The notes under the pieces: generated by a model
What the model was told of the DNA's origin: nothing
Databases searched by the model: none
What the model saw: only the letters and a program-made list of their open reading frames with translations
NCBI RefSeq assembly: GCF_003555545.1
Contig: NZ_CP032157.1
Coordinates: forward strand, 2,918,546-2,982,545
Source: Paraflavitalea soli
Lineage (GTDB): Bacteria; Bacteroidota; Bacteroidia; Chitinophagales; Chitinophagaceae
Direction of reading: 5' to 3'
Length of the DNA stretch: 64,000 nt
Made by a program: the position numbers and the translations under genes
In this document: piece by piece, positions 1 through 64,000 of the stretch
How positions within the stretch are numbered: the stretch's first letter is position 1
Layout of the letters: each line of letters opens with the position of its first letter

Positions 1-480
1 AATCCCCTGCGCATCAAACAACAATACCTTTTTGAACTGGAGAATAACCTCCTGTTGTATTATACCGCTACCAGCCGTGAATCGGCCAGGATCATTGAAA
101 AGCAAAGTCAGAATGTAGTGGACAAACAGGAAAAATCCATTGAGGCCATGCACCAGTTAAAAATTCAGGCCCAACTCATGAAAGAAGCCCTGTTAAAAGG
201 CCGCGTGCATGAAATTGGGGAGATCCTGGATTTCGGATTCCGTCAGAAGAAGCAAATGGCCGAAGGTATTTCCAACACCCTGATCGATGACATTTATGAA
301 TCGGCCAAAAAGGCCGGTGCTTCCGGGGGCAAGATATCAGGCGCCGGCGGAGGTGGTTTTATGACCTTTTACTGCCCCGGCAATACCAAGTATGCCGTTA
401 TAGATTCCTTGTCTAAATTTGGCGGAGCTGTCAAACATTACCAGTTCACCCAGCATGGCATGACCTCCTGGACAATTTAA
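1..480 (+). CDS. hddA: D-glycero-D-manno-heptose 7-phosphate kinase, 3' part (GHMP kinase)
   Basis: The reading frame is open from base 1, so the gene starts upstream of the window and only about 159 C-terminal residues are present. The C-terminal GHMP-kinase glycine-rich motif SGAGGGGFM is visible near nt 337-363. It is preceded by the helical segment typical of the sugar-kinase C-domain. GHMP kinases of this type phosphorylate D-glycero-D-manno-heptose 7-phosphate at C1. The specific assignment rests mainly on the next three genes (gmhA, hddC, gmhB), which supply the other steps of GDP-heptose synthesis. From the fragment alone a related GHMP sugar kinase cannot be excluded. Cytoplasmic. 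Confidence 0.8.
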   Translation, partial: NPLRIKQQYLFELENNLLLYYTATSRESARIIEKQSQNVVDKQEKSIEAMHQLKIQAQLMKEALLKGRVHEIGEILDFGFRQKKQMAEGISNTLIDDIYESAKKAGASGGKISGAGGGGFMTFYCPGNTKYAVIDSLSKFGGAVKHYQFTQHGMTSWTI

Positions 481-532
481 CAAATATCCATACAACCCAT
501 ATCCAATTCAATATCATCTTATTCATTACATT

Positions 533-1108
533 ATGCAAGACAAAATAAAAAGGATCGTCAGTGAATCGATAGCTGTAAAAACCGCTGTATTGCAGGATGA
601 AGCCCTGCTCAAAACAACCGATGATATAGCAGCAGCCATGGTAGCTGCCCTGAAAAATGGCAACCATATTTATTTCTGTGGCAATGGAGGCAGTGCAGCC
701 GATGCGCAACACCTGGCAGCAGAATTTTCCGGCCGTTTTTACAAGGACCGGGAAGCATTGCCTGCAGAAGCCCTGCATTGTAATACGTCCTATTTAACGG
801 CGGTAGCCAACGATTACAGCTATGATGTGATCTATGCACGCCTTATCCAGGGCATTGGCAAAAAAGGCGATTTCCTCGTAGGTCTTTCTACTTCCGGCAA
901 CTCCATCAATATCATGAAGGCATTTGAAGTGGCCCGTGCCAAGGGCATTGTAACGGTGGGCTTTACCGGTGAGACAGGTGGAAAGATGAAAGAGCTGAGT
1001 GATTACCTCATCAATGTGCCTTCTAAAAATACACCCCGCATCCAGGAAAGTCATATCATGCTGGGACATATCGTTTGTGAACTCGTAGAAGAACAGTATT
1101 TCGGATAG
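533..1108 (+). CDS. gmhA: Phosphoheptose isomerase (SIS domain)
   Basis: A 191-aa protein of the usual GmhA length. It isomerises sedoheptulose 7-phosphate to D-glycero-D-manno-heptose 7-phosphate, the first committed step of ADP- and GDP-heptose synthesis. The SIS phosphosugar-binding signature CGNGGSAADAQHLAAE spans residues 49-64. A serine-rich phosphate loop, STSGNS, lies at 119-124. The C-terminal QESHIMLGH segment (about 171-179) carries the conserved catalytic-region histidine of the family. It follows the heptose kinase by 52 bp and is separated from the downstream nucleotidyltransferase by only 2 bp, so co-transcription and translational coupling are likely. Confidence 0.93.
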   Translation: MQDKIKRIVSESIAVKTAVLQDEALLKTTDDIAAAMVAALKNGNHIYFCGNGGSAADAQHLAAEFSGRFYKDREALPAEALHCNTSYLTAVANDYSYDVIYARLIQGIGKKGDFLVGLSTSGNSINIMKAFEVARAKGIVTVGFTGETGGKMKELSDYLINVPSKNTPRIQESHIMLGHIVCELVEEQYFG

Positions 1109-1110
1109 CT

Positions 1111-1824
1111 ATGGCAGGTCTCATCAAAGAATGTATTATACTGGCCGGAGGGTTGGGTACAAGGCTGCGAAGCGCTGTCCCCGATCTGCCCAAGTGTATG
1201 GCACCTGTGGCCGGCAGGCCTTTTCTGGCCTGGGTGATCGACTATTTCCAACAGCAGGGCATTGAAAGATTTATCTTTTCGCTAGGCTACCGGCATGAAG
1301 CCATAGAGGCATTCCTGCACGAACAGTATCCTCATCTCCAGATTGCCTGCACCATTGAAGAGGAACCGTTGGGCACCGGCGGCGCCATTAAACTGGCCTG
1401 CAGCAAAGCCCTTCAACAGGATGTATTGGTATTGAACGGAGATACTATTTTTACGATACAGCTTGATCAGCTGTCGTCCTTTCATGCAGCCCATGCAGCC
1501 GATTGTACCCTCTGCCTGAAGCCCATGCAGCACTTCGACCGGTATGGCGTGGTAGAACTGGCGGCCGATCAATCCATCAGTTCCTTCCAGGAAAAACAAT
1601 ATTACGAGGCAGGTTATATCAATGGCGGTGTGTATGCCCTGCAGGTAGCTTCTTTTTTACAGGAGGCCTTACCCGAAAAGTTTTCCTTTGAAAAAGATTA
1701 CCTGGAACAACAATACGCACAGCGAAAAATGTATGGCCTGATCCAGGACCGGTATTTCATTGACATTGGCATACCACAAGACTTTGAGAAGGCCAACCAG
1801 GAATTCAAAACCCTGCAATTCTAA
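1111..1824 (+). CDS. hddC: D-glycero-alpha-D-manno-heptose 1-phosphate guanylyltransferase (NTP-transferase)
   Basis: A 237-aa sugar-1-phosphate nucleotidyltransferase. The N-terminal nucleotide-binding signature LAGGLGTRLR is at residues 11-20 and the substrate-loop lysine at about 28 (DLPKCMAPV). The motif LGTGGAIK and the metal-site motif LNGDT follow. In a cluster with GmhA, a GHMP heptose kinase and GmhB, the likely role is HddC: joining heptose 1-phosphate to GTP to give GDP-D-glycero-alpha-D-manno-heptose for surface glycans. GTP specificity is inferred from context, since the fold is shared with thymidylyl- and guanylyltransferases for other sugars. Starts 2 bp after gmhA. Confidence 0.82.
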   Translation: MAGLIKECIILAGGLGTRLRSAVPDLPKCMAPVAGRPFLAWVIDYFQQQGIERFIFSLGYRHEAIEAFLHEQYPHLQIACTIEEEPLGTGGAIKLACSKALQQDVLVLNGDTIFTIQLDQLSSFHAAHAADCTLCLKPMQHFDRYGVVELAADQSISSFQEKQYYEAGYINGGVYALQVASFLQEALPEKFSFEKDYLEQQYAQRKMYGLIQDRYFIDIGIPQDFEKANQEFKTLQF

Positions 1825-1945
1825 GGTGTACCAAACTGCCGGCCAGCGTCCCGTTATTCTGGATAAACTCAAAGGCGGTTTCGACAAGCACAACCCGCTA
1901 AGGCGGGGTAAACGCTGACATTCGTTTCATAACTCACTATTCAAC

Positions 1946-2503
1946 ATGCTAGACCTTTCACAAATCGACAATAGCTGGACATTATTTCTTGACCGTGATG
2001 GTGTGATCAATCACGAAAAACACCAGGATTACGTATATAATTATGATGAGTTCAGGTTTTATGAGGGTGTTCCGGAAGCATTGAAGATACTGGCCGCCCG
2101 CTTTGACCGTATCATTATCACCACCAATCAACGAGGTGTAGGAAAAGGATTGATGACAGAAGCCGACCTCCACCAGCTGCATACCCTCATGCTGCAGGAT
2201 ATAACAGCTGCCGGCGGGCGTATTGACAAAATTTACTACTGTACCTCCCTCGACAACAACCATCCCAACCGGAAGCCCCATCCCGGCATGGCTTTCGAAG
2301 CCGTAAAAGATTTCCCTGTCATCGAGCTTCCCAAATCCCTTATCGTAGGCAACAATATCAGCGATATGGAGTTTGGCCGCAATGCCGGCATGCATACCGT
2401 ATTTGTTAAAACTACCCACCCGCAACAGCCACTACCCAACCCTTTGATCGATCTGGCCGTCATGGATTTACCTGAATTTGCAAAAGCTTTGCAATTGGCA
2501 TAA
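1946..2503 (+). CDS. gmhB: D-glycero-D-manno-heptose 1,7-bisphosphate 7-phosphatase (HAD-IIIA)
   Basis: A 185-aa HAD-superfamily IIIA phosphatase. Motif I is FLDRDGVIN with the catalytic aspartates at residues 16 and 18. Motif II ITTNQRGVG and a KPHPGM segment are typical of GmhB and HisB phosphatases. The late acidic motif is VGNNISDMEFG. It removes the C7 phosphate of heptose 1,7-bisphosphate before nucleotide activation. The CxH...CxC zinc loop of well-studied GmhB enzymes is not conserved: only one Cys is seen in that loop, before DNNHPNRKPHP. The 121-bp gap after hddC contains a small hairpin (ACCCGC TAA GGCGGGT-like) but no clear promoter, so the gene may still belong to the heptose operon. 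Confidence 0.87.
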   Translation: MLDLSQIDNSWTLFLDRDGVINHEKHQDYVYNYDEFRFYEGVPEALKILAARFDRIIITTNQRGVGKGLMTEADLHQLHTLMLQDITAAGGRIDKIYYCTSLDNNHPNRKPHPGMAFEAVKDFPVIELPKSLIVGNNISDMEFGRNAGMHTVFVKTTHPQQPLPNPLIDLAVMDLPEFAKALQLA

Positions 2504-2518
2504 AATTTAAGCGTAGCT

Positions 2519-2552
2519 TTTGCGTTCCTTGAAGGATACGGTAATACCTTTG
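2519..2552 (+). promoter_or_regulatory. Candidate Bacteroidota promoter for the gene at 2588
   Basis: A perfect -7 element TACCTTTG lies at 2545-2552. A TTTG -33 element lies at 2519-2522, with a 22-nt spacer that is slightly longer than the usual 19-21. It would give a leader of about 30 nt before the ATG at 2588. Confidence 0.42.
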
Positions 2553-2587
2553 CCTGTATATCCTATTACGTTGATTGTACTTTTATT

Positions 2588-3595
2588 ATGAATAAACGGA
2601 TTATAAAATATCTTTCCGCTGGTTGCCTGGTGCTGTCGTTCCTCCTGAGCTCGCCCGTTTTGCAGGCGCAAATTAGCGCAGCAGACAAGGCCATCCTGAA
2701 GAAAAAGGAAGACTCTTTAAAAATATTTTCGGCCCGCATGGTATTCGACTCCATTACGGCCAACAGGTTCCGCAGCGACAGCCTGTTTGTACGCACTTTT
2801 GTACGCGCCCTGCTTACCAGGAACTCGTTTTATTATCCTTTTGATTCATTGAACATTTCCAGGTTGTATGCACCCGACAGCAGCTTCCGCATTTTCACCT
2901 GGCAGATGAAGAAGGATGAATATGTGTATATGCAAAAAGGCGCCATACAAATGCAAACGAAGGATGGCTCCCTGAAGTTATTTCCCCTGTTTGATGCTTC
3001 AATGTACACGAAGAACCCCATGGATTCTGCCCGCTCTGCACGCAACTGGATCGGTGCTATCTACTACCGCATCATCATGAAGGAGTACAATGGTAAAAAG
3101 TATTATACCCTGCTGGGCTTTGATGATTACAGTGTGAACAGCAATAAAAAATGGATGGAGGTATTGTCCTTTAATGAAAGACAAGAACCTGTATTTGGAG
3201 GGCCATTTTTCTCCTATAAGGATGACTCCGTCAAGAAAGCGGTGCAATCCCGGTTTAGCATTGAATACAAAAAAGACGCTAAAACCTTCCTCAACTACGA
3301 TCCTGAAATGGATATTATACTGGTGGATCACCTCATCTCTGAAAGTGATGAACCGGAAAAGAAATGGACCTATATTCCCGATGGTGATTATGAAGCCTTC
3401 AAATGGCAAAATGGCCAGTGGGTGCATGTCAATAAGCAGTTCAACCAGCGGTTAAAAGATGGCGAATTCCCCAAAGAAGCCCTCATGCTCGATGATGCCG
3501 GCAATGTGAATGAACGGCAGCTGGAAGAAGCCTCCAAACGCAATATGGAAAAGGCCAAAAAGAAGCCGGAGCCGCCTAAGAAGAAGGACAATTAG
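2588..3595 (+). CDS. Secreted protein of unknown function
   Basis: A 335-aa protein with an N-terminal signal peptide: charged start MNKRIIKY, a hydrophobic core up to about residue 26, and likely cleavage after LQAQ. I do not recognise the family. The mature part is rich in Lys, Asp and aromatic residues and looks globular, with beta-rich stretches such as YYTLLGFDDYSVNSNKKW. It ends in a long charged helix, and the last about 20 residues are a Lys/Pro/Glu-rich tail. Chitinophagaceae encode many such exported proteins of unknown role. It follows the heptose genes in the same direction but appears to have its own promoter, and is convergent with the PH-domain gene. Confidence 0.78.
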   Translation: MNKRIIKYLSAGCLVLSFLLSSPVLQAQISAADKAILKKKEDSLKIFSARMVFDSITANRFRSDSLFVRTFVRALLTRNSFYYPFDSLNISRLYAPDSSFRIFTWQMKKDEYVYMQKGAIQMQTKDGSLKLFPLFDASMYTKNPMDSARSARNWIGAIYYRIIMKEYNGKKYYTLLGFDDYSVNSNKKWMEVLSFNERQEPVFGGPFFSYKDDSVKKAVQSRFSIEYKKDAKTFLNYDPEMDIILVDHLISESDEPEKKWTYIPDGDYEAFKWQNGQWVHVNKQFNQRLKDGEFPKEALMLDDAGNVNERQLEEASKRNMEKAKKKPEPPKKKDN

Positions 3596-3621
3596 GTCTG
3601 AATCCCAATGCTATATACTAT

Positions 3622-4266
3622 TTACCCCAGCAGCTTGCTCTTGGCCCTGTTGTACTCCTCTTCGGATAGGACGCCTTGCTGCCTGAGCTGAAACAGCTTT
3701 TCCAACTCGGAAGCAATGTTATGACCGGAAACCTGGCCAGTGGAGGCAGTTCCCGCCGAAGTATTGGCTTGCCATCCCATAGCAGCCGCCATTTGTTTGG
3801 CCTGGCTGGATACCTGGAGGGTTTTATACTCAGATTGGGCCAGTGTAATGGTATCTTTCAATCGTTTGGGATGATGTACATTGAAGTAGTCTGTGGCCCC
3901 TATTTCTGCGGCTGTTTGTATTTCTACATGACCATAATTGAAGATACGTCCCCATATATTTTGATCGTACGACACATTGTTGATCTTTTCCAGCGGGCTT
4001 TCCTTGGCGTAATGATTGATGAGCCCTGTTTCATCGATCACCCGGTAATTGGTCACTACCCAGATATCTACCTTCCAATTCCAATAAGCAAACAGGAAAT
4101 ATACAATGCCTGCTACAGCCGCTATCCATCCCCAGTATTGAATAAAGCCAATAAAGTAAGAGGCCACCAAACCTACCAGCGCCAGCAGGGCCGGCACCAC
4201 CATCTGCAACCAGCTCCGGTGGGTGATCAGTAATATTTGCTCTTCTTTCTGAAGCGGTGTACGCAT
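3622..4266 (-). CDS. PH-domain membrane protein with C-terminal SHOCT domain
   Basis: A 214-aa protein. Two adjacent transmembrane helices lie at about residues 22-60 (LLALVGLVASYFIGFIQYWG and the following AAVAGIVYFLFAYW). A bacterial PH (bPH2, YdbS/YdbT-like) domain follows at about 68-145, including WVVTNYRVIDETGLINH and the typical PLEKINNVSYDQ and YGHVEIQTAAE strands. The last 30 residues (ASELEKLFQLRQQGVLSEEE...) are a SHOCT motif, a short helical oligomerisation module. Such proteins sit in the inner membrane with the PH domain in the cytoplasm, and their function is mostly unknown. It is convergent with the preceding secreted-protein gene (26 bp apart). Confidence 0.85.
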   Translation of the reverse strand: MRTPLQKEEQILLITHRSWLQMVVPALLALVGLVASYFIGFIQYWGWIAAVAGIVYFLFAYWNWKVDIWVVTNYRVIDETGLINHYAKESPLEKINNVSYDQNIWGRIFNYGHVEIQTAAEIGATDYFNVHHPKRLKDTITLAQSEYKTLQVSSQAKQMAAAMGWQANTSAGTASTGQVSGHNIASELEKLFQLRQQGVLSEEEYNRAKSKLLG

Positions 4267-4390
4267 GAGGATCGTTTAAACAATAAATGTAATAATTTCC
4301 ATTCAAGTGCAGGGTACTGTTTCTACACCCGCTCTCTTTCCACCTCTCACTTCGCTGCCTCAGTGCCTCTATACCTTATTGCCTTTTCTA

Positions 4391-5461
4391 TTACCGGAAG
4401 CATGATTGCTTACCGAGTAAGTCCTTCACCAGTTTATTCCACTTCTCCTGCATAACAATATTGGCACTATGGCGGGTCTCTGTATCATATTGAGTTTGCC
4501 AGGCATTCAACTCATTCATCTTTTGTGCATGGACCTGTTCCAGTTTTTCCATGTAATTGTCTTTGGTAAGCCGCAACTGCCTTAAAGTGTCCACCAGTTC
4601 ACAGGCTTTTAAGACTGTGAGCTCAAAATGCCTTTGTTCATGCGCCAACACCATCTCGTTTCTTTCGTGTTTTTGAGCAAACCAGGAACGCGCTTTATCG
4701 AAATAAGCCATCACTTGCACGTTCACCCTGATCTCTCCATCTTCTATTTTGCTGGCATATTTAACATTGATAGAGCTGGCCGTTTGTGCTGCAGCGCGGC
4801 TCAGCTCATCAGCTTTACCTATAAAATCATTGACAAGCAATGGCCGGCCAGGCGAATAAGCCAGTCGGCCTGAATCGCTGGAAATCGATATGATTTCCAC
4901 GGTAAGCGACACGGGTGCGTTGGGCGCATGGAGACGTTTATTTTTACCCCACCAGCTGTCAAATTCATGCATGCTATTATTGATATTATCCCGGATCAGG
5001 TCTTCCACATTTTTGAAGAGGTCGCCCATGGTTTGCACTTCACCCCGTCCTTTATAATCGGTCAATTTTGTGTCATTGATATAGAAGCTAAGGGTGACCA
5101 GGGATTCCACCTTCGTCCTTATACCACCCGGCAGTTCTTTGATGTTCAGGTCGGTGATGTGCAGCTCCATGGGTGTGGCGGCTGTATCCTGGCGATAGTT
5201 CTTTTGAATGTACCGCCCGAGGGCAGCAGTAACGCCCCCTTCATAATTCACAGCCACATTCTTTTTCCCAAACAGCCCTGTCCTAAGCGTTCCTATAGCG
5301 CCCGTGTCGGCCCTGTCGTCCTTAATGGCAACAATGCGGTAATGCAGCAATTGCTTGCCGGCATTTTCATCCCGGAAGCGGATATAGCGGGTATCCTGTG
5401 CCTGTAACAAGGGGGTTAGGGACGAGAGTACCATCACCAGGAAAAATAGTTTTCTGTACAT
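4391..5461 (-). CDS. Secreted DUF922-like putative zinc protease
   Basis: A 356-aa protein with a signal peptide (MYRKLFFLVMVLSSLTPLLQAQ). The C-terminal half contains MVLAHEQRHFELT, an HExxHF-type metal-binding motif, within a segment that resembles DUF922 putative Zn-dependent proteases (DKARSWFAQKHERNEMVLAHEQ). The N-terminal part (about 25-190) looks like a separate beta-rich domain. No partner gene is evident. The metalloprotease activity is inferred from the motif alone. Transcribed toward the PH-domain gene with 124 bp between them. Confidence 0.68.
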   Translation of the reverse strand: MYRKLFFLVMVLSSLTPLLQAQDTRYIRFRDENAGKQLLHYRIVAIKDDRADTGAIGTLRTGLFGKKNVAVNYEGGVTAALGRYIQKNYRQDTAATPMELHITDLNIKELPGGIRTKVESLVTLSFYINDTKLTDYKGRGEVQTMGDLFKNVEDLIRDNINNSMHEFDSWWGKNKRLHAPNAPVSLTVEIISISSDSGRLAYSPGRPLLVNDFIGKADELSRAAAQTASSINVKYASKIEDGEIRVNVQVMAYFDKARSWFAQKHERNEMVLAHEQRHFELTVLKACELVDTLRQLRLTKDNYMEKLEQVHAQKMNELNAWQTQYDTETRHSANIVMQEKWNKLVKDLLGKQSCFR

Positions 5462-5489
5462 ACAACAGCAATATAGGAAAGATGGGGCA

Positions 5490-5527
5490 AAATGAAAACG
5501 GGCATATAACTTTCATTATATGCCCGT
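5490..5527 (-). terminator. Rho-independent terminator of lepA
   Basis: A perfect 12-bp stem (5498-5509 with 5516-5527, loop CTTTCA) reads on the minus strand into TTTTCATTTTG. It lies directly after the lepA stop codon. Confidence 0.8.
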
Positions 5528-5565
5528 ATTATGAACTTTGACGCCGGGTGGCGAACTTTTACTGA

Positions 5566-7359
5566 TCAATCATCCAGCTTCAATACGGCGAGGAAAGCTT
5601 CCTGCGGTACTTCCACGTTTCCGATCTGGCGCATACGCTTCTTACCTTCTTTCTGCTTTTCCAGCAGTTTCCGCTTACGGCTGATATCACCACCATAACA
5701 TTTGGCAGTAACATCTTTGCGCATGGCGGAGATGGTTTCCCGTGCCAGGATCTTAGCACCTACGGCTGCCTGTATGGCAATCTGGAATTGCTGGCGTGGT
5801 AATAACTCTTTTAATTTCTCGCAGAGCTTACGGCCAAAGTCCTGTGAACGGGCACGGTGAATAAGGGCGCTCAAAGCATCCACTTTATCATTATTGAGGA
5901 GAATATCCATTTTCACGATATCGCTGTCACGATATCCGATGGGATGGTAATCGAAAGAAGCATAACCACGGGTTTGGCTTTTCAGCTTATCATAGAAGTC
6001 AAATACGATCTCGGTGAGGGGCATTTCGAACTGCAGTTCTACCCGCGTGGTGGTAAGGTAGCTCTGGTTGAGCAGGATACCCCGTTTGCCCAGGCAAAGG
6101 GTCATGATATTACCGATGTATTCGGGTTTGGTAATGATCTGGGCTTTGATGAAAGGCTCCTCGATCCTGTCGGTCTTCACCGGATCGGGGAACTCAGTAG
6201 GGTTATTGACAATTACCTTTTCGCCTTTGGTAGTATAGGCGATGAAGCTAACGTTGGGAACGGTGGTAATAACGGTTTGATCAAACTCTCTTTCCAGGCG
6301 TTCCTGGATGATCTCCATGTGGAGCATACCGAGGAATCCGCAACGGAAACCAAAGCCGAGGGCCTGGGAAGTTTCCAGTTCGTAGGTAAGTGAGGCATCG
6401 TTCAACTGCAGTTTGTCCATGCAATCGCGCAGCTCTTCAAACTCATCGGTGTTTACAGGGAAGATACCGGCAAATACCATGGGTTTTACTTCCTGGAAAC
6501 CTTTGATCATTTCAGTGGTTGGGCGTGCGGCGTTGGTAATGGTATCACCCACCTTTACCTCTTTGGCATTTTTGATGCCGGTAATAAGATAACCTACGTC
6601 GCCGGCGGATACTTCCTTCTTTTCGGTCATCTTCAGTTTCAGGATCCCAACTTCCGCCGCTTCATAGTTCTGATCGGTGGAAACAAACTTTACAATATCG
6701 CCTTTCCTGATGGTGCCGTTCAGTACCCGGAAGTACACGATGATACCCCGGAAGCTATTGAATACGCTGTCGAATATCAGGGCTTGCAAAGGCGCTTCAG
6801 GATCGCCCTTGGGGGCAGGGATGCGACTTACGATGGCATCGAGGATACCATCCACCCCGATACCGGTACGGCCGCTGGCCAGCAGTATATCTTCCGGTTT
6901 GCAGCCGATCAGCTCGATGATCTGGTCTTTCACCTCTTCGATCATGGCCCCGTCCATATCAATTTTATTGATAACGGGTATGATCTCAAGGTCATTCTCT
7001 ATAGCGAGATAAAGATTGCTGATGGTTTGTGCCTGGATACCCTGGGTAGCATCTACCAGCAGCAGGGCGCCTTCGCAGGCAGCCAGGGCCCGGCTTACTT
7101 CATAGCTGAAGTCGACGTGGCCGGGGGTATCGATCAGGTTCAGGATGTACTCCTGACCGTCTGTATGCTTGTAATTGATCTGAATTGCGTGGCTCTTGAT
7201 GGTAATACCCTTTTCCCGTTCCAGGTCCATGTCATCCAGTACCTGGTCCATCATTTCACGTTCACTGATGGTGTTGGTAGTCTGTAACAATCTGTCTGCC
7301 AGGGTACTCTTTCCGTGGTCAATGTGGGCGATAATACAAAAATTGCGAATATTCTTCAT
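5566..7359 (-). CDS. lepA: Elongation factor 4 (LepA), ribosomal back-translocase GTPase
   Basis: A 597-aa translational GTPase with the family's normal length (about 600). G1 is HIDHGKST at residues 12-19, G3 is DTPGHVDF and G4 is NKID. The EF-4-specific C-terminal domain ends with [19 protein letters not shown]-4 acts on the ribosome in the cytoplasm and membrane and affects elongation and initiation under stress. The open frame extends 10 codons upstream. The ATG at 7359 is preferred because it gives the conserved [16 protein letters not shown] start and has AGAGGAAG about 7 nt upstream. It is a single-gene unit with its own -7 element and a strong terminator. Confidence 0.97.
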
Positions 7360-7386
7360 GTACTTGCTTCCTCTGTTTAGGAGGTG

Positions 7387-7394
7387 CAAAAGTA
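7387..7394 (-). promoter_or_regulatory. Candidate -7 promoter element of lepA
   Basis: TACTTTTG on the minus strand matches the Bacteroidota -7 consensus TAnnTTTG and ends 27 nt before the lepA ATG at 7359. No good TTTG -33 element is seen. Confidence 0.45.
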
Positions 7395-7524
7395 GTTGAT
7401 TTTAGGGTGACTTTGAGCATTGAAAGCTTTCTTTTGATTCCCCAGATGGGGATATCCTATTATTGACGTAACTAATTCAAATACAGCCGTCCCGGCAAAC
7501 CGGGGTGTGTTTTATATGACCTGC

Positions 7525-7551
7525 ATAAAAAATCCCTGCACGGGGCAGGGA
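7525..7551 (-). terminator. Rho-independent terminator of the 7581-8081 gene
   Basis: Stem TCCCTGC/GCAGGGA (7533-7539 with 7545-7551), 5-nt loop. On the minus strand it is followed by TTTTTTAT. It lies 30 nt past the stop codon. Confidence 0.8.
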
Positions 7552-7580
7552 CTGTCGATATCTTGCTGATGGCGGTTGTC

Positions 7581-8081
7581 TTAGTTCTTATCGTACACAA
7601 AAGTGTTCTTGGTTTCACCGCGGGGGGAGGTAGAAGTGGCATCGATGGACAGGGCTTTGCCGCCTTCCAGTAATTTCCAGATCTCTACGCTCTTTATCTC
7701 GATGGTATTGCCATCTCTTTCAAAATTGGTGGTGGAATTGATGGTGAGTTCTTCGCCGCTGGCGCTCCAGGCCGCTGTAGACACTTTCTTGTTGTTGCCA
7801 AATACGGTGCTTTCGGAAGGCTTGCCATCGGTAGTGATCTTTTCAGAACTGGTCCTTGATTCACCATTGGGGGTATTGGAAGTACGCTCGATCACAATGG
7901 CATCCCCATCGGCAGTTACCTTGATCTTTTGTGCATTCATCCTGAAACGTCCTTCACTGAGCTTGCTTTTCTTCTCGTTGAAAGTCCATTCTCCTTTAAA
8001 GTCGGCATTAACAATGATGGTTGCTGCAGTTCCCATGATGGCGATACCTGCCAATACAATGGCTGCTAATTTGCTTTTCAT
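7581..8081 (-). CDS. Small secreted beta-rich protein, lipocalin-like
   Basis: A 166-aa protein with an N-terminal signal peptide (MKSKLAAIVLAGIAIMGTAAT). The mature part starts FKGEWTFNEKKSKLSEG and then runs as alternating short beta strands (KIKVTADGDAIVIERTSN, EELTINSTTNFERDGN), in the style of lipocalin-like exported proteins of Bacteroidota. The opening 'GEWTFNEKKSKL' resembles proteins that start 'G.W.ld..kS'. Function is unknown. Monocistronic, with a clear downstream terminator. Confidence 0.72.
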   Translation of the reverse strand: MKSKLAAIVLAGIAIMGTAATIIVNADFKGEWTFNEKKSKLSEGRFRMNAQKIKVTADGDAIVIERTSNTPNGESRTSSEKITTDGKPSESTVFGNNKKVSTAAWSASGEELTINSTTNFERDGNTIEIKSVEIWKLLEGGKALSIDATSTSPRGETKNTFVYDKN

Positions 8082-8712
8082 AAACGCTGGTTTTGAGTGT
8101 GTTAAAATGAAAAGGAAGGTAAGAATTTATCCCGTATACTGTCTGCATATAATTTACATTGATATGATTGAACCAGCTTTTACCTGGCTTCCCGGCATTT
8201 TATTACCCCTGCTTCTCCCACAAATGGAATAATTAAACAGAATTGGGAAATGATAGGCATACCCTGACCTTGTAAACGGCTTGTAATCAAGGGGGAAAAA
8301 TTGGTACGCGCTTTGAATAACCCATGCCAACCTTAACAGTATGATAATACACACATCAGTACCCAGCCGCCACGCAAAGCAACAACCCGACAAGGTAGCT
8401 TCTGTTAGTGTAGCTTTCCCTGATCAATTCCTGAGAAGGCGCGTGTTGTTTGGTGCATTGCTTTTAACGGCACTGTATATGTGTTTTCTGTAAAAAGGCC
8501 GAACTACCGGGCAAGTGTATGGTATCTGTGTAAGAGAAGGCATTCCCACTACTACAAAAAATATTATATAAGTACGATCCAACAGACGTCCTGTTTCCAC
8601 GGGACGTTCATTTTTACAGGCAGTACCAGTTTTATTTACGGAAATACACCAATCAAATTCTATTTAAAGACAACAGACTTTTCCTTACATTCGCGATAAA
8701 CTTAATGTGAAT
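8082..8712. other. Intergenic region without a supported gene
   Basis: About 630 bp between divergently placed genes. The short frames present (for example 8154-8393 minus and 8481-8699 plus) have no recognisable family, no good start context and amino-acid compositions typical of chance frames. A weak -7-like TACATTCG at 8686-8693 precedes the ACBP gene. No hairpin or repeat of note was seen. Confidence 0.5.
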
Positions 8713-8970
8713 ATGGACCTGAAAACCCTTTTTGCGCAGGCTGTTGAGGAAAGCAAAAACCTCTCCGACCGGCCTAGCAATGATACTCTCCTGCAATTGT
8801 ATTCGCTATACAAACAAGCTACAGAAGGTGATGTAAATGTAGATCCGCCCGCTAATCCCTTTGATTTTGTATCCAAAGCCAAGTTTGAAGCATGGGCCGG
8901 GCTGAAAGGTAAGACCCAGGAGGCGGCCATGCAGGATTATGTGGACCTGATCGGAAAGCTGAAGAATTAA
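8713..8970 (+). CDS. Acyl-CoA-binding protein
   Basis: An 85-aa protein with the size and pattern of the ACBP family, a four-helix bundle that binds long-chain acyl-CoA in the cytosol. The signature YSLYKQATEGDV is at residues 30-41, and the conserved Lys/Trp segment is KAKFEAWAGLKGKTQEAAM at 55-73. A DPPANPFDF turn sits between them. A GTG 6 nt upstream is also in frame (giving MNMDLK), but the ATG at 8713 fits the usual family start. It stands alone, convergent with the glycosyltransferase gene 10 bp away. Confidence 0.9.
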   Translation: MDLKTLFAQAVEESKNLSDRPSNDTLLQLYSLYKQATEGDVNVDPPANPFDFVSKAKFEAWAGLKGKTQEAAMQDYVDLIGKLKN

Positions 8971-8979
8971 ACAGCTTCC

Positions 8980-10029
8980 TTACTTTTGATCGCGCTGTAT
9001 TATCAATTTTATTTCCTGCAATGCCTGGCCGAGGCAGGCTCCCGATGCAATTTGCGTGGCCAGGTCGTGCATATTGTGGACCATTTGCCGGTATTCGGTA
9101 TCTGACAAGGCTTGTAACTTCTCTTCTATTTCAAACAGACTACGTATAGTAATGCCAATCTTGTATTGTGACACCAGCGCTGCAGCGCCGGCATTTTCAT
9201 ATACAATAATGGGCATGCCGCTCAGGATATACAGGGAGGTTTTGTGGTGGGTGATGTACTGCATATAATGCCCCATACTTCCTTCGGGCTGCTCCACTCC
9301 TTCCCCATCCCATATTAATCCAAAGGAACCTTGCAGCACCTGTGGCAGGTCGTAAGGGTCTCTCACCCCTTTATATTTCACATTCGAGCAAGCCTTCATG
9401 CGGGTGGTAACATGGGGTCCGTATACATTGAAGGTGAGTGAGGGACAATGACGGGCAACAGCCTCCATGTTGTCCAGGAAGCCGCTTTTCTCCAGGTTAC
9501 CGGCAAATGCAATGGACCTGGAGTTGGTCCGCTGCTCTGTATCAGGTGCAGTGAGGAAATCAAAAAAGCGGATCATAGCAGAACGTTGGTGGGGCACCTG
9601 CGACTGCAGCCATTGCTGCATGGCCAGGTTATGTACTATAAAGTACCGGTAAGTCCTGAATTGGCGGATCTCTTTTTGCAGCACAGCCTCATCGCCATGC
9701 TTAAGGCCGTTGATATCTGCAATAATGCACACGATGGTGATGCTTTTGCGGTAACCTAATAGTTTCACCAGTATTTTATTCATGCCGGCATACATAGGGT
9801 GTTGAAAAAAAACAACGGCATCGCGGGGAAGCAGGAAAAATGCGATTACCAGGAAACCCAACCGGCCCCACTTGGCCCAAAAGGAAAAGCTGTGATGAAA
9901 GGGAAAGCGCAAGGGGGTAACCCCATTGGCCAGCAAAACTTTCTCTATATCCATATTGCCTATACTGCCGTGGAAAACCTCTTCCGGCATATGCTCCTGG
10001 ATAAAATAGTATCGCTTATCACGCACCAT
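8980..10029 (-). CDS. Galactofuranosyltransferase-like glycosyltransferase
   Basis: A 349-aa glycosyltransferase with a two-Rossmann-fold GT-B layout. The segments RSIAFAGNLEKSGFL (start of the C-terminal nucleotide-sugar domain), FNVYGPHV, and GSFGLIWDGEGVEQPEGSMG resemble bacterial beta-1,6-galactofuranosyltransferases and Gtf3-like enzymes. The late segment LSGMPIIVYENAGAAALV is the usual donor-binding loop. It probably adds a sugar to a surface polysaccharide repeat at the inner face of the cytoplasmic membrane. The donor sugar cannot be decided from sequence. Its start is 16 bp downstream of the flippase gene, so the two probably form an operon. Confidence 0.75.
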   Translation of the reverse strand: MVRDKRYYFIQEHMPEEVFHGSIGNMDIEKVLLANGVTPLRFPFHHSFSFWAKWGRLGFLVIAFFLLPRDAVVFFQHPMYAGMNKILVKLLGYRKSITIVCIIADINGLKHGDEAVLQKEIRQFRTYRYFIVHNLAMQQWLQSQVPHQRSAMIRFFDFLTAPDTEQRTNSRSIAFAGNLEKSGFLDNMEAVARHCPSLTFNVYGPHVTTRMKACSNVKYKGVRDPYDLPQVLQGSFGLIWDGEGVEQPEGSMGHYMQYITHHKTSLYILSGMPIIVYENAGAAALVSQYKIGITIRSLFEIEEKLQALSDTEYRQMVHNMHDLATQIASGACLGQALQEIKLIIQRDQK

Positions 10030-10045
10030 AGTTATAGACCGGTTG

Positions 10046-11557
10046 TTAGTTGTTGTATATTGTTTGCAGGCTCTTCCGCTTTACAGCCTCCCATACGATC
10101 ACCGCAAAATGATTGCGCATGACAAAAAACTGCACAAGTCCATAAACTACTATGCAGGCAGCTATGGATAATAACAATACCAATAAAGGAGCCTGTGCCA
10201 GCTGCTGTATGCCCCATATCACGGGGATAAATACCAGCGCACTTCCGAAGGCATGCGACAGCTCTTTCGTCTCAAACAATTGCAGCTCACCTGCTACTCT
10301 CCTGGCATAATAATAATTGATGACCAGTGTAGTGACCTCAGCCGCTACAATCGCACAACAAGCGCCCACATCAGCCCAATACCGCGATAGCAATAAAGAC
10401 AATACGATAAAGGCCAGGCTGCCGGCTATGGAACTGCGGAGGTATAGCTTTTCCTTCCCCCAGGCAATGAGCACCTGTTTGCTGAGAAAAAGATTGCAGG
10501 TCCTTAATAAAGGGAACAGGGCGAGTATCCTTATGTCGGAGACCACCGGCATGAACTGTGGACCCAGGAATATTGCGATCAAAGGTTCTGCCAGCAAAAA
10601 GATGCCCGCACAGAGGGGCACTGCAAAAAAAATGAGGAACTGGCTATTGCGGGAAATAACAGCCTGCAGCTGCGCTTTGTTGCCTTCCTTAATAAGGGTC
10701 ACTATGCGGGGGAAAAATACGATCAGCGAATCGGTTAATAGTACGGTAGATGACCGCACGATCTTCATGGAGAAAGCATAATATCCTACGGCAACCGCGG
10801 TGCTCATCAATTGCAGGAACACATTGTCGAGCAGCAAGGTGACACCATCGGTAAGACAAATGAACCAGATGAATTGGGTATGGGCAATGTGTTTTTTCCA
10901 GTTTACCTTTTTAAAGCTGACGGGCACGGATTTGAAAAGGTAATAGATATTACCGAGACTATTGAGGACAGCAGCACCTGCAATGATTCCATAATAGAGG
11001 TAATAATCTTCCGGCTGTTTGATGAGGATAAAGATGGAAACCAGTCCCAGGCCGCGGGTGACGAGCGAGCGCAGGGTGATATACCTGAATTGCTCCATAC
11101 CCAGGAAATACCATTCGCAGGCAAAGAAGTTGACCAGCAGGTAGGATAAGGAAAACAATAATAACCGTATATCGTGGATATGCTTCCAGGCAAAGAAAAC
11201 GGCGATCGCATACAGGAATAAGGTGATGGCAGACGTGACCACATGCAGCATGAGCAGTTCGGACACCAGTTTTCCACGGGCTTCCCGGTCATCTCTATGC
11301 CGGGCTATTTCGCGCATGCCATATACGACCATTCCAAATTCGGCAATGGTAATAAAGTAATAGGTGAAGGAATCGATGAAACTAACCCGGCCAATACCCT
11401 CGGGTGTCAATATACGCGACACATAGGGAATGGATACGATGGGCAGTAAAACCTGGCTGGCAGACAAAATATAGTTATATACCAGGTTTCTTTTAAGGCT
11501 CGCCAATAAGATCAGTTTTAAAGCATAAACATAAGCATATTCGTTGAATTGTCCCAT
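10046..11557 (-). CDS. Polysaccharide repeat-unit flippase (Wzx / MATE-like, O-antigen translocase)
   Basis: A 503-aa multi-pass inner-membrane protein with about 12-14 hydrophobic helices across its length. The N-terminal pattern SLKRNLVYNYILSASQVLLP and the following PYVSRILTPEGIGRVSF are characteristic of Wzx-type oligosaccharide flippases. These move lipid-linked repeat units to the periplasm. The N-terminus may really begin some 20 codons later, since families usually start near SLKRN. The chosen ATG adds MGQFNEYAYVYALKLILLA, which is unusual. Downstream is the galactofuranosyltransferase-like gene; 117 bp upstream is the divergent methyltransferase gene. Confidence 0.86.
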   Translation of the reverse strand: MGQFNEYAYVYALKLILLASLKRNLVYNYILSASQVLLPIVSIPYVSRILTPEGIGRVSFIDSFTYYFITIAEFGMVVYGMREIARHRDDREARGKLVSELLMLHVVTSAITLFLYAIAVFFAWKHIHDIRLLLFSLSYLLVNFFACEWYFLGMEQFRYITLRSLVTRGLGLVSIFILIKQPEDYYLYYGIIAGAAVLNSLGNIYYLFKSVPVSFKKVNWKKHIAHTQFIWFICLTDGVTLLLDNVFLQLMSTAVAVGYYAFSMKIVRSSTVLLTDSLIVFFPRIVTLIKEGNKAQLQAVISRNSQFLIFFAVPLCAGIFLLAEPLIAIFLGPQFMPVVSDIRILALFPLLRTCNLFLSKQVLIAWGKEKLYLRSSIAGSLAFIVLSLLLSRYWADVGACCAIVAAEVTTLVINYYYARRVAGELQLFETKELSHAFGSALVFIPVIWGIQQLAQAPLLVLLLSIAACIVVYGLVQFFVMRNHFAVIVWEAVKRKSLQTIYNN

Positions 11558-11633
11558 CTCTCAGGGCCTGGCCAAAAAGAGATAATACCTTTTGTTTGCC
11601 GCGCAGGGGTAAAGGTATCACCTCTGAAATCCT

Positions 11634-11641
11634 TACTTTTG
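11634..11641 (+). promoter_or_regulatory. Candidate -7 promoter element for the methyltransferase
   Basis: TACTTTTG matches TAnnTTTG and lies 33 nt before the ATG at 11675. There is no clear -33 TTTG. Confidence 0.42.
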
Positions 11642-11674
11642 CCGGATACCTGTATAGCTATAACTAACCACTTT

Positions 11675-12742
11675 ATGCAAGAGTCTTTACTGGTCCTGTT
11701 ACGTTGCCCCGTTACAAAAAGTGATCTACAATTACAGGTGATCGCCAGGGGGCATAAGCAATACAACGGAGTGCAGCAGGAAGTAATTGAAGAAGGTATC
11801 TTGTTTGCTGGTGAAGATTGGTTTTACCCGGTTATTAAAGGTATCCCCCGCCTGATCGTAGAAGCCTATGCAGATTATGAACCCTTCCTGCGGCAGCATA
11901 TACCCGATTACGACCAGCGCAGGCAGCGCCTGGAAAACAAATACCACGGTTTTATGCGGTATGTGATCAAAAAGAACAGGCGCACCAAACAAAGTTTTGC
12001 CCAGGAATGGCGTCTTTTTGATTATGGAAAAGACAAGACCTGGGATGCCGATCCGGCGGGTATGTTCCAGCGTTTCCTGGATGAAACAGCAGAGACGCGT
12101 GCATCGCTGGCCGGCAACCTGATCTTTGATGCAGGCTGCGGCAATGGCTTGTTGAACCAATCTATTGCACAACATGGCGCTACGATCCTGGGCATGGATT
12201 TCAGCCTGAGTATAGAAGAAGCCTACCGGCAAAACAGCCAACCCAATGCGCTGTTCATCCAGGGAGATGTGCAGTATCCGCCGGTGGCCTTTGAACAATT
12301 TGATATCGTACATTGCAGTGGGGTGCTCATACACACGAATAACCCGGAGCTATCGTTCTCCTGCCTGGATCCTCATGTGAAGCCTGGTGGCAAACTGAGT
12401 GTATGGCTCTATCACCCGCGACAGGACTTCATTCACAATCTTTTCAATTTTATACGTCGCTTTACCTCGCGGCTCCCTTTGCGGCTGCAGTATTACCTTT
12501 ATGGGGTGACGCTGCTGCCGGTGAGTTATATCATCAAGCGGATAAAAGGCAATAAACAGAATATCCGGGAAATGATGATCGATATCCTGGATTGGTTTAC
12601 GCCCGAATTCCGTCACCAGTTTGAACAGCAGGAAGCAGCTACCTGGTATTACAAACGCATCTATGCAGGCGTCACCACCACTACGGTGAACTTATTCGGG
12701 TATAATATGGTTGGCATCAAACAAAAAGTTCCTTCCCGGTAA
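11675..12742 (+). CDS. Trm112-like / class I SAM-dependent methyltransferase
   Basis: A 355-aa protein. The first about 60 residues (MQESLLVLLRCPVTKSDLQL ... GILFAGEDWFYPVIKGIPRL) are a Trm112-like small domain, as found at the start of many methyltransferases in polysaccharide clusters. The class I methyltransferase domain carries the SAM-binding motif LIFDAGCGNGLLNQSI and MDFSLS. It continues with DIVHCSGVLIHTNNPE and a C-terminal membrane-associated helical tail. It probably methylates a glycan or its lipid carrier. The open frame reaches back to 11549, but that extension overlaps the divergent flippase gene and lacks homology-like pattern. The ATG at 11675 gives the conserved MQESLLxLLRCPxT start. 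Confidence 0.85.
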   Translation: MQESLLVLLRCPVTKSDLQLQVIARGHKQYNGVQQEVIEEGILFAGEDWFYPVIKGIPRLIVEAYADYEPFLRQHIPDYDQRRQRLENKYHGFMRYVIKKNRRTKQSFAQEWRLFDYGKDKTWDADPAGMFQRFLDETAETRASLAGNLIFDAGCGNGLLNQSIAQHGATILGMDFSLSIEEAYRQNSQPNALFIQGDVQYPPVAFEQFDIVHCSGVLIHTNNPELSFSCLDPHVKPGGKLSVWLYHPRQDFIHNLFNFIRRFTSRLPLRLQYYLYGVTLLPVSYIIKRIKGNKQNIREMMIDILDWFTPEFRHQFEQQEAATWYYKRIYAGVTTTTVNLFGYNMVGIKQKVPSR

Positions 12743-12757
12743 AAACAGTAACCATTC

Positions 12758-13894
12758 ATGACAGTAGGGATATTCGAAACAGAACATTTTGAAGGATCAT
12801 ACCCGGTGATCAGGTTATTTGATAACGGGGAGAACCAACTCACGATATTCACGAACAAGGAAAGTTACCGGCAGTTTCAATGGCTCTTTGGGAATGATAT
12901 AAACCGGTATACATGGGTAGTACAGGAGGAAAAGGAATCCAAGTACCGGTTTGTGCTGCGGATGTACAAGGAGGTAAAACGCCGCAAGATCGACCTGCTG
13001 TACCTCAATACGATCAGCCATAATTTTATTGTATATGCGGGTATGATCAGCCTGCTGCGCAATACCCGGGTAGTGGTAACACTGCATGCTGTCAATAATT
13101 ACTTCCGGTTTAAGCCAGCGTTCAGTCTGCGCCGGTGGGTACGGCATATCGGCAAGCGGGCGCTGATCAAAGTGACGAAGGAGTTCAATGTGGTATCGGA
13201 TACCATGGTGGCGTACCTTACAGCCCTGCTGCCTGCACATAAAAAAGTGCATAACCTGCCCGGTGCGGTATTTGAGCGGGCGGCCCTCCCGCCAACAACG
13301 CCTGTTATCAATGGCCAGCTTCAACTGGTGGTACCCGGCTCGATCGATGCCCGGCGGAGGGATTATACGGTGGTACTGGACCTGCTGGAGCAAGGCAGGC
13401 ACCTGCCCCTACGGATCGTACTATTAGGGCCTTTTGTTCATCCGCACGGAGATGCCATCCGGGAAAAATGTATGCGGTATGCTGCGGACAATAGCAACCT
13501 TGTATTTTATGACAACCAGGTGGTAGACCAGCCGGAATTTGACCGGGTGATGGATGAAGCGCATATTGTATTTACGCCCTCTGTGATCGATACGATCATG
13601 GTAGATGAGGTGATGGAGACGTACGGCAAGAGCATTTGCTCGGGCAATATCTTCGACATTATCAAACATGCCAAACCATTCATTACGCCACAGGCGCTTA
13701 CTATTCCGGCCAACCTGGCCAGCAGCGCCATTCCTTATAATAAAGTATCGGGTATTATCCAGGCATTGGAGTTGTTGCTACAGGAGCCTGCGCGGTACGC
13801 CACTTTGTTACAAGAGGCGCAACGGAATTCGGAGGCATACACGATCGCCCAGGTACGGGCCAGGAATCCTATGCTTTTTGCCCTTCTTTCCTGA
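12758..13894 (+). CDS. Glycosyltransferase (GT4-like, GT-B fold)
   Basis: A 378-aa protein starting MTVGIFETEHFEGSYPVIRLF. The N-terminal domain includes KIDLLYLNTISHNFIVY and TRVVVTLHAVNNYF, where acceptor-side loops contain TLHAVN. The C-terminal domain has LQLVVPGSIDARRRDY, LRIVLLGPFVHPHGD and the late donor-site region CSGNIFDIIKHAKPFITPQ. The architecture is that of retaining GT-B enzymes, but the usual EAFG/E-x7-E signature is not evident, so the family assignment is tentative. It lies 15 bp after the methyltransferase in the same direction. Its 3' end overlaps the convergent GT9 gene by 26 bp. Confidence 0.72.
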   Translation: MTVGIFETEHFEGSYPVIRLFDNGENQLTIFTNKESYRQFQWLFGNDINRYTWVVQEEKESKYRFVLRMYKEVKRRKIDLLYLNTISHNFIVYAGMISLLRNTRVVVTLHAVNNYFRFKPAFSLRRWVRHIGKRALIKVTKEFNVVSDTMVAYLTALLPAHKKVHNLPGAVFERAALPPTTPVINGQLQLVVPGSIDARRRDYTVVLDLLEQGRHLPLRIVLLGPFVHPHGDAIREKCMRYAADNSNLVFYDNQVVDQPEFDRVMDEAHIVFTPSVIDTIMVDEVMETYGKSICSGNIFDIIKHAKPFITPQALTIPANLASSAIPYNKVSGIIQALELLLQEPARYATLLQEAQRNSEAYTIAQVRARNPMLFALLS

Positions 13895-14780
13895 AAGCGA
13901 TGTGCTGCCGGAAACAATCATGCACTTCCCGGGGGGACACAGAAGCTATTACTTCGGGGGTATATTCCCGGCCATAAAAGGATTGCTGTAATAAGGGGCT
14001 TACTATTTTTTGCAGGAGACCATAATCATAGATCTCGGCCGGACTGGTACAGTTGAAAATGGCCAGGGCGGGTATATTATAGGCCAGGGCCACGTGCATT
14101 GCCAGGGTATCGCCTGAAATGAGGTAAGCGCAACGGGCAATATCATCGAGGTAATCACGCAGGTGGTCGCGCTGTGAAAGGATGAGGCAGCGGTAACCGC
14201 TGGCGGTGAGTTGACCGGTCAAGGCCTGGTAACCTGCCCAGGATTTGTTGGGCCAGCGGTTGCCGCTGCGTGTTTCGATGCCGATCAGTTGCTCTTCGCG
14301 CTCAATGGCGGGATTGCGGTAAATACAATAGGGCTGGCCCTGGAAAGAAAGGCCCAGCATATTGAACAGCCAGTACTGAAAAGTGTGGGTATTGGCTGCC
14401 TTGATCTTATTGGCGGCCGCGCGGCCAAGTTTGGAAACGAGGCTCATGTCGAACCAGCCCGCCACATCATCGGTATACCGGATCAGGTCGCCGTCCATAT
14501 GGATACCTATCAGCCGGCCGGTCGGAACATTGCTGGCCAGTTTTGCACACACTATATCTTCCTCCAGGGACAGGGTGAGGTCAAATGATTCATTTTTTAA
14601 TACGTGAGCGGCCTGCTCTATAGGGATGATCCGTTGGAGTTCGGGATGGTTATCGGGCAGGATATGGGCATACCGGGGATCGATGACCCAGGTAATAGCG
14701 CCTTTTAGTACGCGCAACAAGGTAGTGGTACGTACCACATCGCCTGCTGCCCCGGTTTTGATTAACAGGATCTTCGTCAT
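13869..14780 (-). CDS. Glycosyltransferase family 9 (ADP-heptosyltransferase-like)
   Basis: A 303-aa GT9 protein. The N-terminal motif MTKILLIKTGAAGDVVRTTTLL is the family pattern for heptosyltransferases that act on lipid A core in the cytoplasmic face of the membrane. The C-terminal domain shows NKSWAGYQALTGQL (donor-phosphate region), a sugar-nucleotide loop, and AYLISGDTLAMHVALAYNIPALAIF, the GT9 nucleotide-binding pattern. The open frame continues upstream to 14987 but through a repeat. The ATG at 14780 gives the conserved start. Convergent with the GT4-like gene. With the heptose genes at the window start, it may use a heptose donor. Confidence 0.87.
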   Translation of the reverse strand: MTKILLIKTGAAGDVVRTTTLLRVLKGAITWVIDPRYAHILPDNHPELQRIIPIEQAAHVLKNESFDLTLSLEEDIVCAKLASNVPTGRLIGIHMDGDLIRYTDDVAGWFDMSLVSKLGRAAANKIKAANTHTFQYWLFNMLGLSFQGQPYCIYRNPAIEREEQLIGIETRSGNRWPNKSWAGYQALTGQLTASGYRCLILSQRDHLRDYLDDIARCAYLISGDTLAMHVALAYNIPALAIFNCTSPAEIYDYGLLQKIVSPLLQQSFYGREYTPEVIASVSPREVHDCFRQHIAFRKEGQKA

Positions 14781-14790
14781 AATATATTTA

Positions 14791-14833
14791 GAGTCCGGAA
14801 GCCGGAAAGTCCGGAAGTCCGGAAGTCCGGAAG
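14791..14833. repeat. GTCCGGAAG tandem-like repeat
   Basis: Four-to-five irregular copies of an 8-9-nt unit GTCCGGAA(g) lie just upstream of the GT9 start codon. A degenerate relative is at 33320-33358. Confidence 0.75.
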
Positions 14834-14839
14834 AAAAAG

Positions 14840-14907
14840 CCCTTCGACACGCTTCTTTGACCAGGGTGAGCTGCCCCCGAAGGGCGACCCACCCTTCGAC
14901 AGCTGAC
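14840..14907. repeat. REP-like hairpin repeat, copy 1 (CCCTTCGACA family)
   Basis: Begins CCCTTCGACACGCTTC, contains a hairpin of the form AGGGTG..GCCCC-CGAA-GGGCGACCCACCCT and ends CCTTCGACAGCTGAC. A second copy lies in the same orientation at 60697-60777. The CCCTTCGACA(g)GCT word is a short palindromic repeat common in many bacterial genomes. Confidence 0.75.
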
Positions 14908-15009
14908 AACCTAAGGTAATGCGGTAAAAATATAAAACAACGGGAAACTATTTGATTTGTGTTTATGGAATTATCATGTTCTGGCATCTCCTCTTAAAAC
15001 TACTGCGGC

Positions 15010-15609
15010 ATGAACTCCCTATCATTACCCGTTGTACACCCCTCATTTCAGAAATTAAAACATGCTGGCCGCCTGTTGCACTTAACAGCGGGAGGGCTTA
15101 TCCTTGTGCATGCTATTTCGCATTTCAACCAACCCCAGAGCAGCCCCATCTATCTCGGATGCCTTTTGCTGATGGCGCTGGATATTTTTATCCTGGTACT
15201 GGCCGGGAAGAATATCCTGACGGATATGCCGAAGGTAAATCTGTTTTTCCGGCTGGTGGAGATCCTGTTCTTCCTGGGCATTGGCATTACCCTGCTGGTG
15301 GAAAAGCAATGGGCCATGGGCATTCTGCACCTGGCGCTGAGTGTGGTGTACAGTTACCTGTTTTACTGCGAAAAAAAGCTCAACTCGGAAGAGTACGTAG
15401 CCATTCACCATACAGGCATCAGTGTACCTTCGCTACCAGAGAGCAAATTCTTCCTGTGGTCGCATATTAACGGGGTGGACGCCCGGTACGACTGCATCAT
15501 TATCAATACCTCTTCCAACAAATCTTACGAGTTTGACCTCCGTGAAAATCTTGCATTCGAAGAACTCGACCAAATTCACGAATTTTGCAGACATTACTTA
15601 GGTAGTTAG
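15010..15609 (+). CDS. Four-helix membrane protein of unknown function
   Basis: A 199-aa protein. After a polar start, four hydrophobic helices are seen: LLHLTAGGLILVHAISHF at about 23-40, IYLGCLLLMALDIFILVLAG at about 47-66, LFFRLVEILFFLGIGITLLV at about 77-96, and MGILHLALSVVYSYLFYC at about 102-119. The C-terminal 80 residues are soluble (VAIHHTGISVPSLPESKFF, NGVDARYDCIIINTSS), with a PH-like beta pattern. I do not recognise a named family. A competing frame at 14952-15470 is rejected as a shadow. The gene sits between GT9 (divergent, 229 bp) and the radical SAM gene. Confidence 0.75.
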   Translation: MNSLSLPVVHPSFQKLKHAGRLLHLTAGGLILVHAISHFNQPQSSPIYLGCLLLMALDIFILVLAGKNILTDMPKVNLFFRLVEILFFLGIGITLLVEKQWAMGILHLALSVVYSYLFYCEKKLNSEEYVAIHHTGISVPSLPESKFFLWSHINGVDARYDCIIINTSSNKSYEFDLRENLAFEELDQIHEFCRHYLGS

Positions 15610-15727
15610 TTGGAAAGTTGATAGGTTAACTAGTTGAAAAGGCCTGATAATCAGTAGTACCTGATTAGTGGAAAGCCCTGCAGCCAGGTTTTTCCTTTGC
15701 ACTTTTCAACCTACCAACTTTTCAACC
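15601..15727. repeat. Imperfect inverted repeat between 15010-gene and radical SAM gene
   Basis: The left arm (15607-15641, GTTGGAAAGTTGATAGG ... GTTGAAAAG) is roughly complementary to the right arm (15702-15727, CTTTTCAACC ... TTTTCAACC). A small inner palindrome CTGATAATCAG lies between them. The left arm starts inside the last codons of the upstream gene. Confidence 0.55.
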
Positions 15728-15753
15728 AGATCGCAATTGTGAATTATAGAACT

Positions 15754-17055
15754 ATGCCAGCACTAAAACAATCTCCGTATTTACTGTACTCTGACGGAAA
15801 AGGGAACATTTTTGAAGATACTTCGCTGTATGCCGCCGGGCGTGCAGGCTGGGACGCCTTTGAGGTACCTGTAGAAGACTGGATACCGCTGCCGGATGGC
15901 GGATCGATGTATGAGCTGCCCGGCCGCCGGGGCATTGGGATCGATGTGGCCACGGGCGAAATGCGCCTTTGTGAGAAAGGCTGGGCGGTAGCGGCCTTTA
16001 TCCCACCCGCCCATACGGGGCTTTATATTGCCGCCTATGAGACGGGGCACGATGCGCCTACGCTACCCTTGTTTTGCTATACGGCCACGGGCTGGTTTGA
16101 TAACCAGCTGTATGTGCCGGCGGTGCGGATAGAACAGGATATCCGGCAGGAATGTGCCGGTTTTGACGACGGGGTGGTGAAACATGGAGTGGAACATTTC
16201 CTGGAAGCCTACCCTCACAACCGGCTGGTGAAACACCTGGCCAATAACTGTGCACTTACCTACCATTGCCCGGCCGCCCGCAATTACTTTATGGGCCGGT
16301 GGGAATGTCCGATACCCAGCTCTCCTGCCTGTAATGCCAACTGCATTGGCTGTATATCCTTCCAGCCGGCAGATGAGGAGATCGTGTCTACGCAGGATCG
16401 CCTGACTTTTAAGCCCACGGCTGAAGAGATCGTTGAGTTTACCGTGCCGCACCTGGAAACGGCTCCTTTCCCGATTGTGAGCTTTGGACAGGGCTGCGAG
16501 GGTGAACCGCTGCTGATGTGGGAAACGATCCGGCAGTCGATCATTGAAATGCGCAAGCATACCTCCAAAGGAAGCATCAATATCAATACGAATGGCTCGA
16601 AGCCGGCGGCTGTGGACGCGCTCTGCAAAGCCGGGCTGAACTCAATCCGGGTGAGCACGAACTCGGCCCAGAAATACATTTATGAGGCCTATTACCGGCC
16701 CAACAACTACCAGTTTGAGGACATTGTAGAAAGCCTGAAAGTGATGCGCCGGCATGGCGGCTGGGCCAGCATCAACTACTTCGTATTTCCCGGGGTAACG
16801 GACAGTGAGGCAGAATACGAAGCGCTGCGCAAGCTGATCCGGGATACGGACCTGACGATGATCCAGTGGCGGAATTTCAATATCGACCCCGACTGGTACC
16901 TGGGAAAGATCAATTTATACGAAGCAGGTGATTTGCTGGGTATCAAACAATTGCAAGAGTTAATAAAAGAAGAATTTCCGAATGTAAAGTATGGATATTT
17001 CAATCCTCCAATGGAAAGGATCAAGGGGGATTTTGAGATGGATTTTGCGCACTAA
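15754..17055 (+). CDS. Radical SAM protein
   Basis: A 433-aa protein. The 4Fe-4S/SAM motif CNANCIGC (CxxxCxxC) lies near residues 191-198. It is followed by a GQGCEGEP segment equivalent to the radical SAM GGE motif, and by INTNGSKPAAVDAL and RVSTNSAQKYIYEAYY, typical of the TIM-barrel strands. The first about 180 residues form a separate beta-rich N-terminal domain of unknown role (PYLLYSDGKGNIFEDTS...). There is no SPASM-type cysteine cluster at the C-terminus. The substrate cannot be inferred. The frame starts earlier (15697), but the upstream 19 codons run through an intergenic repeat, so the ATG at 15754 (MPALKQSP) is chosen. Confidence 0.85.
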   Translation: MPALKQSPYLLYSDGKGNIFEDTSLYAAGRAGWDAFEVPVEDWIPLPDGGSMYELPGRRGIGIDVATGEMRLCEKGWAVAAFIPPAHTGLYIAAYETGHDAPTLPLFCYTATGWFDNQLYVPAVRIEQDIRQECAGFDDGVVKHGVEHFLEAYPHNRLVKHLANNCALTYHCPAARNYFMGRWECPIPSSPACNANCIGCISFQPADEEIVSTQDRLTFKPTAEEIVEFTVPHLETAPFPIVSFGQGCEGEPLLMWETIRQSIIEMRKHTSKGSININTNGSKPAAVDALCKAGLNSIRVSTNSAQKYIYEAYYRPNNYQFEDIVESLKVMRRHGGWASINYFVFPGVTDSEAEYEALRKLIRDTDLTMIQWRNFNIDPDWYLGKINLYEAGDLLGIKQLQELIKEEFPNVKYGYFNPPMERIKGDFEMDFAH

Positions 17056-17056
17056 A

Positions 17057-17090
17057 GAGCTGCGAGCCGTGAGCTGCGAGCTGCGAGCCG
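17057..17090. repeat. GAGCTGCGAGC low-complexity repeat, copy A
   Basis: Immediately after the radical SAM stop codon, three interleaved copies of GAGCTGCGAG(C). Related arrays occur at 20298-20330, 34154-34192 and 36189-36240. Confidence 0.8.
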
Positions 17091-17208
17091 TTTGCTTCGA
17101 GGGCTTCGAAGGCCAAGTACCCTACCGCACGCGGCCAGCCCTGCATACTTGCGCCAGGGTGAGCGCGGAATACACGTTTGCTTCGATTGCAGATTCCTCC
17201 CTGCGGTC

Positions 17209-17309
17209 GGAATGACAAAAGAGGGATCGCAATGACAAAAGAGAGATCGGATGACAAAAGAGAGATTGGATGACAAAAGAGAGATCGGGATGACAAGGAA
17301 GGGAGATCC
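17209..17309. repeat. Five-copy tandem repeat, period 19-20 nt (ATGACAAAAGAGAGATCG)
   Basis: Copies begin at about 17211, 17231, 17251, 17270 and 17289, with consensus ATGACAAAAGAGAGATCGG. The array follows the word GATTCCTCCCTGCGGTCGGA, another short repeat seen widely in bacterial genomes. The whole 17056-17398 gap holds repeats, then two direct copies of TTTTAGATACAAG (about 17318 and 17335) and a GC-rich hairpin. Confidence 0.85.
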
Positions 17310-17356
17310 GTTAATAGTTTTAGATACAAGAACTTTTTAGATACAAGTTTTAAATA

Positions 17357-17377
17357 ATGCGGGCTTCTGGCCCGCAT
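17357..17377. other. GC-rich hairpin upstream of MFS gene
   Basis: Perfect 8-bp stem ATGCGGGC/GCCCGCAT with loop TTCTG, 22 nt before the ATG at 17399. It lacks a T-tract, so a terminator role is uncertain. It would lie in the 5' leader if transcription starts upstream. Confidence 0.5.
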
Positions 17378-17398
17378 TGTCCTTTACAAATAGAACCG

Positions 17399-18595
17399 AT
17401 GCAACCAACGTTAGCTTTAAGAGGCGAGCGGCCTGTTTATGTATTGCCATTGATCGTCATTGCCCAGTTTGCGGGCACCTCGCTCTGGTTTGCAGGTAAT
17501 GCCATCTTAGCGGATATCCCGGCCCTGGCCAGCCACCCGGCAGCCATCGGACAGATGACCTCGGCAGTACAGATCGGCTTCATTGCAGGCACGCTGGTCT
17601 TTGCTTTACTATCTATCACGGACCGGTTTTCTCCCTCCAAAGTGTTCTTGCTTTGCTCTCTGTTGGGTGCAGCTATAAACCTGTGTACCATTTGGATTTC
17701 AGATAACTATGGAGCCATGTTGCTATTTCGCTTTATCATAGGTTTCCTGCTGGCAGGCATTTACCCGGTGGGGATGAAAATAGCAGCAGACTGGTTTGAT
17801 ACGGGCCTGGGAAAAGCATTGGGCTACCTGGTGGGAGCACTGGTTTTGGGTACGGGTTTCCCGCACCTGTTAAAGGGGTTTGCCTGGCATTTAAGCTGGC
17901 AGCAGGTCATCCTGTTTACTTCGGCTTTTGCTTTAACGGGTGGCTTACTGGTCATTCTTTTCATACCGGATGGCCCTTTTAAAAAGCAGGCCAACAGTTT
18001 TCGTCCGGCGCTGATCGGCCAGGCCTTCCACTCGAAGGAATTCAAGGCGGCAGCTTACGGATACTTTGGGCATATGTGGGAACTGTATACCCTTTGGGCT
18101 TTTGTGCCGGTGATGCTGGCGATGAATGCGGCCCGGAATGGGGCAATGCTTAATATCCCTTTGTGGTCGTTCTTTGTGATCGGCATTGGGGGTATCAGCT
18201 GTATGGTGGGAGGCGCTCTTTCGCAGAAGGTGGGCAGTGCCCGGGTAGCTTTTTACGCCTTGCTGGGTTCCGGCATCTGCGCAGCCACCTCTATCTTTTT
18301 TATCAACCTGCCACCAGCTGTATTCTTGCCCTTCCTACTAGTTTGGGGTATTACAGTGACGGCAGATTCGCCGCAGTTCTCCACTTTAACGGCATTGACG
18401 GCTCCCCCGGCCTATAAAGGAACAGCGGTTACGGCGGTCATATGCATGGGTTTTATCATTTCCATTATCAGCCTCCAGGTAGTGAGTTATCTTTTTAACC
18501 GGTTTCCGCAGGCGGCTGTTTTCCTGGCGCTGGCTCCCGGTCCGCTGCTGGGGGTGCTGGCATTCCGGCGGCTGGCCAATAAACAACAGGGTTAA
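17399..18595 (+). CDS. MFS transporter
   Basis: A 398-aa protein with 12 predicted transmembrane helices. The N-half shows the MFS pattern: LPLIVIAQFAGTSLWFAGNA, then DRFSPSKVFLLCSLLGAAI after helix 2, and FIIGFLLAGIYPVGMKIAADW. The middle loop carries FKKQANSFRPALIGQAFHSK and the C-half has six further helices. The substrate is unknown. The pattern 'AGTSLWFAGNAI..DIP' resembles uncharacterised MFS proteins of Bacteroidota. The frame extends 14 codons upstream through the hairpin; the ATG at 17399 gives a normal MFS N-terminus. It is followed 32 bp later by two more transporter genes in the same direction. Confidence 0.88.
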   Translation: MQPTLALRGERPVYVLPLIVIAQFAGTSLWFAGNAILADIPALASHPAAIGQMTSAVQIGFIAGTLVFALLSITDRFSPSKVFLLCSLLGAAINLCTIWISDNYGAMLLFRFIIGFLLAGIYPVGMKIAADWFDTGLGKALGYLVGALVLGTGFPHLLKGFAWHLSWQQVILFTSAFALTGGLLVILFIPDGPFKKQANSFRPALIGQAFHSKEFKAAAYGYFGHMWELYTLWAFVPVMLAMNAARNGAMLNIPLWSFFVIGIGGISCMVGGALSQKVGSARVAFYALLGSGICAATSIFFINLPPAVFLPFLLVWGITVTADSPQFSTLTALTAPPAYKGTAVTAVICMGFIISIISLQVVSYLFNRFPQAAVFLALAPGPLLGVLAFRRLANKQQG

Positions 18596-18606
18596 AGGGA
18601 AAGGAC

Positions 18607-18614
18607 TACTTTTG
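18607..18614 (+). promoter_or_regulatory. Candidate -7 promoter element for the EamA gene
   Basis: TACTTTTG, followed by GCGCAAC, lies 13 nt before the ATG at 18628. No convincing -33 TTTG. Confidence 0.42.
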
Positions 18615-18627
18615 CGCAACGTTAACC

Positions 18628-19527
18628 ATGACTATTTCCAAAAAGGAACTGTATATCGGGATCGGACTGGCTGTATTGGCTACCATCATCTGGTCGGGCA
18701 ACTTTATCGTGGCCAGAGGGGTCATCAAACAGATCCCGCCGGTAGGCCTGGCTTTTTACCGATGGGTTACTGGCTCACTCATCATGCTGCCGCTGGCCTG
18801 GAACCGGTTCCGGGAAGAAAAGGCGATCCTGCTACAACATAAGGGTTACATTTTCTGGACAGCACTTACAGGTATTTCGCTCTTCAATACGCTGGTGTAT
18901 GTAGCCGGCCATCATTCACCCGCTATTAACCTTGCGCTGATCGGCACGACCTCCTCTCCCGTTTTTGCGATCATACTGGCGGCCATCTTTCTAAAAGAAC
19001 GGGTTCCGCTCATGCGTGTGTTGGGTCTGCTGCTTTGCCTGAGTGGTATCGTGTGGCTGCTGTCGCAAGGAAGCTGGGAGCGGTTGAAAGCCTTTCATTT
19101 CTCAGCCGGAGATGGCTGGATATTGCTGGGCGCCCTCTCTTTTGCGATCTACAATATCATGGTGCGCCGTAAACCTACGGGGATACATCCACTTAATTTT
19201 TTATTTACGGTATTCGCCACAGGAACATTGATAATCTTTCCTTTCTACCTGATTGAATTAACCCATACTAACCCTGTTGACTGGAGCATTAACCTGGTGC
19301 TGATCATCCTTTACCTGGGCGCCGGCGCTTCGGTGCTGGCCTTCCTGTGCTGGAATATGGCGATTGCCCGGCTGGGTGCTGCACGCACGGCTTTATTCGG
19401 CAACCTGATCCCTGTGTTCAGTATCCTGGAAGCGGTATTGATCCTGGATGAACAGATCACGATGGTGCATGTGCTGAGTGGGGCGCTGGTGATTGCGGGG
19501 GTGGTAATTGCTAATTTGAAACGATAA
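18628..19527 (+). CDS. EamA-family (DMT superfamily) transporter
   Basis: A 299-aa inner-membrane protein with ten helices arranged as two EamA repeats. Repeat 1 starts at about residue 10 (GLAVLATIIWSGNFIVARGV) and repeat 2 at about 150 (GWILLGALSFAIYNIMVRR). The family patterns FYRWVTGSLIMLPLAW and IGTTSSPVFAIILAAIFLKE are clear. DMT proteins export metabolites or take up small molecules, and the substrate is not predictable here. Its stop codon overlaps the next gene's start by one base (TAATG), so the two are translationally coupled. Confidence 0.9.
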   Translation: MTISKKELYIGIGLAVLATIIWSGNFIVARGVIKQIPPVGLAFYRWVTGSLIMLPLAWNRFREEKAILLQHKGYIFWTALTGISLFNTLVYVAGHHSPAINLALIGTTSSPVFAIILAAIFLKERVPLMRVLGLLLCLSGIVWLLSQGSWERLKAFHFSAGDGWILLGALSFAIYNIMVRRKPTGIHPLNFLFTVFATGTLIIFPFYLIELTHTNPVDWSINLVLIILYLGAGASVLAFLCWNMAIARLGAARTALFGNLIPVFSILEAVLILDEQITMVHVLSGALVIAGVVIANLKR

Positions 19528-20291
19528 TGACGACAGAACTCATATTGCTTTGCATAGCTGCTTTTCTGGCTGGTTTTATAGACGCCATTGTAGGCGGCGG
19601 GGGATTGATCCAAACCCCGGTAGGGCTGATCCTGTTGCCCCAATTTCCGGTGGCCACTGTGCTAGGCACGCTGAAGATCCCCGCTTTCTGCGGAACCAGC
19701 TTTGCGGCCATTCAATATGCCCGCACGGTAAAACTGGATTATAAGCGCCTGGGGGCTATGACGGCGATCGCCTTTTGTGCGGCATTTACGGGTTCCAAAT
19801 TGCTGACGCTGGTGAGCAGCAGTTTTATGAAGCCGCTGTTGCTGGTGATCCTGGTGGCGGTAGCCATTTATACTTATTCCAAGAAGAACTTCGGGGCACA
19901 TACGGAGAAAGGACATAGTGATCGTCAACAATGGTGGTATGCGGCGGGCATCAGCCTGGTGATCGGTTTTTATGATGGCTTTATTGGTCCCGGTGCAGGC
20001 AGCTTTCTCATCCTCGCTTTTGTAACACTGCTGGGATTTGATTTCCTGAAAGCGAGCGCGCATGCCAAATTTGTAAACCTGTCTACAAACCTTGGGTCGA
20101 TCCTCTTTTTTGCCATCAGCGGCAAGATCATTTATGCGATTGCCTTACCCATGGCTGTTTGCAATGCCCTGGGCGGATTCTGTGGCGCCCGGCTGGCAAT
20201 ACTGAAGGGGAATGCTTTTATCCGTATCCTGTTTTTGGTGGTGGTATGTGGTACGATCCTGCGCTTTGCCTATGATATCTTTTTGAAGTAG
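19527..20291 (+). CDS. TauE/SafE (TSUP) family anion permease
   Basis: A 254-aa protein with about eight transmembrane helices. The N-terminal motif GFIDAIVGGGGLIQTPVGLILL is the typical TSUP first-repeat signature. The second repeat has VIGFYDGFIGPGAGSFLILAFV (about 150-171). TSUP proteins move organosulfonates, sulfite or other anions across the cytoplasmic membrane, and the specific substrate is unknown. It overlaps the EamA gene by one base and is followed by a GAGCTGCGAGC repeat rather than a clear terminator. Confidence 0.9.
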   Translation: MTTELILLCIAAFLAGFIDAIVGGGGLIQTPVGLILLPQFPVATVLGTLKIPAFCGTSFAAIQYARTVKLDYKRLGAMTAIAFCAAFTGSKLLTLVSSSFMKPLLLVILVAVAIYTYSKKNFGAHTEKGHSDRQQWWYAAGISLVIGFYDGFIGPGAGSFLILAFVTLLGFDFLKASAHAKFVNLSTNLGSILFFAISGKIIYAIALPMAVCNALGGFCGARLAILKGNAFIRILFLVVVCGTILRFAYDIFLK

Positions 20292-20297
20292 GAGAAA

Positions 20298-20330
20298 AGC
20301 TACGAGCTGTGAGCTACGAGCTGCGAGCAG
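20298..20330. repeat. GAGCTGCGAGC low-complexity repeat, copy B
   Basis: AGCTACGAGCTGTGAGCTACG and CTGCGAGCAG lie just past the TSUP stop codon. Same family as 17057-17090. Confidence 0.75.
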
Positions 20331-20468
20331 CATACAAGTTGAGCAGTAGATGAGGGAAGACCGGTCTTCATTTTAACAGTTTGCATACAGTTATACCCGC
20401 AATTAGCATATTCTTTGTAACGTTTTAGACCAAACATTGGTAAATTCGTATCATCGAATCCCTTGTAT

Positions 20469-21335
20469 ATGGAAGATAATTTTGAATCAAAGAAGAATGT
20501 GCAGGCAGGTGGTTATACCGCGCTGGTAGTTGGCCTGTTGCTGATAATCTTCTTTTTTGTGCGCTGGTCATTGCCTCCCTTACCAGAGCCTCCTGTAGAG
20601 GAAGGGCTGGAAGTAAATCTCGGCAGCAGTGATATGGGTATGGGTACGGATCAACCATTTGAACCCGGTCCCCCTGCGCCTGCAGAGCAACAGGCGTATA
20701 CACCTCCCGCTCCTACTCCTGTTCATGAAGAGCCCGCCAAAGAAACGCCAGACGACAATGAACCGGACGCGCCGGTGATCAAGAAACCTACGATCACGAA
20801 ACCGGAAGCCACCAAGACACCTGAAAAGGATGTGGTGAAAAGCAAACCGGTGAAGAGGCCTGTTGAAACACCTCCGGCTCCTGTGGTGGTAAGACCTAAA
20901 GCGGTATTCAAAGGGGTGAACGGAACAGGTACCGGCGGTAATGAAGCAGATACTTATAAGAAAGGTGGCAACCAGGGTGTGGCCGGCGGACAAGGTGACC
21001 AGGGCAGACCAGGTGGCAATCCCAATTCAGATAATTATACAGGTGGTGGAAAAGGCAGCGGCGGCGTAAGTATTTCAAGAGGTTTGCAGGGACGCCGTAT
21101 TACGGGCACGCCTTCGTTCACAGATGAGTTCAATGAGAATGCCAAGGTATCTATAGACATCAAAGTAGATGAGACGGGCAAAGTAACTTCTGCCGTGTAC
21201 CAGCCAAAGGGTTCCACGACTTCGGATGCCGGTATGATCGAGATTGCCAAGAGAAAAGCCTTCCAGGTGAAGTTCAGTGCAGGCAGCGATGAATCGGCCG
21301 GAACGATCCAGTTTAACTTTAAGTTAAGGAACTAA
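20469..21335 (+). CDS. TonB-like energy transducer with Pro/Gly-rich linker
   Basis: A 288-aa protein. It has a short cytoplasmic start (MEDNFESKKNVQAGGY) and one transmembrane helix (TALVVGLLLIIFFFVRW, about 17-33). A long Pro/Glu/Thr-rich stretch (about 38-145) follows, then a Gly/Asn-rich region (about 155-205). The C-terminal domain has a TonB-like pattern (KVSIDIKVDETGKVTSAVYQ ... AKRKAFQVKFSAGSDE). It would span the periplasm and couple the proton-motive force to outer-membrane receptors. ExbB/ExbD genes are not adjacent, so a partner set must be elsewhere. The TTG at 20463 is also in frame, but the ATG at 20469 is the better start. Confidence 0.82.
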   Translation: MEDNFESKKNVQAGGYTALVVGLLLIIFFFVRWSLPPLPEPPVEEGLEVNLGSSDMGMGTDQPFEPGPPAPAEQQAYTPPAPTPVHEEPAKETPDDNEPDAPVIKKPTITKPEATKTPEKDVVKSKPVKRPVETPPAPVVVRPKAVFKGVNGTGTGGNEADTYKKGGNQGVAGGQGDQGRPGGNPNSDNYTGGGKGSGGVSISRGLQGRRITGTPSFTDEFNENAKVSIDIKVDETGKVTSAVYQPKGSTTSDAGMIEIAKRKAFQVKFSAGSDESAGTIQFNFKLRN

Positions 21336-21363
21336 TACGCAGTTTACTAATCCTTCGATATAT

Positions 21364-21400
21364 GCAACGCCATGGTTTTGGAACCGTGGCGTTGCTTTTA
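21364..21400 (+). terminator. Rho-independent terminator after the TonB-like gene
   Basis: A 14-bp stem (21364-21377 with 21382-21395, one G-U pair, loop TTGG) followed by TTTTA. It overlaps the candidate folC promoter. Confidence 0.85.
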
Positions 21401-21408
21401 TAGCTTTG
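21377..21408 (+). promoter_or_regulatory. Candidate folC promoter, overlapping the upstream terminator
   Basis: TTTG (21377-21380), a 20-nt spacer and TAGCTTTG (21401-21408) fit the Bacteroidota -33/-7 consensus exactly. It gives a leader of about 11 nt before the ATG at 21426. Confidence 0.55.
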
Positions 21409-21425
21409 TTGTCCGAAAACGCACC

Positions 21426-22715
21426 ATGAATTACGAAGAAACGCTCCATTACCTGTTTACACGTCTTCCTATGTTTAGCCGCATTGGCGCAGCTGCCTAT
21501 AAAAAGGACCTGACGAACACGATACAACTTTGCGACTTCATAGGCAACCCCCAGCATCAATTCAAGACGATACATATTGCCGGTACGAATGGGAAGGGGT
21601 CTACCAGTCATATGCTGGCCTCAATCCTGCAAACAGCGGGTTACAAAACAGGATTGTACACCTCCCCTCACCTGCGCGACTTCCGGGAGCGCTTTCGTGT
21701 GGACGGGGCCATGATCGAGGAAGACTTTGTAGTGGATTTCACGCGTCGCATTGAACCAGCTATTGATCGTATAGAGCCATCATTCTTTGAGATCACGGTG
21801 GCTATGGCCTTTGACTACTTTGCCTGGAAAGGGGTGGATATTGCGGTGATAGAAACAGGACTGGGCGGCAGGCTCGATAGCACGAATGTGATCACGCCGG
21901 AGTTGTCGGTGATCACGAATATAGGATGGGATCATATGAACCTGCTGGGCAATACGCTGGAAGCAATAGCTTTTGAAAAAGCGGGGATCATCAAACCAGG
22001 GGTACCGGTTATTGTAGGGGAAACAGCGCCCGCTACGCGGAAAGTATTTGAAGATGTAGCTACCCAAAGGCAATCTCCCTTGTTCTTTGCGGATCAACTG
22101 CGGTATGTAGCAGACTGGAAATACGAACACCATGAACTACAAGTGCAGGTAGCGCGCAACGGGCATGATGAGCGCACACCCTACCGGCTGGACCTGCCGG
22201 GTTATTACCAGACCAAAAACCTGGTGACGGTGCTGGAAGCTGTCCACCAGCTACAGCAGCAGGGATGGCAGCTGCCACTGTCAACCGTGCAGGCTGCTTT
22301 GCATCAGGTGAAACCGCTGACGGGCCTGCATGGCCGGTGGGAACTTATTCATCGCCATCCTGCGGTAATGCTGGATGTGGGTCATAATGAAGACGGCATG
22401 CGGCAGATCATTTCGCAAATAGAATTGACGGATCACCAACACCTGCACCTGGTGATTGGCATGGTAAAAGATAAAGAAGTAGAAAAGGTTTTGCTGCAAT
22501 TACCCAAAGAAGCCACGTATTATTTTACGAAGGCACCTATACCCAGGGCCTTGCCAGAAGATCAGCTGGCTGCGCAGGCCGCCGCGCATGGCTTGCAGGG
22601 GCACACCTATGCCGATGTCAATACGGCGCTGAAAGCAGCCTTGTATAATGCGCACAAAAATGATCTTATAGTGGTATGCGGCAGTGTGTTTATAGTGGGG
22701 GAAGTGATCTTATAG
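21426..22715 (+). CDS. folC: Folylpolyglutamate synthase / dihydrofolate synthase
   Basis: A 429-aa Mur-ligase-superfamily enzyme of normal FolC length. The ATP-binding P-loop is GTNGKGST at residues 53-60. The folate-site segment TSPHLRDFRERFRVDG follows, then IETGLGGRLDSTNVI, and ITNIGWDHMNLLGNT with the Mg-binding histidine. The C-terminal ligase domain has LDVGHNEDGMRQI. It adds glutamate to dihydropteroate and/or glutamyl chains to folate, in the cytoplasm. The frame continues 18 codons upstream through the terminator; MNYEETLHYLFTRLPMF is the standard start. Convergent with the NUDIX gene, overlapping it by 6 bp. Confidence 0.96.
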   Translation: MNYEETLHYLFTRLPMFSRIGAAAYKKDLTNTIQLCDFIGNPQHQFKTIHIAGTNGKGSTSHMLASILQTAGYKTGLYTSPHLRDFRERFRVDGAMIEEDFVVDFTRRIEPAIDRIEPSFFEITVAMAFDYFAWKGVDIAVIETGLGGRLDSTNVITPELSVITNIGWDHMNLLGNTLEAIAFEKAGIIKPGVPVIVGETAPATRKVFEDVATQRQSPLFFADQLRYVADWKYEHHELQVQVARNGHDERTPYRLDLPGYYQTKNLVTVLEAVHQLQQQGWQLPLSTVQAALHQVKPLTGLHGRWELIHRHPAVMLDVGHNEDGMRQIISQIELTDHQHLHLVIGMVKDKEVEKVLLQLPKEATYYFTKAPIPRALPEDQLAAQAAAHGLQGHTYADVNTALKAALYNAHKNDLIVVCGSVFIVGEVIL

Positions 22716-23261
22716 TTTTCCCAGCTTCTTAAGACCATAATAAATGGCTGTTACATGCATGCTCTGGATGATCTCATTATTGTCCAGCAGCAGCTTCAGT
22801 TCATCAATTGTACATAGCACCACTTCTATGTCTTCATTGTCATCCAGTGATTGTTCCTTGACCAGTTTGCCCCCGGTGGCCAGGAACATGTGCATGAGGT
22901 TGCTGTTGGTAGAGGGATTGGCACTGGTCTTGCCAAGGTATTCATATTTTGAGAAAGTGTACCCGGTTTCTTCGAGCAGTTCACGCGCAATGGCTTCTTC
23001 ATAATTGGCATCGGTATCATCCACGCAGCCGCCGGGTATTTCGAGGTGGGTCTCCCCCAATCCCTGACGGTATTGTCTTTCGAGGATCACTTTACCATCT
23101 TCGGTTAATGCCAGGGCAGTGACCCAGGTAGGAAATTCATATACATAATAAGGGGTAACGATCTTGCCATCGGGACGTTCGCAGGTATCCTGCCGTACGG
23201 TGAACCAAAGGTCTTTGAATAAGTATTCCGATTTGAGGGTTTTCCATTTGAGGTCGCGCAT
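22710..23261 (-). CDS. NUDIX hydrolase (ADP-ribose pyrophosphatase-like)
   Basis: A 183-aa protein of the ADP-sugar pyrophosphatase type. The N-terminal strand region is WFTVRQDTCERPDGKIV, then ILERQYRQGLGETHLEIPGG. The NUDIX box ends in the catalytic RELLEETGY (about 102-110). The first half of the box is unusual: it reads GGCVDDTDANYEEAIA, with one extra residue, and the first conserved Glu position is held by Asp or Ala. It probably hydrolyses nucleotide sugars in the cytoplasm, but the substrate is not known. Its 3' end overlaps folC on the opposite strand. Confidence 0.87.
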   Translation of the reverse strand: MRDLKWKTLKSEYLFKDLWFTVRQDTCERPDGKIVTPYYVYEFPTWVTALALTEDGKVILERQYRQGLGETHLEIPGGCVDDTDANYEEAIARELLEETGYTFSKYEYLGKTSANPSTNSNLMHMFLATGGKLVKEQSLDDNEDIEVVLCTIDELKLLLDNNEIIQSMHVTAIYYGLKKLGKL

Positions 23262-23398
23262 AAAAGCTATTTCGGATTTAGAATTTCGGATTTAGGATTG
23301 CCGCCGATATTTATATAGGCTAATTAAATGCTACTTACTATTATTCATTGTTGCAGTCTATCTTCTCCAGGCTCCGATCTCACAGCTGCTTTCTCAAT

Positions 23399-24118
23399 TT
23401 ACCATCCACTGGCAAGAACATCGGCGATGTGCATGGTTTGAATAGGAAGGCCTTTGTGGCGTATGTAGCCATCGAGGTGCATGAGGCAGGAATGATCGGT
23501 AGAGATGATGCATTCTGCGCCGGTTTGCCGGGCATTGGTCACCTTCTGATCGGCCATTCCCATGGAGATGGGTTCAAATTTAACGGCAAAAGTGCCGCCA
23601 AAGCCGCAACAGGTTTCCACATCATTCATTTCTGTAAGCTCCAATCCTTTCACCCGGGCCAATAACGCCCTGGGCTCTGCCTTTATTTTACATTCGCGCA
23701 AGGCTGCACAGGAATCGTGATAGGTAGCTTTGGTATGTAAGGTGGCGCCGAGGTCTTCTACTTTCAACACATTTACCAGGAAATCGGCCAGTTCAAAGGT
23801 CCGCTTCTGCAGTTCCTTTACTTCGTTGTGGTGGGAAGAATTATCAAACAGTTTGGGATAGTAATTGCGTACAAAGCCAACGCAGGATGCACTGGGGGCC
23901 ACTATATATTCAGAGCCACTGAAATCGTGGAGAAATTTGGTGCAAACCTCTTTGGCTTCGCGCTGAAACCCGGCATTAAAAGCCGGCTGGCCACAGCAGG
24001 TCTGCTCTGCATTGTAGGTGACTGTGCAGCCCGCTTTCTCCAGTACTTTCACCATATTGAAAGCTGTTTGCGGGTATAGCTGATCAATAAAACAAGGTAT
24101 AAAAAGTTGTACGTTCAT
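23399..24118 (-). CDS. LutA/YkgE-type Fe-S (CCG-domain) protein
   Basis: A 239-aa protein with two CCG domains, each ending in a cysteine-rich loop: EQTCCGQPAFNAGF (about 40-53) and VETCCGFGGTFAVKFEPIS (about 167-185). Each domain also has an upstream partner Cys (IPCFIDQLYP; HDSCAALREC). This is the LutA (YvfV/YkgE) pattern. LutA forms part of the LutABC lactate oxidation system on the cytoplasmic side. LutB and LutC are not in the window, so the exact role is uncertain. It is followed by ribH in the same direction after a 69-bp gap (the gap lies at 24119-24187). Confidence 0.83.
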   Translation of the reverse strand: MNVQLFIPCFIDQLYPQTAFNMVKVLEKAGCTVTYNAEQTCCGQPAFNAGFQREAKEVCTKFLHDFSGSEYIVAPSASCVGFVRNYYPKLFDNSSHHNEVKELQKRTFELADFLVNVLKVEDLGATLHTKATYHDSCAALRECKIKAEPRALLARVKGLELTEMNDVETCCGFGGTFAVKFEPISMGMADQKVTNARQTGAECIISTDHSCLMHLDGYIRHKGLPIQTMHIADVLASGW

Positions 24119-24187
24119 GCCTGGCCCCTGCCCCAGCCCTTCCCACCCCGGCCCCTAAAAGGGAGCCTGAGCACCGGGTATAAGGCT

Positions 24188-24688
24188 TTATTTTTTAAAC
24201 GAGTTAGATAATGCGATCATCTTGATAGCGGTAATAGCGGCTTCTTCGCCTTTATGGCCATGTTTGCCGCCAATGCGCTCATCAGCCTGTTGTTGGTTAT
24301 CTACGGTAAGTACGCCAAAAATGGTCGGTACGGGGAGGGTGAGGTTGAGTTGTACTACGCCCTGGGTTACGCCCTGGCATACGTAATCGAAGTGGGGGGT
24401 ATCGCCACGCAATACGCAGCCCAGTGCTATGAAGGCGTCGGGACGGTCGTCTTTGTATTTACTGGCATCCCAGTAAGCTTTGATGCCAAAAGGGATCTCA
24501 AAGGCGCCGGGCACATTTACAATATGGATATGCCTGACCTGGTGTTGCTGCAAGATGCGCACGCAGCCTTTTTCCAGTTCATCTATAATGCCTGCATTCC
24601 ATTCGGTACGCACAATAACGATGCAGGCATCCTTCGTGAGGATGCCTGCATTCATTTGTAATAATTTACTATTGCTTACTTCAGCCAT
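24188..24688 (-). CDS. ribH: 6,7-dimethyl-8-ribityllumazine synthase
   Basis: A 166-aa protein of RibH length. The family segments are ACIVIVRTEWNAGIIDELEKG, VNVPGAFEIPFGIKAY (substrate-binding) and ALGCVLRGDTPHFDYVCQGV, which carries the catalytic histidine. The C-terminal GVLTVDNQQQADERIGGKHG is diagnostic. It condenses ribitylamino-uracil with dihydroxybutanone phosphate in riboflavin synthesis and normally forms icosahedral or pentameric assemblies in the cytoplasm. No FMN riboswitch is visible upstream. It is 13 bp downstream of the TPR membrane-protein gene, so co-transcription is likely. Confidence 0.96.
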   Translation of the reverse strand: MAEVSNSKLLQMNAGILTKDACIVIVRTEWNAGIIDELEKGCVRILQQHQVRHIHIVNVPGAFEIPFGIKAYWDASKYKDDRPDAFIALGCVLRGDTPHFDYVCQGVTQGVVQLNLTLPVPTIFGVLTVDNQQQADERIGGKHGHKGEEAAITAIKMIALSNSFKK

Positions 24689-24701
24689 AATTCAATGAAG
24701 G

Positions 24702-25418
24702 TTACTTTGTATCGCCCAGTTTGCCCAGGTACTTGTCGACATCCTGTCCGCCCTGCGCCTGTGGCATTACACTGCGGGGATATTTGGTCTTAATGTCGTT
24801 GAGCAGGGCGATCGCATCCTGTGTTTTACCAGCATCCTGCAACAGCAGGGCAGCGCGGAAGAGGTATTCAGGTGAGTTGATCTCATCTTCAGGCAGGGCA
24901 GTGCCGGCCTTCTTATAATAAGAGATCGCTTCTTCTTTTTTACCGAGTTCGGAATAAGCATCACCCAACAAACCATTGGCGCGCATATTGGCCACTACTT
25001 CATCGGAAGAGAAATCCTTCAGGTATTTAACGGCATTGTTGAAATCGCCCAGTTGGAGATAGCATGCACCTGCATAGAACTTAGCGCGGTTGCCGGTTTT
25101 GGTGCCACCATATTTAGAGATCACTTTGAGGAATCCCTGGTTGACACCGTCGCCGTTCAAAGCCAGTTTCACAGAGTCGGCCCTGAAATACTCTTCAGCT
25201 TTGAAGATGGCTTCGGCAGCTTTCAGTTCCTGGGGTGCTTTGTAGAAGTTATTATAAGCATAACCACCACCTACCAGCAGCAGAATAACTACCAGGCCAA
25301 TAAGTATGTACTTGCTATTCTTACTCCAAAAATCCTGGGCACCTGCCACTACTCTTTCTTCAGAAGTCTTCTCTACAGGTACAGGTGCTTGCCCGGTTGG
25401 CTGATTCACAGTAGCCAT
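24702..25418 (-). CDS. TPR-repeat membrane protein (YfgM-like)
   Basis: A 238-aa protein. After a charged and proline-containing N-terminus, a single transmembrane helix is seen (YILIGLVVILLLVGGGYAYN, about 35-54). It is followed by several TPR-like helical pairs (AKFYAGACYLQLGDFNNAV, NGLLGDAYSELGKKEEAI, YLFRAALLLQDAGKTQDAIA). The topology, with a short cytoplasmic start and a periplasmic TPR domain, is that of YfgM-like ancillary SecYEG or chaperone-network proteins. That functional parallel is inferred. Upstream of ribH in the same transcription unit. Confidence 0.82.
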   Translation of the reverse strand: MATVNQPTGQAPVPVEKTSEERVVAGAQDFWSKNSKYILIGLVVILLLVGGGYAYNNFYKAPQELKAAEAIFKAEEYFRADSVKLALNGDGVNQGFLKVISKYGGTKTGNRAKFYAGACYLQLGDFNNAVKYLKDFSSDEVVANMRANGLLGDAYSELGKKEEAISYYKKAGTALPEDEINSPEYLFRAALLLQDAGKTQDAIALLNDIKTKYPRSVMPQAQGGQDVDKYLGKLGDTK

Positions 25419-25456
25419 GATGTTCGTTTGTTTTAATGTTGGTTTGTTTGGGTTAT

Positions 25457-26455
25457 TTAGTCTACAATGAACGGATAGTTCTCATCCATTGCGACATCCT
25501 TGAGCACTTCATCATCGGAAGGCCAGGGAGATTCTTCAGCGAATTTCACAGAAGCCACCACTGTATCATTGACCCTTTTATCGATAGCTGCTATTTCGTC
25601 CTTGGTAGCAAATTTGTTCTTCAGGATGGTGGCCAATACCAGCTGAATGGGGTCACGCTGTTTGTATTCTTCCACTTCTTCCTTGGTGCGGTATTTCTGG
25701 GGATCAGAAATAGAGTGGCCTTTGTACCTGTAGGTTTTGATCTCCAGCAGGGTTGGCCCATCTCCTTCACGTGCTCTTTTCACGGCGCGGGAAATGGCTT
25801 CGTGAACGGCTTCTGCACTCATACCATCAACGGTGTCGCCGGGCATTTCATAGGCATCGGCCAGTTTATAAATATCCACTACATTACTGGTACGTTCTAC
25901 AGAAGTACCCATGGCGTAGTTGTTGTTCTCACAAATGAATACAACAGGCAGTTTCCAGGTCATGGCCATGTTGAATGTTTCATGCAACATACCCTGACGG
26001 GCAGCACCATCACCAAAGAAAGTGAGGGCTACATTGTCGGTACCCTTGTATTTTTCAGCAAAGGCGAGTCCTGCACCGGTGCCAATTTGAGCACCAACGA
26101 TGCCGTGACCACCAAAGAAATAAACGTCTTTACCAAAGAAGTGCATGGAACCACCTTTCCCCTTGGCTGCGCCGGTAGCTTTACCGTACAACTCGGCCAT
26201 ACAGGCATTGGGAGAAACGCCTTTTGCCAGGGCCAGGCCGTGGTCGCGGTAAGCGGTAACATAAGGATCTTCGAGGCGGGTAGCGGTCATACAACCGGCG
26301 GCAATGGCTTCCTGCCCGATATAGGCGTGGAAAAAGCCGCGGATCTTACCGTCCATTTTATACTTTTCTTCTGCCATGAGCTCAAACTGACGGATAAGCT
26401 GCATCAGTTCATACCAGTACAAATAAGTCTCTTTACTGAATTTGGTTGCGGCCAC
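25457..26455 (-). CDS. pdhA: Pyruvate dehydrogenase E1 component, alpha subunit
   Basis: A 332-aa protein of normal E1-alpha length. The thiamine-diphosphate/Mg motif GDGAARQG starts at residue 148 and closes with ENNNYAMG at 176-183. The entry segments IRGFFHAYIGQEAIAAGC and DPYVTAYRDHGLALAKG are conserved, and the phosphorylation-loop equivalent TYRYKGHSISDPQKYRTKEE is present. It decarboxylates pyruvate and passes the acetyl group to E2. The beta subunit and E2/E3 genes are not in this window. 38 bp before the TPR membrane gene. Confidence 0.95.
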   Translation of the reverse strand: MAATKFSKETYLYWYELMQLIRQFELMAEEKYKMDGKIRGFFHAYIGQEAIAAGCMTATRLEDPYVTAYRDHGLALAKGVSPNACMAELYGKATGAAKGKGGSMHFFGKDVYFFGGHGIVGAQIGTGAGLAFAEKYKGTDNVALTFFGDGAARQGMLHETFNMAMTWKLPVVFICENNNYAMGTSVERTSNVVDIYKLADAYEMPGDTVDGMSAEAVHEAISRAVKRAREGDGPTLLEIKTYRYKGHSISDPQKYRTKEEVEEYKQRDPIQLVLATILKNKFATKDEIAAIDKRVNDTVVASVKFAEESPWPSDDEVLKDVAMDENYPFIVD

Positions 26456-26620
26456 TATGCTTGATTTGAGGTTATCTGCCTAAAAATCATTTCCTCACCC
26501 CGGGTTCTGCCGGAAGGAAAAGGCGGGGGCAAAGATAAGGGGTTAGCGGGGATTTTTTATACAGAAGGGAAATTTAGATTTCGAGGGTTAACCGGTTGGA
26601 AAAGAAAGTCTCAGGGGCTG

Positions 26621-26687
26621 TTTCGGGTTCAGGGTTTCGGGTTTGGCGTTCCGGGTTTGGTGTTTCGGGTTTCGGGTTTGTGGTTCC
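26621..26687. repeat. GGGTTTCGGGTTT low-complexity repeat
   Basis: Irregular copies of TTTCGGG(TT) and variants such as GGCGTTCCGGGTTTGG. Related stretches are at 28080-28112 and 59927-59958, with an inverted copy at 60037-60067. Confidence 0.8.
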
Positions 26688-26841
26688 TTGTTTATGTTTT
26701 TGGGGTCCTGGGACCTGGTTGGGGAGATATGCGTGGGGTGAAGAACCTTCCCGGAATGGGACGAAGTGCTGTAGGGGTAGTGTGGAATACGGAGCTGGAA
26801 CGGATGATCTACGGATGGTATATGGAGGAGGGTCCCGGCAA

Positions 26842-26884
26842 AGTCTCGATAAGGTCTCGATAAGGTCTCGTTAAGGTCTCGATA
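26842..26884. repeat. Four-copy tandem repeat, period 11 nt (AGGTCTCGATA)
   Basis: Units at 26842-26851 (10 nt), 26852-26862, 26863-26873 (one change) and 26874-26884. The array is not a multiple of three and lies in non-coding DNA. Confidence 0.85.
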
Positions 26885-26961
26885 AGGGTGTGCCGGGAGG
26901 CGTCAATCGGGGTCCGGGCGGACCGAGGCTGGTGGGAATTTGAAGGTGTGGATGGTACACA

Positions 26962-26993
26962 TAAAGAAGGAATGCCCTGTTCCGGCATTCCTT
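26962..26993 (-). terminator. Terminator of the TPR gene
   Basis: 10-bp stem AAGGAATGCC/GGCATTCCTT (26967-26976 with 26984-26993). The minus-strand transcript then reads CTTTAT. It lies 26 nt past the stop codon of the gene at 27019. Confidence 0.65.
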
Positions 26994-27018
26994 ACAATTT
27001 AAGTTATTTTGATGGGGA

Positions 27019-28059
27019 TCACATACCTCCGGGCATCTTTTTTTCCTGGCGCAGGTCCTTCAAGGAAGGATCCATGGCAATGGCCTGGTTGCAGAGTTGT
27101 TCTCCTTTTTGCTTATCGCCTTTTTTCTGATAAGCCATGCCGATCATATAGAGGGCGTTGGCGTTCTTTTTGTCGATGACCAATAGCTGATCCCAGGTAT
27201 CAATGGCTTCCTGGTATTTGGCACTGCGGTAATAAGCATCTCCTACATTATAAACCAGTTCGGCATCCTGGGGCCGGTGTTCCAAAACGGCCTTTAGCAG
27301 GGGCAGACCTTTATCGTATTGCTTGAGGTTGAGGTAAGCATTGGCCAGGTTTTCGAGGAACACATCGGTCCGTTTATATCCTTTGGCGCTGGCCATTTCA
27401 AACCACTCAACAGCTTTTTTGTCGTCGGGTATGGCATAGGCCACCATGCCGGCCTCAAACATCCAGTTGGCATTACCGGAATCGCGGGCGATGGCCTGCC
27501 GGTAGCACCCTTCGGCCCTTTTATAGTTGCTCATTTCCACGAAACAGCGGCCGGCGATATAGGGCACTTCGGCCTTGGTGGAATCATCGCGGTAGGCTTT
27601 TTCGCAATATTTGAGGGCTTCGCCAAAGTTGTCCAATTCGTAATAGCTTTTGGCTATGAAGAAGTTGAGGGACTTGCTGCCGATCTTCATTTGCTGCATT
27701 TTCTGGGCATATTTGATGGCATCGGCCCATTTGCGCACATTGACGGAGAGGGAAGCCAGGTTTTCAATGACCATGGGATTATTGGGCTCTTTGGCTTCGG
27801 CCTTTATGAACTTCTCGCGGGCCTCCATATAGCGGTTTTGGGCCATGAGCACATTGCCCCAACTGATGAGGTTGGGGGCATTATCGGGCGCAAACTGATC
27901 TGATTTAGAAAAAAGTTTTTCTGCTTCGCGGTAACGGCGGGCCTGCTCTTCCACCAGGCCTTTCTGGTTGTAAAAGGCGGCACTGTCGGCATTTTGGGCC
28001 ACGCTACTAATGGACACACAGGTGCACAAGAAAAACCATACGAACGGGTACTTTCGCAT
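27019..28059 (-). CDS. Secreted tetratricopeptide-repeat protein
   Basis: A 346-aa protein with a signal peptide (MRKYPFVWFFLCTCVSISSVAQ). About nine TPR units follow, from residue 25 to about 330, for example GLVEEQARRYREAEKLFSKS, WGNVLMAQNRYMEAREKFIK, YVAGRCFVEM-type helices, VGDAYYRSAKYQEAIDTWDQ and MIGMAYQKKGDKQKGEQLCNQ. Such periplasmic or lipid-anchored TPR proteins act as scaffolds; a specific role cannot be given. It is followed by its own terminator. 116 bp separate its start from the stop of glgB upstream in the same direction. Confidence 0.85.
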   Translation of the reverse strand: MRKYPFVWFFLCTCVSISSVAQNADSAAFYNQKGLVEEQARRYREAEKLFSKSDQFAPDNAPNLISWGNVLMAQNRYMEAREKFIKAEAKEPNNPMVIENLASLSVNVRKWADAIKYAQKMQQMKIGSKSLNFFIAKSYYELDNFGEALKYCEKAYRDDSTKAEVPYIAGRCFVEMSNYKRAEGCYRQAIARDSGNANWMFEAGMVAYAIPDDKKAVEWFEMASAKGYKRTDVFLENLANAYLNLKQYDKGLPLLKAVLEHRPQDAELVYNVGDAYYRSAKYQEAIDTWDQLLVIDKKNANALYMIGMAYQKKGDKQKGEQLCNQAIAMDPSLKDLRQEKKMPGGM

Positions 28060-28079
28060 AGAAAAAAGGATTTGAAAAG

Positions 28080-28112
28080 GTTTCGAGTGCCGGGTTTGGC
28101 GTTTCGGGTTCC
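28080..28112. repeat. GGGTTTCGGG repeat, short copy
   Basis: GTTTCGAGTGCCGGGTTTGG followed by GTTTCGGGTTCCT, upstream of the TPR gene start. Same family as 26621-26687. Confidence 0.65.
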
Positions 28113-28175
28113 TACCAGCGGTAAAATGCTAACAGGAATTGGGTTGGAATATGAAATCGAAACACCAACACAGAG

Positions 28176-30125
28176 CTATTTTAATACTACTATCCCCAAC
28201 GGCGGCAAATGTAGATTTATTTCGTACCTGTTTTCCTTTTTATCCACAAGGGAGGTTAAAATTTCGGGGTTGTACACATCGCCGGTACCCCCGTATTGTT
28301 TCTTATCGCTGTTGAAGATCTCTTTCCAGGCGGGCTTACCTCCGGCGTACACCTTCCAGTCGCGGCGGACCACCGGGGTAAGGTTGAGGATGACCAGGAG
28401 GTCGTTGGCGGGATCTTTCCCTTTGCGGCGGTACACGATCACGCATTCGGGGCGGTGTGAGAGGTCGCCCCATTCGAAACCGGCAGTATCAAACTGGCAC
28501 TCATATAAAGCAGGCTCCCTGCGCAGCAGCAGGTTGAGGTCGCGCACGCAATCTTTTAATCCGCTGTGGCTTTCATACTGCAAGAGGCCCCAGGGGAGTT
28601 CGGTTTTATAATTCCATTCGGAGGTGGACGCAAATTCGTTGCCCATGAAGAGCAGTTTGCCACCGGGGTGGGTAAACATATAGCCGTAAAGGGCCCGGAG
28701 GTTAGCAAATTTCTGCCAGTCATCGCCCGGCATTTTATAGATCATGGGGCTTTTACCGTGAACGACCTCATCATGACTAAGGGGCAGCATGAAGTTCTCG
28801 TCATAATAATACATCATGCTAAACGTAAACTTGTTCTGGTGATAGGGTCGCTCGATGGGATCGAGCTTAAAATAATCGAGGGTGTCGTGCATCCAGCCCA
28901 TCATCCATTTCATTCCAAAGCCCAAACCGCCTGTATAAGTGGGCCGGGAGATGCCTGGCCAGTCGGTGGCTTCTTCGGCAATGGTTTGAACATCGGGGAA
29001 ATCGCGGTAAATGGTCTCGTTGAGGTCTTTTATAAACGCAATGGCCTCAAGGTTGCCGTCGCCGCCAAATTCATTGGGTTCCCACTCCCCTTCTTCGCGT
29101 GAATAGTTGAGTTTGAGCATGGAGCTTACGGCGTCAACGCGCATGCCGTCGATATGAAATTTATCGAGCCAGAACCGGGCACTGCTGATCAGGAAGGATT
29201 TTACCTCGCCCCGTTTATAGTTGAAGATGTAGGAGTTCCAATCGGGATGAAAGCCTTTGCGCATGTCGGCATATTCGTAGGTATGGGTGCCATCGAACAT
29301 GAAGAGGCCATGTGCATCGTAGGGGAAATGGGAAGGCACCCAGTCCATTATGACGCCTATACCTTCTTTGTGAAAGGCATCTACCAGGGCCATGAAGCCT
29401 TGTGGATCGCCGTAGCGTGAGGAGGGTGCAAAAAAGCCGGTACCCTGATAACCCCAGCTGCCGTCGAAGGGGTGTTCGGTGACTGGCATCAGTTCCACAT
29501 GTGTAAACGCCATCTCTTTTACATATTTTACAAGCCGGTCGCTGAAGAACCCGTAGGTATTGTAGCGCTCCTCATCGTTGGGATCGGGGCGCATCCAGGA
29601 TGCGAGGTGCACTTCGTAAACGCTCCAGGGGGCTTTGGTGCTGTTGTGGGCAGCACGCGTTTCCATCCACGACTGGTCGTTCCACTGATAGCCGAGGTCC
29701 CAGGTGATAGAAGCGGTATCGGGGCGTCGCTCCCAGAAATTGGCATAGGGATCACCCTTGTCCATTTTGCGGCCCCGGAAACCATGAATATGATATTTAT
29801 ATACTTCGCCTTTCGGCATCCAGGGGATAAAGCCTTCCCAGATACCGGAATTATCGAGGCGTACATAGAGTGGATGTGACTGGGTATTCCAGTCGTTGAA
29901 GTTGCCGGTTACGGAAACCCAGGTGGCATTGGGGGCCCATACGGCAAAATAAAATCCTTTTTTATCGAGCACCGTAATTTCACGGGAACCAAACAGCTCG
30001 TATAGCCGGTAATGGGTACCACGTTGAAAATTAGCCACGTCCTCTTCTGAGAACAATGAATAATTCCATACGGGACGGGTACTGTCTACAAAATGGATGT
30101 CCTCATACTTCTTCTCTTGTGCCAC
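28176..30125 (-). CDS. glgB: 1,4-alpha-glucan branching enzyme (GH13)
   Basis: A 649-aa protein with an N-terminal CBM48 (FAVWAPNATWVSVTGNFNDW, about 60-79) and a GH13 barrel. The four conserved regions are DWVPSHF (from 261), GMRVDAVSSM with the nucleophile Asp at about 331, IAEEATDWP with the acid/base Glu (about 382-390), and LSHDEVVHG. It makes alpha-1,6 branches during glycogen synthesis in the cytoplasm. glgC and glgA lie about 18 kb away in the same window, with the retron between them. Its upstream gap (30126-30532) faces the outer-membrane receptor gene and holds the candidate promoter of that gene only. Confidence 0.95.
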   Translation of the reverse strand: MAQEKKYEDIHFVDSTRPVWNYSLFSEEDVANFQRGTHYRLYELFGSREITVLDKKGFYFAVWAPNATWVSVTGNFNDWNTQSHPLYVRLDNSGIWEGFIPWMPKGEVYKYHIHGFRGRKMDKGDPYANFWERRPDTASITWDLGYQWNDQSWMETRAAHNSTKAPWSVYEVHLASWMRPDPNDEERYNTYGFFSDRLVKYVKEMAFTHVELMPVTEHPFDGSWGYQGTGFFAPSSRYGDPQGFMALVDAFHKEGIGVIMDWVPSHFPYDAHGLFMFDGTHTYEYADMRKGFHPDWNSYIFNYKRGEVKSFLISSARFWLDKFHIDGMRVDAVSSMLKLNYSREEGEWEPNEFGGDGNLEAIAFIKDLNETIYRDFPDVQTIAEEATDWPGISRPTYTGGLGFGMKWMMGWMHDTLDYFKLDPIERPYHQNKFTFSMMYYYDENFMLPLSHDEVVHGKSPMIYKMPGDDWQKFANLRALYGYMFTHPGGKLLFMGNEFASTSEWNYKTELPWGLLQYESHSGLKDCVRDLNLLLRREPALYECQFDTAGFEWGDLSHRPECVIVYRRKGKDPANDLLVILNLTPVVRRDWKVYAGGKPAWKEIFNSDKKQYGGTGDVYNPEILTSLVDKKENRYEINLHLPPLGIVVLK

Positions 30126-30416
30126 GCTTATATTTTTTTAGATCTTATTTATGGATTCTTTAACGAGATGCATCATACTATATCCGTTGAACCATGCGTT
30201 TGACCGGTGATCAATGAAAAATGTTAAAACGGTTTAAAAGCATTTAAAATAAGGACGATAATCCGGACTTTTGCGGCCTGTAATTAAAGGCCAACCAGAT
30301 ACCGGAAGTTCGTGAATATTTTTGATGAATTTCCAAACCCTCGGATTCTGACTTACGTCTTTGTTTATGAGCTTCGCCTGTTTGCAGATGTAGGTTCCGG
30401 GCTTGCAGATTTTGAT

Positions 30417-30447
30417 TTGACTCAGGTGCTCCTGCATATAGTTTTAC
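30417..30447 (+). promoter_or_regulatory. Candidate promoter of the outer-membrane receptor gene
   Basis: TTTG (30417-30420), 19-nt spacer and TAGTTTTA (30440-30447, one mismatch to TAnnTTTG). The leader would be about 80 nt. Nothing else of note was seen in 30126-30532; a frame at 30234-30437 (minus) has no support as a gene. Confidence 0.38.
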
Positions 30448-30532
30448 AATGGTTCAGCGTATAGAGATAATATTAAATTAACACTGATCAAAAAAAACTT
30501 GGCCAAATCACAATTAACCCAGCAAAGAACCG

Positions 30533-33319
30533 ATGCAAAAACTAACGTTGATTCTCCTGATACTGCTTGTATCAGCCTCCTCCTTATTTGCTCAACAAGC
30601 TACTCTTAAAGGTACAGTAATTGACACCAGTGAAAAGAAAAATCTTACCAATAGTGTAGTAGCCTTACTTAGAAAATCAGACTCGGTACTGGTCACATTC
30701 GGACGAACTGATAAATCCGGTCAGTTTACCTTGTCCCGTTTTGTGCCTGGTAAATTTGTGTTGATGGTAACGCACCCGGCGTATGCAGATTACATGGATG
30801 AGGTGGAAGTGAAGGATGCTTCTCCTGTAAATCTCGGGAATATAGCCATGATCCTTAAATCGCAGTTGTTGCAGGAAGTGGTGGTATCGCATAAACTGGG
30901 CGCTATCCGGATCAAAGGAGACACGACAGAATACAAAGCAGATAGTTTTTATATGAAGGCGGGGTCTTCGGTAGAAGACCTGTTGAAAAAATTACCCGGC
31001 ATACAGGTAGATAAGAATGGAAAGATCACAGCCCAGGGTGAAACGGTACAAAAGGTGTTGGTGGACGGGGAGGAATTTTTTAGTGATGACCCTACGATTG
31101 CTACGCGCGGCCTGTTGTCGGACGCGGTAGATAAAGTACAGGTATTTGATAAGAAAAGTGATCAGGCCACTTTTACGGGTGTAGATGACGGGCAAAAGAC
31201 GAAAACGATTGACCTGAAATTAAAGGAAGATAAGAAAAAAGGTTACTTCGGTAAACTGGAACTGGGCAGCAATGGCGATAAATACTGGAATAACAGCGGC
31301 ATGCTGAATGCCTTTAAGGCCAAACGCAAGTTCTCGGCCTTCGGGATCATGTCCAGCACGGGTAAAACGGGTCTCGACTGGCGGGAAAGCATGAACTATG
31401 GCGGTACAGGCAATGGTATGGACATGGGCATGAGTGATGATGGCGGCATGTATATCACCATGAGCGGCGGCGATGATTTTGACGGTGGATCTTATTGGGG
31501 TGAAGGTTTTCCGAAAGGATGGAGCGCCGGTGTCCACTACTCCAATAAATGGAATGGGGACAGGCTGCACCTGAATGGCAATTACAAATACAACAAATTA
31601 AATACGGAAGCAGCCGGCCGTAACACCAGTAAGTATATCCTTCCGGACACGTTGTATTATATCAATGAATTTGGCAATAACTACAGCACCAAAGAAAGAC
31701 ACCGGGTAGATGGGATGTATGAAGTACAGATAGACTCATCTTCTTCTCTCAAGATCACTGCAGGTGGTTCTACGGGCAAATCCAACAGCTTCAACGTAAC
31801 GAAGACAGACTGGCTGGATGAAAATGGTAATCCTGTGCGTAAGATCGACCAGCGCACCAGTTCTATCGGCGAGAATAAAGCCTTCAACTCTACCCTCCTC
31901 TACCGGAAGAAATTCAAGAAGCAGGGCAGAACTATCTCGGTGACCTTCAACCAGGATTATAAGGAAAACGAATCACAAGGTTTCCTGTATGCTGATAATG
32001 AGTACTTCGACAGCAATGGCGCCAGTACGCATAAGTTGATTGACCAGAAAAAGATCAACGATAATATTACCTCTCTGGTGAATGGAAAGGTATCTTATAC
32101 GGAACCGCTTTCCAAAAGGGCATTGCTGGAGTTCAACTACAGCATGAGCAATAATCACCGTCAATCGCGCAGGACGGCTTTGGAAAAAACAGACCCGGGC
32201 AGTCCAAAATACGAGGACGTTGTGGATTCGCTGAGTAATGACTATGCCTTCAATGTATTCAACAATGCTGCGGGCATCAACTATCGCTATGCCAAGCCCA
32301 AGCGCATTTCTTTTGGTTTTGGCGCCAATGTATCGCGTGCCGACTTTACACGCAAAGACCTGAAGTCTGACAAAGAGGTAAAATACAGCTTCACCAATTT
32401 CTTCCCTTCGGCCAATATTACCTGGACGCTTGGTTCGAATGGCAGCTTACGTTTCAATTACAATGGTAATACACAGGCTCCCTCGATCGACCAGATCCAA
32501 CCGGTGGCAGACAATAGTGACCAATCGAATATTAAGCTCGGTAATCCTGACCTGAAGCAAGCATTCCGTCAACGCTTCAATATCTCGTACAACAATTACA
32601 AGATCCTGTCGGAAAGTGGCATTTATGCCAGTATGAGCTTCTCTACGGTTCAGAACGATTTCAGTTCTATGACCACGATCAAGAATGGCACACGTATAAC
32701 GCAGCCGGTAAATGTGAATGGCAATTATAATGGGAACGCCTGGATCGATTACAGCAGAAAGATCAAAAAGCTGGACGTGAGTGTAGGGCCCAACCTGAAC
32801 TTCAACGTAAGCCGCAATGTTAACTTTATTGATGGATTGGAGAATACCAATACCAACTACAGTGTTGGCTTTGGCTTCAATATCTGGAAACAAAAAGAGA
32901 AAAAATACACGCTGAGCATCAGGCCGGATTTCAGGTACAATTATGCCAAGTCATCGCTGCGCCCGGATGTTGTGACCAAATACTGGACACAGGACCATGA
33001 CGTGGATATGAGTGTGACACTGCCCTGGAAACTGGAGATTGGCAGTGATGTGAATTTCAGTATCCGTCAGAAAACCGATGCTTTCGACAAAAACAACAAT
33101 GCGATTCGCTGGAATGCACGGATCGAAAGAAAGATACTGAAGAATGATGCCGGCCGGATACGGTTTGCCGCGTTCGACTTGCTGGACCAGAATATTGGTT
33201 TTAACCGGAGCATCAACAGCAACTTTATCAACGAGCGGACGTATGATACCTTCCGCCGGTACTTTATGGCTACTTTGATCTGGAATTTCAACAAGAATGG
33301 CAAACCAATGGGTTGGTAG
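30533..33319 (+). CDS. TonB-dependent outer-membrane receptor with N-terminal carboxypeptidase-regulatory-like domain
   Basis: A 928-aa protein. The signal peptide is MQKLTLILLILLVSASSLFAQ. An Ig-like CarboxypepD_reg domain (about 22-110) follows, with KGTVIDTSEKKNLTNSVVAL and FTLSRFVPGKFVLMVTHPAY. A plug-like segment (about 130-210) contains KLPGIQVDKNGKITAQGETV and VLVDGEEFFSDDPTIATRGL. The rest is beta-barrel in amphipathic strands, ending in aromatic FNKNGKPMGW (OMP_b-brl_3 type). These proteins take up or sense substrates at the outer membrane. Many lack a SusD partner, as here. The GLPGLI gene 81 bp downstream is a frequent companion. Confidence 0.9.
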   Translation: MQKLTLILLILLVSASSLFAQQATLKGTVIDTSEKKNLTNSVVALLRKSDSVLVTFGRTDKSGQFTLSRFVPGKFVLMVTHPAYADYMDEVEVKDASPVNLGNIAMILKSQLLQEVVVSHKLGAIRIKGDTTEYKADSFYMKAGSSVEDLLKKLPGIQVDKNGKITAQGETVQKVLVDGEEFFSDDPTIATRGLLSDAVDKVQVFDKKSDQATFTGVDDGQKTKTIDLKLKEDKKKGYFGKLELGSNGDKYWNNSGMLNAFKAKRKFSAFGIMSSTGKTGLDWRESMNYGGTGNGMDMGMSDDGGMYITMSGGDDFDGGSYWGEGFPKGWSAGVHYSNKWNGDRLHLNGNYKYNKLNTEAAGRNTSKYILPDTLYYINEFGNNYSTKERHRVDGMYEVQIDSSSSLKITAGGSTGKSNSFNVTKTDWLDENGNPVRKIDQRTSSIGENKAFNSTLLYRKKFKKQGRTISVTFNQDYKENESQGFLYADNEYFDSNGASTHKLIDQKKINDNITSLVNGKVSYTEPLSKRALLEFNYSMSNNHRQSRRTALEKTDPGSPKYEDVVDSLSNDYAFNVFNNAAGINYRYAKPKRISFGFGANVSRADFTRKDLKSDKEVKYSFTNFFPSANITWTLGSNGSLRFNYNGNTQAPSIDQIQPVADNSDQSNIKLGNPDLKQAFRQRFNISYNNYKILSESGIYASMSFSTVQNDFSSMTTIKNGTRITQPVNVNGNYNGNAWIDYSRKIKKLDVSVGPNLNFNVSRNVNFIDGLENTNTNYSVGFGFNIWKQKEKKYTLSIRPDFRYNYAKSSLRPDVVTKYWTQDHDVDMSVTLPWKLEIGSDVNFSIRQKTDAFDKNNNAIRWNARIERKILKNDAGRIRFAAFDLLDQNIGFNRSINSNFINERTYDTFRRYFMATLIWNFNKNGKPMGW

Positions 33320-33358
33320 GAAAGTCCGAAAGACAGGAAGTCCGAAAGTCCGGAAGCG
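33320..33358. repeat. Degenerate GTCCGGAAG repeat
   Basis: GAAAGTCCGAAAGACAGGAA followed by GTCCGAAAGTCCGGAAG, just after the receptor stop codon. Related to 14791-14833. Confidence 0.7.
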
Positions 33359-33400
33359 AAGAAGATGAGAACAGTATTTTAATATCCATCACGACTACAA

Positions 33401-34147
33401 ATGAATTATATGCAAACAAGATCAATATTATATATGCTTCTGCTGCTGGTATGCGCTACAGCATCGCAGGCGCAGCAGTTCATTACGCACGGGAAGATAG
33501 AATTTGAAAGAAAAGTAAATCAGCATTCCTTTCTCGAAGAGGGCAGCATCTGGAATGACATGATGAAAAAGAATACACCCAAATTCCATACGGCCTACTA
33601 TGACCTGTATTTTAAAAACGGGATATCCTTATACAAAGCGGGCCGGGAACCGGAAGTACGTCAAAATAAGGTGTGGAGTGTGTTCATAGCAGAAAATACG
33701 ATCCAAACGAATATAGACAGCAGCACCTCTATTACGCTGAAGGATATTCAGAATGACCTATACCTGCTTACGGATTCGCTGCGGAAAGTAGACTGGAAAA
33801 TTGGCAGTGAAATACGCAAGATTGCGGGCTTTGATTGCCGCAAAGCGGTAGGCAAGATCATGGATTCGATCATCGTGATCGCCTTCTATTCTGATGAGAT
33901 CATGCCTTCGGGTGGTCCGGAATCATTCGGTGGTTTGCCCGGTATGATCCTGGGACTTGCCATTCCCCGCATGCATACTACCTGGTATGCTACCAAGCTG
34001 GAACTGATCGATATTACAGATAAGGATCTGCAAGCGCCTAAAAAAGGTAAGAAGTATACTAATACAGCTTTCCAGACGCAGTTGAAGGATATTATGAAGA
34101 ACTGGGGTGATGAAGGGAAAAGGTTGATACCACAGATATTGTTGTAG
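33401..34147 (+). CDS. GLPGLI family protein
   Basis: A 248-aa secreted protein. The signal peptide runs about MNYMQTRSILYMLLLLVCATASQA. The signature GLPGMILGLAIP is near residues 179-190, in the region that names the GLPGLI family. The pattern RKIAGFDCRKAVG, just before it, is also typical. GLPGLI proteins are found in Bacteroidota next to TonB-dependent receptors of the OMP_b-brl_3 type, as here. Their function is unknown. The gene is followed by a strong terminator at 34200-34240, with a GAGCTGCGAGC repeat in between. Confidence 0.92.
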   Translation: MNYMQTRSILYMLLLLVCATASQAQQFITHGKIEFERKVNQHSFLEEGSIWNDMMKKNTPKFHTAYYDLYFKNGISLYKAGREPEVRQNKVWSVFIAENTIQTNIDSSTSITLKDIQNDLYLLTDSLRKVDWKIGSEIRKIAGFDCRKAVGKIMDSIIVIAFYSDEIMPSGGPESFGGLPGMILGLAIPRMHTTWYATKLELIDITDKDLQAPKKGKKYTNTAFQTQLKDIMKNWGDEGKRLIPQILL

Positions 34148-34153
34148 GGAGGA

Positions 34154-34192
34154 CCAGCTGCGAGCTATGAGCTTCGAGCTGCGATCCCTGAG
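34154..34192. repeat. GAGCTGCGAGC low-complexity repeat, copy C
   Basis: CAGCTGCGAGCTATGAGCTT followed by CGAGCTGCGATCC, between the GLPGLI stop codon and its terminator. Confidence 0.75.
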
Positions 34193-34199
34193 CTTAACT

Positions 34200-34240
34200 A
34201 AAGAGGTGACACTTTTAAGAAGGTGTCACCTCTTTGATTT
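34200..34240 (+). terminator. Terminator of the receptor/GLPGLI unit
   Basis: 13-bp perfect stem AAAGAGGTGACAC/GTGTCACCTCTTT (34200-34212 with 34223-34235), followed by GATTTTG. Confidence 0.8.
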
Positions 34241-34261
34241 TGATATACCCTTAGATGCAAG

Positions 34262-34331
34262 GGTAGCCCCTACGGGGCAAAATACATTTATTAACGATCG
34301 ATTGCTACAAAGCGGTAGCCCCGATGGGGCA
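34262..34331. repeat. Pair of GGTAGCCCCnnnGGGGCA palindromic repeats
   Basis: Copies at 34262-34279 (centre TAC) and 34314-34331 (centre GAT), 52 nt apart, each a small hairpin. Similar 'GGTAGCCCCTACGGGGC' units occur as dispersed repeats in Bacteroidota genomes. Confidence 0.75.
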
Positions 34332-34339
34332 TGAATCTC

Positions 34340-36271
34340 TCAATTCAATTCCAAGACCAATTGGGTTTTGGCTGGGACTTTCATTTTGTCTTTTATAGTA
34401 GCAGTTTGCCCGGTAATGATGTCTTTTGCTTTGGTAAAGCCTTTTAATCGTTGTTCAAAGCGGGCGGTTGTAAACTCGATTTCCTTATCGCCAGGGTTCA
34501 TGATGCACATCACTGTTTGGCGGGCATCGTACCGGAAGTAAACATATACACCATCTTCGGGTACATACTGCATCATTTTACCGGTTTTGATGGCAGATGA
34601 TTGCTTACGGAATTGGGCCAGGGTGCGGGTATAATTGAACAGGCTATCTTCGCTGGCTGTACGACCTGCCACAGTAAATTTATTGGCACTGTCACCAGCC
34701 CATCCACCCGGGAAATCCAATCGCACCAAACCATCGGGGTCAGCAAAGTTTTTCATCTTTATTTCGGTACCATAATAGAGCTGCGGTACGCCCCGGAATG
34801 TAAGCAGCCAGGCCAGTCCTATCTTTAGCTTTTGAACATCCTCCCCCACTACAGACAGGAAACGGCTAAGATCGTGGTTATCTAAAAAGATTACCTGCTT
34901 CATGGGGTCTTTGTACACGAAATCATTGGAAGCGGTGAGGTATAAGCGGTTCACCCCTTCAGTCCAGCCAAAGCGCTGGTTGAGGGCAGGCACTATGCCG
35001 TACAGGTTCATCTGGAAATCGGTAACCGCAGGCAGGTTGCTTTTGAAAGGCAGCTGGTATACATTTTCGGTAAAATAGCTTTGATTGGGAACGCCATGCA
35101 CCCAGGTTTCGCCAAAAATATGCAACTGGGGGTATTCATCCAGCAGGGCCTTGTTGCAACGATTCATGAATGGCAGGTCATTGTATGCATAAGTGTCGAT
35201 ACGCCATCCATCCAGGCCAAACTCTTCAGTACACCAGATGGCATGCTGAATGAGGAAATTGGCCACATAAGGATTGTGCTGGTTGAGATCGGGCATAGAA
35301 GGCACAAACCAGCCATCGCTCATTTTCTTTTTGTCAATGGCGGCGGCATAAGGGTCCATCAATACCTGGTCTTTGTAAGTGGTATTGGTATAGGTGGACC
35401 AGAAGTGGAACCAGGAACTATCGGGCAGGTCACGAAACAGGAAATGTTCAATGCCTACATGGTTGTACACGGCATCCTGGATGAGCTTCATGCCTCTTTT
35501 GTGCAGGGCATTGGACAAGGAATGATAAGCAGGGGCACCGCCGAGGCGTGGTTCGATGGTATAATGATCGGTGGCTGCATATCCATGTTCTGTACGTTGG
35601 GGCATATCATTCTGCAAAACAGGGTTTAGCCAAAGAGCAGTAACGCCCAGATCCTGCAGGTAGTCCAGGTGGTTTTCTATTCCTTTGAGGTCGCCTCCAT
35701 GACGGTCGAATATCTTTTCGCGGTTGAGGCTTTGATCTTTCATGCCGGCCACGCGATCATTGGAAGGGTCGCCATTACTGAATCGGTCGGGCATGATGAG
35801 GTAGATGAGGTCTTCGCTGGTAATGCCTTTTATTCTTGTTTTACCATTCTCTTTGCTGCGGGCCTTTAGTTCATAGTTAATGGTGTAAGACTCATTGAGC
35901 GCAGGATTGGCAATACGTATGTTCTTACTACCGGGGTGGGCATTGGCTGCTATTTCCACATCAATAAAAAGATAGTGGTTATTGGCAGGCTTGTAGTATT
36001 TCAATATCCTGACATCGGTACTGTTGGAAACGACTGCTGTTTTGGAAGTGGTCAACCCCGAAGGTTTGTGTACCATCAACTGCAGCTTGCGGTTTTTCAT
36101 ACCGGTCCACCAATGGGTGGGATAAACCTTTAGATCGCTTTGAGAAAAAGCTAGTTGTGCAGAAAGTAAAATGGAGAGCAGTATGAAGAAGCTGCGAGCA
36201 ATAAGCTTCGAGCGACGAGCTGCGAGCCGCGAGCTGTGAATGAAACAATGAGCAAATGACATTTTATACAA
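34340..36271 (-). CDS. SusA-like neopullulanase / alpha-amylase (GH13)
   Basis: A 643-aa secreted or periplasmic GH13 enzyme. After the signal peptide (core FFILLSILLSAQLAFSQ), an N-terminal immunoglobulin-like cyclomaltodextrinase domain (about 45-135) is followed by the barrel. Conserved regions: DAVYNHVG (I), GWRIDTYAY with the nucleophile Asp (II), IFGETWVHG with the acid/base Glu (III) and LDNHDLSR (IV). It would cut maltodextrins, pullulan or cyclodextrins for import by the MFS protein upstream, whose stop codon is 10 bp away. The signal-peptide n-region (HSSRLAARRSKLIARS) is encoded by a GAGCTGCGAGC-type repeat (36189-36240). The start is ambiguous: the ATG at 36271 or the one three codons later. 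Confidence 0.88.
   Translation of the reverse strand: MYKMSFAHCFIHSSRLAARRSKLIARSFFILLSILLSAQLAFSQSDLKVYPTHWWTGMKNRKLQLMVHKPSGLTTSKTAVVSNSTDVRILKYYKPANNHYLFIDVEIAANAHPGSKNIRIANPALNESYTINYELKARSKENGKTRIKGITSEDLIYLIMPDRFSNGDPSNDRVAGMKDQSLNREKIFDRHGGDLKGIENHLDYLQDLGVTALWLNPVLQNDMPQRTEHGYAATDHYTIEPRLGGAPAYHSLSNALHKRGMKLIQDAVYNHVGIEHFLFRDLPDSSWFHFWSTYTNTTYKDQVLMDPYAAAIDKKKMSDGWFVPSMPDLNQHNPYVANFLIQHAIWCTEEFGLDGWRIDTYAYNDLPFMNRCNKALLDEYPQLHIFGETWVHGVPNQSYFTENVYQLPFKSNLPAVTDFQMNLYGIVPALNQRFGWTEGVNRLYLTASNDFVYKDPMKQVIFLDNHDLSRFLSVVGEDVQKLKIGLAWLLTFRGVPQLYYGTEIKMKNFADPDGLVRLDFPGGWAGDSANKFTVAGRTASEDSLFNYTRTLAQFRKQSSAIKTGKMMQYVPEDGVYVYFRYDARQTVMCIMNPGDKEIEFTTARFEQRLKGFTKAKDIITGQTATIKDKMKVPAKTQLVLELN
36189..36240. 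repeat. GAGCTGCGAGC low-complexity repeat, copy D, inside the amylase signal peptide
   Basis: AAGCTGCGAGCAATAAGCTT, CGAGCGACGAGCTGCGAGCC and GCGAGCTGTGA lie within the first codons of the amylase gene. Confidence 0.8.
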
Positions 36272-36281
36272 GTGATTTTAT

Positions 36282-37670
36282 CTACAATAGGTCTTCTTTC
36301 ATTTTATCTTTTACGATCAGGGCGCATACAAAGCCGGCGGATATAAGCAGGATACCTCCAATCTGTACGGCCAGCAGCCGGTCGTTGTGCAGGTAGTTTT
36401 CCATGATCTTACCAAAGAACAGGGAAGCAATGATCTCGGGCAACACGATAAAGAAATTGAAGATGCCCATGTAGATACCAATTTTATTTTCGGGCAGGTG
36501 ACCTGCCAGCATGGAATAAGGCATGGACAGGATGGAGGCCCAGGCAATACCTACCATACTCATGGAGAGATACAGCATCGAAGGATCGGTGATATAGTTG
36601 ACGGAGATAAGCCCTACCCCACCAATGAGCAAACAAAAGGTATGGGTCATCTTGCGGCCAAACTTGCCCACCCAGAAAGGAAGGGAAAAAGAGAATAAAC
36701 AAGTTACCAGATTGAGCACGGCCGAGGTAGCGCCGGCATGTTCAACGCCCTGGGTAAACAGGTCGCGCACACCTGCATCTGTAGCTGTGGCATCTCCTTT
36801 AAAAATATCCCTGGCCACGCCGGTAGAATAATAAAACCACATCAGGAACAAACCAGGCCAGGTTAGGAATTGTACCAGGGCCAGCCTTTTCATTTGTTGT
36901 GGCATATGGGTAATGGAATGCCAGATCTCTTTTACAGCACCATTGAAACCGGTACCATGTTGTGCATTGAGCTTTTGCTTCCAGTTGGGATCACGGGGAG
37001 GATATTCCCTGCTGCGCAATACGGTATACAGCACGGCTCCCAAAAACATAATGCCGCCGATATAGAAGGACCACATGATGTTTTGTGGAATGCCGCCGCC
37101 TACTTTGTCGCGGCTAATGCCAAGCCATTCCCATTTTACCAGGTAAGAAGGCAGGAAACCGGCGATAAAAGCGGCTGCGCCGATAAACATACTTTGCATG
37201 GCATAGCCAAATGCCCGCTGTTTATCATTGAGATTATCGGCCACAAAAGCGCGGAAAGGCTCCATACTGATATTGATACAGGAATCGAGTATCCAGAGGG
37301 TGCCGGCCGCAATCCATACGGTGGGTGAATTGGGCATGACGAACAAGGCCAGGGAACTGAGGATGGCCCCGATGAGGAAGTAAGGACGCCGCCTGCCCCA
37401 GCGGGGATGCCAGGTCCTGTCGCTCAGGTAACCAATAATGGGTTGAACAAGGAGGCCAGTCATGGGAGCGGCCAGCCAAAGGCCGGGAATGGCTTCGGGT
37501 TTTGCGCCCAGGTATTCATAAATGGCGCTCATATTGTTCATCTGGAGGGTCCAGCCAAACTGGATACCAAAGAACCCGAAACACATATTCCATATTTGCC
37601 AGAAATTGACGCTGGGTTTGACCTGAATGGCTTTTTCGGTCTCCAATGTAAGGGGGGTAATAGGCTCCAT
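36282..37670 (-). CDS. SLC45-type MFS sugar transporter (maltose/maltodextrin-like)
   Basis: A 462-aa protein with 12 hydrophobic helices. The N-terminal pattern WNMCFGFFGIQFGWTLQMNN and GYLSDRTWHPRWGRRRPYFL, with the long D-R-x-GRRRP loop, is that of SLC45-family sucrose/maltose:proton symporters. It sits in the cytoplasmic membrane. Sharing a transcription unit with the SusA-like amylase (10 bp apart) suggests it imports the maltose or short maltodextrins the amylase releases. The promoter region upstream holds a perfect 8-bp inverted repeat with a 5-nt spacer. Substrate direction and specificity are inferred from context. Confidence 0.86.
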   Translation of the reverse strand: MEPITPLTLETEKAIQVKPSVNFWQIWNMCFGFFGIQFGWTLQMNNMSAIYEYLGAKPEAIPGLWLAAPMTGLLVQPIIGYLSDRTWHPRWGRRRPYFLIGAILSSLALFVMPNSPTVWIAAGTLWILDSCINISMEPFRAFVADNLNDKQRAFGYAMQSMFIGAAAFIAGFLPSYLVKWEWLGISRDKVGGGIPQNIMWSFYIGGIMFLGAVLYTVLRSREYPPRDPNWKQKLNAQHGTGFNGAVKEIWHSITHMPQQMKRLALVQFLTWPGLFLMWFYYSTGVARDIFKGDATATDAGVRDLFTQGVEHAGATSAVLNLVTCLFSFSLPFWVGKFGRKMTHTFCLLIGGVGLISVNYITDPSMLYLSMSMVGIAWASILSMPYSMLAGHLPENKIGIYMGIFNFFIVLPEIIASLFFGKIMENYLHNDRLLAVQIGGILLISAGFVCALIVKDKMKEDLL

Positions 37671-37713
37671 AGCAATCGTTGTTTTGTGTTAAGCGGTGGA
37701 AAGATAGTAAGTT

Positions 37714-37734
37714 ATTGTGTAAATAATACACAAT
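37714..37734. promoter_or_regulatory. Palindromic operator candidate for the amylase/MFS unit
   Basis: Inverted repeat ATTGTGTA-N5-TACACAAT, 44 bp upstream of the MFS start. A -7-like TATCTTTC (minus strand, + positions 37699-37706) lies just downstream of it, so a bound regulator would meet the -33 region. It is also 115 bp upstream of the WGR gene. Confidence 0.45.
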
Positions 37735-37848
37735 TGATAAACTGCGGGGGCGAAAAGTTGAAAAGGAAGTGGCTTAAAGAATACTCAATATACGAAAAAC
37801 ACATCCGTTTTTTATCTACCTTCCCTTTCCCTAATTCGTAGTTACTCC

Positions 37849-40800
37849 ATGCGCCTGATCAAACAAACTGTTCTCTATTTTAAAGAAGGAAACGCGGATA
37901 AAGTTTATGAAATTGACCTGTGCGATACAGGCAACGATCAATACGTAGTGAACTTCCGTTATGGACGCAGGGGCTCCACACTAAAGGAAGGCAGTAAAAC
38001 GCCGGTGCCGGTATCGCTGCAGGCAGCTGAAAAGATCTTTGATGCGGTAGCAGCGGAGAAAATGAACAAAGGGTATACGAGTTCTGAAAGCGGGCAAACT
38101 CCTGCACCCAGGGCCAGCACGTTTTCTCTTCCTGCCTACACAGGACCAGGTACTGATTGGATGTCGCTGCCTGCCGGTAGGACCAAGAGCATTCTCAAAC
38201 GATTGCAGCAAGCCGCAGAAGGAAAAACAGCGCCTAAGCGAACTCCCTGGAAGATCAGCCGGGTGATCTGGAAAGCAGGGGAATACAAGATCAAGGAAGC
38301 TGTACCTTTTATCATTCAACTATTTGGAAAGGGTGATACGCTGCATCAATACAGCTGTACCTGGGCATTGGTCCGCTGTGGCCATGAAACAGGTATCGAA
38401 ACGTTGCAGGCCATTTACAAAGACCACCCTTCTCCCCTGGTGAGCCGCATTGCCGGGGCCGGATTAATGACGATGCTTTCCGGTACGCTGCTTGAACAAC
38501 ATGGGGCCAACTATCTACGGACCCTGCCTGCAGGCGTTAAAGCCGCCATTGAAGCCAACCAGGCGACCGGATTGGAGGACCTATTGACGGATAAAATAAC
38601 GCAACAGCAATCGCAATACAGCTGGCTGGAAAGTATCTATATCCTTTCTTTGGATAAACGATGGATACGTCCGTTTGTCAAACGTTTATTGTTGCAGGCT
38701 CCTTTTCATCCCAATTACTTTCAACATATCCGGACTATTTATAAGCTGGCGGAATTGCTCGATGATTTTGAATTCACGGGCATGTTGGCCTGCCGTCTTG
38801 AACGTGAGCAGGAAATGTTTGAACACCATGTTCCTGTCAACTCGAAAGATCAGAAGATATACCTGCCGGCGGTAGATGAATACATCAATCCGCGAAAGGA
38901 ACTGCTCAAAAAGAACAGCCGGCTGGCCTATTCGCAAAAAACACGTTGGTATTTGCATCGCCGCGTACGTCGGCGCCTGGCCATGCTGGGTAATACGGAG
39001 AATACAGATTATGTAAAACTGGCAACAGGGATATTGATTGGTTATAACAGGAAACTGGATTTTCGGGAAGCCTGGGCCAAGCATGACAGCATCTGGAGTG
39101 GCGGGCGTTATACTACTGTGGAAACGCATTATCCCCAAAATGCAACGGCAGTATTGATGCACCAGCTATTGAGCGGCGACCATCCTGGCCTGGAGTTGGA
39201 GGGCGGTGTTTTGTGGCGCCTGCGATCTGAAGTGGAAACACGCTTTGCTGCACAACGTGCTGCTACAGCCAACAACGGCGGTGGCGGCATTTTGAAAAAG
39301 CTACTCGGTCTGTTCAATAAAAAGAAGGATACGAATACACCTTTACCAGCCGCGGTACCGGCGGCAGTGGCACCGAGTGGACAATCAACAGCCAATGAGA
39401 ACGGTACGCCTTACCTGCATTTGTGGAATAAACTGCCACAATCTTTCGTCCAATTATTGGTGGATGCCGAAATGGATGAAGTGCATGAGTTTGCTGAAGG
39501 CGCTTTAACCATCCACCCGAGTTATAGCGAGATCAAAGAAAAACTCGATACACCGGTTTATAAGCGTTTGTTGTTATCGCCCTTCCCTATTCCGGCAACA
39601 TTTGGCTATAAGCTGGTAACAGAAAAATATGCTACGCTGCTACCGCCCTGGGAGCTGGTCATTGCCCTACTCAATTCGCAGCATGTGCCGGCCAGGGAAA
39701 AAGGGATGGAATGGACTTTGAGCAATCAACCGGCTTACTTCCTGCAAAGTGATTTCATTAAAGACCTGTTGTTTGTGCAGCATGGGGAAATCAGGCAATG
39801 GGCCAGGAATCTGATCGGCCAAAGTCATATCAATAGTGAACTGAGAAAAGCGGTTGCAGGTAAGGCTATAGCAGAGATGATGACCGCCACGGCGATCGAT
39901 GAAAATACAGAAGGCAGGATACATGGCGCCGGAGATGGCTTATTGGCATTATTTGGCCCTGAGTTGCAGGAAATACCGCTTACGATGATCGCCGATCTGC
40001 TGTTGCACAGGTATCCACCGGTCTTGTTGTTTGGATTGAAATTGCTAAAGGCCAATCAACGATATGTGAATCCCGGTACCCTGAGCAAATCATTGTTAAT
40101 AGGGTTGTTGCAACACGATTATGCACCGGTTCGTGAAGCTGGTGTTTCTCTGTTGGCGGATATAGATATTTCGGTTTTATTGAAGTACCAGGATGAAATG
40201 ATCGCGGCCTGTGTATCGGTCTATCAAAACGTACGGCAAGGCATGGCGCCTGTAATGGCCCGCCTGGCACAGCAGGATAAAACAGTTGGGGACAAAGCGG
40301 CCGCGCTATTGATGCCTTACCTGTTGCGGAAAGAAACCAGTGAAGGGCTGCATGAAGATGTGAGCAGGTTATTGTGCCAGGAATTGAGCGGACACCTGCA
40401 AAACGCCAATAAAGAAACAGCGCTCAATTTATTATACGGCAACTACGCTGCTGCGCAGAATGTAGGGGTAGTGATCCTGGAAAAATATACGCATCCGGAT
40501 CAATTGACGATGCCACAGGTAATAGCATTGGGAGGGCATGAAAACCTTACGGTGCGGAGCTGGAGCTGGCAATTTTACGGGCAACAATCAGCACGTATAC
40601 GGTATGAAAAAGAAGTGGCCATCAAGCTACTGGAAAGCAAGTGGCAGGATACGCGGCAGTTTGCCATGCAGTATTTCAGGGAGCAGTTTGTAGCGGCCGA
40701 CTGGTCGCCCGAAATATTGATCGCACTGGCCGATTCAGTGAAGCCTGATGTGGAAGCATTTGGCCGGGAGCTGATCACGAAATTCTTTGACGGTGAACAT

Positions 40801-41196
40801 GGCCTGCAATACCTTTTGCAACTGAGCCAGCATCCCAGCGAAAAAATGCAGCTGTTTGCTACGAACTACCTGGAACGGTTTGCCAGTGACGATGTAGCCA
40901 GGATAGAGTCGCTGGAATTTTATTTCCGTTCGGTATTGACGCGTGTAAACAAGGGCCGGATCGCCAAGAACCGGATCTATCAATTCCTATTGACTGAAGG
41001 ACGGAAATCAGAAGAGGCAGCTAAAACAGTCTGTACCATCTTGTCGGATATTTCGGCCACAGGAGCGATTGGCGATAAAGCAACATGTATCGACGTGTTG
41101 TTGCAACTGAGATCGTTGTATGAAGTGGAAACCCCTTTACAGGTGAAACCTGTAGAGACAAGGATGGCATCGAACAATATCAATACCTTATTATAA
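37849..41196 (+). CDS. Retron-associated WGR / HEAT(ARM)-repeat protein
   Basis: A 1115-aa protein. Residues 1 to about 80 form a WGR domain (LIKQTVLYFKEGNADKVYEI, then NFRYGRRGSTLKEGS, where the WGR tripeptide is YGR). WGR domains bind nucleic acids, as in PARPs. A linker with Pro-rich spots follows. From about 110 to the end there are many HEAT/ARM-like helix pairs, for example RLQQAAEGKTAPKRTPWKI, EAVPFIIQLFGKGDTLHQYS and LLQHDYAPVREAGVSLLADI. A Gly-rich and Lys-rich insert (about 480-520) interrupts the repeats. No enzymatic motif was found. It lies 9 bp upstream of the winged-helix/SWIM gene and shares the locus with the RT. The likely role is sensor or effector partner of the retron. 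Confidence 0.83.
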   Translation: MRLIKQTVLYFKEGNADKVYEIDLCDTGNDQYVVNFRYGRRGSTLKEGSKTPVPVSLQAAEKIFDAVAAEKMNKGYTSSESGQTPAPRASTFSLPAYTGPGTDWMSLPAGRTKSILKRLQQAAEGKTAPKRTPWKISRVIWKAGEYKIKEAVPFIIQLFGKGDTLHQYSCTWALVRCGHETGIETLQAIYKDHPSPLVSRIAGAGLMTMLSGTLLEQHGANYLRTLPAGVKAAIEANQATGLEDLLTDKITQQQSQYSWLESIYILSLDKRWIRPFVKRLLLQAPFHPNYFQHIRTIYKLAELLDDFEFTGMLACRLEREQEMFEHHVPVNSKDQKIYLPAVDEYINPRKELLKKNSRLAYSQKTRWYLHRRVRRRLAMLGNTENTDYVKLATGILIGYNRKLDFREAWAKHDSIWSGGRYTTVETHYPQNATAVLMHQLLSGDHPGLELEGGVLWRLRSEVETRFAAQRAATANNGGGGILKKLLGLFNKKKDTNTPLPAAVPAAVAPSGQSTANENGTPYLHLWNKLPQSFVQLLVDAEMDEVHEFAEGALTIHPSYSEIKEKLDTPVYKRLLLSPFPIPATFGYKLVTEKYATLLPPWELVIALLNSQHVPAREKGMEWTLSNQPAYFLQSDFIKDLLFVQHGEIRQWARNLIGQSHINSELRKAVAGKAIAEMMTATAIDENTEGRIHGAGDGLLALFGPELQEIPLTMIADLLLHRYPPVLLFGLKLLKANQRYVNPGTLSKSLLIGLLQHDYAPVREAGVSLLADIDISVLLKYQDEMIAACVSVYQNVRQGMAPVMARLAQQDKTVGDKAAALLMPYLLRKETSEGLHEDVSRLLCQELSGHLQNANKETALNLLYGNYAAAQNVGVVILEKYTHPDQLTMPQVIALGGHENLTVRSWSWQFYGQQSARIRYEKEVAIKLLESKWQDTRQFAMQYFREQFVAADWSPEILIALADSVKPDVEAFGRELITKFFDGEHGLQYLLQLSQHPSEKMQLFATNYLERFASDDVARIESLEFYFRSVLTRVNKGRIAKNRIYQFLLTEGRKSEEAAKTVCTILSDISATGAIGDKATCIDVLLQLRSLYEVETPLQVKPVETRMASNNINTLL

Positions 41197-41205
41197 ACAG
41201 TCAGC

Positions 41206-42870
41206 ATGTTATTCAATTATCGCTTTGCAGGCAATAGTACGGTGACCAGTACTTCGCATATGACGGGGCTGTCCTTTGCGCCGGATACCTTGCGCGAGAG
41301 TGCCTGGTTTGTGGGTAAGCTGCATAAGAAGCTGGCTTTCCGGGAGGCTATCTCGGCCTTACATGATGTAGTGATCAGTGATCTCCGGTTCAAGCCCAAA
41401 GACAAAACGGCTTATAAGGAATGGGTAGCGCAAAACGAAACGATGTTCCTGGCGGCTTTTATGGCTGAATACGATGCGCAGGCAGCTACCAACCGGATGG
41501 CGGAGATCAATGCGGAGCTGGCAGCCATCAGGCAGAAAAAAGACAGTATACTCTCTCCCTTTTATAAGTCAAGGCAAAAATATTTCAACTATCTCTACCA
41601 AAAGGACAGGGAGGCCTGGTACGTGCTGGATCCGGTGATCACGATCCACCCTGATGAATTGTTCTTTGAATGCTTCAGTGAGGATGAATCTACTTATGGC
41701 AAGCTGGGGTGTAATTACAATGTATTTAAGGAGGTGAATGATTATAAATGCGGCACCACGAATGTGGATTATTCTACGGGGCTGTATGAAGAATTTCAGA
41801 AGATACGGGATTATAAAGAAACGGAGTTGAAGGTAGACCCCAGTGGATTTACGGTGCAAACCAGCCAGGAAGAATCTTACAAAGAAGTAAAGATTGATCT
41901 GCCGGATAGCTGGGTACGGGGCTTTTTACAGGTAAGCAGTGCGATGACGCTGCCCACGATCCAGGTAGAGCTGCATCCGATGGATATATACGGCATCTGC
42001 CTGTTGCTGCGTCGCTTTAGAGAGAAAAGGGGTCCCCGCTCGCTGCGTTATATATTGGAACCTGGTCATCCGGTCAAGATCGTTCTTGAGCCCTGGGGTA
42101 AGGAGATCATTTGCGCCCGCAGCATCTATACGGGGGCGGTAAAACAGGAAATAAGGACCTGGGGCAGAAGAAGGCTGCTGATACTGGAAAGGCTGATACC
42201 GGTAGCCAAAAAGTTTACGGTGCATTTATTAGGAACAGGCTTGCCGGCCTTTTATATAGCAGACCTGGGTGATATGAACTTTACGCTGGGGCTTAGTGGA
42301 TGGACCAGCAATGACTGGAGCCATGCCGGTAATTTTGACCTGCTGGCGCCACGGCTTGCGGTAGATGACGCCATCAAACAACAGGTATATGCTGCCTTGC
42401 AAAAAGAATGGCTGGGCACCTCGGCGCAAATCGCCCAGCAACTTAATATAGAACAGGCAAAAGTATCGGGAGCCTTAAGTGCTTATACGCAAGCAGGCCG
42501 GGTAATCTATGATCTGAACAGGGAAGTGTACCGGCTGCGGGAACTGAGCCGGGAGCCTTTGCCTTTTGAGCAATTGCGCTTTGACAACCCCAGGGAAGAG
42601 TTGGCTGCGCAACTGGTAAGTACGCAGGAGATAAAGGTGACGGCGAATGCATTGCCTGACAACTGCCTGCAACTTACAGGCTCGGTAAAGAGCGCCCGCA
42701 AAAACTTTAACCCGAAACTGGTGATCGATGGCGACGAGAAAATAAAAGCGGCAGATTGCACCTGCAGCTATTATATAGAAAATAAATTATACAAAGGTCC
42801 CTGTGAGCATATGCTGGCGATACGCCAGGCATTCAATAAAACGAGGATAGCCGGAACGGGGCTGAAATAA
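41206..42870 (+). CDS. Retron-associated winged-helix plus SWIM zinc-finger protein (WHSWIM)
   Basis: A 554-aa protein. The first about 350 residues have no recognised domain and include a coiled-coil-like segment (about 88-115). A winged-helix-like region follows at about 390-450 (KEWLGTSAQIAQQLNIEQ, VSGALSAYTQAGRVIYDL, EVYRLREL). A SWIM zinc finger is at 518-535: CTCSYYIENKLYKGPCEH, that is CxC...CxH with Cys518, Cys520, Cys533 and His535. SWIM domains bind DNA or proteins. The gene sits between the WGR/HEAT gene and the non-coding RNA plus RT, so it is most likely the second accessory protein of the retron. No nuclease motif is visible. Confidence 0.85.
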   Translation: MLFNYRFAGNSTVTSTSHMTGLSFAPDTLRESAWFVGKLHKKLAFREAISALHDVVISDLRFKPKDKTAYKEWVAQNETMFLAAFMAEYDAQAATNRMAEINAELAAIRQKKDSILSPFYKSRQKYFNYLYQKDREAWYVLDPVITIHPDELFFECFSEDESTYGKLGCNYNVFKEVNDYKCGTTNVDYSTGLYEEFQKIRDYKETELKVDPSGFTVQTSQEESYKEVKIDLPDSWVRGFLQVSSAMTLPTIQVELHPMDIYGICLLLRRFREKRGPRSLRYILEPGHPVKIVLEPWGKEIICARSIYTGAVKQEIRTWGRRRLLILERLIPVAKKFTVHLLGTGLPAFYIADLGDMNFTLGLSGWTSNDWSHAGNFDLLAPRLAVDDAIKQQVYAALQKEWLGTSAQIAQQLNIEQAKVSGALSAYTQAGRVIYDLNREVYRLRELSREPLPFEQLRFDNPREELAAQLVSTQEIKVTANALPDNCLQLTGSVKSARKNFNPKLVIDGDEKIKAADCTCSYYIENKLYKGPCEHMLAIRQAFNKTRIAGTGLK

Positions 42871-42884
42871 TAAGGGGCAGCACA

Positions 42885-42914
42885 TTAGAATTTAAAAACA
42901 GGAACCTATATTTG
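42885..42914 (+). promoter_or_regulatory. Candidate promoter of the retron ncRNA
   Basis: A perfect -7 element TATATTTG at 42907-42914 lies in the gap after the WHSWIM stop codon. A TTAG (one mismatch to TTTG) 18 nt upstream is a possible -33. Transcription would start at about 42921, only about 8 nt before the a1 arm, as expected for a retron primary transcript. Confidence 0.55.
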
Positions 42915-42928
42915 TTAACCGCTTTTTG

Positions 42929-43179
42929 TGTTCTTTGACAGAGGGAAAAAAGATATGCACCTTGCTTCCGAAAGGAAAGGGCGATGTTTCGTCGTCCATG
43001 CAACATGAATATTTCATGCATCACCAAATATAATCTTTACTATGGCATACACACTACCGGTCAACTATATCAGTGCCGGCACTGTGTGCCATATAGTTCA
43101 CCGGTAGTGTGTATGCCTGGCGTTGATTAATCTGGTCACCGGCGAGCACGAAGGCAGCATTATTCCCTCTGTCAGAACA
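42929..43179 (+). ncRNA. Retron msr-msd non-coding RNA (a1/a2-bounded)
   Basis: Bounded by an inverted repeat: a1 TGACAGAGGGAA (42936-42947) pairs perfectly with a2 TTCCCTCTGTCA (43163-43174). TGTTC (42929-42933) pairs with GAACA (43175-43179) across a 2-nt bulge. The msr part holds a TTCC-GAAA-GGAA hairpin (about 42967-42978) and a CATGAA-TAT-TTCATG stem (43004-43018), closed further by ATG/CAT. The msd part is a 74-nt hairpin (43044-43117). The RT start codon is 22 nt after a2. The exact RNA ends and branching guanosine cannot be fixed from sequence alone. Confidence 0.86.
43044..43117 (+). other. msd hairpin of the retron (predicted msDNA template)
   Basis: 18-bp perfect stem GGCATACACACTACCGGT (43044-43061) with 43100-43117, one C-C mismatch (43062/43099), then an 8-bp stem AACTATAT/ATATAGTT. 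The tip holds a 7-nt bulge CAGTGCC and a 5-bp hairpin GGCAC-TGT-GTGCC (43078-43090). The tip also contains the 14-nt palindrome CAGTGCCGGCACTG (43071-43084), so it can fold in two ways. Confidence 0.85.
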
Positions 43180-43201
43180 TGATTTCCATGCTTCATTTAC
43201 C

Positions 43202-44719
43202 ATGGCCGATAATAAACTCACCCGTCAACAGTTGTATGACCGCATCCGCGAGAGTTCTAAAGATGCCGTTGTATTGGAGGAAATGAAGCGCCTGGGTTTT
43301 TGGCCCAAGGGTGATGAATCGCCTACCATACCGGAATTGCTGATCAATAAGGAAGCAGCATTAAACAAGGAGTTCCGGGAACTGTTTGAGAAGCACCGCC
43401 AATACCAAAACAAAGAAGCGGTATTGAAAGAAATGCGCCTGAAGCGCATGGCAGCGGCTAAAGCAAAGCGGGAAGAGACCAAAAAGAAACGCGAACAGCA
43501 ACGCTTCGAAAAGGCAGCTGCCTGGAAGAAACGAAAAGAAACAGAGATACTTTACCTGGGTGAGGATGTTTCCATTGGCTTAAACAATATGGCAGGCAAT
43601 GCAGACGCGCTGCATAAACACCATTTACCTGCTTTTGCCAATGAAAATGAACTGGCAGCAGCGATGGGTATTGAACTGAAAGCGCTGCGCTTCCTGGCCT
43701 TTTCGAGGAAGGTATCCACTGTGTCGCATTACCGGAAATTCTACCTGCCTAAGAAATCAGGTGGCAAAAGGCTGATCTCTGCCCCCATGCCGCGGTTGAA
43801 AAAGGTACAGTACTGGATACTTGAAAATATCCTCAACAAGGTAGCAGTGCACCAGGCGGTGCATGGCTTTACGCTCAACCGCTCGATCATCAGCAATGCG
43901 CAATTGCATGTAGGCAAAAAAGTAGTATTGAACCTGGATGTGAAAGATTTCTTTCCTTCTATACATTTTAAAAGGGTAAAAGGCTTATTACAGCAACTGG
44001 GTTATTCAGAAAAGATTGCTACTATCTTATCGCTGTTGTGTACAGAAGCGGTGACAGAAGAAGTAGCGCTGGACGGCGGGAATTATTTTGTACAAAAAGG
44101 CAACCGGGTCTTGCCCCAGGGAGCCCCTACCAGTCCGGCCATTACCAATATACTGTGTTTTAAACTGGATAAACGTTTGCAGGGATTGGCTACCAGGCAC
44201 CAATGTCATTATACGCGCTATGCAGATGATGTGACTTTCTCCTGGAACAGTACGGATATCAATCCACAGCAAATGGTATGGCGCATTAAAAAGATATTGG
44301 CGGACGAAGGATTTGCTGTTCACCCGGACAAGATCCGCATCATGCACCAGGGAGCCCGCCAGGAAGTAACGGGTATCATTGTCAATGAAAAATTAGGTAT
44401 AGACCGCAATAAGTTACGCCAATTCAGGGCGCTCCTACATCAGTTGCAAACAAAAGACGCATCGGAACTGATGCCGGGCCAGGTTAGTCCGGCCAATGCA
44501 GTGATCGGGTATGCTAATTTCGTAAAGATGGTAAAGCCCGCACAGGGCGCAGCCTTTGCCAAGGCTATTGATAAACTGTTTCAGACTGGACGGTTGCAGT
44601 ACCTGGTCAAAGATGCACCTCCTGTGCTTAATGGCAATCCCGCCCCCTCTCCCTCTCCTACTTCCAATCCACCAGCCAACAAGGGTGATGATAAGCCCTG
44701 GTGGAATGTAACGGGTTGA
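43202..44719 (+). CDS. Retron reverse transcriptase
   Basis: A 505-aa RNA-directed DNA polymerase. Residues 1 to about 145 are a charged, helical extension (Lys/Arg-rich coiled coil at about 70-115). The RT core has NAQLH (232-236, the NAxxH hallmark of retron RTs), LNLDVKDFFPS with a catalytic Asp at 246, LPQGAPTSP (304-312) and YADD (340-343). VTG is at 389-391 in the thumb region, also a retron hallmark. A Pro/Ser-rich tail closes the protein (about 475-505). It would copy the msd into branched msDNA. Start ATG 43202 is 22 nt after the a2 repeat. No group II intron maturase domain or DGR repeats were seen. Confidence 0.93.
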   Translation: MADNKLTRQQLYDRIRESSKDAVVLEEMKRLGFWPKGDESPTIPELLINKEAALNKEFRELFEKHRQYQNKEAVLKEMRLKRMAAAKAKREETKKKREQQRFEKAAAWKKRKETEILYLGEDVSIGLNNMAGNADALHKHHLPAFANENELAAAMGIELKALRFLAFSRKVSTVSHYRKFYLPKKSGGKRLISAPMPRLKKVQYWILENILNKVAVHQAVHGFTLNRSIISNAQLHVGKKVVLNLDVKDFFPSIHFKRVKGLLQQLGYSEKIATILSLLCTEAVTEEVALDGGNYFVQKGNRVLPQGAPTSPAITNILCFKLDKRLQGLATRHQCHYTRYADDVTFSWNSTDINPQQMVWRIKKILADEGFAVHPDKIRIMHQGARQEVTGIIVNEKLGIDRNKLRQFRALLHQLQTKDASELMPGQVSPANAVIGYANFVKMVKPAQGAAFAKAIDKLFQTGRLQYLVKDAPPVLNGNPAPSPSPTSNPPANKGDDKPWWNVTG

Positions 44720-44734
44720 TGACAATGGGGATAG

Positions 44735-45091
44735 CTATACTGTTCCAAACTTTTGGGTCACTTCGATCTTACCAACAATATTGCTATTGAACTCTTCCAA
44801 CTCTTCTGCAGGCACCCACAGTTCGTTGTGGATCTCTCCTCCTACGTTCTGTACCTGAAATTTCTTCACATACTCTGTCCTAACATGAAATTTCGTAACA
44901 AAGCCAGAGCCGGAGGCCGGCACATTCCAGTCGCGGGCAATCTGGACAGCATACTCCTCATTCATCACCGGATAAAAGATAGGTTGCTGTAATAACCTGG
45001 GAGGAAATTTTGTCCAGCCGGACGCTTCAATCTTAGCGAGTTCGTTAGGGCCTACTGGTCGGTATAAGGTTGTAAGTTCTATTGATCCCAT
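44735..45091 (-). CDS. Small conserved protein of unknown function
   Basis: A 118-aa soluble protein. It has a strongly conserved-looking core: YRPVGPNELAKIEASGWTKF, PPRLLQQPIFYPVMNEEYA, IARDWNVPASGSGFV, and a C-terminal LWVPAEELEEFNSNIVGKIEV. I recall such proteins being annotated as ADP-ribosylation/crystallin-J1-like, but this name has weak support and no catalytic motif is evident. The frame extends back to 45163, overlapping the upstream DUF5990 gene; the ATG at 45091 (MGSIELTTLYRPVG) is the natural start. Convergent with the retron RT, with 15 bp between stop codons. Confidence 0.75.
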   Translation of the reverse strand: MGSIELTTLYRPVGPNELAKIEASGWTKFPPRLLQQPIFYPVMNEEYAVQIARDWNVPASGSGFVTKFHVRTEYVKKFQVQNVGGEIHNELWVPAEELEEFNSNIVGKIEVTQKFGTV

Positions 45092-45144
45092 GTTATTATT
45101 TTTCAAACACAACTCAATCATCTTGTGGAGGAACATCATAGTAG

Positions 45145-45588
45145 CTAATTTGTAACCCGCCACCCATCAAAGGGCTTCACGGTGGCGCAAGTAGGCGTTC
45201 CATCTTTGGCGGTGCCCGGAACAACTGTTTCTAATATACGACCGGAGTTTTCAATCAGCAGGTTTACCATTTCCCAGGTGATGCCTCGCAAGGGTACCTT
45301 CAGGCGACGGCTCCAGGGTGAATCCAGCTGTCCGGCTGAGGTACCTATATTAATATAGATGAACCTTTCAGCCACCGGTCCTTGTACAAAGGGGCCAGCA
45401 AAATCGGGTTGGCCATCCTTTCCGGTCTTTATTTTGGCAGACAGGTCAAACACCAGGTCGTCGCCTTCTGCCTGTTGTATTTGCACCAGTGTATGATTGG
45501 CGCCGCTGCCCTTTGGCAGGGCAAAACGCACACCTGCTACAGGCGCCCGAAGGATAATGCGAAACATGAACTCTCTATCGTTTTTCAT
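45145..45588 (-). CDS. DUF5990 family protein
   Basis: A 147-aa protein with the DUF5990 pattern. It includes FALPKGSGANHTLVQIQQAE, FAGPFVQGPVAERFIYINIG, SAGQLDSPWSRRLKVPL and PGTAKDGTPTCATVKPFDGW. The family is small, soluble and uncharacterised, possibly a ligand-binding beta-barrel. Its start codon overlaps the stop codon of the upstream gene (45585-46169) by 4 bp, so the two are coupled. The next gene in the same direction begins 53 bp beyond its stop. Confidence 0.85.
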   Translation of the reverse strand: MKNDREFMFRIILRAPVAGVRFALPKGSGANHTLVQIQQAEGDDLVFDLSAKIKTGKDGQPDFAGPFVQGPVAERFIYINIGTSAGQLDSPWSRRLKVPLRGITWEMVNLLIENSGRILETVVPGTAKDGTPTCATVKPFDGWRVTN

Positions 45589-46169
45589 GCGCGGGGTTCA
45601 AAACCATTTGCTTTGAGGAAATCAATACGGTCAACCAGAAGGTTGTAGACATACCTATCATCCACCCTACCATTATCCAGCTGCACTTTCGTTTCCACAA
45701 ATATGTCTTCGAAGGTAAGTCCTTTGGGTTTCAATAATGCCACCAGTTGCTTTTTGGACAAGCGCTCTGCAATACGTGCGTCGATACCAATGAATACACT
45801 GAACCGTTTACCTGATCCACCTATTTTCACCGGAAAGCCATCGATTGTTCCCTCTATTCTTTTGCCGGCAAAAAGGAATCTTGAATTAACAGCGGTGAAC
45901 TCAGTAGTGAACCCTTTATCCAGCAGTATTTTAAAAGGAGAGCTGGCAAATAAAGTGTTGGCCCTTTGGTTATCAATGAATGCGCTCAGCAGGAAAACAA
46001 AATATCCAAAGATGGAAAGCGCTGCGGCCATAACAATGTTCATCCAGGCCTTTTGCAAAGTGAAGTCAAAAGGATTACGGTTGGCAATGCTTAAAATAAC
46101 AAAGATGATCAGGAAGAAGGTAATCAACCCCCAGACTTTCTTCTTATTTAACAGGATATAGTCTAGCAT
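45585..46169 (-). CDS. Two-helix membrane protein of unknown function
   Basis: A 194-aa protein with two transmembrane helices near the N-terminus (WGLITFFLIIFVILSIA and IVMAAALSIFGYFVFLLSAF, about residues 13-65). A soluble C-terminal domain of about 125 residues follows (ANTLFASSPFKILLDKGFTT, RFLFAGKRIEGTIDGFPVKI, LSKKQLVALLKPKGLTFEDI). I do not recognise the family. The C-terminal part probably faces the cytoplasm. Translationally coupled to the DUF5990 gene by a 4-bp overlap. Confidence 0.7.
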   Translation of the reverse strand: MLDYILLNKKKVWGLITFFLIIFVILSIANRNPFDFTLQKAWMNIVMAAALSIFGYFVFLLSAFIDNQRANTLFASSPFKILLDKGFTTEFTAVNSRFLFAGKRIEGTIDGFPVKIGGSGKRFSVFIGIDARIAERLSKKQLVALLKPKGLTFEDIFVETKVQLDNGRVDDRYVYNLLVDRIDFLKANGFEPRA

Positions 46170-46191
46170 ATTGCGGATAAAAATACTACGT

Positions 46192-46791
46192 TTATTTCAA
46201 CCGCCACCCTTTGCCTTTCAAAAATGATTTACAGGCGGGGCAGAAGTCGTTTTCCTCGTTCAAGGGGTTGCCGCCTTCCGCATCACGCATAAAGCAAGTC
46301 TTCTCCTCACAATGTGGCAGGCCCTGGGTGTGCCCCAATTCATGAATGGCTACTTTGTAAAACTGCTCCTGCTGGTTGGCTTTTGACAACCTAAAGGAAG
46401 AAACCACACAGGCATTACCGGGCTTGTACCCAAAGCCCATCACTCCCCAGTCCTTAATGTCATTTTTTGTGGCGCTTATGTCCTTATTGGTAAGCCCGAT
46501 CACAACGGTATCGGCATGACCAAACCGGCTGAGGTATTTGATCAGGGAATCTGCCCGGTAGCGGTCCCGTGGCGGATAATAGGTAGCGGCAGGAAGTGGA
46601 ATAGCAGCCCTGACAATGATGCCGGGGTTGATCTTGCTAAGCTGCCGATACACCATTTCTGATTGGGCGGAGGGGAATTCGCCCAATGGCTGGATGACAA
46701 TCACCCTGTTGGGGTGGGTAAAGCGCCCGCGACAGGAAAGAAATGCCAGGGAAAAGAACAGCAGACAACCGGCCAGTATTTTTATATGCAT
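46192..46791 (-). CDS. Archaemetzincin-like metalloprotease lipoprotein
   Basis: A 199-aa protein with a lipoprotein signal (MHIKILAGCLLFFSLAFLSC, lipobox LAFLSC). The zinc signature HELGHTQGLPHC is followed by CFM and CPAC. This is the archaemetzincin layout HExxHxxGxxHC, x4, CxM, then CxxC. The protein starts its catalytic domain near residue 30 (VIVIQPLGEFPSAQ). It probably sits on the outer membrane or periplasmic side as a lipid-anchored peptidase. The active-site Glu and Met-turn methionine are present. The gene lies 22 bp upstream of the two-helix membrane protein gene, in the same direction. Confidence 0.88.
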   Translation of the reverse strand: MHIKILAGCLLFFSLAFLSCRGRFTHPNRVIVIQPLGEFPSAQSEMVYRQLSKINPGIIVRAAIPLPAATYYPPRDRYRADSLIKYLSRFGHADTVVIGLTNKDISATKNDIKDWGVMGFGYKPGNACVVSSFRLSKANQQEQFYKVAIHELGHTQGLPHCEEKTCFMRDAEGGNPLNEENDFCPACKSFLKGKGWRLK

Positions 46792-46853
46792 GAGGGTATT
46801 GCTACCGGTAAGCTACCGGCTCTTTAGTTATACGTTGAGTGATTCAGCGTTCG

Positions 46854-47636
46854 TCAGAATGTTGTTTTCTTTTCTAACTCTGGCAAAGCCTCATCTATTC
46901 TCTTTGCCAGCTCGGGCAACTTGATAGTGGGTACTGCGGGAAACAAATGATGCTCCAAGTGGTAAAACATACTGAAGGTGATCTTATTCTTCCATCCACC
47001 CCGCTGTGTTCTGGCAAACTCCGGGCTGTCTTCTGTATGGTGATGCACGGTCCAAACTGCAAAGAAGGCCATCAGGAATTCGCCGATCACCATCACGATG
47101 ATATGGTAAATGAGGAAATGAATATTAAAATAGAATGCCAGGAATACGAAGAGGCTGATGGCGGCTAATTCGAGGAGCACATTCTTTCTATATTTCTTAT
47201 TCCCCAGTTGCAGCGTGATCTTGTGGATCAGGAATATGTGAACGGGTCCATACAGGATGGCGCCATACCAGGTCATACCAGCTGATTTGCCTTCATAATC
47301 TTCTTCGGTCAAACAGTATTTATGGTGACGAATATGATTGAACTTGACAGCATGGATAGAAACCACCATCAAGATACTATTGAGGAAAAGAGACAACCAG
47401 GTCAGGAATTTATTTGTACCAAGTGAATTGTGAAAGCCATTGTGTACCTGTCGCAAGGCGGTGAGAAAGAAGAAAGCGGAGAAGGGTAAAGCAAAGAGGT
47501 AATAACCAGAGTAAGCCAGGGTGAGGGAAATAATGAACCAGGGAATGGTGAGGTTGTTTTCGATGAGCATTTCCCGGACTGAAAGTGAGCGCAGGTCTTT
47601 CCACTGCACTTTTTTGACGATCTCGGCGTGGGTCAT
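46854..47636 (-). CDS. Fatty acid desaturase
   Basis: A 260-aa membrane protein with about four hydrophobic helices and the three His boxes of acyl-lipid or acyl-CoA desaturases: VHNGFHN (about 85), HIRHHKYC (about 123) and HLEHHLFP (about 232). A further VHHHTED lies between. It would introduce a double bond into membrane fatty acids using di-iron in the membrane. The motif layout resembles beta-carotene-hydroxylase or DesA-like desaturases, so the acyl position is unknown. Transcribed toward the archaemetzincin gene with 62 bp between. Confidence 0.85.
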   Translation of the reverse strand: MTHAEIVKKVQWKDLRSLSVREMLIENNLTIPWFIISLTLAYSGYYLFALPFSAFFFLTALRQVHNGFHNSLGTNKFLTWLSLFLNSILMVVSIHAVKFNHIRHHKYCLTEEDYEGKSAGMTWYGAILYGPVHIFLIHKITLQLGNKKYRKNVLLELAAISLFVFLAFYFNIHFLIYHIIVMVIGEFLMAFFAVWTVHHHTEDSPEFARTQRGGWKNKITFSMFYHLEHHLFPAVPTIKLPELAKRIDEALPELEKKTTF

Positions 47637-47783
47637 ATATCAGGTATTAATTGTCCAGCTGTAAGGCAGGCTATTTAATCACCTGGTTCCCGTTCTTCAC
47701 TGTCAGTTTAACCTACCATCTAACTGGTAAAAGTACACAATGAAACTGATAACAGGAATTACTTTAGGGTCCTGATCTAAACA

Positions 47784-47820
47784 AAAACAGGCTGTCGCTT
47801 TTTGTGCAACAGCCTGTTTT
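47784..47820. terminator. Bidirectional terminator between glgC and the desaturase region
   Basis: 12-bp stem AAAACAGGCTGT/ACAGCCTGTTTT with a 13-nt loop, and A/T runs on both sides. It lies 24 nt past the glgC stop codon. Confidence 0.8.
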
Positions 47821-47843
47821 CTTTATGTATTAGCGTTATATAT

Positions 47844-49118
47844 CTATATCACAAACCCATCGGGCAGGATGGCGCCTTTCTTCACTACTACAATACCATC
47901 TTTAATAGTATACAGGGAGTGATCGGTATTTTCGAGTTGATCACTGCCATTGATGCGTACATCATTGCCTATGCGGCAATTCTTATCGATGATGGCATTC
48001 TTAATATAGCAGCGGTCACCAATACCCAGGGTAGGCAGCCCACGTTCGGTAGCATGGGTCATCTCTTCAATGGTCTCATAATAATCAGTACCCATCAGGT
48101 AACTGCTTACAATGGTGGTACCATAGCCAATGCGGCTGCGGATACCAATTACGCTGTGCTCGATACGGCTGGCATTGATGATACAACCTTCAGAAATAAT
48201 AGCTTTTTCGAGGGTGGTGCCACTGATCTTTGCCGGGGGCAACATGCGGGCACGGGTATAGACTGCATTGGAATTGTCGAACAGGTTGAACGGCGGTATC
48301 TCATCGGTGAGGGCCAGGTTGGCCTCAAAGAAGGAATAGATATTACCGATATCGGTCCAGTAACCGTCGTATTGGTAGCTGGCTACTTTATAGTTTTCCA
48401 GCGATCCGGGTAATATTTCCTTACCGAAATCTGTACAATCCTTGTATACATCGAGCAACAGATCGTTGAGGAGTTTGCGGTTGAAGATATAGATACCCAT
48501 AGAAGCAAGGTAATCGCGTCCCTGTGCATGCATTTCTTCACCGGTATCGCTTGACCAATCGGGCAGTAATTCCTTTTTAGGTTTCTCGATGAAGGAAGTG
48601 ATCAGGTTATTTTCATCGGATTTTAATATCCCGAAGTCAGATGCTTCGCGTGCAACAACGGGGATGGTGGCGATGGAAATGTCGGCCCCTGTATCCTTGT
48701 GGTTTTGCAGCATTTTCTGGAAGTCCATCTGGTAAAGCTGATCGCCCGACAAAATGAGGACATACTCACACTCATGCTGGTTGAGGTGACGGAGTGACTG
48801 CCGCACAGCATCGGCTGTGCCCTGGTACCAGGAGGGATTATCTGGTGTTTGTTCTGCCGCCAGGATATCCACAAAAGCACTGCTGAATATGCTAAAATGA
48901 TAGGTATTCTTAATGTGCTTGTTAAGCGAGGCGGAGTTGAACTGGGTCAGTACAAACATCCGGTTAATGCCGGAGTTGATACAGTTGGAAATAGGAATGT
49001 CCACCAGGCGATATTTACCGGCAATGGGCACGGCAGGCTTGGAACGACTGGCAGTAAGGGGGTACAACCTGGTGCCGGCTCCTCCACCCAATATGACAGC
49101 AATCACTTGTTTACTCAT
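47844..49118 (-). CDS. glgC: Glucose-1-phosphate adenylyltransferase (ADP-glucose pyrophosphorylase)
   Basis: A 424-aa protein of normal GlgC length. The N-terminal ATP-binding pattern GGGAGTRLYPLTASRSKPAV is near residues 12-31, followed by GKYRLVDIPISNCINSG. The segments NPSWYQGTADAVRQ, VLILSGDQLYQMDF and SFIEKPKKE follow. The C-terminal left-handed beta-helix carries hexapeptide-like repeats (AIISEGCIINASRIEHSVIG). It makes ADP-glucose for glycogen. Next in the same direction upstream is glgA, with a 103-bp repeat-bearing gap. Confidence 0.95.
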   Translation of the reverse strand: MSKQVIAVILGGGAGTRLYPLTASRSKPAVPIAGKYRLVDIPISNCINSGINRMFVLTQFNSASLNKHIKNTYHFSIFSSAFVDILAAEQTPDNPSWYQGTADAVRQSLRHLNQHECEYVLILSGDQLYQMDFQKMLQNHKDTGADISIATIPVVAREASDFGILKSDENNLITSFIEKPKKELLPDWSSDTGEEMHAQGRDYLASMGIYIFNRKLLNDLLLDVYKDCTDFGKEILPGSLENYKVASYQYDGYWTDIGNIYSFFEANLALTDEIPPFNLFDNSNAVYTRARMLPPAKISGTTLEKAIISEGCIINASRIEHSVIGIRSRIGYGTTIVSSYLMGTDYYETIEEMTHATERGLPTLGIGDRCYIKNAIIDKNCRIGNDVRINGSDQLENTDHSLYTIKDGIVVVKKGAILPDGFVI

Positions 49119-49161
49119 AATTGTGGGTTTTATATTTGATCAGTGCTATTCGTCAATCGTG

Positions 49162-49189
49162 AATCGGCAGTCGACAATCGGCAGTCGAC
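49162..49189. repeat. Exact 14-nt tandem duplication (AATCGGCAGTCGAC)
   Basis: Two exact copies in the glgC-glgA gap (49162-49175 and 49176-49189), preceded by a partial CGTCAATCGTG. Belongs to the low-complexity intergenic class seen elsewhere in the window. Confidence 0.8.
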
Positions 49190-49221
49190 AATAAGAAATA
49201 ACATGCCTTATAACAAAATGT

Positions 49222-50640
49222 TTACCCAATAGCAGCCTGGTATACTTCAATATACTGCTGCACACTGTTTTCCCAACTAAAGTCGAGTTGCATCATCTGC
49301 TTACGGATCTGCTTTACAGTGTCTTTCTGGTGGTACAATTCTGTTGCCCGCCATATAGCCTGGGTAATATCGCCTACACTTGCATTGTCATAGCAAATAC
49401 CATATCCGCCGGGATCGCCATAATCTATGACGGTGTCTTTGAGACCGCCTGTACGCCTCACCATGGGGACTGTGCCATAGCGCATGGAATACATCTGGTT
49501 GAGCCCGCAAGGCTCTACCCGGGAAGGCATGAGCAGGAAGTCCATGCCGGCATACATGGTATGGCTAAGGCCTTCATGGTAGCCTATGTATACGTTATAA
49601 TCGTATTGCGAGAGGGGCTTGATGGCCTGCAGGGCAGCTTCCACTTCGGGAAAACCACTGCCCAATACCAGGAAGTTCATGCGCCGGCCAATATGGTTGA
49701 GGGAATCGCGGATGGCCTGGGGCAGCAGATCGGCCCCCTTCTCTCCTACCAGCCTGCCAATAAACCCGATCAGGGGCTTATCGAAGTCAAGTGAAAACTG
49801 GTCGCAAAGCTGCATTTTGTTCTTGGCCTTGCCGGCTTCTATATCGCTGAGCCCATACCGGTGCACGAGGTAATCATCGGTTTCGGGGTCCCATACTTTT
49901 ACGTCGATCCCATTGAGGATGCCGTAACACTTGCCTTTTTCGTATTCGAAAAGGGCTTCGAGCCCGTTGCTCATATATTTAAGTTCTTCCAGGTAGCTGG
50001 GGCTTACGGTAGTGACCTTATCGGCACATTTGATGCCGGCAGCCAGGGGATTGATGTTCTTGTTCCATTCGAGGAGGCCCCATTGCCACATATCATAAGG
50101 AGGAATAAATATGCTCTGGTCCCATCCCATCCATCCCTGGTACTGGGCATTGTGGATAGTAAGTACGGTCCGGATGCCGGCAATGGACCTGTATTTGTAA
50201 CTGTGCCTGAGCATGAAAGGGATGAGGGCGGTATGGTGGTCATGCACATGGATAATGTCGGGTGTGTGCTGCCAGTCTTTGACCCAGTCGAGTACGGCGA
50301 TCTGAAAGGCGGTAAACCGCTCGGTATCGTCGGCATAGCCATACACCTTTTCCCGGTCGAGGAGGCCATTGATATCTACCAGGTAGAGGTCAAAACCCAG
50401 GATATTATCCCTTTCCCTGATCACAGTAAATTCAAACCACCAGTTGCCCAGGTTGGTATATCCCTTGTGGACCACGTCCCACTGGTTGGCATACAGGAAT
50501 TTGGTACGGTACATGGGCATCACCACTTTGGCGATATGGCCCGCTTCATTCAGGTATTTAGGTAGTGCACCTACCACATCGCCCAGCCCACCTGCCTTGG
50601 CCACCGGGTAACATTCTGCGCTGACGTGTAAGATCTCCAT
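49222..50640 (-). CDS. glgA: Glycogen synthase (GT5)
   Basis: A 472-aa GT5 enzyme. The ADP-glucose-binding KxGGL motif is in VAKAGGLGDVVGALPKYL (about 13-30). The C-terminal domain has LIGFIGRLVGEKGADLLPQ and the retaining-GT E-x7-E region MPSRVEPCGLNQMYSMRYGT, followed by VRRTGGLKDTV. It elongates alpha-1,4-glucan from ADP-glucose in the cytoplasm. Together with glgC (downstream) and glgB (20 kb away), this gives a complete bacterial glycogen-synthesis set. No transporter or regulator motif is seen in its 240-bp upstream gap besides the FucP promoter. Confidence 0.95.
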   Translation of the reverse strand: MEILHVSAECYPVAKAGGLGDVVGALPKYLNEAGHIAKVVMPMYRTKFLYANQWDVVHKGYTNLGNWWFEFTVIRERDNILGFDLYLVDINGLLDREKVYGYADDTERFTAFQIAVLDWVKDWQHTPDIIHVHDHHTALIPFMLRHSYKYRSIAGIRTVLTIHNAQYQGWMGWDQSIFIPPYDMWQWGLLEWNKNINPLAAGIKCADKVTTVSPSYLEELKYMSNGLEALFEYEKGKCYGILNGIDVKVWDPETDDYLVHRYGLSDIEAGKAKNKMQLCDQFSLDFDKPLIGFIGRLVGEKGADLLPQAIRDSLNHIGRRMNFLVLGSGFPEVEAALQAIKPLSQYDYNVYIGYHEGLSHTMYAGMDFLLMPSRVEPCGLNQMYSMRYGTVPMVRRTGGLKDTVIDYGDPGGYGICYDNASVGDITQAIWRATELYHQKDTVKQIRKQMMQLDFSWENSVQQYIEVYQAAIG

Positions 50641-50753
50641 GCTGTTTCAACAATTGGTGTGCATAAATCCCTGTCAATTTAGGAAGGATTTTGATTCATT
50701 GTTGCACAGGCTGTAAAAAAGACAAAAGATTACTCATGTGTAGCCACCCGTTC

Positions 50754-50783
50754 TTTGAAGTATCATTACAAAACATACATTTG
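50754..50783 (+). promoter_or_regulatory. Candidate promoter of the FucP-type transporter gene
   Basis: TTTG (50754-50757), an 18-nt spacer and TACATTTG (50776-50783). The leader would be about 90 nt long, with no hairpin of note. Confidence 0.5.
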
Positions 50784-50881
50784 CGGCACTATTCCTTGCA
50801 TAACTTATAAATTTTGGCCACCGGATAGCTGTGATGGCAAAAAACTGTTACTTTTAAAAAATTTTACTAAAACGATTCTGC

Positions 50882-52519
50882 ATGAGTCAACAAACCAAGT
50901 GGTCCCAGTTCGGTGTATTGATCATCGTCTTCTTTTTCTGGGGCTTCGTAGCTGCTTCCAACAGTATTTTCATCCCCTTTTGTAAGAAGTTCTTTAACCT
51001 GGATCAGATACAGTCGCAACTGGTGGGTTCCGCCTTTTATGGTGCCTACTTTTATGGCTCGCTCATCCTTTACCTGGCATCCGCTATCGGCGGTACTGAC
51101 CTGCTCAATAAGATCGGATATAAAAAAGGTATCATTTATGGCCTGTTGATCTCGGTGGTAGGCGCGCTGGCGCTGGCCTTCATCAGCGGCTCAGGCAATG
51201 CTACTTTTGGCCTGGTATTATTGTCCTTTTTTATCATCGCGCTGGGCTTTTCGCTGCAACAAACCTCTGCACAACCTTTTGCCATCGCGCTGGGTAGTCC
51301 TGAAACAGGCGCTCACCGGCTCAACATGGGCGGCAGTGTGAACTCCTTTGGTACCTTGCTGGGACCGCTGGTAGTGAGCGTGGTATTGTTTGGCAGTGTT
51401 GCTGCCAAGAAAGAAGCGTCGATCACCAATATCCAAACGCTGTATTTCTTCCTTTCCGGTTTGTTCCTCCTGGCAGCCGCCATCTTTGCTTTTGCCAAAT
51501 TGCCCAAGACCACATCCAACGAAAAGCTGGAAAAAAGTCCCAAGGCTTTATATACCTTATTAATTATCGGCCTCATCTTCCTGCCGGTACTGTTTGCCGA
51601 TTTCGTGAAAGAGCAAACGGGTATCAGCAAGACCGCAATCGTAATCGGCTCCTTGGTGATCATCCTTGGCATCCTTTTTACCTCCATGTTCCTGGCTTCC
51701 AAAAACAAGGAAGGATGGGGCGCCATGCAATATCCTCAGCTGGTGCTGGGTATGGTGGCAATTTTTGTATATGTAGGTGTGGAAGTAACGATCGACAACA
51801 ACTTTGCAGCGCTGCTGAAACTGCCTGCCTTTGGCGGGTACGATGAGTCGCAGATTGCGCACCTGGTATCGCTGTATTGGGGTAGTTTGATGATCGGCCG
51901 CTGGACAGGCGCGGTGAGTGTTTTCAACCTTCCGAAGAGCACCAAGCGAATATTGGGATTGGTTGTCCCTATCGTAGCTTTCGGCCTGATCCTGTTCGTG
52001 AACTACCTGAAAGGAGATAATGTAGTAAATGAGTTTCTCCCCTACCTCATCCCCATCATCATTGCCGCACTGGCTTTCCTGTTTGCCGAAGAAAAACCGG
52101 TGAAACTATTGCTGACGGTTTCCGTACTGGCGGCTGTTGCGATCCTGATCTCGCTGGTAACAACCGGTATGATCTCCAACTTCGCGATCATCAGCTGCGG
52201 TCTTTGCTGCTCAGTAATGTGGCCCTGTATCTTCGCCCTGGCAGTTACGGGCCTGGGTAAATACACCAGTCAGGGTTCTGCGTTCCTCATCATGATGATC
52301 CTGGGTGGTGCGATCATTCCGCCGGCACAGGGCGCTATCATCGACCTGGACCAGGCCAGACTGGCAGCGGGCGGTGGTGAAGGAACCAATTTCACGCACC
52401 TGTCGTATATCCTTCCGTTGATATGTTTTGCTTACCTTGCCTGGCACGCACTCAAGACCAAGGGCGTGTTGAAAAGTCAGGGCCTGGATATTGATGCGCA
52501 GGTAGCCGGAGGGCATTAA
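50882..52519 (+). CDS. FucP-type MFS sugar transporter
   Basis: A 545-aa protein with 12 or more hydrophobic helices. The N-terminal pattern QFGVLIIVFFFWGFVAASNS and FCKKFFNLDQIQSQLVGSAF matches the fucose/glucose-galactose:proton symporter family. The signature FSLQQTSAQPFAIALGSPET follows. It is about 110 residues longer than typical FucP (about 430), because of an extra insert in the middle region. It probably imports a hexose across the cytoplasmic membrane. The next gene, a ROK kinase, would then phosphorylate it; the two are separated by a terminator. Confidence 0.86.
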   Translation: MSQQTKWSQFGVLIIVFFFWGFVAASNSIFIPFCKKFFNLDQIQSQLVGSAFYGAYFYGSLILYLASAIGGTDLLNKIGYKKGIIYGLLISVVGALALAFISGSGNATFGLVLLSFFIIALGFSLQQTSAQPFAIALGSPETGAHRLNMGGSVNSFGTLLGPLVVSVVLFGSVAAKKEASITNIQTLYFFLSGLFLLAAAIFAFAKLPKTTSNEKLEKSPKALYTLLIIGLIFLPVLFADFVKEQTGISKTAIVIGSLVIILGILFTSMFLASKNKEGWGAMQYPQLVLGMVAIFVYVGVEVTIDNNFAALLKLPAFGGYDESQIAHLVSLYWGSLMIGRWTGAVSVFNLPKSTKRILGLVVPIVAFGLILFVNYLKGDNVVNEFLPYLIPIIIAALAFLFAEEKPVKLLLTVSVLAAVAILISLVTTGMISNFAIISCGLCCSVMWPCIFALAVTGLGKYTSQGSAFLIMMILGGAIIPPAQGAIIDLDQARLAAGGGEGTNFTHLSYILPLICFAYLAWHALKTKGVLKSQGLDIDAQVAGGH

Positions 52520-52544
52520 TCAACCAAAATAATTTGTACATTGC

Positions 52545-52570
52545 GTCCCGCTTCGGCGGGACATTTTTTT
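52545..52570 (+). terminator. Terminator between the transporter and the ROK kinase
   Basis: GTCCCGC-TTCG-GCGGGAC (52545-52562) followed by ATTTTTTT. Readthrough may still give linked expression of the ROK gene, which has no clear promoter of its own. Confidence 0.85.
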
Positions 52571-52583
52571 ATAACCAATTATC

Positions 52584-53564
52584 ATGGCAATCAGTCAAAG
52601 GCAAGAGCTGGCAATCGGTATAGACATAGGTGGCACCAACACTGTATTTGGCATCGTAGATCATCGCGGAGATATCTCCTACCGAGGTGCTATATCGACG
52701 CGGAAACACAACAATGTTACTGATTACATTAATGAGCTATATGATGCACTGTTGCCAGCTATCGATGAAGTGGGTGGTATCAATGCCATCCGTGGCATAG
52801 GTATTGGTGCGCCGAATGGCAATTATTACAATGGTACTATTGAATATGCGCCCAACCTGCCCTGGAAAGGAGTGATCCCCCTGGCACAACTGATGACGGA
52901 CAAGTTCAAGGTGTCCTGTTCGCTTACCAATGATGCGAATGCGGCGGCAGTGGGAGAAATGATGTACGGGGTAGCACGTGGCATGAAGGATTTCATCATG
53001 ATCACACTGGGTACGGGTGTAGGCAGTGGTATTGTGGCCAATGGACAACTCATCTATGGGCACGATGGCTTTGCCGGGGAACTGGGTCATACTACCATCA
53101 TTCCTGATGGCCGCAAACACAAGGGCACCGGATTGCATGGTTCACTGGAAGCATACGCTTCTGCCACGGGGGTGGCCTTAACGGCCATCGAGTTCCTGGA
53201 AAGGGACAATCACCGCGACAGCCTGCTGCGCAATTTTGCCAAAGAAGAGATCGACAGCCGTGTAGTGTATGACTGCGCCATTCAGGGAGATAAGCTGGCG
53301 CAGGAAGTATATGAATTTACCGGTAAGGTGTTGGGATTGGCTTTGGCCAACTTCGTGATGTTCTCTTCTCCCGAAGCCATCATTTTATTTGGTGGCATGA
53401 CAAAGGCGGGTGACCTGATCCTGAAGCCCACCCGGGAACATATGGAAAAGAACATGCTGCCTATCTTTCAGAATAAGATCAAACTGCTCTTTTCTGAATT
53501 AAAGGAAGCCGATGCCGCTATCCTGGGCGCCAGTGCGTTGGTATGGGAGATGAAAACGGTCTAA
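52584..53564 (+). CDS. ROK-family sugar kinase (glucokinase-like)
   Basis: A 326-aa ROK protein. The phosphate-binding loop IGIDIGGTNTVFGIVD is at about 11-26. The catalytic Asp region is LTNDANAAAVGEMMYG, and GTGVGSGIVANGQLIYGHDG and GELGHTTI follow. It phosphorylates glucose or another hexose at C6 in the cytoplasm. The zinc-binding CxCGxxGCxE motif of most ROK kinases is absent; the region reads GRKHKGTGLHGSLEAY. ROK repressors would carry an N-terminal helix-turn-helix, which is not present, so a kinase is the better call. Gene symbol left open because the substrate is uncertain. Confidence 0.87.
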   Translation: MAISQRQELAIGIDIGGTNTVFGIVDHRGDISYRGAISTRKHNNVTDYINELYDALLPAIDEVGGINAIRGIGIGAPNGNYYNGTIEYAPNLPWKGVIPLAQLMTDKFKVSCSLTNDANAAAVGEMMYGVARGMKDFIMITLGTGVGSGIVANGQLIYGHDGFAGELGHTTIIPDGRKHKGTGLHGSLEAYASATGVALTAIEFLERDNHRDSLLRNFAKEEIDSRVVYDCAIQGDKLAQEVYEFTGKVLGLALANFVMFSSPEAIILFGGMTKAGDLILKPTREHMEKNMLPIFQNKIKLLFSELKEADAAILGASALVWEMKTV

Positions 53565-53615
53565 ACCTGGATTGGGAGGATATAGATATCTGCTGAATTT
53601 TTGAATTCATTATAC

Positions 53616-53650
53616 AAAAGAGGAAGGCTTACATCTTTCTCTTTTTATTT
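53616..53650. terminator. Bidirectional terminator between ROK kinase and glycosidase-like gene
   Basis: AAAAGAGGAAG (53616-53626) pairs with CTTTCTCTTTT (53635-53645, one G-U). Poly-A/poly-T flanks serve both convergent genes. Confidence 0.75.
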
Positions 53651-53653
53651 TGT

Positions 53654-54613
53654 CTACTTGCGTTTTTTCTTCTGCTTAATGATAAACACGCCCGGCACTG
53701 GCCGTTGACCTGTTTTATCCGAAACCTGGATGGTTTCTTTTCCGTTGACCAATACGCAGCTGCTGCCACCTCCATCGAGGTTGAGGGCTTCCACACAACC
53801 CAGATCGGCCATTATTTTTGCTTCTTCTGCCAGGGTAGCGCCTTCTGCTACACCGGGAAAACGGCCCTGAATGGCCAGGATGATGAGCTGACGCTTGCGC
53901 GTATAACCTATTACGGTACGTGGGTGCCGGTCGTTCTCTCCTTTTACAAACATCTGCTCTTCTTCATTGGTCACATTCACAAATCCATCTTTCACAATCA
54001 CGGGGCCGCCACCTATTGCGGTATGCATTTTCCACCATTTCCATTGATCGAGGGTATTGAGATCGGCAAGGGAAGGATCGGGATTGGTGCCCTTGGCCAA
54101 TATGGGGCGTTCCTGGAAAGCATAGGGCCAGCGCTGGGCTGTATCGGTAAACAACCAGGCCACATCGGCCCGGCGATGTTTGGTAAGCCCAATAGCGCTG
54201 CGGGTAGGATAATAAAATGAATCGGTCCCCTTCTGTTGGAGAGCAGGCTGGTTATAAGCCACCATCTGACCGTCTTTAATGACAGCGTTCAGGTTTTGAT
54301 TGGTAGCAAAGGAGAAAAAGGTAGCATTCAATACCACCAGTGGATTGCCTTCTTTTTCATAATACTGGGTAGGTGTATATCGTTTGCCCTCTCCTACCTG
54401 GGTGGTGAATTCCAGCTTGCGATCCTTCAGGCTGGCCACTACACAATAAGCAATAAATGGATGCCCGTTGAGGGAATCTGTTGTTTTATATACCTGGATG
54501 GAACGGGGCAATTTGCCAAAGGCTGTGTCCACACGATCCCAGTTCAGTTGGGTAAAAGCAGCAGGAGCATACCCAGTCATGAGTATGCTCCCGATCAATA
54601 ATATCTTTTTCAA
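53654..54613 (-). CDS. Secreted phosphodiester glycosidase (NAGPA-like)
   Basis: A 319-aa protein with a signal peptide: KKILLIGSILMTGYAPAAFTQ. The NAGPA/DUF2233 phosphodiester glycosidase domain spans the rest. Key segments are VVLNATFFSF, GGGPVIVKDGFVN, HPRTVIGYTRKRQLIILAIQ, and the diagnostic DLGCVEALNLDGGGSSCVLV. These enzymes cut GlcNAc-phosphodiester-type linkages; some act on exopolysaccharide. The start is uncertain. TTG at 54613 places the signal peptide at the N-terminus. ATG at 54682 would overlap lipA by 47 bp and add 23 residues. ATG at 54580 would cut the signal peptide. It follows lipA in the same direction. Confidence 0.82.
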   Translation of the reverse strand: MKKILLIGSILMTGYAPAAFTQLNWDRVDTAFGKLPRSIQVYKTTDSLNGHPFIAYCVVASLKDRKLEFTTQVGEGKRYTPTQYYEKEGNPLVVLNATFFSFATNQNLNAVIKDGQMVAYNQPALQQKGTDSFYYPTRSAIGLTKHRRADVAWLFTDTAQRWPYAFQERPILAKGTNPDPSLADLNTLDQWKWWKMHTAIGGGPVIVKDGFVNVTNEEEQMFVKGENDRHPRTVIGYTRKRQLIILAIQGRFPGVAEGATLAEEAKIMADLGCVEALNLDGGGSSCVLVNGKETIQVSDKTGQRPVPGVFIIKQKKKRK

Positions 54614-54635
54614 AAGAGGTGTATAAAAGTTTAGA

Positions 54636-55568
54636 TTAGCTATGGGCCATTTCCTTTTCCAGCTTCCATTTTGATATACCAAAGCCTGGGATCACGTGCT
54701 TATCACTGTGGTAGGAAGAACGCACCAGTGGTCCGCTTTCCACATAGTCGAAGCCCATTTCATACCCGGCTTCCCGGAAGGCGGCAAATTCATCGGGATG
54801 TACAAACCTGATCACGGGCAAATGTTTGCGGGTAGGCTGGAGGTACTGTCCAATAGTGATCACATCTACCCCACTGTTGCGCAGGTCGCGCATGGTTTGG
54901 AGTACTTCTTCTTTTTCTTCACCCAGGCCCAGCATGATACCGCTCTTGGTGCGCATACCGCCATCTTTCAACACTTTCAGTACATCCATACTACGGCGGT
55001 ATTTTGCTTGTATGCGTACCTGGCGGGTGAGACGTTCTACTGTTTCTATATTGTGTGAAACCACTTCGGGAGCGGCTTCTATAATGCGTTGTATATTTTC
55101 CTGCTGACCTTTGAAATCGGGCACCAGGGTTTCGAGGGTAGTATTCGGATTCAGGGATTTAATAGCCTTGATGGTATTGTACCAGATAATGCTGCCGCCA
55201 TCTTTCAGTTCATCACGGTCTACGGAGGTTACTACCGCATGCTTTACCTGCATGAGGTAAATGGCTTCGGCCACGCGCTGCGGCTCATCCCAATCCACGG
55301 CATCGGGCCGGCCAGTGGCTACTGCGCAGAATCCACAGCTGCGGGTACATACATTACCCAGGATCATAAAGGTGGCAGTACCTTCGCCCCAGCACTCTCC
55401 CATATTGGGACAGTTACCGCTCTCACAGATGGTGTGTAATTTGTGGGTATCTACCAGGCCACGTACATGCTTGTAATTTTCGCCGGTAGGCAGCTTAACA
55501 CGCAGCCAATTGGGTTTCTTTACTTTGGACGTTTCGGGTACAGTATTGATAATCGGTAATTCCTGCAT
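54636..55568 (-). CDS. lipA: Lipoyl synthase
   Basis: A 310-aa radical SAM enzyme. The auxiliary cluster motif [12 protein letters not shown] is at about 49-60 and the radical SAM motif CTRSCGFC at about 75-82. The C-terminal SSYHSDKH segment (family RSSY motif: VRSSYHSDK) is present. It inserts two sulfur atoms into octanoyl-protein to make lipoyl cofactor for pyruvate dehydrogenase E2 and related enzymes. The pdhA gene is in this window, 28 kb away. A perfect 10-bp inverted repeat lies upstream (55594-55617). Confidence 0.96.
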
Positions 55569-55593
55569 ATAATGTCATTCAGTGATAGGTATC

Positions 55594-55617
55594 AACAACT
55601 TAGCTGACTAAGTTGTT
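55594..55617. promoter_or_regulatory. Perfect inverted repeat upstream of lipA
   Basis: AACAACTTAG-CTGA-CTAAGTTGTT, 10-bp arms, 26 bp before the lipA start. No T-tract follows on either strand, so an operator or mRNA hairpin is more likely than a terminator. Confidence 0.55.
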
Positions 55618-55665
55618 CAAATCCCCTCCTTCCCCAGGGTATGGGCGGGGCAGGGCAAAAATACA

Positions 55666-56469
55666 TCACTTTCTTCTACCAAGCAGCAGGGTCACATAAC
55701 CATTAAAGAAAAACTGTTTTTCCTTGTTAAAAGCCATTTGGGAGACTTTCTGGGCATAGAATTCGGCGGAAACGCCTACTTCCACGGCCGTGATGGTTTC
55801 ATTAAACCGGCCGAAATCAAACCTTAACCCTCCCTTGACCTGGGCGCCTGGGCGGATCTTTACGTCGCCCCAGCCTACGGTGAAGCCGGAAGCACCTATT
55901 TCGGTGTAATTACTGTCGATAATCGTTGGGTAGGTAGAACGGATGCGCTCATCGGTCTTGGTGACCACATCCACATAATAAGGCTTTTGGAGGCCCAGGG
56001 ACAAGCCGCCTGCATAGACTGCCATTACAGCTACGCCGTTCTTATTGCCTTTGCCGCCGATAACCCGTTGCTGGCCCATGCCAAATTTCAACTGGTAAAA
56101 GTTATTGGTTTTGCCATAGATCACGCTGTTTACATTGAAAGCGCCTACGGCATAAGAAGTTCTTTTCTCTTTGGGGTGCTTTTTTTCATTCAATTCGATC
56201 TGGAAAATAGTAGCCACCCGGTTGCTTTTGAACCTGCCCCATTCGTACGACAGTCCGTAGCCGTCTGTAGCGAGTTTCAGACCAAAAACACTCTGTTTAT
56301 TGAAAATGATCTCTCCTTCTTCCTCCATTTTGAGCAGTTTGGCAACCTGCTCGCGTTTTGCCGCTTTTTTATCCTTTTTAGCTGTGGGAGATTTGGCGCT
56401 TGGGTTATTTTGAGCCCAGGCTGAACACGTTATAAGACCTATGATGATTGACAAAACAAGTTTCTTCAC
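55666..56469 (-). CDS. Secreted protein of unknown function
   Basis: A 267-aa protein with a signal peptide (MKKLVLSIIIGLITCSAWAQ). A Lys/Ala-rich linker follows (about 25-50). The remainder is beta-rich with alternating hydrophobic strands (SVFGLKLATDGYGLSYEWGR, YQLKFGMGQQRVIGGKGN, GAQVKGGLRFDFGRF, FFFNGYVTLLLGRR). The terminal aromatic-ending strand LLLGRRK hints at a small outer-membrane beta-barrel. I do not recognise a named family. It is divergent from the OsmC gene, with 49 bp between start codons. Confidence 0.75.
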   Translation of the reverse strand: MKKLVLSIIIGLITCSAWAQNNPSAKSPTAKKDKKAAKREQVAKLLKMEEEGEIIFNKQSVFGLKLATDGYGLSYEWGRFKSNRVATIFQIELNEKKHPKEKRTSYAVGAFNVNSVIYGKTNNFYQLKFGMGQQRVIGGKGNKNGVAVMAVYAGGLSLGLQKPYYVDVVTKTDERIRSTYPTIIDSNYTEIGASGFTVGWGDVKIRPGAQVKGGLRFDFGRFNETITAVEVGVSAEFYAQKVSQMAFNKEKQFFFNGYVTLLLGRRK

Positions 56470-56518
56470 CGGCTGTGATTTAATTATTCAACGTAAATTT
56501 AAGGCAAAATTACAGATA

Positions 56519-56950
56519 ATGACCTCTACAGTTGTTTACGAAGGAAACCTGAGAACGGTTTGTACACATTTAAAATCAGGTACTAAAATAATCACAGATC
56601 CGCCAACGGACAACCAGGGCAAGGGGGAAAGCTTTTCTCCAACGGACATGCTGGCTACTTCGCTGGGGGCCTGCATGCTGACGATCATGGGTATTAAAGC
56701 CCGGGACCTGGAGGTTGACCTGGTGGATACAAAGATCGAGGTAGAAAAGATCATGGCAGCTGATCCACGCCGTGTAAGTGGCATAAATTTAACATTCCAT
56801 TTTCCGGAAACGCTGGTATTGGAAGAAAAGATAAAAACGATCCTGGAACGCGCCGCTCATACCTGCCCGGTAATGTATAGCATCCATCCGGACATTGTGG
56901 TGAATGTAACGTTCAACTGGAATCCGGCGACCATCGACCTGAAGGTTTAA
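56519..56950 (+). CDS. OsmC/Ohr family peroxiredoxin-like protein
   Basis: A 143-aa protein of the OsmC family. The two redox cysteines are in TSLGACMLTIM (about residue 52) and AHTCPVMYSIHPDI (about residue 119). The leading segment THLKSGTKIITDPPTDNQGK is characteristic. It probably reduces organic hydroperoxides in the cytoplasm. The frame extends back to 56441, overlapping the divergent secreted-protein gene; the ATG at 56519 (MTSTVVYEGNLR) is the natural start. Followed by a long-loop terminator. Confidence 0.9.
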   Translation: MTSTVVYEGNLRTVCTHLKSGTKIITDPPTDNQGKGESFSPTDMLATSLGACMLTIMGIKARDLEVDLVDTKIEVEKIMAADPRRVSGINLTFHFPETLVLEEKIKTILERAAHTCPVMYSIHPDIVVNVTFNWNPATIDLKV

Positions 56951-56967
56951 TGAATACAACCCATATT

Positions 56968-57021
56968 GCTGGTTGCGGCATGGCAGCTGATCTGTTTACG
57001 CCATTCTGCAACCAGCTTTTA
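56968..57021 (+). terminator. Long-loop terminator of the OsmC gene
   Basis: GCTGGTTGC (56968-56976) pairs with GCAACCAGC (57008-57016); ATGGC/GCCAT pair within. TTTTATTT follows. Confidence 0.72.
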
Positions 57022-57022
57022 T

Positions 57023-58294
57023 TTACTGTTTGCTACTTCCCTTCAACAGCCCATTCCCTACTGCACAATCAAGGCATCGTTTAGGATCGCAATATCTATT
57101 CTTTAATTCGAGGAGTGCCTGGGATTCAAAAGCATTCCGGCTTTTAATACCACATTGGGCAAATCCCTGTATGATCGTATTCTTTTCAGCCGCCGTTTCT
57201 TCCATCCATTTCAAAGCCCGGTCTTTGTACTCCTGCTCCTGCCGCAGATAACCATAGGCAAAAAGAACCGGCACCACGGTATTGATGATGATATTGTTGA
57301 TCATGCTATCCCCCTGTTTTTTAGGCTTTGCCGGCGAAATCTTATCAAAAGTATAATGTTGGTCCCAATAGGCGCTGGCAGTAACATCCAGCAGGCTTTT
57401 AACATCCTTTACTGAAATGATTTCTTTAATTTTTGAGAACAAATGACCTGAACTATGAATAAGCATCGCCAACTGGGCCAGCCTGATGGTGGGAAAAGAC
57501 GCCGGCCTCATTCTAAGGAAGAGAGTGGTATTTGGACCCTTTTGGAGTTTGTACTTGGCCTGGTAGAACTGATAAGCTTCTTTTAACTGCCGGGCATAAC
57601 CGTCTTCATAGTCCTTCTCCAGTAATCCTGCCTGCCCCAGTAACAATGCTTCCAGTTGTAATAGTCGATTCTTGTGTTTGCCCAGTACGGTGAGTGGAAT
57701 ACTCCGGGCCACGGCCTCAAAAGCCTCTGCATTGACTTTTATACCAAAGTTGCGGGCCAGCAGCCACCAGAAAGTCTCTTCCCAGTGCTGGTTATTCTGC
57801 TGCAGTAATTCACACACGATAGCCGATTTCCGCTGCAGCCTTTCCACCAGTAAACGTTCATTCCAGGAAAGCCAGGTAATGTCGGACACCTGTGTAATTT
57901 GTTGTTCGCAGGCAATGAACCAGCGGTTGTTCATCCAGTCTTCGTATTGCTGCAGCAATAACTTCGATACGCGGTCGCGCAGGGACAATACGGGTATGGG
58001 GCTTTGGGAACTATCCATATCGTCTTCCCATACTACATGCAGGATTACCTTGTCGTAATGGTGATCGAACTGATGGGCGTGTTTGTACCAGCCGGAGGTT
58101 TTGATGTGCAGTTCAACGGGGCCAATAATGAGGGCATCGCCCATCTTAATTCTGGCAGCCAGGAAATCGGGCCCCTGGTTGGCATTTAACAGGCCGGGAT
58201 GTACGATGTCGAAAGATTCCCCTCCGGGGAGCTGCAGGTGCTTGTTGTTGAAATACTGGAATTGCCAGATAAACTGGAGTAGCCGTTCGGTCAT
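57023..58294 (-). CDS. DUF2851 family protein
   Basis: A 423-aa protein matching the DUF2851 pattern of Bacteroidota. It has MTERLLQFIWQFQYFNNKHL at the start, then DIVHPGLLNANQGPDFLAAR, GPVELHIKTSGWYKHAH and HYDKVILHVVWEDDM. Near the C-terminus are four cysteines in a CxxxxxC...C...CDPKRCLDC-like group, which could bind a metal or cluster. The N-terminal pattern H-x-K, D, E-x-H recalls PD-(D/E)XK nuclease-like folds, but this is inference. It follows Maf in the same direction (68 bp). Confidence 0.9.
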   Translation of the reverse strand: MTERLLQFIWQFQYFNNKHLQLPGGESFDIVHPGLLNANQGPDFLAARIKMGDALIIGPVELHIKTSGWYKHAHQFDHHYDKVILHVVWEDDMDSSQSPIPVLSLRDRVSKLLLQQYEDWMNNRWFIACEQQITQVSDITWLSWNERLLVERLQRKSAIVCELLQQNNQHWEETFWWLLARNFGIKVNAEAFEAVARSIPLTVLGKHKNRLLQLEALLLGQAGLLEKDYEDGYARQLKEAYQFYQAKYKLQKGPNTTLFLRMRPASFPTIRLAQLAMLIHSSGHLFSKIKEIISVKDVKSLLDVTASAYWDQHYTFDKISPAKPKKQGDSMINNIIINTVVPVLFAYGYLRQEQEYKDRALKWMEETAAEKNTIIQGFAQCGIKSRNAFESQALLELKNRYCDPKRCLDCAVGNGLLKGSSKQ

Positions 58295-58362
58295 GGCTAT
58301 TGGAATTTGGGATATATACGAAACTTTCGGGCACCTGTATTGGCAGGTGTCATATTTGTTTC

Positions 58363-58947
58363 CTACCCAAGGGTCTTCAGCGCCTGTACTACCCTGCTGA
58401 CAGGCAGGCCCATCACGTTGTAGAAATCGCCGTTGATGCGTTTAATACCGGTTACCCCTATCCATTCCTGGATGGCGTAGGCCCCGGCCTTATCAAAGGG
58501 ACGGTATTTATCGACGTAGAAGGCAATTTCACCGGTAGTAATGGGATGGAACCATACTTCAGTAGTATCGGCAAAAGCGATCTCTTCTCCCTCATGCAGG
58601 ATAACCACACCGGTGATCACCAGGTGTTTCTTGCCGGAGAGGGCGCTCAGGATGTCGATGGCATCTTCACGGTCGGTGGGCTTGCCAATGATCTTGCTGT
58701 CGAGCACCACCACGGTATCGGCAGCCACAATAGTAGCATTGGCTTTGTACAGCCTGTATTCATCGCAGTGTTGTACTGCCAGGGCTTTCTGACGAGCTAT
58801 ATGAACGGGAATGGCATCGGTGGGCAGGCCGGGCGGATAAGTTTCATCGGTAGAGCGCACGATGATATCAAAAGGGATCTCGGCCCATTCCAGCAATTGT
58901 TTCCGTCGGGGGCTCTGTGAAGCCAATACTACGCGTTGACTAGCCAT
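58363..58947 (-). CDS. maf: Maf-like nucleotide pyrophosphatase
   Basis: A 194-aa protein. The N-terminal motif VLASQSPRRKQLL is conserved, along with VAADTVVVLDSKIIGKPTDR (substrate site) and ALSGKKHLVITGV. The catalytic acid lies in the YAIQEWIG area. Maf proteins hydrolyse dTTP, UTP or modified nucleoside triphosphates to limit misincorporation. The start codon overlaps the UbiA stop codon by one base (TAATG), so the genes are translationally coupled. Confidence 0.94.
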   Translation of the reverse strand: MASQRVVLASQSPRRKQLLEWAEIPFDIIVRSTDETYPPGLPTDAIPVHIARQKALAVQHCDEYRLYKANATIVAADTVVVLDSKIIGKPTDREDAIDILSALSGKKHLVITGVVILHEGEEIAFADTTEVWFHPITTGEIAFYVDKYRPFDKAGAYAIQEWIGVTGIKRINGDFYNVMGLPVSRVVQALKTLG

Positions 58948-59894
58948 TATGCAAAATAGATTTTAAAGAAGATCATCGACACGATGCCCGTAAGCATCAC
59001 CAGCTTGACCCAGTTGCTCAGGACATGGAACTCCCGGCTGGATTGAGCGGTATATAGCTTACGCAATATATATAATAGCGGGATAATGATGAGTAAAACA
59101 CAATACAGCGCCGATCCCCACCACTCAAAAGTGAGCACATAGGCCTGCACAATGAACAGAGCGGCTACCAGTACCACGATCCAGGTGCCGGTGAATACCT
59201 TGGATACATTCACCCCCCAAACGATGGGCATGGTGCGGCATCCGTATTTGGCATCGCCTGCCATGTCCTCAATATCCTTGATCACCTCCCTGATGAGGGA
59301 AATGATAAAGGCAAAGCCGGCATACAGGAAGGTAATGCGCATGATCTTGGAAGCCTGTACCAGGCCAGACAGGCCGGGCGTTTTGATCACTTTATAGTGG
59401 ACCATAAAGCCTACTACCATCACTGTCCAGGCCGTAAGCAGGGAAATAATAATATTGCCGCTCAGGAGCTTTCGCTTAAAAGTAGTGGAGTAAAACCACA
59501 GTGCTATTACGCAACATACATTGGCAGGAGCCAACCACCATATCCGGGTCTTCCAGGCTACCCAGGCACTAAGCAGAATGCCTGCTGTTGATAATACAAA
59601 ATGCCATACAATGGCCCAGCGCCGCTTGATGTGCTTTTCTACCACCAGCTTGCCCGGTTTGTTTACCTGGTCAATATTGAGGTCAAAATAATCATTGATG
59701 ATATAACCGCCGGCAGCGATCAATACAGAAGCCACCACCAGGATCACAATCTGAGAGATGGGAATGATCAGGGGCATATTGGCCTGCTGAAATACAGGGA
59801 TCACTATGCAATACAGGAATAATAACTGGGTGAATGCAATAAACACCAGGTTCAATGTTCTTACCAGCCTTAAAAATGCTACCAGTAGTTTCAT
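58947..59894 (-). CDS. UbiA-family geranylgeranylglycerol-phosphate geranylgeranyltransferase
   Basis: A 315-aa membrane protein with about eight transmembrane helices. The first Asp-rich motif is in GGYIINDYFDLNIDQVNKPGK (about 62-82) and the second in LIREVIKDIEDMAGDAKYGC. These match the UbiA superfamily subgroup annotated as GGGP geranylgeranyltransferase, which makes archaeal-type ether lipid intermediates or other prenylated products. Which substrate is used in Bacteroidota is unclear. Coupled by one base to maf, and 172 bp from the KdsC-like gene across a GGGTTTCGGG repeat. Confidence 0.85.
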   Translation of the reverse strand: MKLLVAFLRLVRTLNLVFIAFTQLLFLYCIVIPVFQQANMPLIIPISQIVILVVASVLIAAGGYIINDYFDLNIDQVNKPGKLVVEKHIKRRWAIVWHFVLSTAGILLSAWVAWKTRIWWLAPANVCCVIALWFYSTTFKRKLLSGNIIISLLTAWTVMVVGFMVHYKVIKTPGLSGLVQASKIMRITFLYAGFAFIISLIREVIKDIEDMAGDAKYGCRTMPIVWGVNVSKVFTGTWIVVLVAALFIVQAYVLTFEWWGSALYCVLLIIIPLLYILRKLYTAQSSREFHVLSNWVKLVMLTGIVSMIFFKIYFA

Positions 59895-59926
59895 GAATGC
59901 GCTAAGATAATCACAGAATTCTAAAT

Positions 59927-60067
59927 GTTTCGGGTTTTGAGTGTCGGGTTTCGGGTTCCTCAGAAGTAACTTACAAATAAATATAATATGCCTTTTTGCG
60001 GGTAGGCTTTACTCCACCAGCCTGAATAGCGGAAGCAACCCGAAACTTCAGACGCGGAACGCGAAAC
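59927..60067. repeat. Inverted pair of GTTTCGGGTTT repeats
   Basis: GTTTCGGGTTTTGAGTGTCG, continuing with GGTTTCGGGTT (59927-59958), faces an inverted copy (60037-60067: AACCCGAAAC ... AACGCGAAAC). Same family as 26621-26687. Confidence 0.75.
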
Positions 60068-60585
60068 TAAGAGCTGGTAGTATTCGTATGCAAGTCCCAG
60101 TGATCATTCAGTTTCAGTACTTTTTCGATCACATCGCGTACACAACCCAGACCACCCGGGTAGAGGGAGATATAGTGGGCCATTTCCTTTATTTCACTGA
60201 CGGCATCGGCCGGAGCGCAGGCCAGCCCTACCGTTTGCATCACATCGTAGTCGGGAATATCATCTCCCATCATCAACACTTCGGCATACTGCAGCTTGTG
60301 CTGCTGCAGGTACTCGTTCAAACGGGCTTTTTTATCCTTTACGCCCATAAACACATCTTGTATACCCAGTTTGTGGAGCCTTTCTACAGCAGGGTCGCTG
60401 GTGCTGCCGGAGATAACTGCTATCCGGTATCCTTTCTTGACAGCCAGTTGGAGGGCAAAGCCATCTTTAATGCTCATCCGGCGGTATTGACCACCATCCA
60501 GCACATATACGGTACCGTCGGTGAGTACGCCATCCATATCAAATATAAACGTAGTGATCTGCTTAAACCGGTCTAAAATACTCAT
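60067..60585 (-). CDS. KdsC-like HAD-IIIA phosphatase
   Basis: A 172-aa HAD protein. Motif I is FIFDMDGVLTDGTVYVLDGG (residues 13-32), giving DxDG with Asp at about 16 and 18. IKDGFALQLAVKKGYRIAVI and SGSTSDPAVERLHKLGI (motif II, Ser/Thr) follow, then VLMMGDDIPDYDVMQTVGLA (motif IV). It resembles 3-deoxy-D-manno-octulosonate 8-phosphate phosphatase (KdsC), which makes KDO for lipid A. The frame extends upstream to 60750, but the region is repeat DNA; the ATG at 60585 gives the family start. The last coding base abuts the repeat. Confidence 0.87.
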   Translation of the reverse strand: MSILDRFKQITTFIFDMDGVLTDGTVYVLDGGQYRRMSIKDGFALQLAVKKGYRIAVISGSTSDPAVERLHKLGIQDVFMGVKDKKARLNEYLQQHKLQYAEVLMMGDDIPDYDVMQTVGLACAPADAVSEIKEMAHYISLYPGGLGCVRDVIEKVLKLNDHWDLHTNTTSS

Positions 60586-60607
60586 GGCAATGGGTAGTAA
60601 TGAATAA

Positions 60608-60615
60608 CAAAAATA
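60608..60615 (-). promoter_or_regulatory. Candidate -7 element of the KdsC-like gene
   Basis: TATTTTTG on the minus strand, 22 nt before the ATG at 60585. No -33 TTTG is seen. Confidence 0.38.
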
Positions 60616-60696
60616 GGGAATACCTAAAAAAGAACGCCGAATGGTGTAGTCCCATTCAGCGTTCGATAATATCTTATTCAATCTGCCGGTTTCGTC

Positions 60697-60777
60697 CCCT
60701 TCGACAAGCTCCTTTAGATCAGGGTGAGCCGCCCCGAAAGGGCGACCCACCCTTTAGCCGCCTTCGACAGGCTGGTG
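60697..60777. repeat. REP-like hairpin repeat, copy 2 (CCCTTCGACA family)
   Basis: CCCTTCGACAAGCTCC, then a 14-bp imperfect stem (60720-60733 with 60739-60752, loop about CGAAA), then CCTTCGACAGGCTGGTGA. It is homologous to 14840-14907 in the same orientation and lies between kdsC-like and prc. Confidence 0.78.
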
Positions 60778-60804
60778 ACAAGGAATTCAGACTGACAAAT
60801 CCTC

Positions 60805-62970
60805 TTAATTCTTGCGGGGATTACCGTTGGTATTATATACCAGGTTCTTTTGAACGATCATATCATTGATCACATTCACGGCTTCGCCCAGGTAAATATC
60901 ACTGCTGCGCAGGGTTTTGATCCATTGCTTAAAGCGTTCTGATTTACCGGTATCATATTCAAACTTCTTCAGGTCTTCCGGCATGGCTTCCACATCCAGT
61001 TCCTTGGCAGATTTATTGATCGAATCAATTTCTTTGCCTACAGCTTTCAACTGCCTTTGCTCTTCCTGGAATTTCTTCAGGTTGAGAGGAGTGATCTTAT
61101 CATTCAGTTTGCTCAACCACTCGGCGTTGGCCCTTATTTTAGTAAAAGCATCATTGCTCTTCAGACGGTCATCACTGGCTTTTTTGATAGGCGCGAGGTC
61201 GAGGCCATATTTCCAGCGGCTGTAATCAGCTTTCTTGATCTCATCCCAGGGCAATGCATCGGGATTGTCTTTTTCACGCAGCTTGGAATACTCAGCCAGA
61301 TCGGGCAATGGAATATCAGAACTTACACCACGCAGCTGGGTAGAACCGCCATTGATGCGGTAAAACTTCTGGAGGGTCAGTTTTACAGTACCCAGGTCGC
61401 TATTGGGATTGAGCATACCCAGGTTTTTATCGAGGCCAATGTTACGTTGCACCGTTCCTTTACCATAGGTAGTGGTGCTACCGATGATGATACCACGGTC
61501 GTAATCCTGGATAGCAGCGGCAAATATTTCAGAGGCAGAAGCACTGAACTCATTGACCATTACCGCCAGGGGACCATCGTACAACAAGGTTTTATCACGG
61601 TCATAATACACCATGGGGTCTTTGCTATCGCGGTCTTTCACCTGTACTACGGGGCCACCTTCAATAAAGAAGCCCACCATTTGCACCACATCGTAGAGTG
61701 AACCGCCGCCATTGTTGCGCAGGTCCATTACGATACCATCTACTTTCTGTTCTTTCAGCTTTATGATCTCCTTGCGCACATCTTCCGCACAACGGGGACC
61801 TTTGGGATTGTCAAAATCGGCATAGAATTCCGGCAGGTATATAAATCCGATCTTACCGCTCACGGTATTAACGATCGCGCTGCGGGCAAAAGTTTCATCC
61901 TGCACGATCTTATCACGGATAAGGGTCACCACTTTAATGGAACCATCCGTCTTTTTCAATGTCAGGCGTACTTCTGTACCTTGTTTGCCACGGATCAGTT
62001 TCACAGCATCTTCTACAAAGAAACCAGCCAGGTCTACCGGTTCGGCAGATCCCTGTCCTACTTTCTGTATCAGATCACCCACGGCTATTTCGCCCGACTT
62101 CCAGGCAGGGCTGCCGGTGATAAGGGTTGCGATCTTGATACCGCCTTCGCCATCCAGCAGGGAGGCGCCGATACCAAAAAAGGTACCGCTCATTTGCTCA
62201 TCGAAATAACGTTTGTCAACAGGAGGAAAAAAGGTGGTATGGGGATCCATCGACTCGGTGATGGTCTTTACAAATTCATTGAAGCGGTCATCATCAGACA
62301 CCTTTACTTTGAGACGCTCGTACAACCTGTCCATGATCTTCAGTACACGATCGCGGGCATCTTTTTCCAGCTCGGCATCTGTTTTCGCTTTCACACTGTC
62401 TTTGCCTTTGTTCTTATCACGGGCTTCCAGCAGGTCGGCATAACGGTCGAGCACCAAAGACTTCAGCCTTTTGCGCCAGGCCTCTTTACGTTCTGCTTCA
62501 TTTTTGGGGAAATCCAGTTCATCGGTGTTGAAGTTGGCCGATTCATCTTTGGTAAAATCGAAGGGCTTGCTCAGTATGTCTTTGTAGACCAGCTCCGTTT
62601 CGAGGATACGCTTTTTCACGATCTCAGAAACGGCAGGTACAAACTGCACCGGCTCTCCCAGTATCTCATTGTCGATGGTGGTTTCAAATTTCTTCAACTG
62701 GTGTATGTCTGACTGCAGCAGGATGTTCTTGCTTTCGTCGACATAACGGTTGGTGAGGAATTTTTTAAAGACCTCTTTGGAGAAATTATCATCGATCTTT
62801 TTAGGACTGTAATGGTTTTCTTCGAGCATTTCACCTACAGAATGCAGGATCTTGTCATATTTTGTATCGGGTGGTTTATTGCCTCCTACAATTCCGAGGG
62901 TACGGAAGGCCAGAAACAAACCGGCACCCAGGATAATCAACACTACGGGTAGATTCTTTCTTTTAACCAT
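60805..62970 (-). CDS. Carboxy-terminal processing peptidase Prc/Tsp (S41)
   Basis: A 721-aa protein. A signal-anchor (LPVVLIILGAGLFLAFRTLG) at the N-terminus is followed by a helical domain and a PDZ domain (GIGASLLDGEGGIKIATLIT ... VGDLIQKVGQ). The S41 protease domain has the catalytic Ser in NEFSASASEIFAAA and the Lys in YGKGTVQRNIGL. A C-terminal DUF3340-like region follows. It degrades and processes periplasmic proteins. An in-frame ATG at 62991 (MTKVLSYM) is also possible. 62970 (MVKRKNL) is preferred because a -7-like TATTTTTG at 62998-63005 would place the transcript start near 62991. Farther upstream frames run into the tRNA. Confidence 0.92.
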   Translation of the reverse strand: MVKRKNLPVVLIILGAGLFLAFRTLGIVGGNKPPDTKYDKILHSVGEMLEENHYSPKKIDDNFSKEVFKKFLTNRYVDESKNILLQSDIHQLKKFETTIDNEILGEPVQFVPAVSEIVKKRILETELVYKDILSKPFDFTKDESANFNTDELDFPKNEAERKEAWRKRLKSLVLDRYADLLEARDKNKGKDSVKAKTDAELEKDARDRVLKIMDRLYERLKVKVSDDDRFNEFVKTITESMDPHTTFFPPVDKRYFDEQMSGTFFGIGASLLDGEGGIKIATLITGSPAWKSGEIAVGDLIQKVGQGSAEPVDLAGFFVEDAVKLIRGKQGTEVRLTLKKTDGSIKVVTLIRDKIVQDETFARSAIVNTVSGKIGFIYLPEFYADFDNPKGPRCAEDVRKEIIKLKEQKVDGIVMDLRNNGGGSLYDVVQMVGFFIEGGPVVQVKDRDSKDPMVYYDRDKTLLYDGPLAVMVNEFSASASEIFAAAIQDYDRGIIIGSTTTYGKGTVQRNIGLDKNLGMLNPNSDLGTVKLTLQKFYRINGGSTQLRGVSSDIPLPDLAEYSKLREKDNPDALPWDEIKKADYSRWKYGLDLAPIKKASDDRLKSNDAFTKIRANAEWLSKLNDKITPLNLKKFQEEQRQLKAVGKEIDSINKSAKELDVEAMPEDLKKFEYDTGKSERFKQWIKTLRSSDIYLGEAVNVINDMIVQKNLVYNTNGNPRKN

Positions 62971-63166
62971 ATAACTTAATACTTTAGTCATTGCTTCCAA
63001 AAATAACGATAAATAAGGAGGGTTGTTGCAATTCAAAATGAATATTAACAATCGCTTTAGCGTAAAATCCTGCAATTCGGGAAGATCGGAAAAGAGCGGA
63101 GGATAAACGGCATACAGGTCAATTATTCGATTTACCGGTATGGCTGAAGCGGGCGCCAGGTGCAAT

Positions 63167-63196
63167 AAAAAAGAGGCAGTTACCTGCCTCTTTTTT
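63167..63196 (-). terminator. Terminator after tRNA-His
   Basis: Perfect 13-bp stem AAAAAAGAGGCAG/CTGCCTCTTTTTT with a TTAC loop. On the minus strand the T-run follows the stem. Confidence 0.85.
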
Positions 63197-63199
63197 CCG

Positions 63200-63274
63200 G
63201 GTGGATGACCGGGTTCGAACCGGCGACCCTCAGAACCACAATCTGATGCTCTAACCAACTGAGCTACAACCACC
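63200..63274 (-). tRNA. tRNA-His (GTG)
   Basis: The minus strand folds as a cloverleaf. The D-arm is AGCTCAGTTGGTTAGAGC, the anticodon stem-loop CAGATTGTGGTTCTG with anticodon GTG, and the T-arm GCCGGTTCGAACCCGGT. The extra G at -1, typical of tRNA-His, faces C73. The acceptor stem GTGGTTG/CATCCAC has one T-T mismatch at position 5/68. CCA is not encoded. Followed by a strong terminator. Confidence 0.9.
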
Positions 63275-63489
63275 GTGTTAATTGGGAGTGCAAAAGTAAA
63301 GTAAATCTGTTTCCCGCCAAAAAAATCAGGTTCTCTTTTTTTAGATAGTTTGCTTTTTTTGTCCACAGATAACCCTGATAATCACAGGCAAACCCTGCTC
63401 CTCTCCTGCCCGGCCGCCAGATGACATGCTCCTTCAAAAAATATTTTCAGAAAAGTGAACAATCTGTCAACCTTCTTTAAAGCATGTGT

Positions 63490-63548
63490 CAACCATGTGT
63501 CAAACTAGTACCGTTCATTCGAGAACACCCCTGTTTGACACATGGTTG
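63490..63548. promoter_or_regulatory. Perfect 16-bp inverted repeat upstream of the DUF445 gene
   Basis: CAACCATGTGTCAAAC (63490-63505) and GTTTGACACATGGTTG (63533-63548), with a 27-nt loop. Three TGTCAAnC words also recur in direct orientation (about 63467-63505). The rest of 63367-63677 is otherwise unremarkable. Confidence 0.6.
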
Positions 63549-63677
63549 GTACAAGGATGAGGCCAGCTTGGTATAAGGTTGGCTAATATCGGGCAGTCCC
63601 CGGAATCGCCAGGCCCGTAAAATAAGCGTACCTTGCGCCCTCAATTTCCCGTTTTAATTATCATTCAATTGATTGCA

Positions 63678-64000
63678 ATGAGCCCCTGGTGGTTAATGAT
63701 CCCCATACTGTCTGCATTTTTAGGTTGGTTAACGATCCAGCTTTTCGTAAAACTGTTCTTTGGCTTCGTTTTCCCCCGCAAACGCCAGCAATGGACGGTA
63801 CAACTGGCCAAAACGGTGAGCACAGAGTTGTTTTCCTTTGCCGACCTGGAAACGAAGATCACCAGCCCGGAAAGTCTGCAAAAGATCATGCCGCAGGTAG
63901 AAGTACATATTGACGATTTCCTGCGCAAAGGACTGCCTAAATCTTTCCCGATGATCAGCGCCTTTATCGGCGAGCGCACCATCAACCAGTTGAAGGAGAT
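63678..64000 (+). CDS. DUF445 family membrane protein, 5' part
   Basis: Runs off the window end; about 107 residues are visible. It starts MSPWWLMIPILSAFLGWLTI, a hydrophobic helix typical of the DUF445 N-terminus. A segment QQWTVQLAKTVSTELFSFAD follows, then QKIMPQVEVHIDDFLRKGLP, KSFPMISAFIGERTINQLKE. These match the repeated helical pattern of DUF445 proteins. The function of DUF445 is unknown; it is an inner-membrane protein. Confidence 0.82.
   Translation, partial: MSPWWLMIPILSAFLGWLTIQLFVKLFFGFVFPRKRQQWTVQLAKTVSTELFSFADLETKITSPESLQKIMPQVEVHIDDFLRKGLPKSFPMISAFIGERTINQLKE

Follow-up and report, generated by a model that had tools for sequence, protein, structure and literature searches.

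We found that a four-part locus in the 64,000-nucleotide stretch of Paraflavitalea soli DNA analyzed here (the window) is, almost certainly, a complete type XIII retron, and that its SWIM partner probably contains a PCNA-like sliding-clamp fold, as judged from a predicted structure. The WGR/HEAT gene, winged-helix/SWIM gene, ncRNA and RT that the first-pass annotation had placed at 37849-44719 were all recovered, on the plus strand, from ORFs, covariance and PADLOC, and are arranged as follows:

37849 to 41196, plus strand: WGR/HEAT-solenoid partner protein (ORF, 1115 aa; PADLOC WGR_XIII, 1112 bits)
37873 to 38094, plus strand: WGR domain (Pfam, residues 9-82 of the WGR/HEAT protein)
41206 to 42870, plus strand: clamp-like/winged-helix/SWIM partner (ORF, 554 aa, starting 9 bp after the WGR/HEAT gene; PADLOC SWIM_XIII)
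41302 to 42303, plus strand: predicted PCNA-like sliding clamp (residues 33-366; babbb-babbb halves, interrupted by an insert; AlphaFold2 and Foldseek)
41407 to 41604, plus strand: helical insert within the clamp (residues 68-133; AlphaFold2 model and alignment)
42367 to 42540, plus strand: winged helix (about residues 388-445; AlphaFold2 elements, with a weak Pfam HTH_65 match in 10 of 53 members)
42730 to 42819, plus strand: SWIM zinc finger (Pfam, residues 509-538; C518, C520, C533 and H535 invariant)
42907 to 42914, plus strand: TATATTTG, match to the -7 element, probable ncRNA promoter
42934 to 42950, plus strand: ncRNA repeat a1, pairing with a2
42961 to 43138, plus strand: ncRNA core, msr and msd (cmsearch, 141 bits)
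42979 to 42997, plus strand: msr hairpin (behaves as RNA by G.U counts)
43023 to 43136, plus strand: msd region (extent inferred from G.U depletion)
43046 to 43115, plus strand: msd hairpin (variable arms 43046-43068 and 43093-43115; apical hairpin 43078-43090)
43160 to 43176, plus strand: ncRNA repeat a2, pairing with a1
43202 to 44719, plus strand: retron RT (ORF, 505 aa; PADLOC RT_XIII; N-terminal extension at about residues 1-135, linker and KPWW tail)

The assignment to type XIII rests on the PADLOC models together with the linkage of partners and ncRNA across related RT loci. PADLOC assigns all three proteins to this type, as the first-pass annotation had proposed, with models that match over most of the length of each protein; the RT, rightly placed among retron RTs beforehand, scored 611 bits with RT_XIII versus 306 with the next model, and every model among the matches listed (25 of 65) was a retron RT model. 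The gene set (RT, WGR/HEAT-ARM and WHSWIM) and the position of the ncRNA between SWIM and RT are those of type XIII, which the typing scheme of Mestre et al. 2020 reportedly includes, and no departure from the type was found in the window locus. Both partner genes, expected to be conserved next to homologous RTs, are indeed kept there in 51 of 57 loci, the remaining six stopping at contig ends, and the ncRNA is present in 56 of the 57. Between any two of the three proteins the distance matrices agree closely (r 0.955-0.967, 49 loci), and computation shows that RT, WGR/HEAT and SWIM proteins are co-inherited. In the window's own genome the SWIM and WGR/HEAT families have one match each; full-length clamp-SWIM proteins occur in 3 of 295 genomes of the class, the window's own included, and short or full-length ones in 14 of 395 genomes of the phylum. 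A search of 50,697 phage records returned no homologue at E up to 1e-3, and one plasmid match (H7) spans 18% of the query. Anti-phage activity of the locus is a prediction.

The SWIM protein was modeled with AlphaFold2 from 53 related sequences, with a mean pLDDT of 72.9 (about 69-82 in the first half of the clamp). Foldseek lists 50 PDB matches for this model, every one of them a PCNA or DnaN chain (E 2.7e-9 to 5.1e-8, probability 1.00), with target-normalised TM scores of up to 0.69 over about 240 columns and lower for some matches, the first being a 758-residue chain at TM 0.22. Among the 50 matches listed from the viral library BFVD, 28 bear the name PCNA, DnaN or beta clamp and 22 are unnamed, uncharacterised or without a clamp name; the element order, assigned manually on the predicted model, fits 2 x (babbb-babbb). 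It is on these matches and this element order that we base the clamp fold. The SWIM finger downstream has a Pfam match exactly at the cut-off, and 52 of 53 relatives match the family when E values up to 10 are admitted.

Sequence comparisons showed no link to PCNA. Pfam at E up to 10 over the 53 members returned no PCNA among the 25 of 32 families listed, nor did the complete lists for the window's SWIM protein and ten others; SWIM-protein profiles run against PDB sequences found no PCNA at E up to 1 or E up to 10, and hhalign against T4 gp45, whose side of the alignment held seven close sequences only, gave an uninformative 0.1%. Pfam PCNA_N was also looked for in Halorubrum phage HF2 and halovirus HVTV-1, where it had no match, which left the comparison short of a good PCNA profile. 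With the Pfam, PDB-profile and gp45 comparisons all negative, we abandoned a sequence proof of the clamp, and since sequence-family membership was not found, we call the domain “clamp-like” and do not file it as PCNA. Its likeness to PCNA and beta sliding clamps lies in predicted monomer fold and element order, whereas the SWIM protein lacks a sequence-profile match to them and carries an extra helical insert, a fused winged helix and a SWIM finger.

We also analyzed the charge of the helices that would line the ring. With generous helix borders the test reaches p 0.0017: the inner helices have a mean net charge of +6.3 versus -6.8 elsewhere and hold 12 of 23 conserved basic positions; with the DSSP borders of the model, the charges are +1.7 versus -2.2, and conserved basic positions number 7 of 44 inside versus 23 of 259 elsewhere (p 0.07). 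The first-half inner helices are not basic (-0.8 and -1.5), and the second-half ones are (mean net charge +1 and +3 under DSSP, +2.6 and +3.9 under the wider borders). Inner charge, significant with the first-drawn borders and not with DSSP borders, does not decide for or against the clamp, and because of this sensitivity we lowered our confidence in the clamp fold, in its contact with msDNA, in the effector role and in the joint model set out below; contact between clamp and msDNA now stands at even chances. The same data bear on the strongest alternative, in which ring formation and DNA encirclement were lost and the fold is a mere scaffold, a protein-protein platform inside the retron RNP. 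The only mildly basic inner surface under DSSP borders would suit such a platform, as would the insert of about 66 residues that is found in the aligned type XIII clamps and is absent from 6 of 6 aligned RT-less homologues, but both border choices give basic second-half inner helices throughout the family, and we consider a mere scaffold rather unlikely.

In the WGR/HEAT protein, Pfam above cut-off finds WGR (residues 9-82) and HEAT_2 (138-205) only, and the AlphaFold2 model (mean pLDDT 85.5) consists of the WGR domain and a long helical solenoid, for which the 50 Foldseek matches listed are HEAT-type solenoids with TM no higher than 0.28; neither search revealed a toxic domain, among the Pfam families above cut-off or the Foldseek matches listed. 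Mean pairwise difference across 49 loci is 0.64 for WGR/HEAT, 0.476 for RT and 0.385 for SWIM, making WGR/HEAT the fastest-evolving and SWIM the most conserved of the three. Sliding clamps are hubs to which many replication proteins bind, and one could imagine that the clamp-like domain is a sensor imitating the replication clamp, so that binding by a phage polymerase, clamp loader or clamp-binding protein would free a WGR/HEAT toxin. The hub role of clamps and the rapid evolution of WGR/HEAT would fit such a sensor, yet the supposed toxin has no recognised toxic domain and the clamp partner is the slowest to change, so we judge the sensor clearly unlikely. The first-pass annotation had suggested that the WGR domain senses msDNA or its loss. 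This idea is weakly supported by the conservation of the WGR region across type XIII partner proteins, together with the failure to find WGR in the five scanned partner proteins of a sister pair that has no RT.

This sister pair combines an insert-free clamp-WH-SWIM protein (“SWIM zinc finger family protein”), homologous to that of type XIII and matching PADLOC SWIM_XIII at E 5e-40 to 3e-52 in all four proteins scanned, with a large DUF6493-type protein. All 15 short clamp-SWIM genes examined adjoin a DUF6493-type gene, from which we infer that clamp-SWIM works paired with a large partner; unlike type XIII, the pair has no RT, ncRNA or clamp insert, and no RT, WGR/HEAT or ncRNA lay within the stretch retrieved around the 15 genes. 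The large partners belong to the DUF6493/7824/7825 families, with HEAT only below cut-off in one of five, and homology between WGR/HEAT and DUF6493-type proteins was not detected (hhalign 0.2%, five-sequence alignment); in the literature searched, no paper contained the word DUF6493. Genomes of the window's phylum contain the pair, as do large replicons of Streptomyces, Nonomuraea, Diaphorobacter and Asticcacaulis, and an unsystematic look saw no consistent defence neighbours. Both observations would agree with an element that serves host DNA maintenance or regulation and not anti-phage defence; however, the clamp-SWIM genes are patchily distributed, as the class and phylum counts above show, and several retron types are experimentally anti-phage, which makes a host function improbable. 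Similarly improbable is that the clamp assignment is wrong, the model having merely fallen into a familiar fold, as the mean pLDDT of 72.9, the silent sequence profiles and the border-sensitive charge test could suggest, for clamps fill the PDB matches listed and lead in the viral library, the element order fits, and the RT-less homologues lack precisely the insert that interrupts the fold.

The ncRNA had been placed at 42929-43179, bounded by a1 and a2, and this extent proved correct to within a few bases: a1/a2 pairing is better than in all 60 shuffles of flanking sequence taken from the window itself, and the ncRNA structure shows strong covariation. A covariance model built from 33 copies, which themselves match by construction, finds 72 ncRNA copies in 62 sources (995 kb); all of them lie in type XIII loci, and the four non-XIII RT loci (L060-L063) yield no copy. 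Seven further copies were found in loci added later, one of which, L066, probably duplicates L040, since the two contigs are equally long and the ranges overlap. Rfam at gathering thresholds matched no family in the window, leaving the ncRNA without an Rfam family. Upstream, TATATTTG at 42907-42914 matches TANNTTTG, which we take to be the -7 promoter element of Bacteroidota; the match keeps one register in all 13 copies that form the closest group (window, L003-L013, L015) and occurs in 17 of the 72 copies overall versus a shuffled mean of 3.0 and maximum of 9, so that it is probably the ncRNA promoter. Scans of 37600-45200 for sigma-70-type promoters (14 versus 10.8 in shuffles, sd 2.9) and for terminators (10 versus 7.4, sd 2.2) gave little above chance. 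Two to four ncRNAs per locus were present in 11 of 56 ncRNA-bearing loci, mostly with stems that differ between copies, and such sets perhaps widen the sensing surface.

Within the ncRNA, 21 of the msd's 2074 standard pairs are G.U, versus 92 of 528 in the msr. Because its stem is hypervariable yet nearly without G.U pairs, the msd seems to be selected as DNA, and the G.U depletion indirectly supports the production of msDNA with a 2′-5′ branch. Among between-locus pairs whose flanks are at least 0.9 identical (137 pairs), mean identity is 0.963 in the flank, 0.70 and 0.68 in the msd stem arms and 0.84 at the apex, so that the stem may be recognised by shape rather than sequence. Counting against the joint model set out below, 56 of these pairs have a 5′ arm whose identity is no more than 0.2 below that of the flank. 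We rejected the idea of the stem as methylase or nuclease bait: in the 30 variable stems left after deduplication of the 72, the 58 palindromic 4-mers were equalled by 15 of 1000 plain shuffles, but the excess vanished against dinucleotide-preserving ones (112 of 500), which were also as high for palindromic 6-mers in 105 of 500. TA steps are enriched in the variable stems, with 87 versus 55 expected from plain shuffles.

The RT carries the motifs NAxxH, VTG and YADD that characterize retron RTs. NAQLH and VTG stand at residues 232-236 and 389-391, just where the first-pass annotation had read them, and across 55 RTs N232, H236, V389, T390, G391 and Y340-A-D-D343 are invariant and A233 nearly so. 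A WW/GW-type motif lies within the last ten residues of 36 of 39 RTs (cyanobacterial, campylobacterial and Phytobacter groups left out), and NILxMF in 6 of 7 Campylobacterota RTs; neither motif occurs in any of the 7 cyanobacterial or the 2 Phytobacter RTs. Given these absences, the C-terminal tail as a clamp-binding peptide is a hint only, and we set it aside.

In the literature searched, which did not extend to the type's defining papers, no mechanism is described for type XIII. Our joint model, in which msDNA restrains the clamp/WGR-HEAT pair and infection frees it to block replication, is tentative and falls just short of an even bet. By copying the msd of the flanking ncRNA, the RT would make a branched RNA-DNA with a long DNA hairpin, whose stem the clamp would grip without reading its sequence. 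The winged helix would hold the apical tip, better conserved than the stem, and the HEAT protein would use its WGR domain to hold the branch or the DNA end. RT, ncRNA and msDNA together would keep the clamp/WGR-HEAT effector inactive until a phage protein binds, modifies or destroys msDNA and so releases the pair; the freed proteins would then settle on replicating DNA, stop replication and abort infection. That the pair is a replication-blocking effector is possible but somewhat doubtful, and no enzyme active site was recognised. The most detailed version, with a PCNA-like ring parked on the variable stem, the tip held by the winged helix and the end by WGR until infection frees the pair to seize replicating DNA, we consider rather unlikely as a whole; part of it is that a stand-alone clamp-SWIM with its large partner would have gained RT, clamp insert and WGR/HEAT partner to become type XIII.

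A precedent for this joint model is type IX retron-Kva2 (RT, HEPN and winged helix), which also has a winged-helix partner and two accessory proteins. Its report (PMC13405049) describes a winged-helix protein that cradles the msDNA stem-loop tip and touches the stem backbone, the trigger being a phage protein that mimics it. The type IX effector is a HEPN RNase, whereas no HEPN family was matched in the window locus by PADLOC or Pfam, and the window's winged helix shares one polypeptide with a predicted clamp and a SWIM finger.

What this analysis adds to the knowledge of type XIII is the predicted clamp fold, an ncRNA model and the loci with several ncRNAs; the clamp fold, these loci and the RT-less sister pair also go beyond the first-pass annotation. 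Counting G.U depletion offers a simple way to locate msd borders from sequence alone, and the several-ncRNA loci raise the question of why one RT would maintain several different msDNAs. The predicted clamp fold would give type XIII a first concrete, testable mechanism, and a clamp in a retron partner, if true, would add to immunity a component of a new kind, one that links msDNA sensing to the replication machinery.

The first-pass annotation had claimed a WGR/HEAT gene, a winged-helix/SWIM gene, an ncRNA and a reverse transcriptase (RT) gene on the plus strand, and we found all four in place:

37849-41196, plus strand: WGR/HEAT protein, 1115 aa (PADLOC WGR_XIII, 1112 bits)
41206-42870, plus strand: winged-helix/SWIM protein, 554 aa (PADLOC SWIM_XIII, 786 bits)
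a1 repeat from 42934, a2 repeat to 43176, plus strand: ncRNA (repeat analysis)
43202-44719, plus strand: retron RT, 505 aa (PADLOC RT_XIII, 611 bits)

The assignment to type XIII is borne out by PADLOC, in which all three proteins match type XIII models, the RT scoring 611 bits vs. 306 for the runner-up RT model. WGR, HEAT_2, RVT_1 and SWIM were detected above cut-off in Pfam, SWIM with a score exactly equal to it. The genome is a single contig of 8.44 Mb; ~32 kb before the window it has another RT, a distant one (415-aa frame, 27% identity over 206 residues). The locus is a typical, intact example of a known retron type.

Scanning a genome collection yielded 61 loci, of which 57 (L003 to L059) are type XIII by RT similarity and four carry other RTs. 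Both partner genes had been expected beside homologous RTs, and they occur together in 51 of the 57; the other six (L011, L028, L036, L048, L052 and L053), where one or both are missing, reach contig ends there. In 45 of the 51 the partners precede the RT; in six, all Campylobacterota according to record names, they follow it. The RT-first order recurs in L116 and L117, two later loci from the window's class. By the same names, the 57 loci span Bacteroidota, Cyanobacteria, Campylobacterota and the gammaproteobacterium Phytobacter, and an alphaproteobacterial case was found in Methylobacterium (L072). The closest relative found, in a Niastella metagenome bin (L003), has an RT 80% identical to that of the window, although records very near the window's may be omitted. 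In 49 loci with near-complete proteins, the window being one of them, the pairwise distance matrices of the three proteins correlate at r 0.955-0.967, a level reached in 0 of 2000 permutations, SWIM being the most conserved partner and WGR/HEAT the least. In Runella (L018, 2800-4998), two further proteins, judged by eye, are encoded between the two partner genes, one of 479 aa that looks like WGR at its N terminus and one of 250 aa that is probably a membrane protein, and in Flectobacillus (L057) the RT is split over two frames, a possible frameshift or sequencing error.

The ncRNA matches no Rfam family at gathering thresholds, a tRNA being the sole Rfam match. A covariance model built from 33 copies was run over 62 sources (995 kb) and picked up 72 copies, every one in a type XIII locus, with at least one copy in the window and in 56 of the 57 loci; in the exception, L028, just 75 bases precede the RT. 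Seven further copies were found in seven of eight later loci with a full-length SWIM protein (L066, L067, L072 and L116-L119; L066 is probably the contig already counted as L040). The model found none in the eighth, L120, which has an RT, a full-length SWIM gene and a weak WGR/HEAT match, and is possibly a divergent branch. Across 67 distinct rows of the 72, the share of paired cells is 93.4% vs. 61.9% in shuffles, and double-change cells number 978 vs. 295; these statistics lean towards the structure because the alignment was fitted to it. Pairing drops to 31-40% when partners are slid by 1-3 columns, while further pair types (110) do not exceed shuffles (116). In 58 of the 72 copies, no more than three of 60 shuffles do as well as the flanking a1/a2 repeats; in the other 14 copies more of them do. 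Several copies occur in 11 of the 56 loci, four each in L033 (5108-5967) and L038 (5115-6339) and two in L016, L022, L030, L031, L032, L035, L042, L043 and L059; some extra copies are weak yet significant matches (lowest 45.7 bits). Multiple ncRNAs near one RT mostly differ in the msd stem, and in three Calothrix-type loci (L044-L046) the sole copy found lies directly 3′ of the SWIM gene, ~2.5 kb before the RT. The window's ncRNA is preceded by TATATTTG, which matches the Bacteroidota -7 consensus; all 13 copies in the closest group have this motif at the same register, and it lies upstream of 17 of the 72 overall.

Indirect evidence from sequence places the msd, the part presumably copied into DNA by the RT, near 43023-43136. 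G.U pairs make up 92 of 528 standard pairs in the hairpin of the msr, the part staying RNA, vs. 21 of 2074 in msd helices (Fisher p 1e-46), and 38 of 461 (p 2e-15) once one mostly U-G pair of the msr is left out, p-values that are optimistic since the sequences are related and cells not independent. In helix 4, the main variable stem, each of the nine pairs occurs in all four Watson-Crick types, and G.U accounts for 1 of 587 standard pairs, somewhat below helix 3 (14 of 325) and helix 5 (5 of 178). Given that G.U is tolerated in RNA but turns into a C.A mismatch on reverse transcription, selection seems to act on the msd as a DNA hairpin, which indirectly suggests that the msd is copied. In 137 between-locus pairs with flank identity of at least 90%, mean identity drops from 0.963 in flanks to 0.84 at the apex and to 0.70 and 0.68 in the two stem arms, the 5′ arm falling more than 0.2 below the flanks in 81 pairs but not in 56. 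The two copies in L016 have flanks 99% and stems 54% identical, and over half of stem positions differ between the window and L003 at 94% flank identity; in two copies in L038, stem identity is kept at 88% with flanks at 86%. The stem sequence turns over while pairing is retained. In 30 deduplicated variable stems (window 43046-43115 and relatives), TA steps number 87 vs. 55 expected, and TC, AA and GA are scarce.

An AlphaFold2 model of the SWIM protein, made from a 53-sequence alignment (mean pLDDT 72.9), has elements that we read as follows (b, strand; a, helix):

Clamp first half: b34-39, a45-57, insert helices 68-133, b144-147, b151-157, b163-170
Clamp first half, continued: b183-187, a191-198, b206-211, b214-219, b225-229
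Linking helix between halves: residues 234-246
Clamp second half: b252-256, a258-270, b279-284, b289-294, b299-307
Clamp second half, continued: b314-319, a321-330, b336-341, b348-353, b357-363

This order, which we assigned from the element list and not from strand pairing, is babbb-babbb twice, the element order of PCNA. Foldseek listed 50 PDB matches, and every one is a chain of PCNA or DnaN, with E values of 2.7e-9 to 5.1e-8, a probability of 1.00, target TM of 0.22-0.69 and 8-15% identity. Of the 50 viral models listed, 28 have a clamp name (PCNA, DnaN or beta clamp); the remaining 22 lack a name, are uncharacterised or are not called clamps. The charge of the inner helices shifts with border choice: drawn 1-6 residues wider than DSSP, they carry a mean net charge of +6.3 vs. 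-6.8 and hold 12 of 23 conserved basic positions within 61 of 259 core positions (p 0.0017), whereas DSSP borders give +1.7 vs. -2.2 and 7 of 23 within 44 positions (p 0.07), and neither of the two first-half helices is basic. The PCNA family is absent among the 25 of 32 Pfam families listed for the 53 members and from the full lists of the window's protein and ten others; profile searches of PDB sequences gave no PCNA match, and hhalign against T4 gp45 did not support a relationship. The SWIM protein is predicted to contain a clamp-like fold, resembling PCNA and DnaN without a sequence-family match, and we name it clamp-like by predicted fold, not PCNA, because sequence searches found no such link. 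In the RTs (window 43202-44719 and relatives), a linker leads to a short aromatic C-terminal tail, KPWW or similar, with NILxMF in Campylobacterota; seven cyanobacterial RTs lack it. The tail may be a peptide that binds the clamp.

By computation we showed which genes make up the locus and that they are inherited together, how the ncRNA folds, that the msd is constrained at the DNA level, a predicted clamp fold and the sister pair described below. As to mechanism, the clamp would grip the msDNA stem without reading its sequence, and this would account for a stem whose shape is maintained while its sequence is not. WGR binds nucleic acid in PARPs, and here it would hold an end or branch of the msDNA. 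The winged helix would hold the better-conserved stem tip, a role modeled on retron-Kva2, whose winged-helix protein holds the msDNA tip (PMC13405049). Infection would then disturb the msDNA and free the clamp/WGR-HEAT pair, which would block replication. The clamp may itself act as sensor, or may be a mere scaffold. Among the papers listed and judged by title, we found no matching account of retrons with a WHSWIM or WGR partner or a sliding clamp, nor of several or tandem retron ncRNAs or a hypervariable msd stem; a word search of the main text of PMC12548924 returned neither XIII nor SWIM, and we found no work on DUF6493. The predicted clamp was not found described, and the type-defining paper of Mestre et al. 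2020, the 2024 retron census or other papers may cover type XIII ncRNA, multi-copy ncRNAs or the clamp.

A plasmid search returned seven records with SWIM homologues: one full-length type XIII protein (Methylobacterium), one fragmentary match and five shorter homologues with 22-32% identity (Streptomyces twice, Diaphorobacter, Asticcacaulis, Nonomuraea). Where annotated, the gene adjoining the short homologues encodes a “DUF6493 family” or hypothetical protein, and Pfam puts the neighbours in one or more of DUF6493, DUF7824 and DUF7825. Within the window's phylum, 14 of the 395 genomes searched carry clamp-SWIM genes. Ten loci from phylum and class searches and the five plasmid records make up 15 short-form loci (13-19 kb fetched), all with a DUF6493-type neighbour, matches that are partly by construction as four of these loci supplied the DUF6493 alignment and six the short SWIM sequences. 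The clamp-SWIM is homologous to that of type XIII, but no RT, WGR/HEAT or, by covariance model, ncRNA match was found in any of the 15 as fetched, and the helical insert (residues 68-133) is missing from all six short proteins aligned. No WGR was found in five scanned partners, one of which gave sub-cut-off HEAT matches, and no homology was detected between WGR/HEAT and DUF6493-type partners. On contig 3 of one genome (G540), a full type XIII retron and an RT-less pair lie ~17 kb apart (L115, L116). As insert, WGR/HEAT partner, RT and ncRNA occur together, they likely form a retron-specific interface, and the older unit may be the clamp-SWIM protein together with a large partner. What makes this locus interesting is the predicted clamp, the signature of selection at the DNA level and the sister pair rather than its status as a retron.
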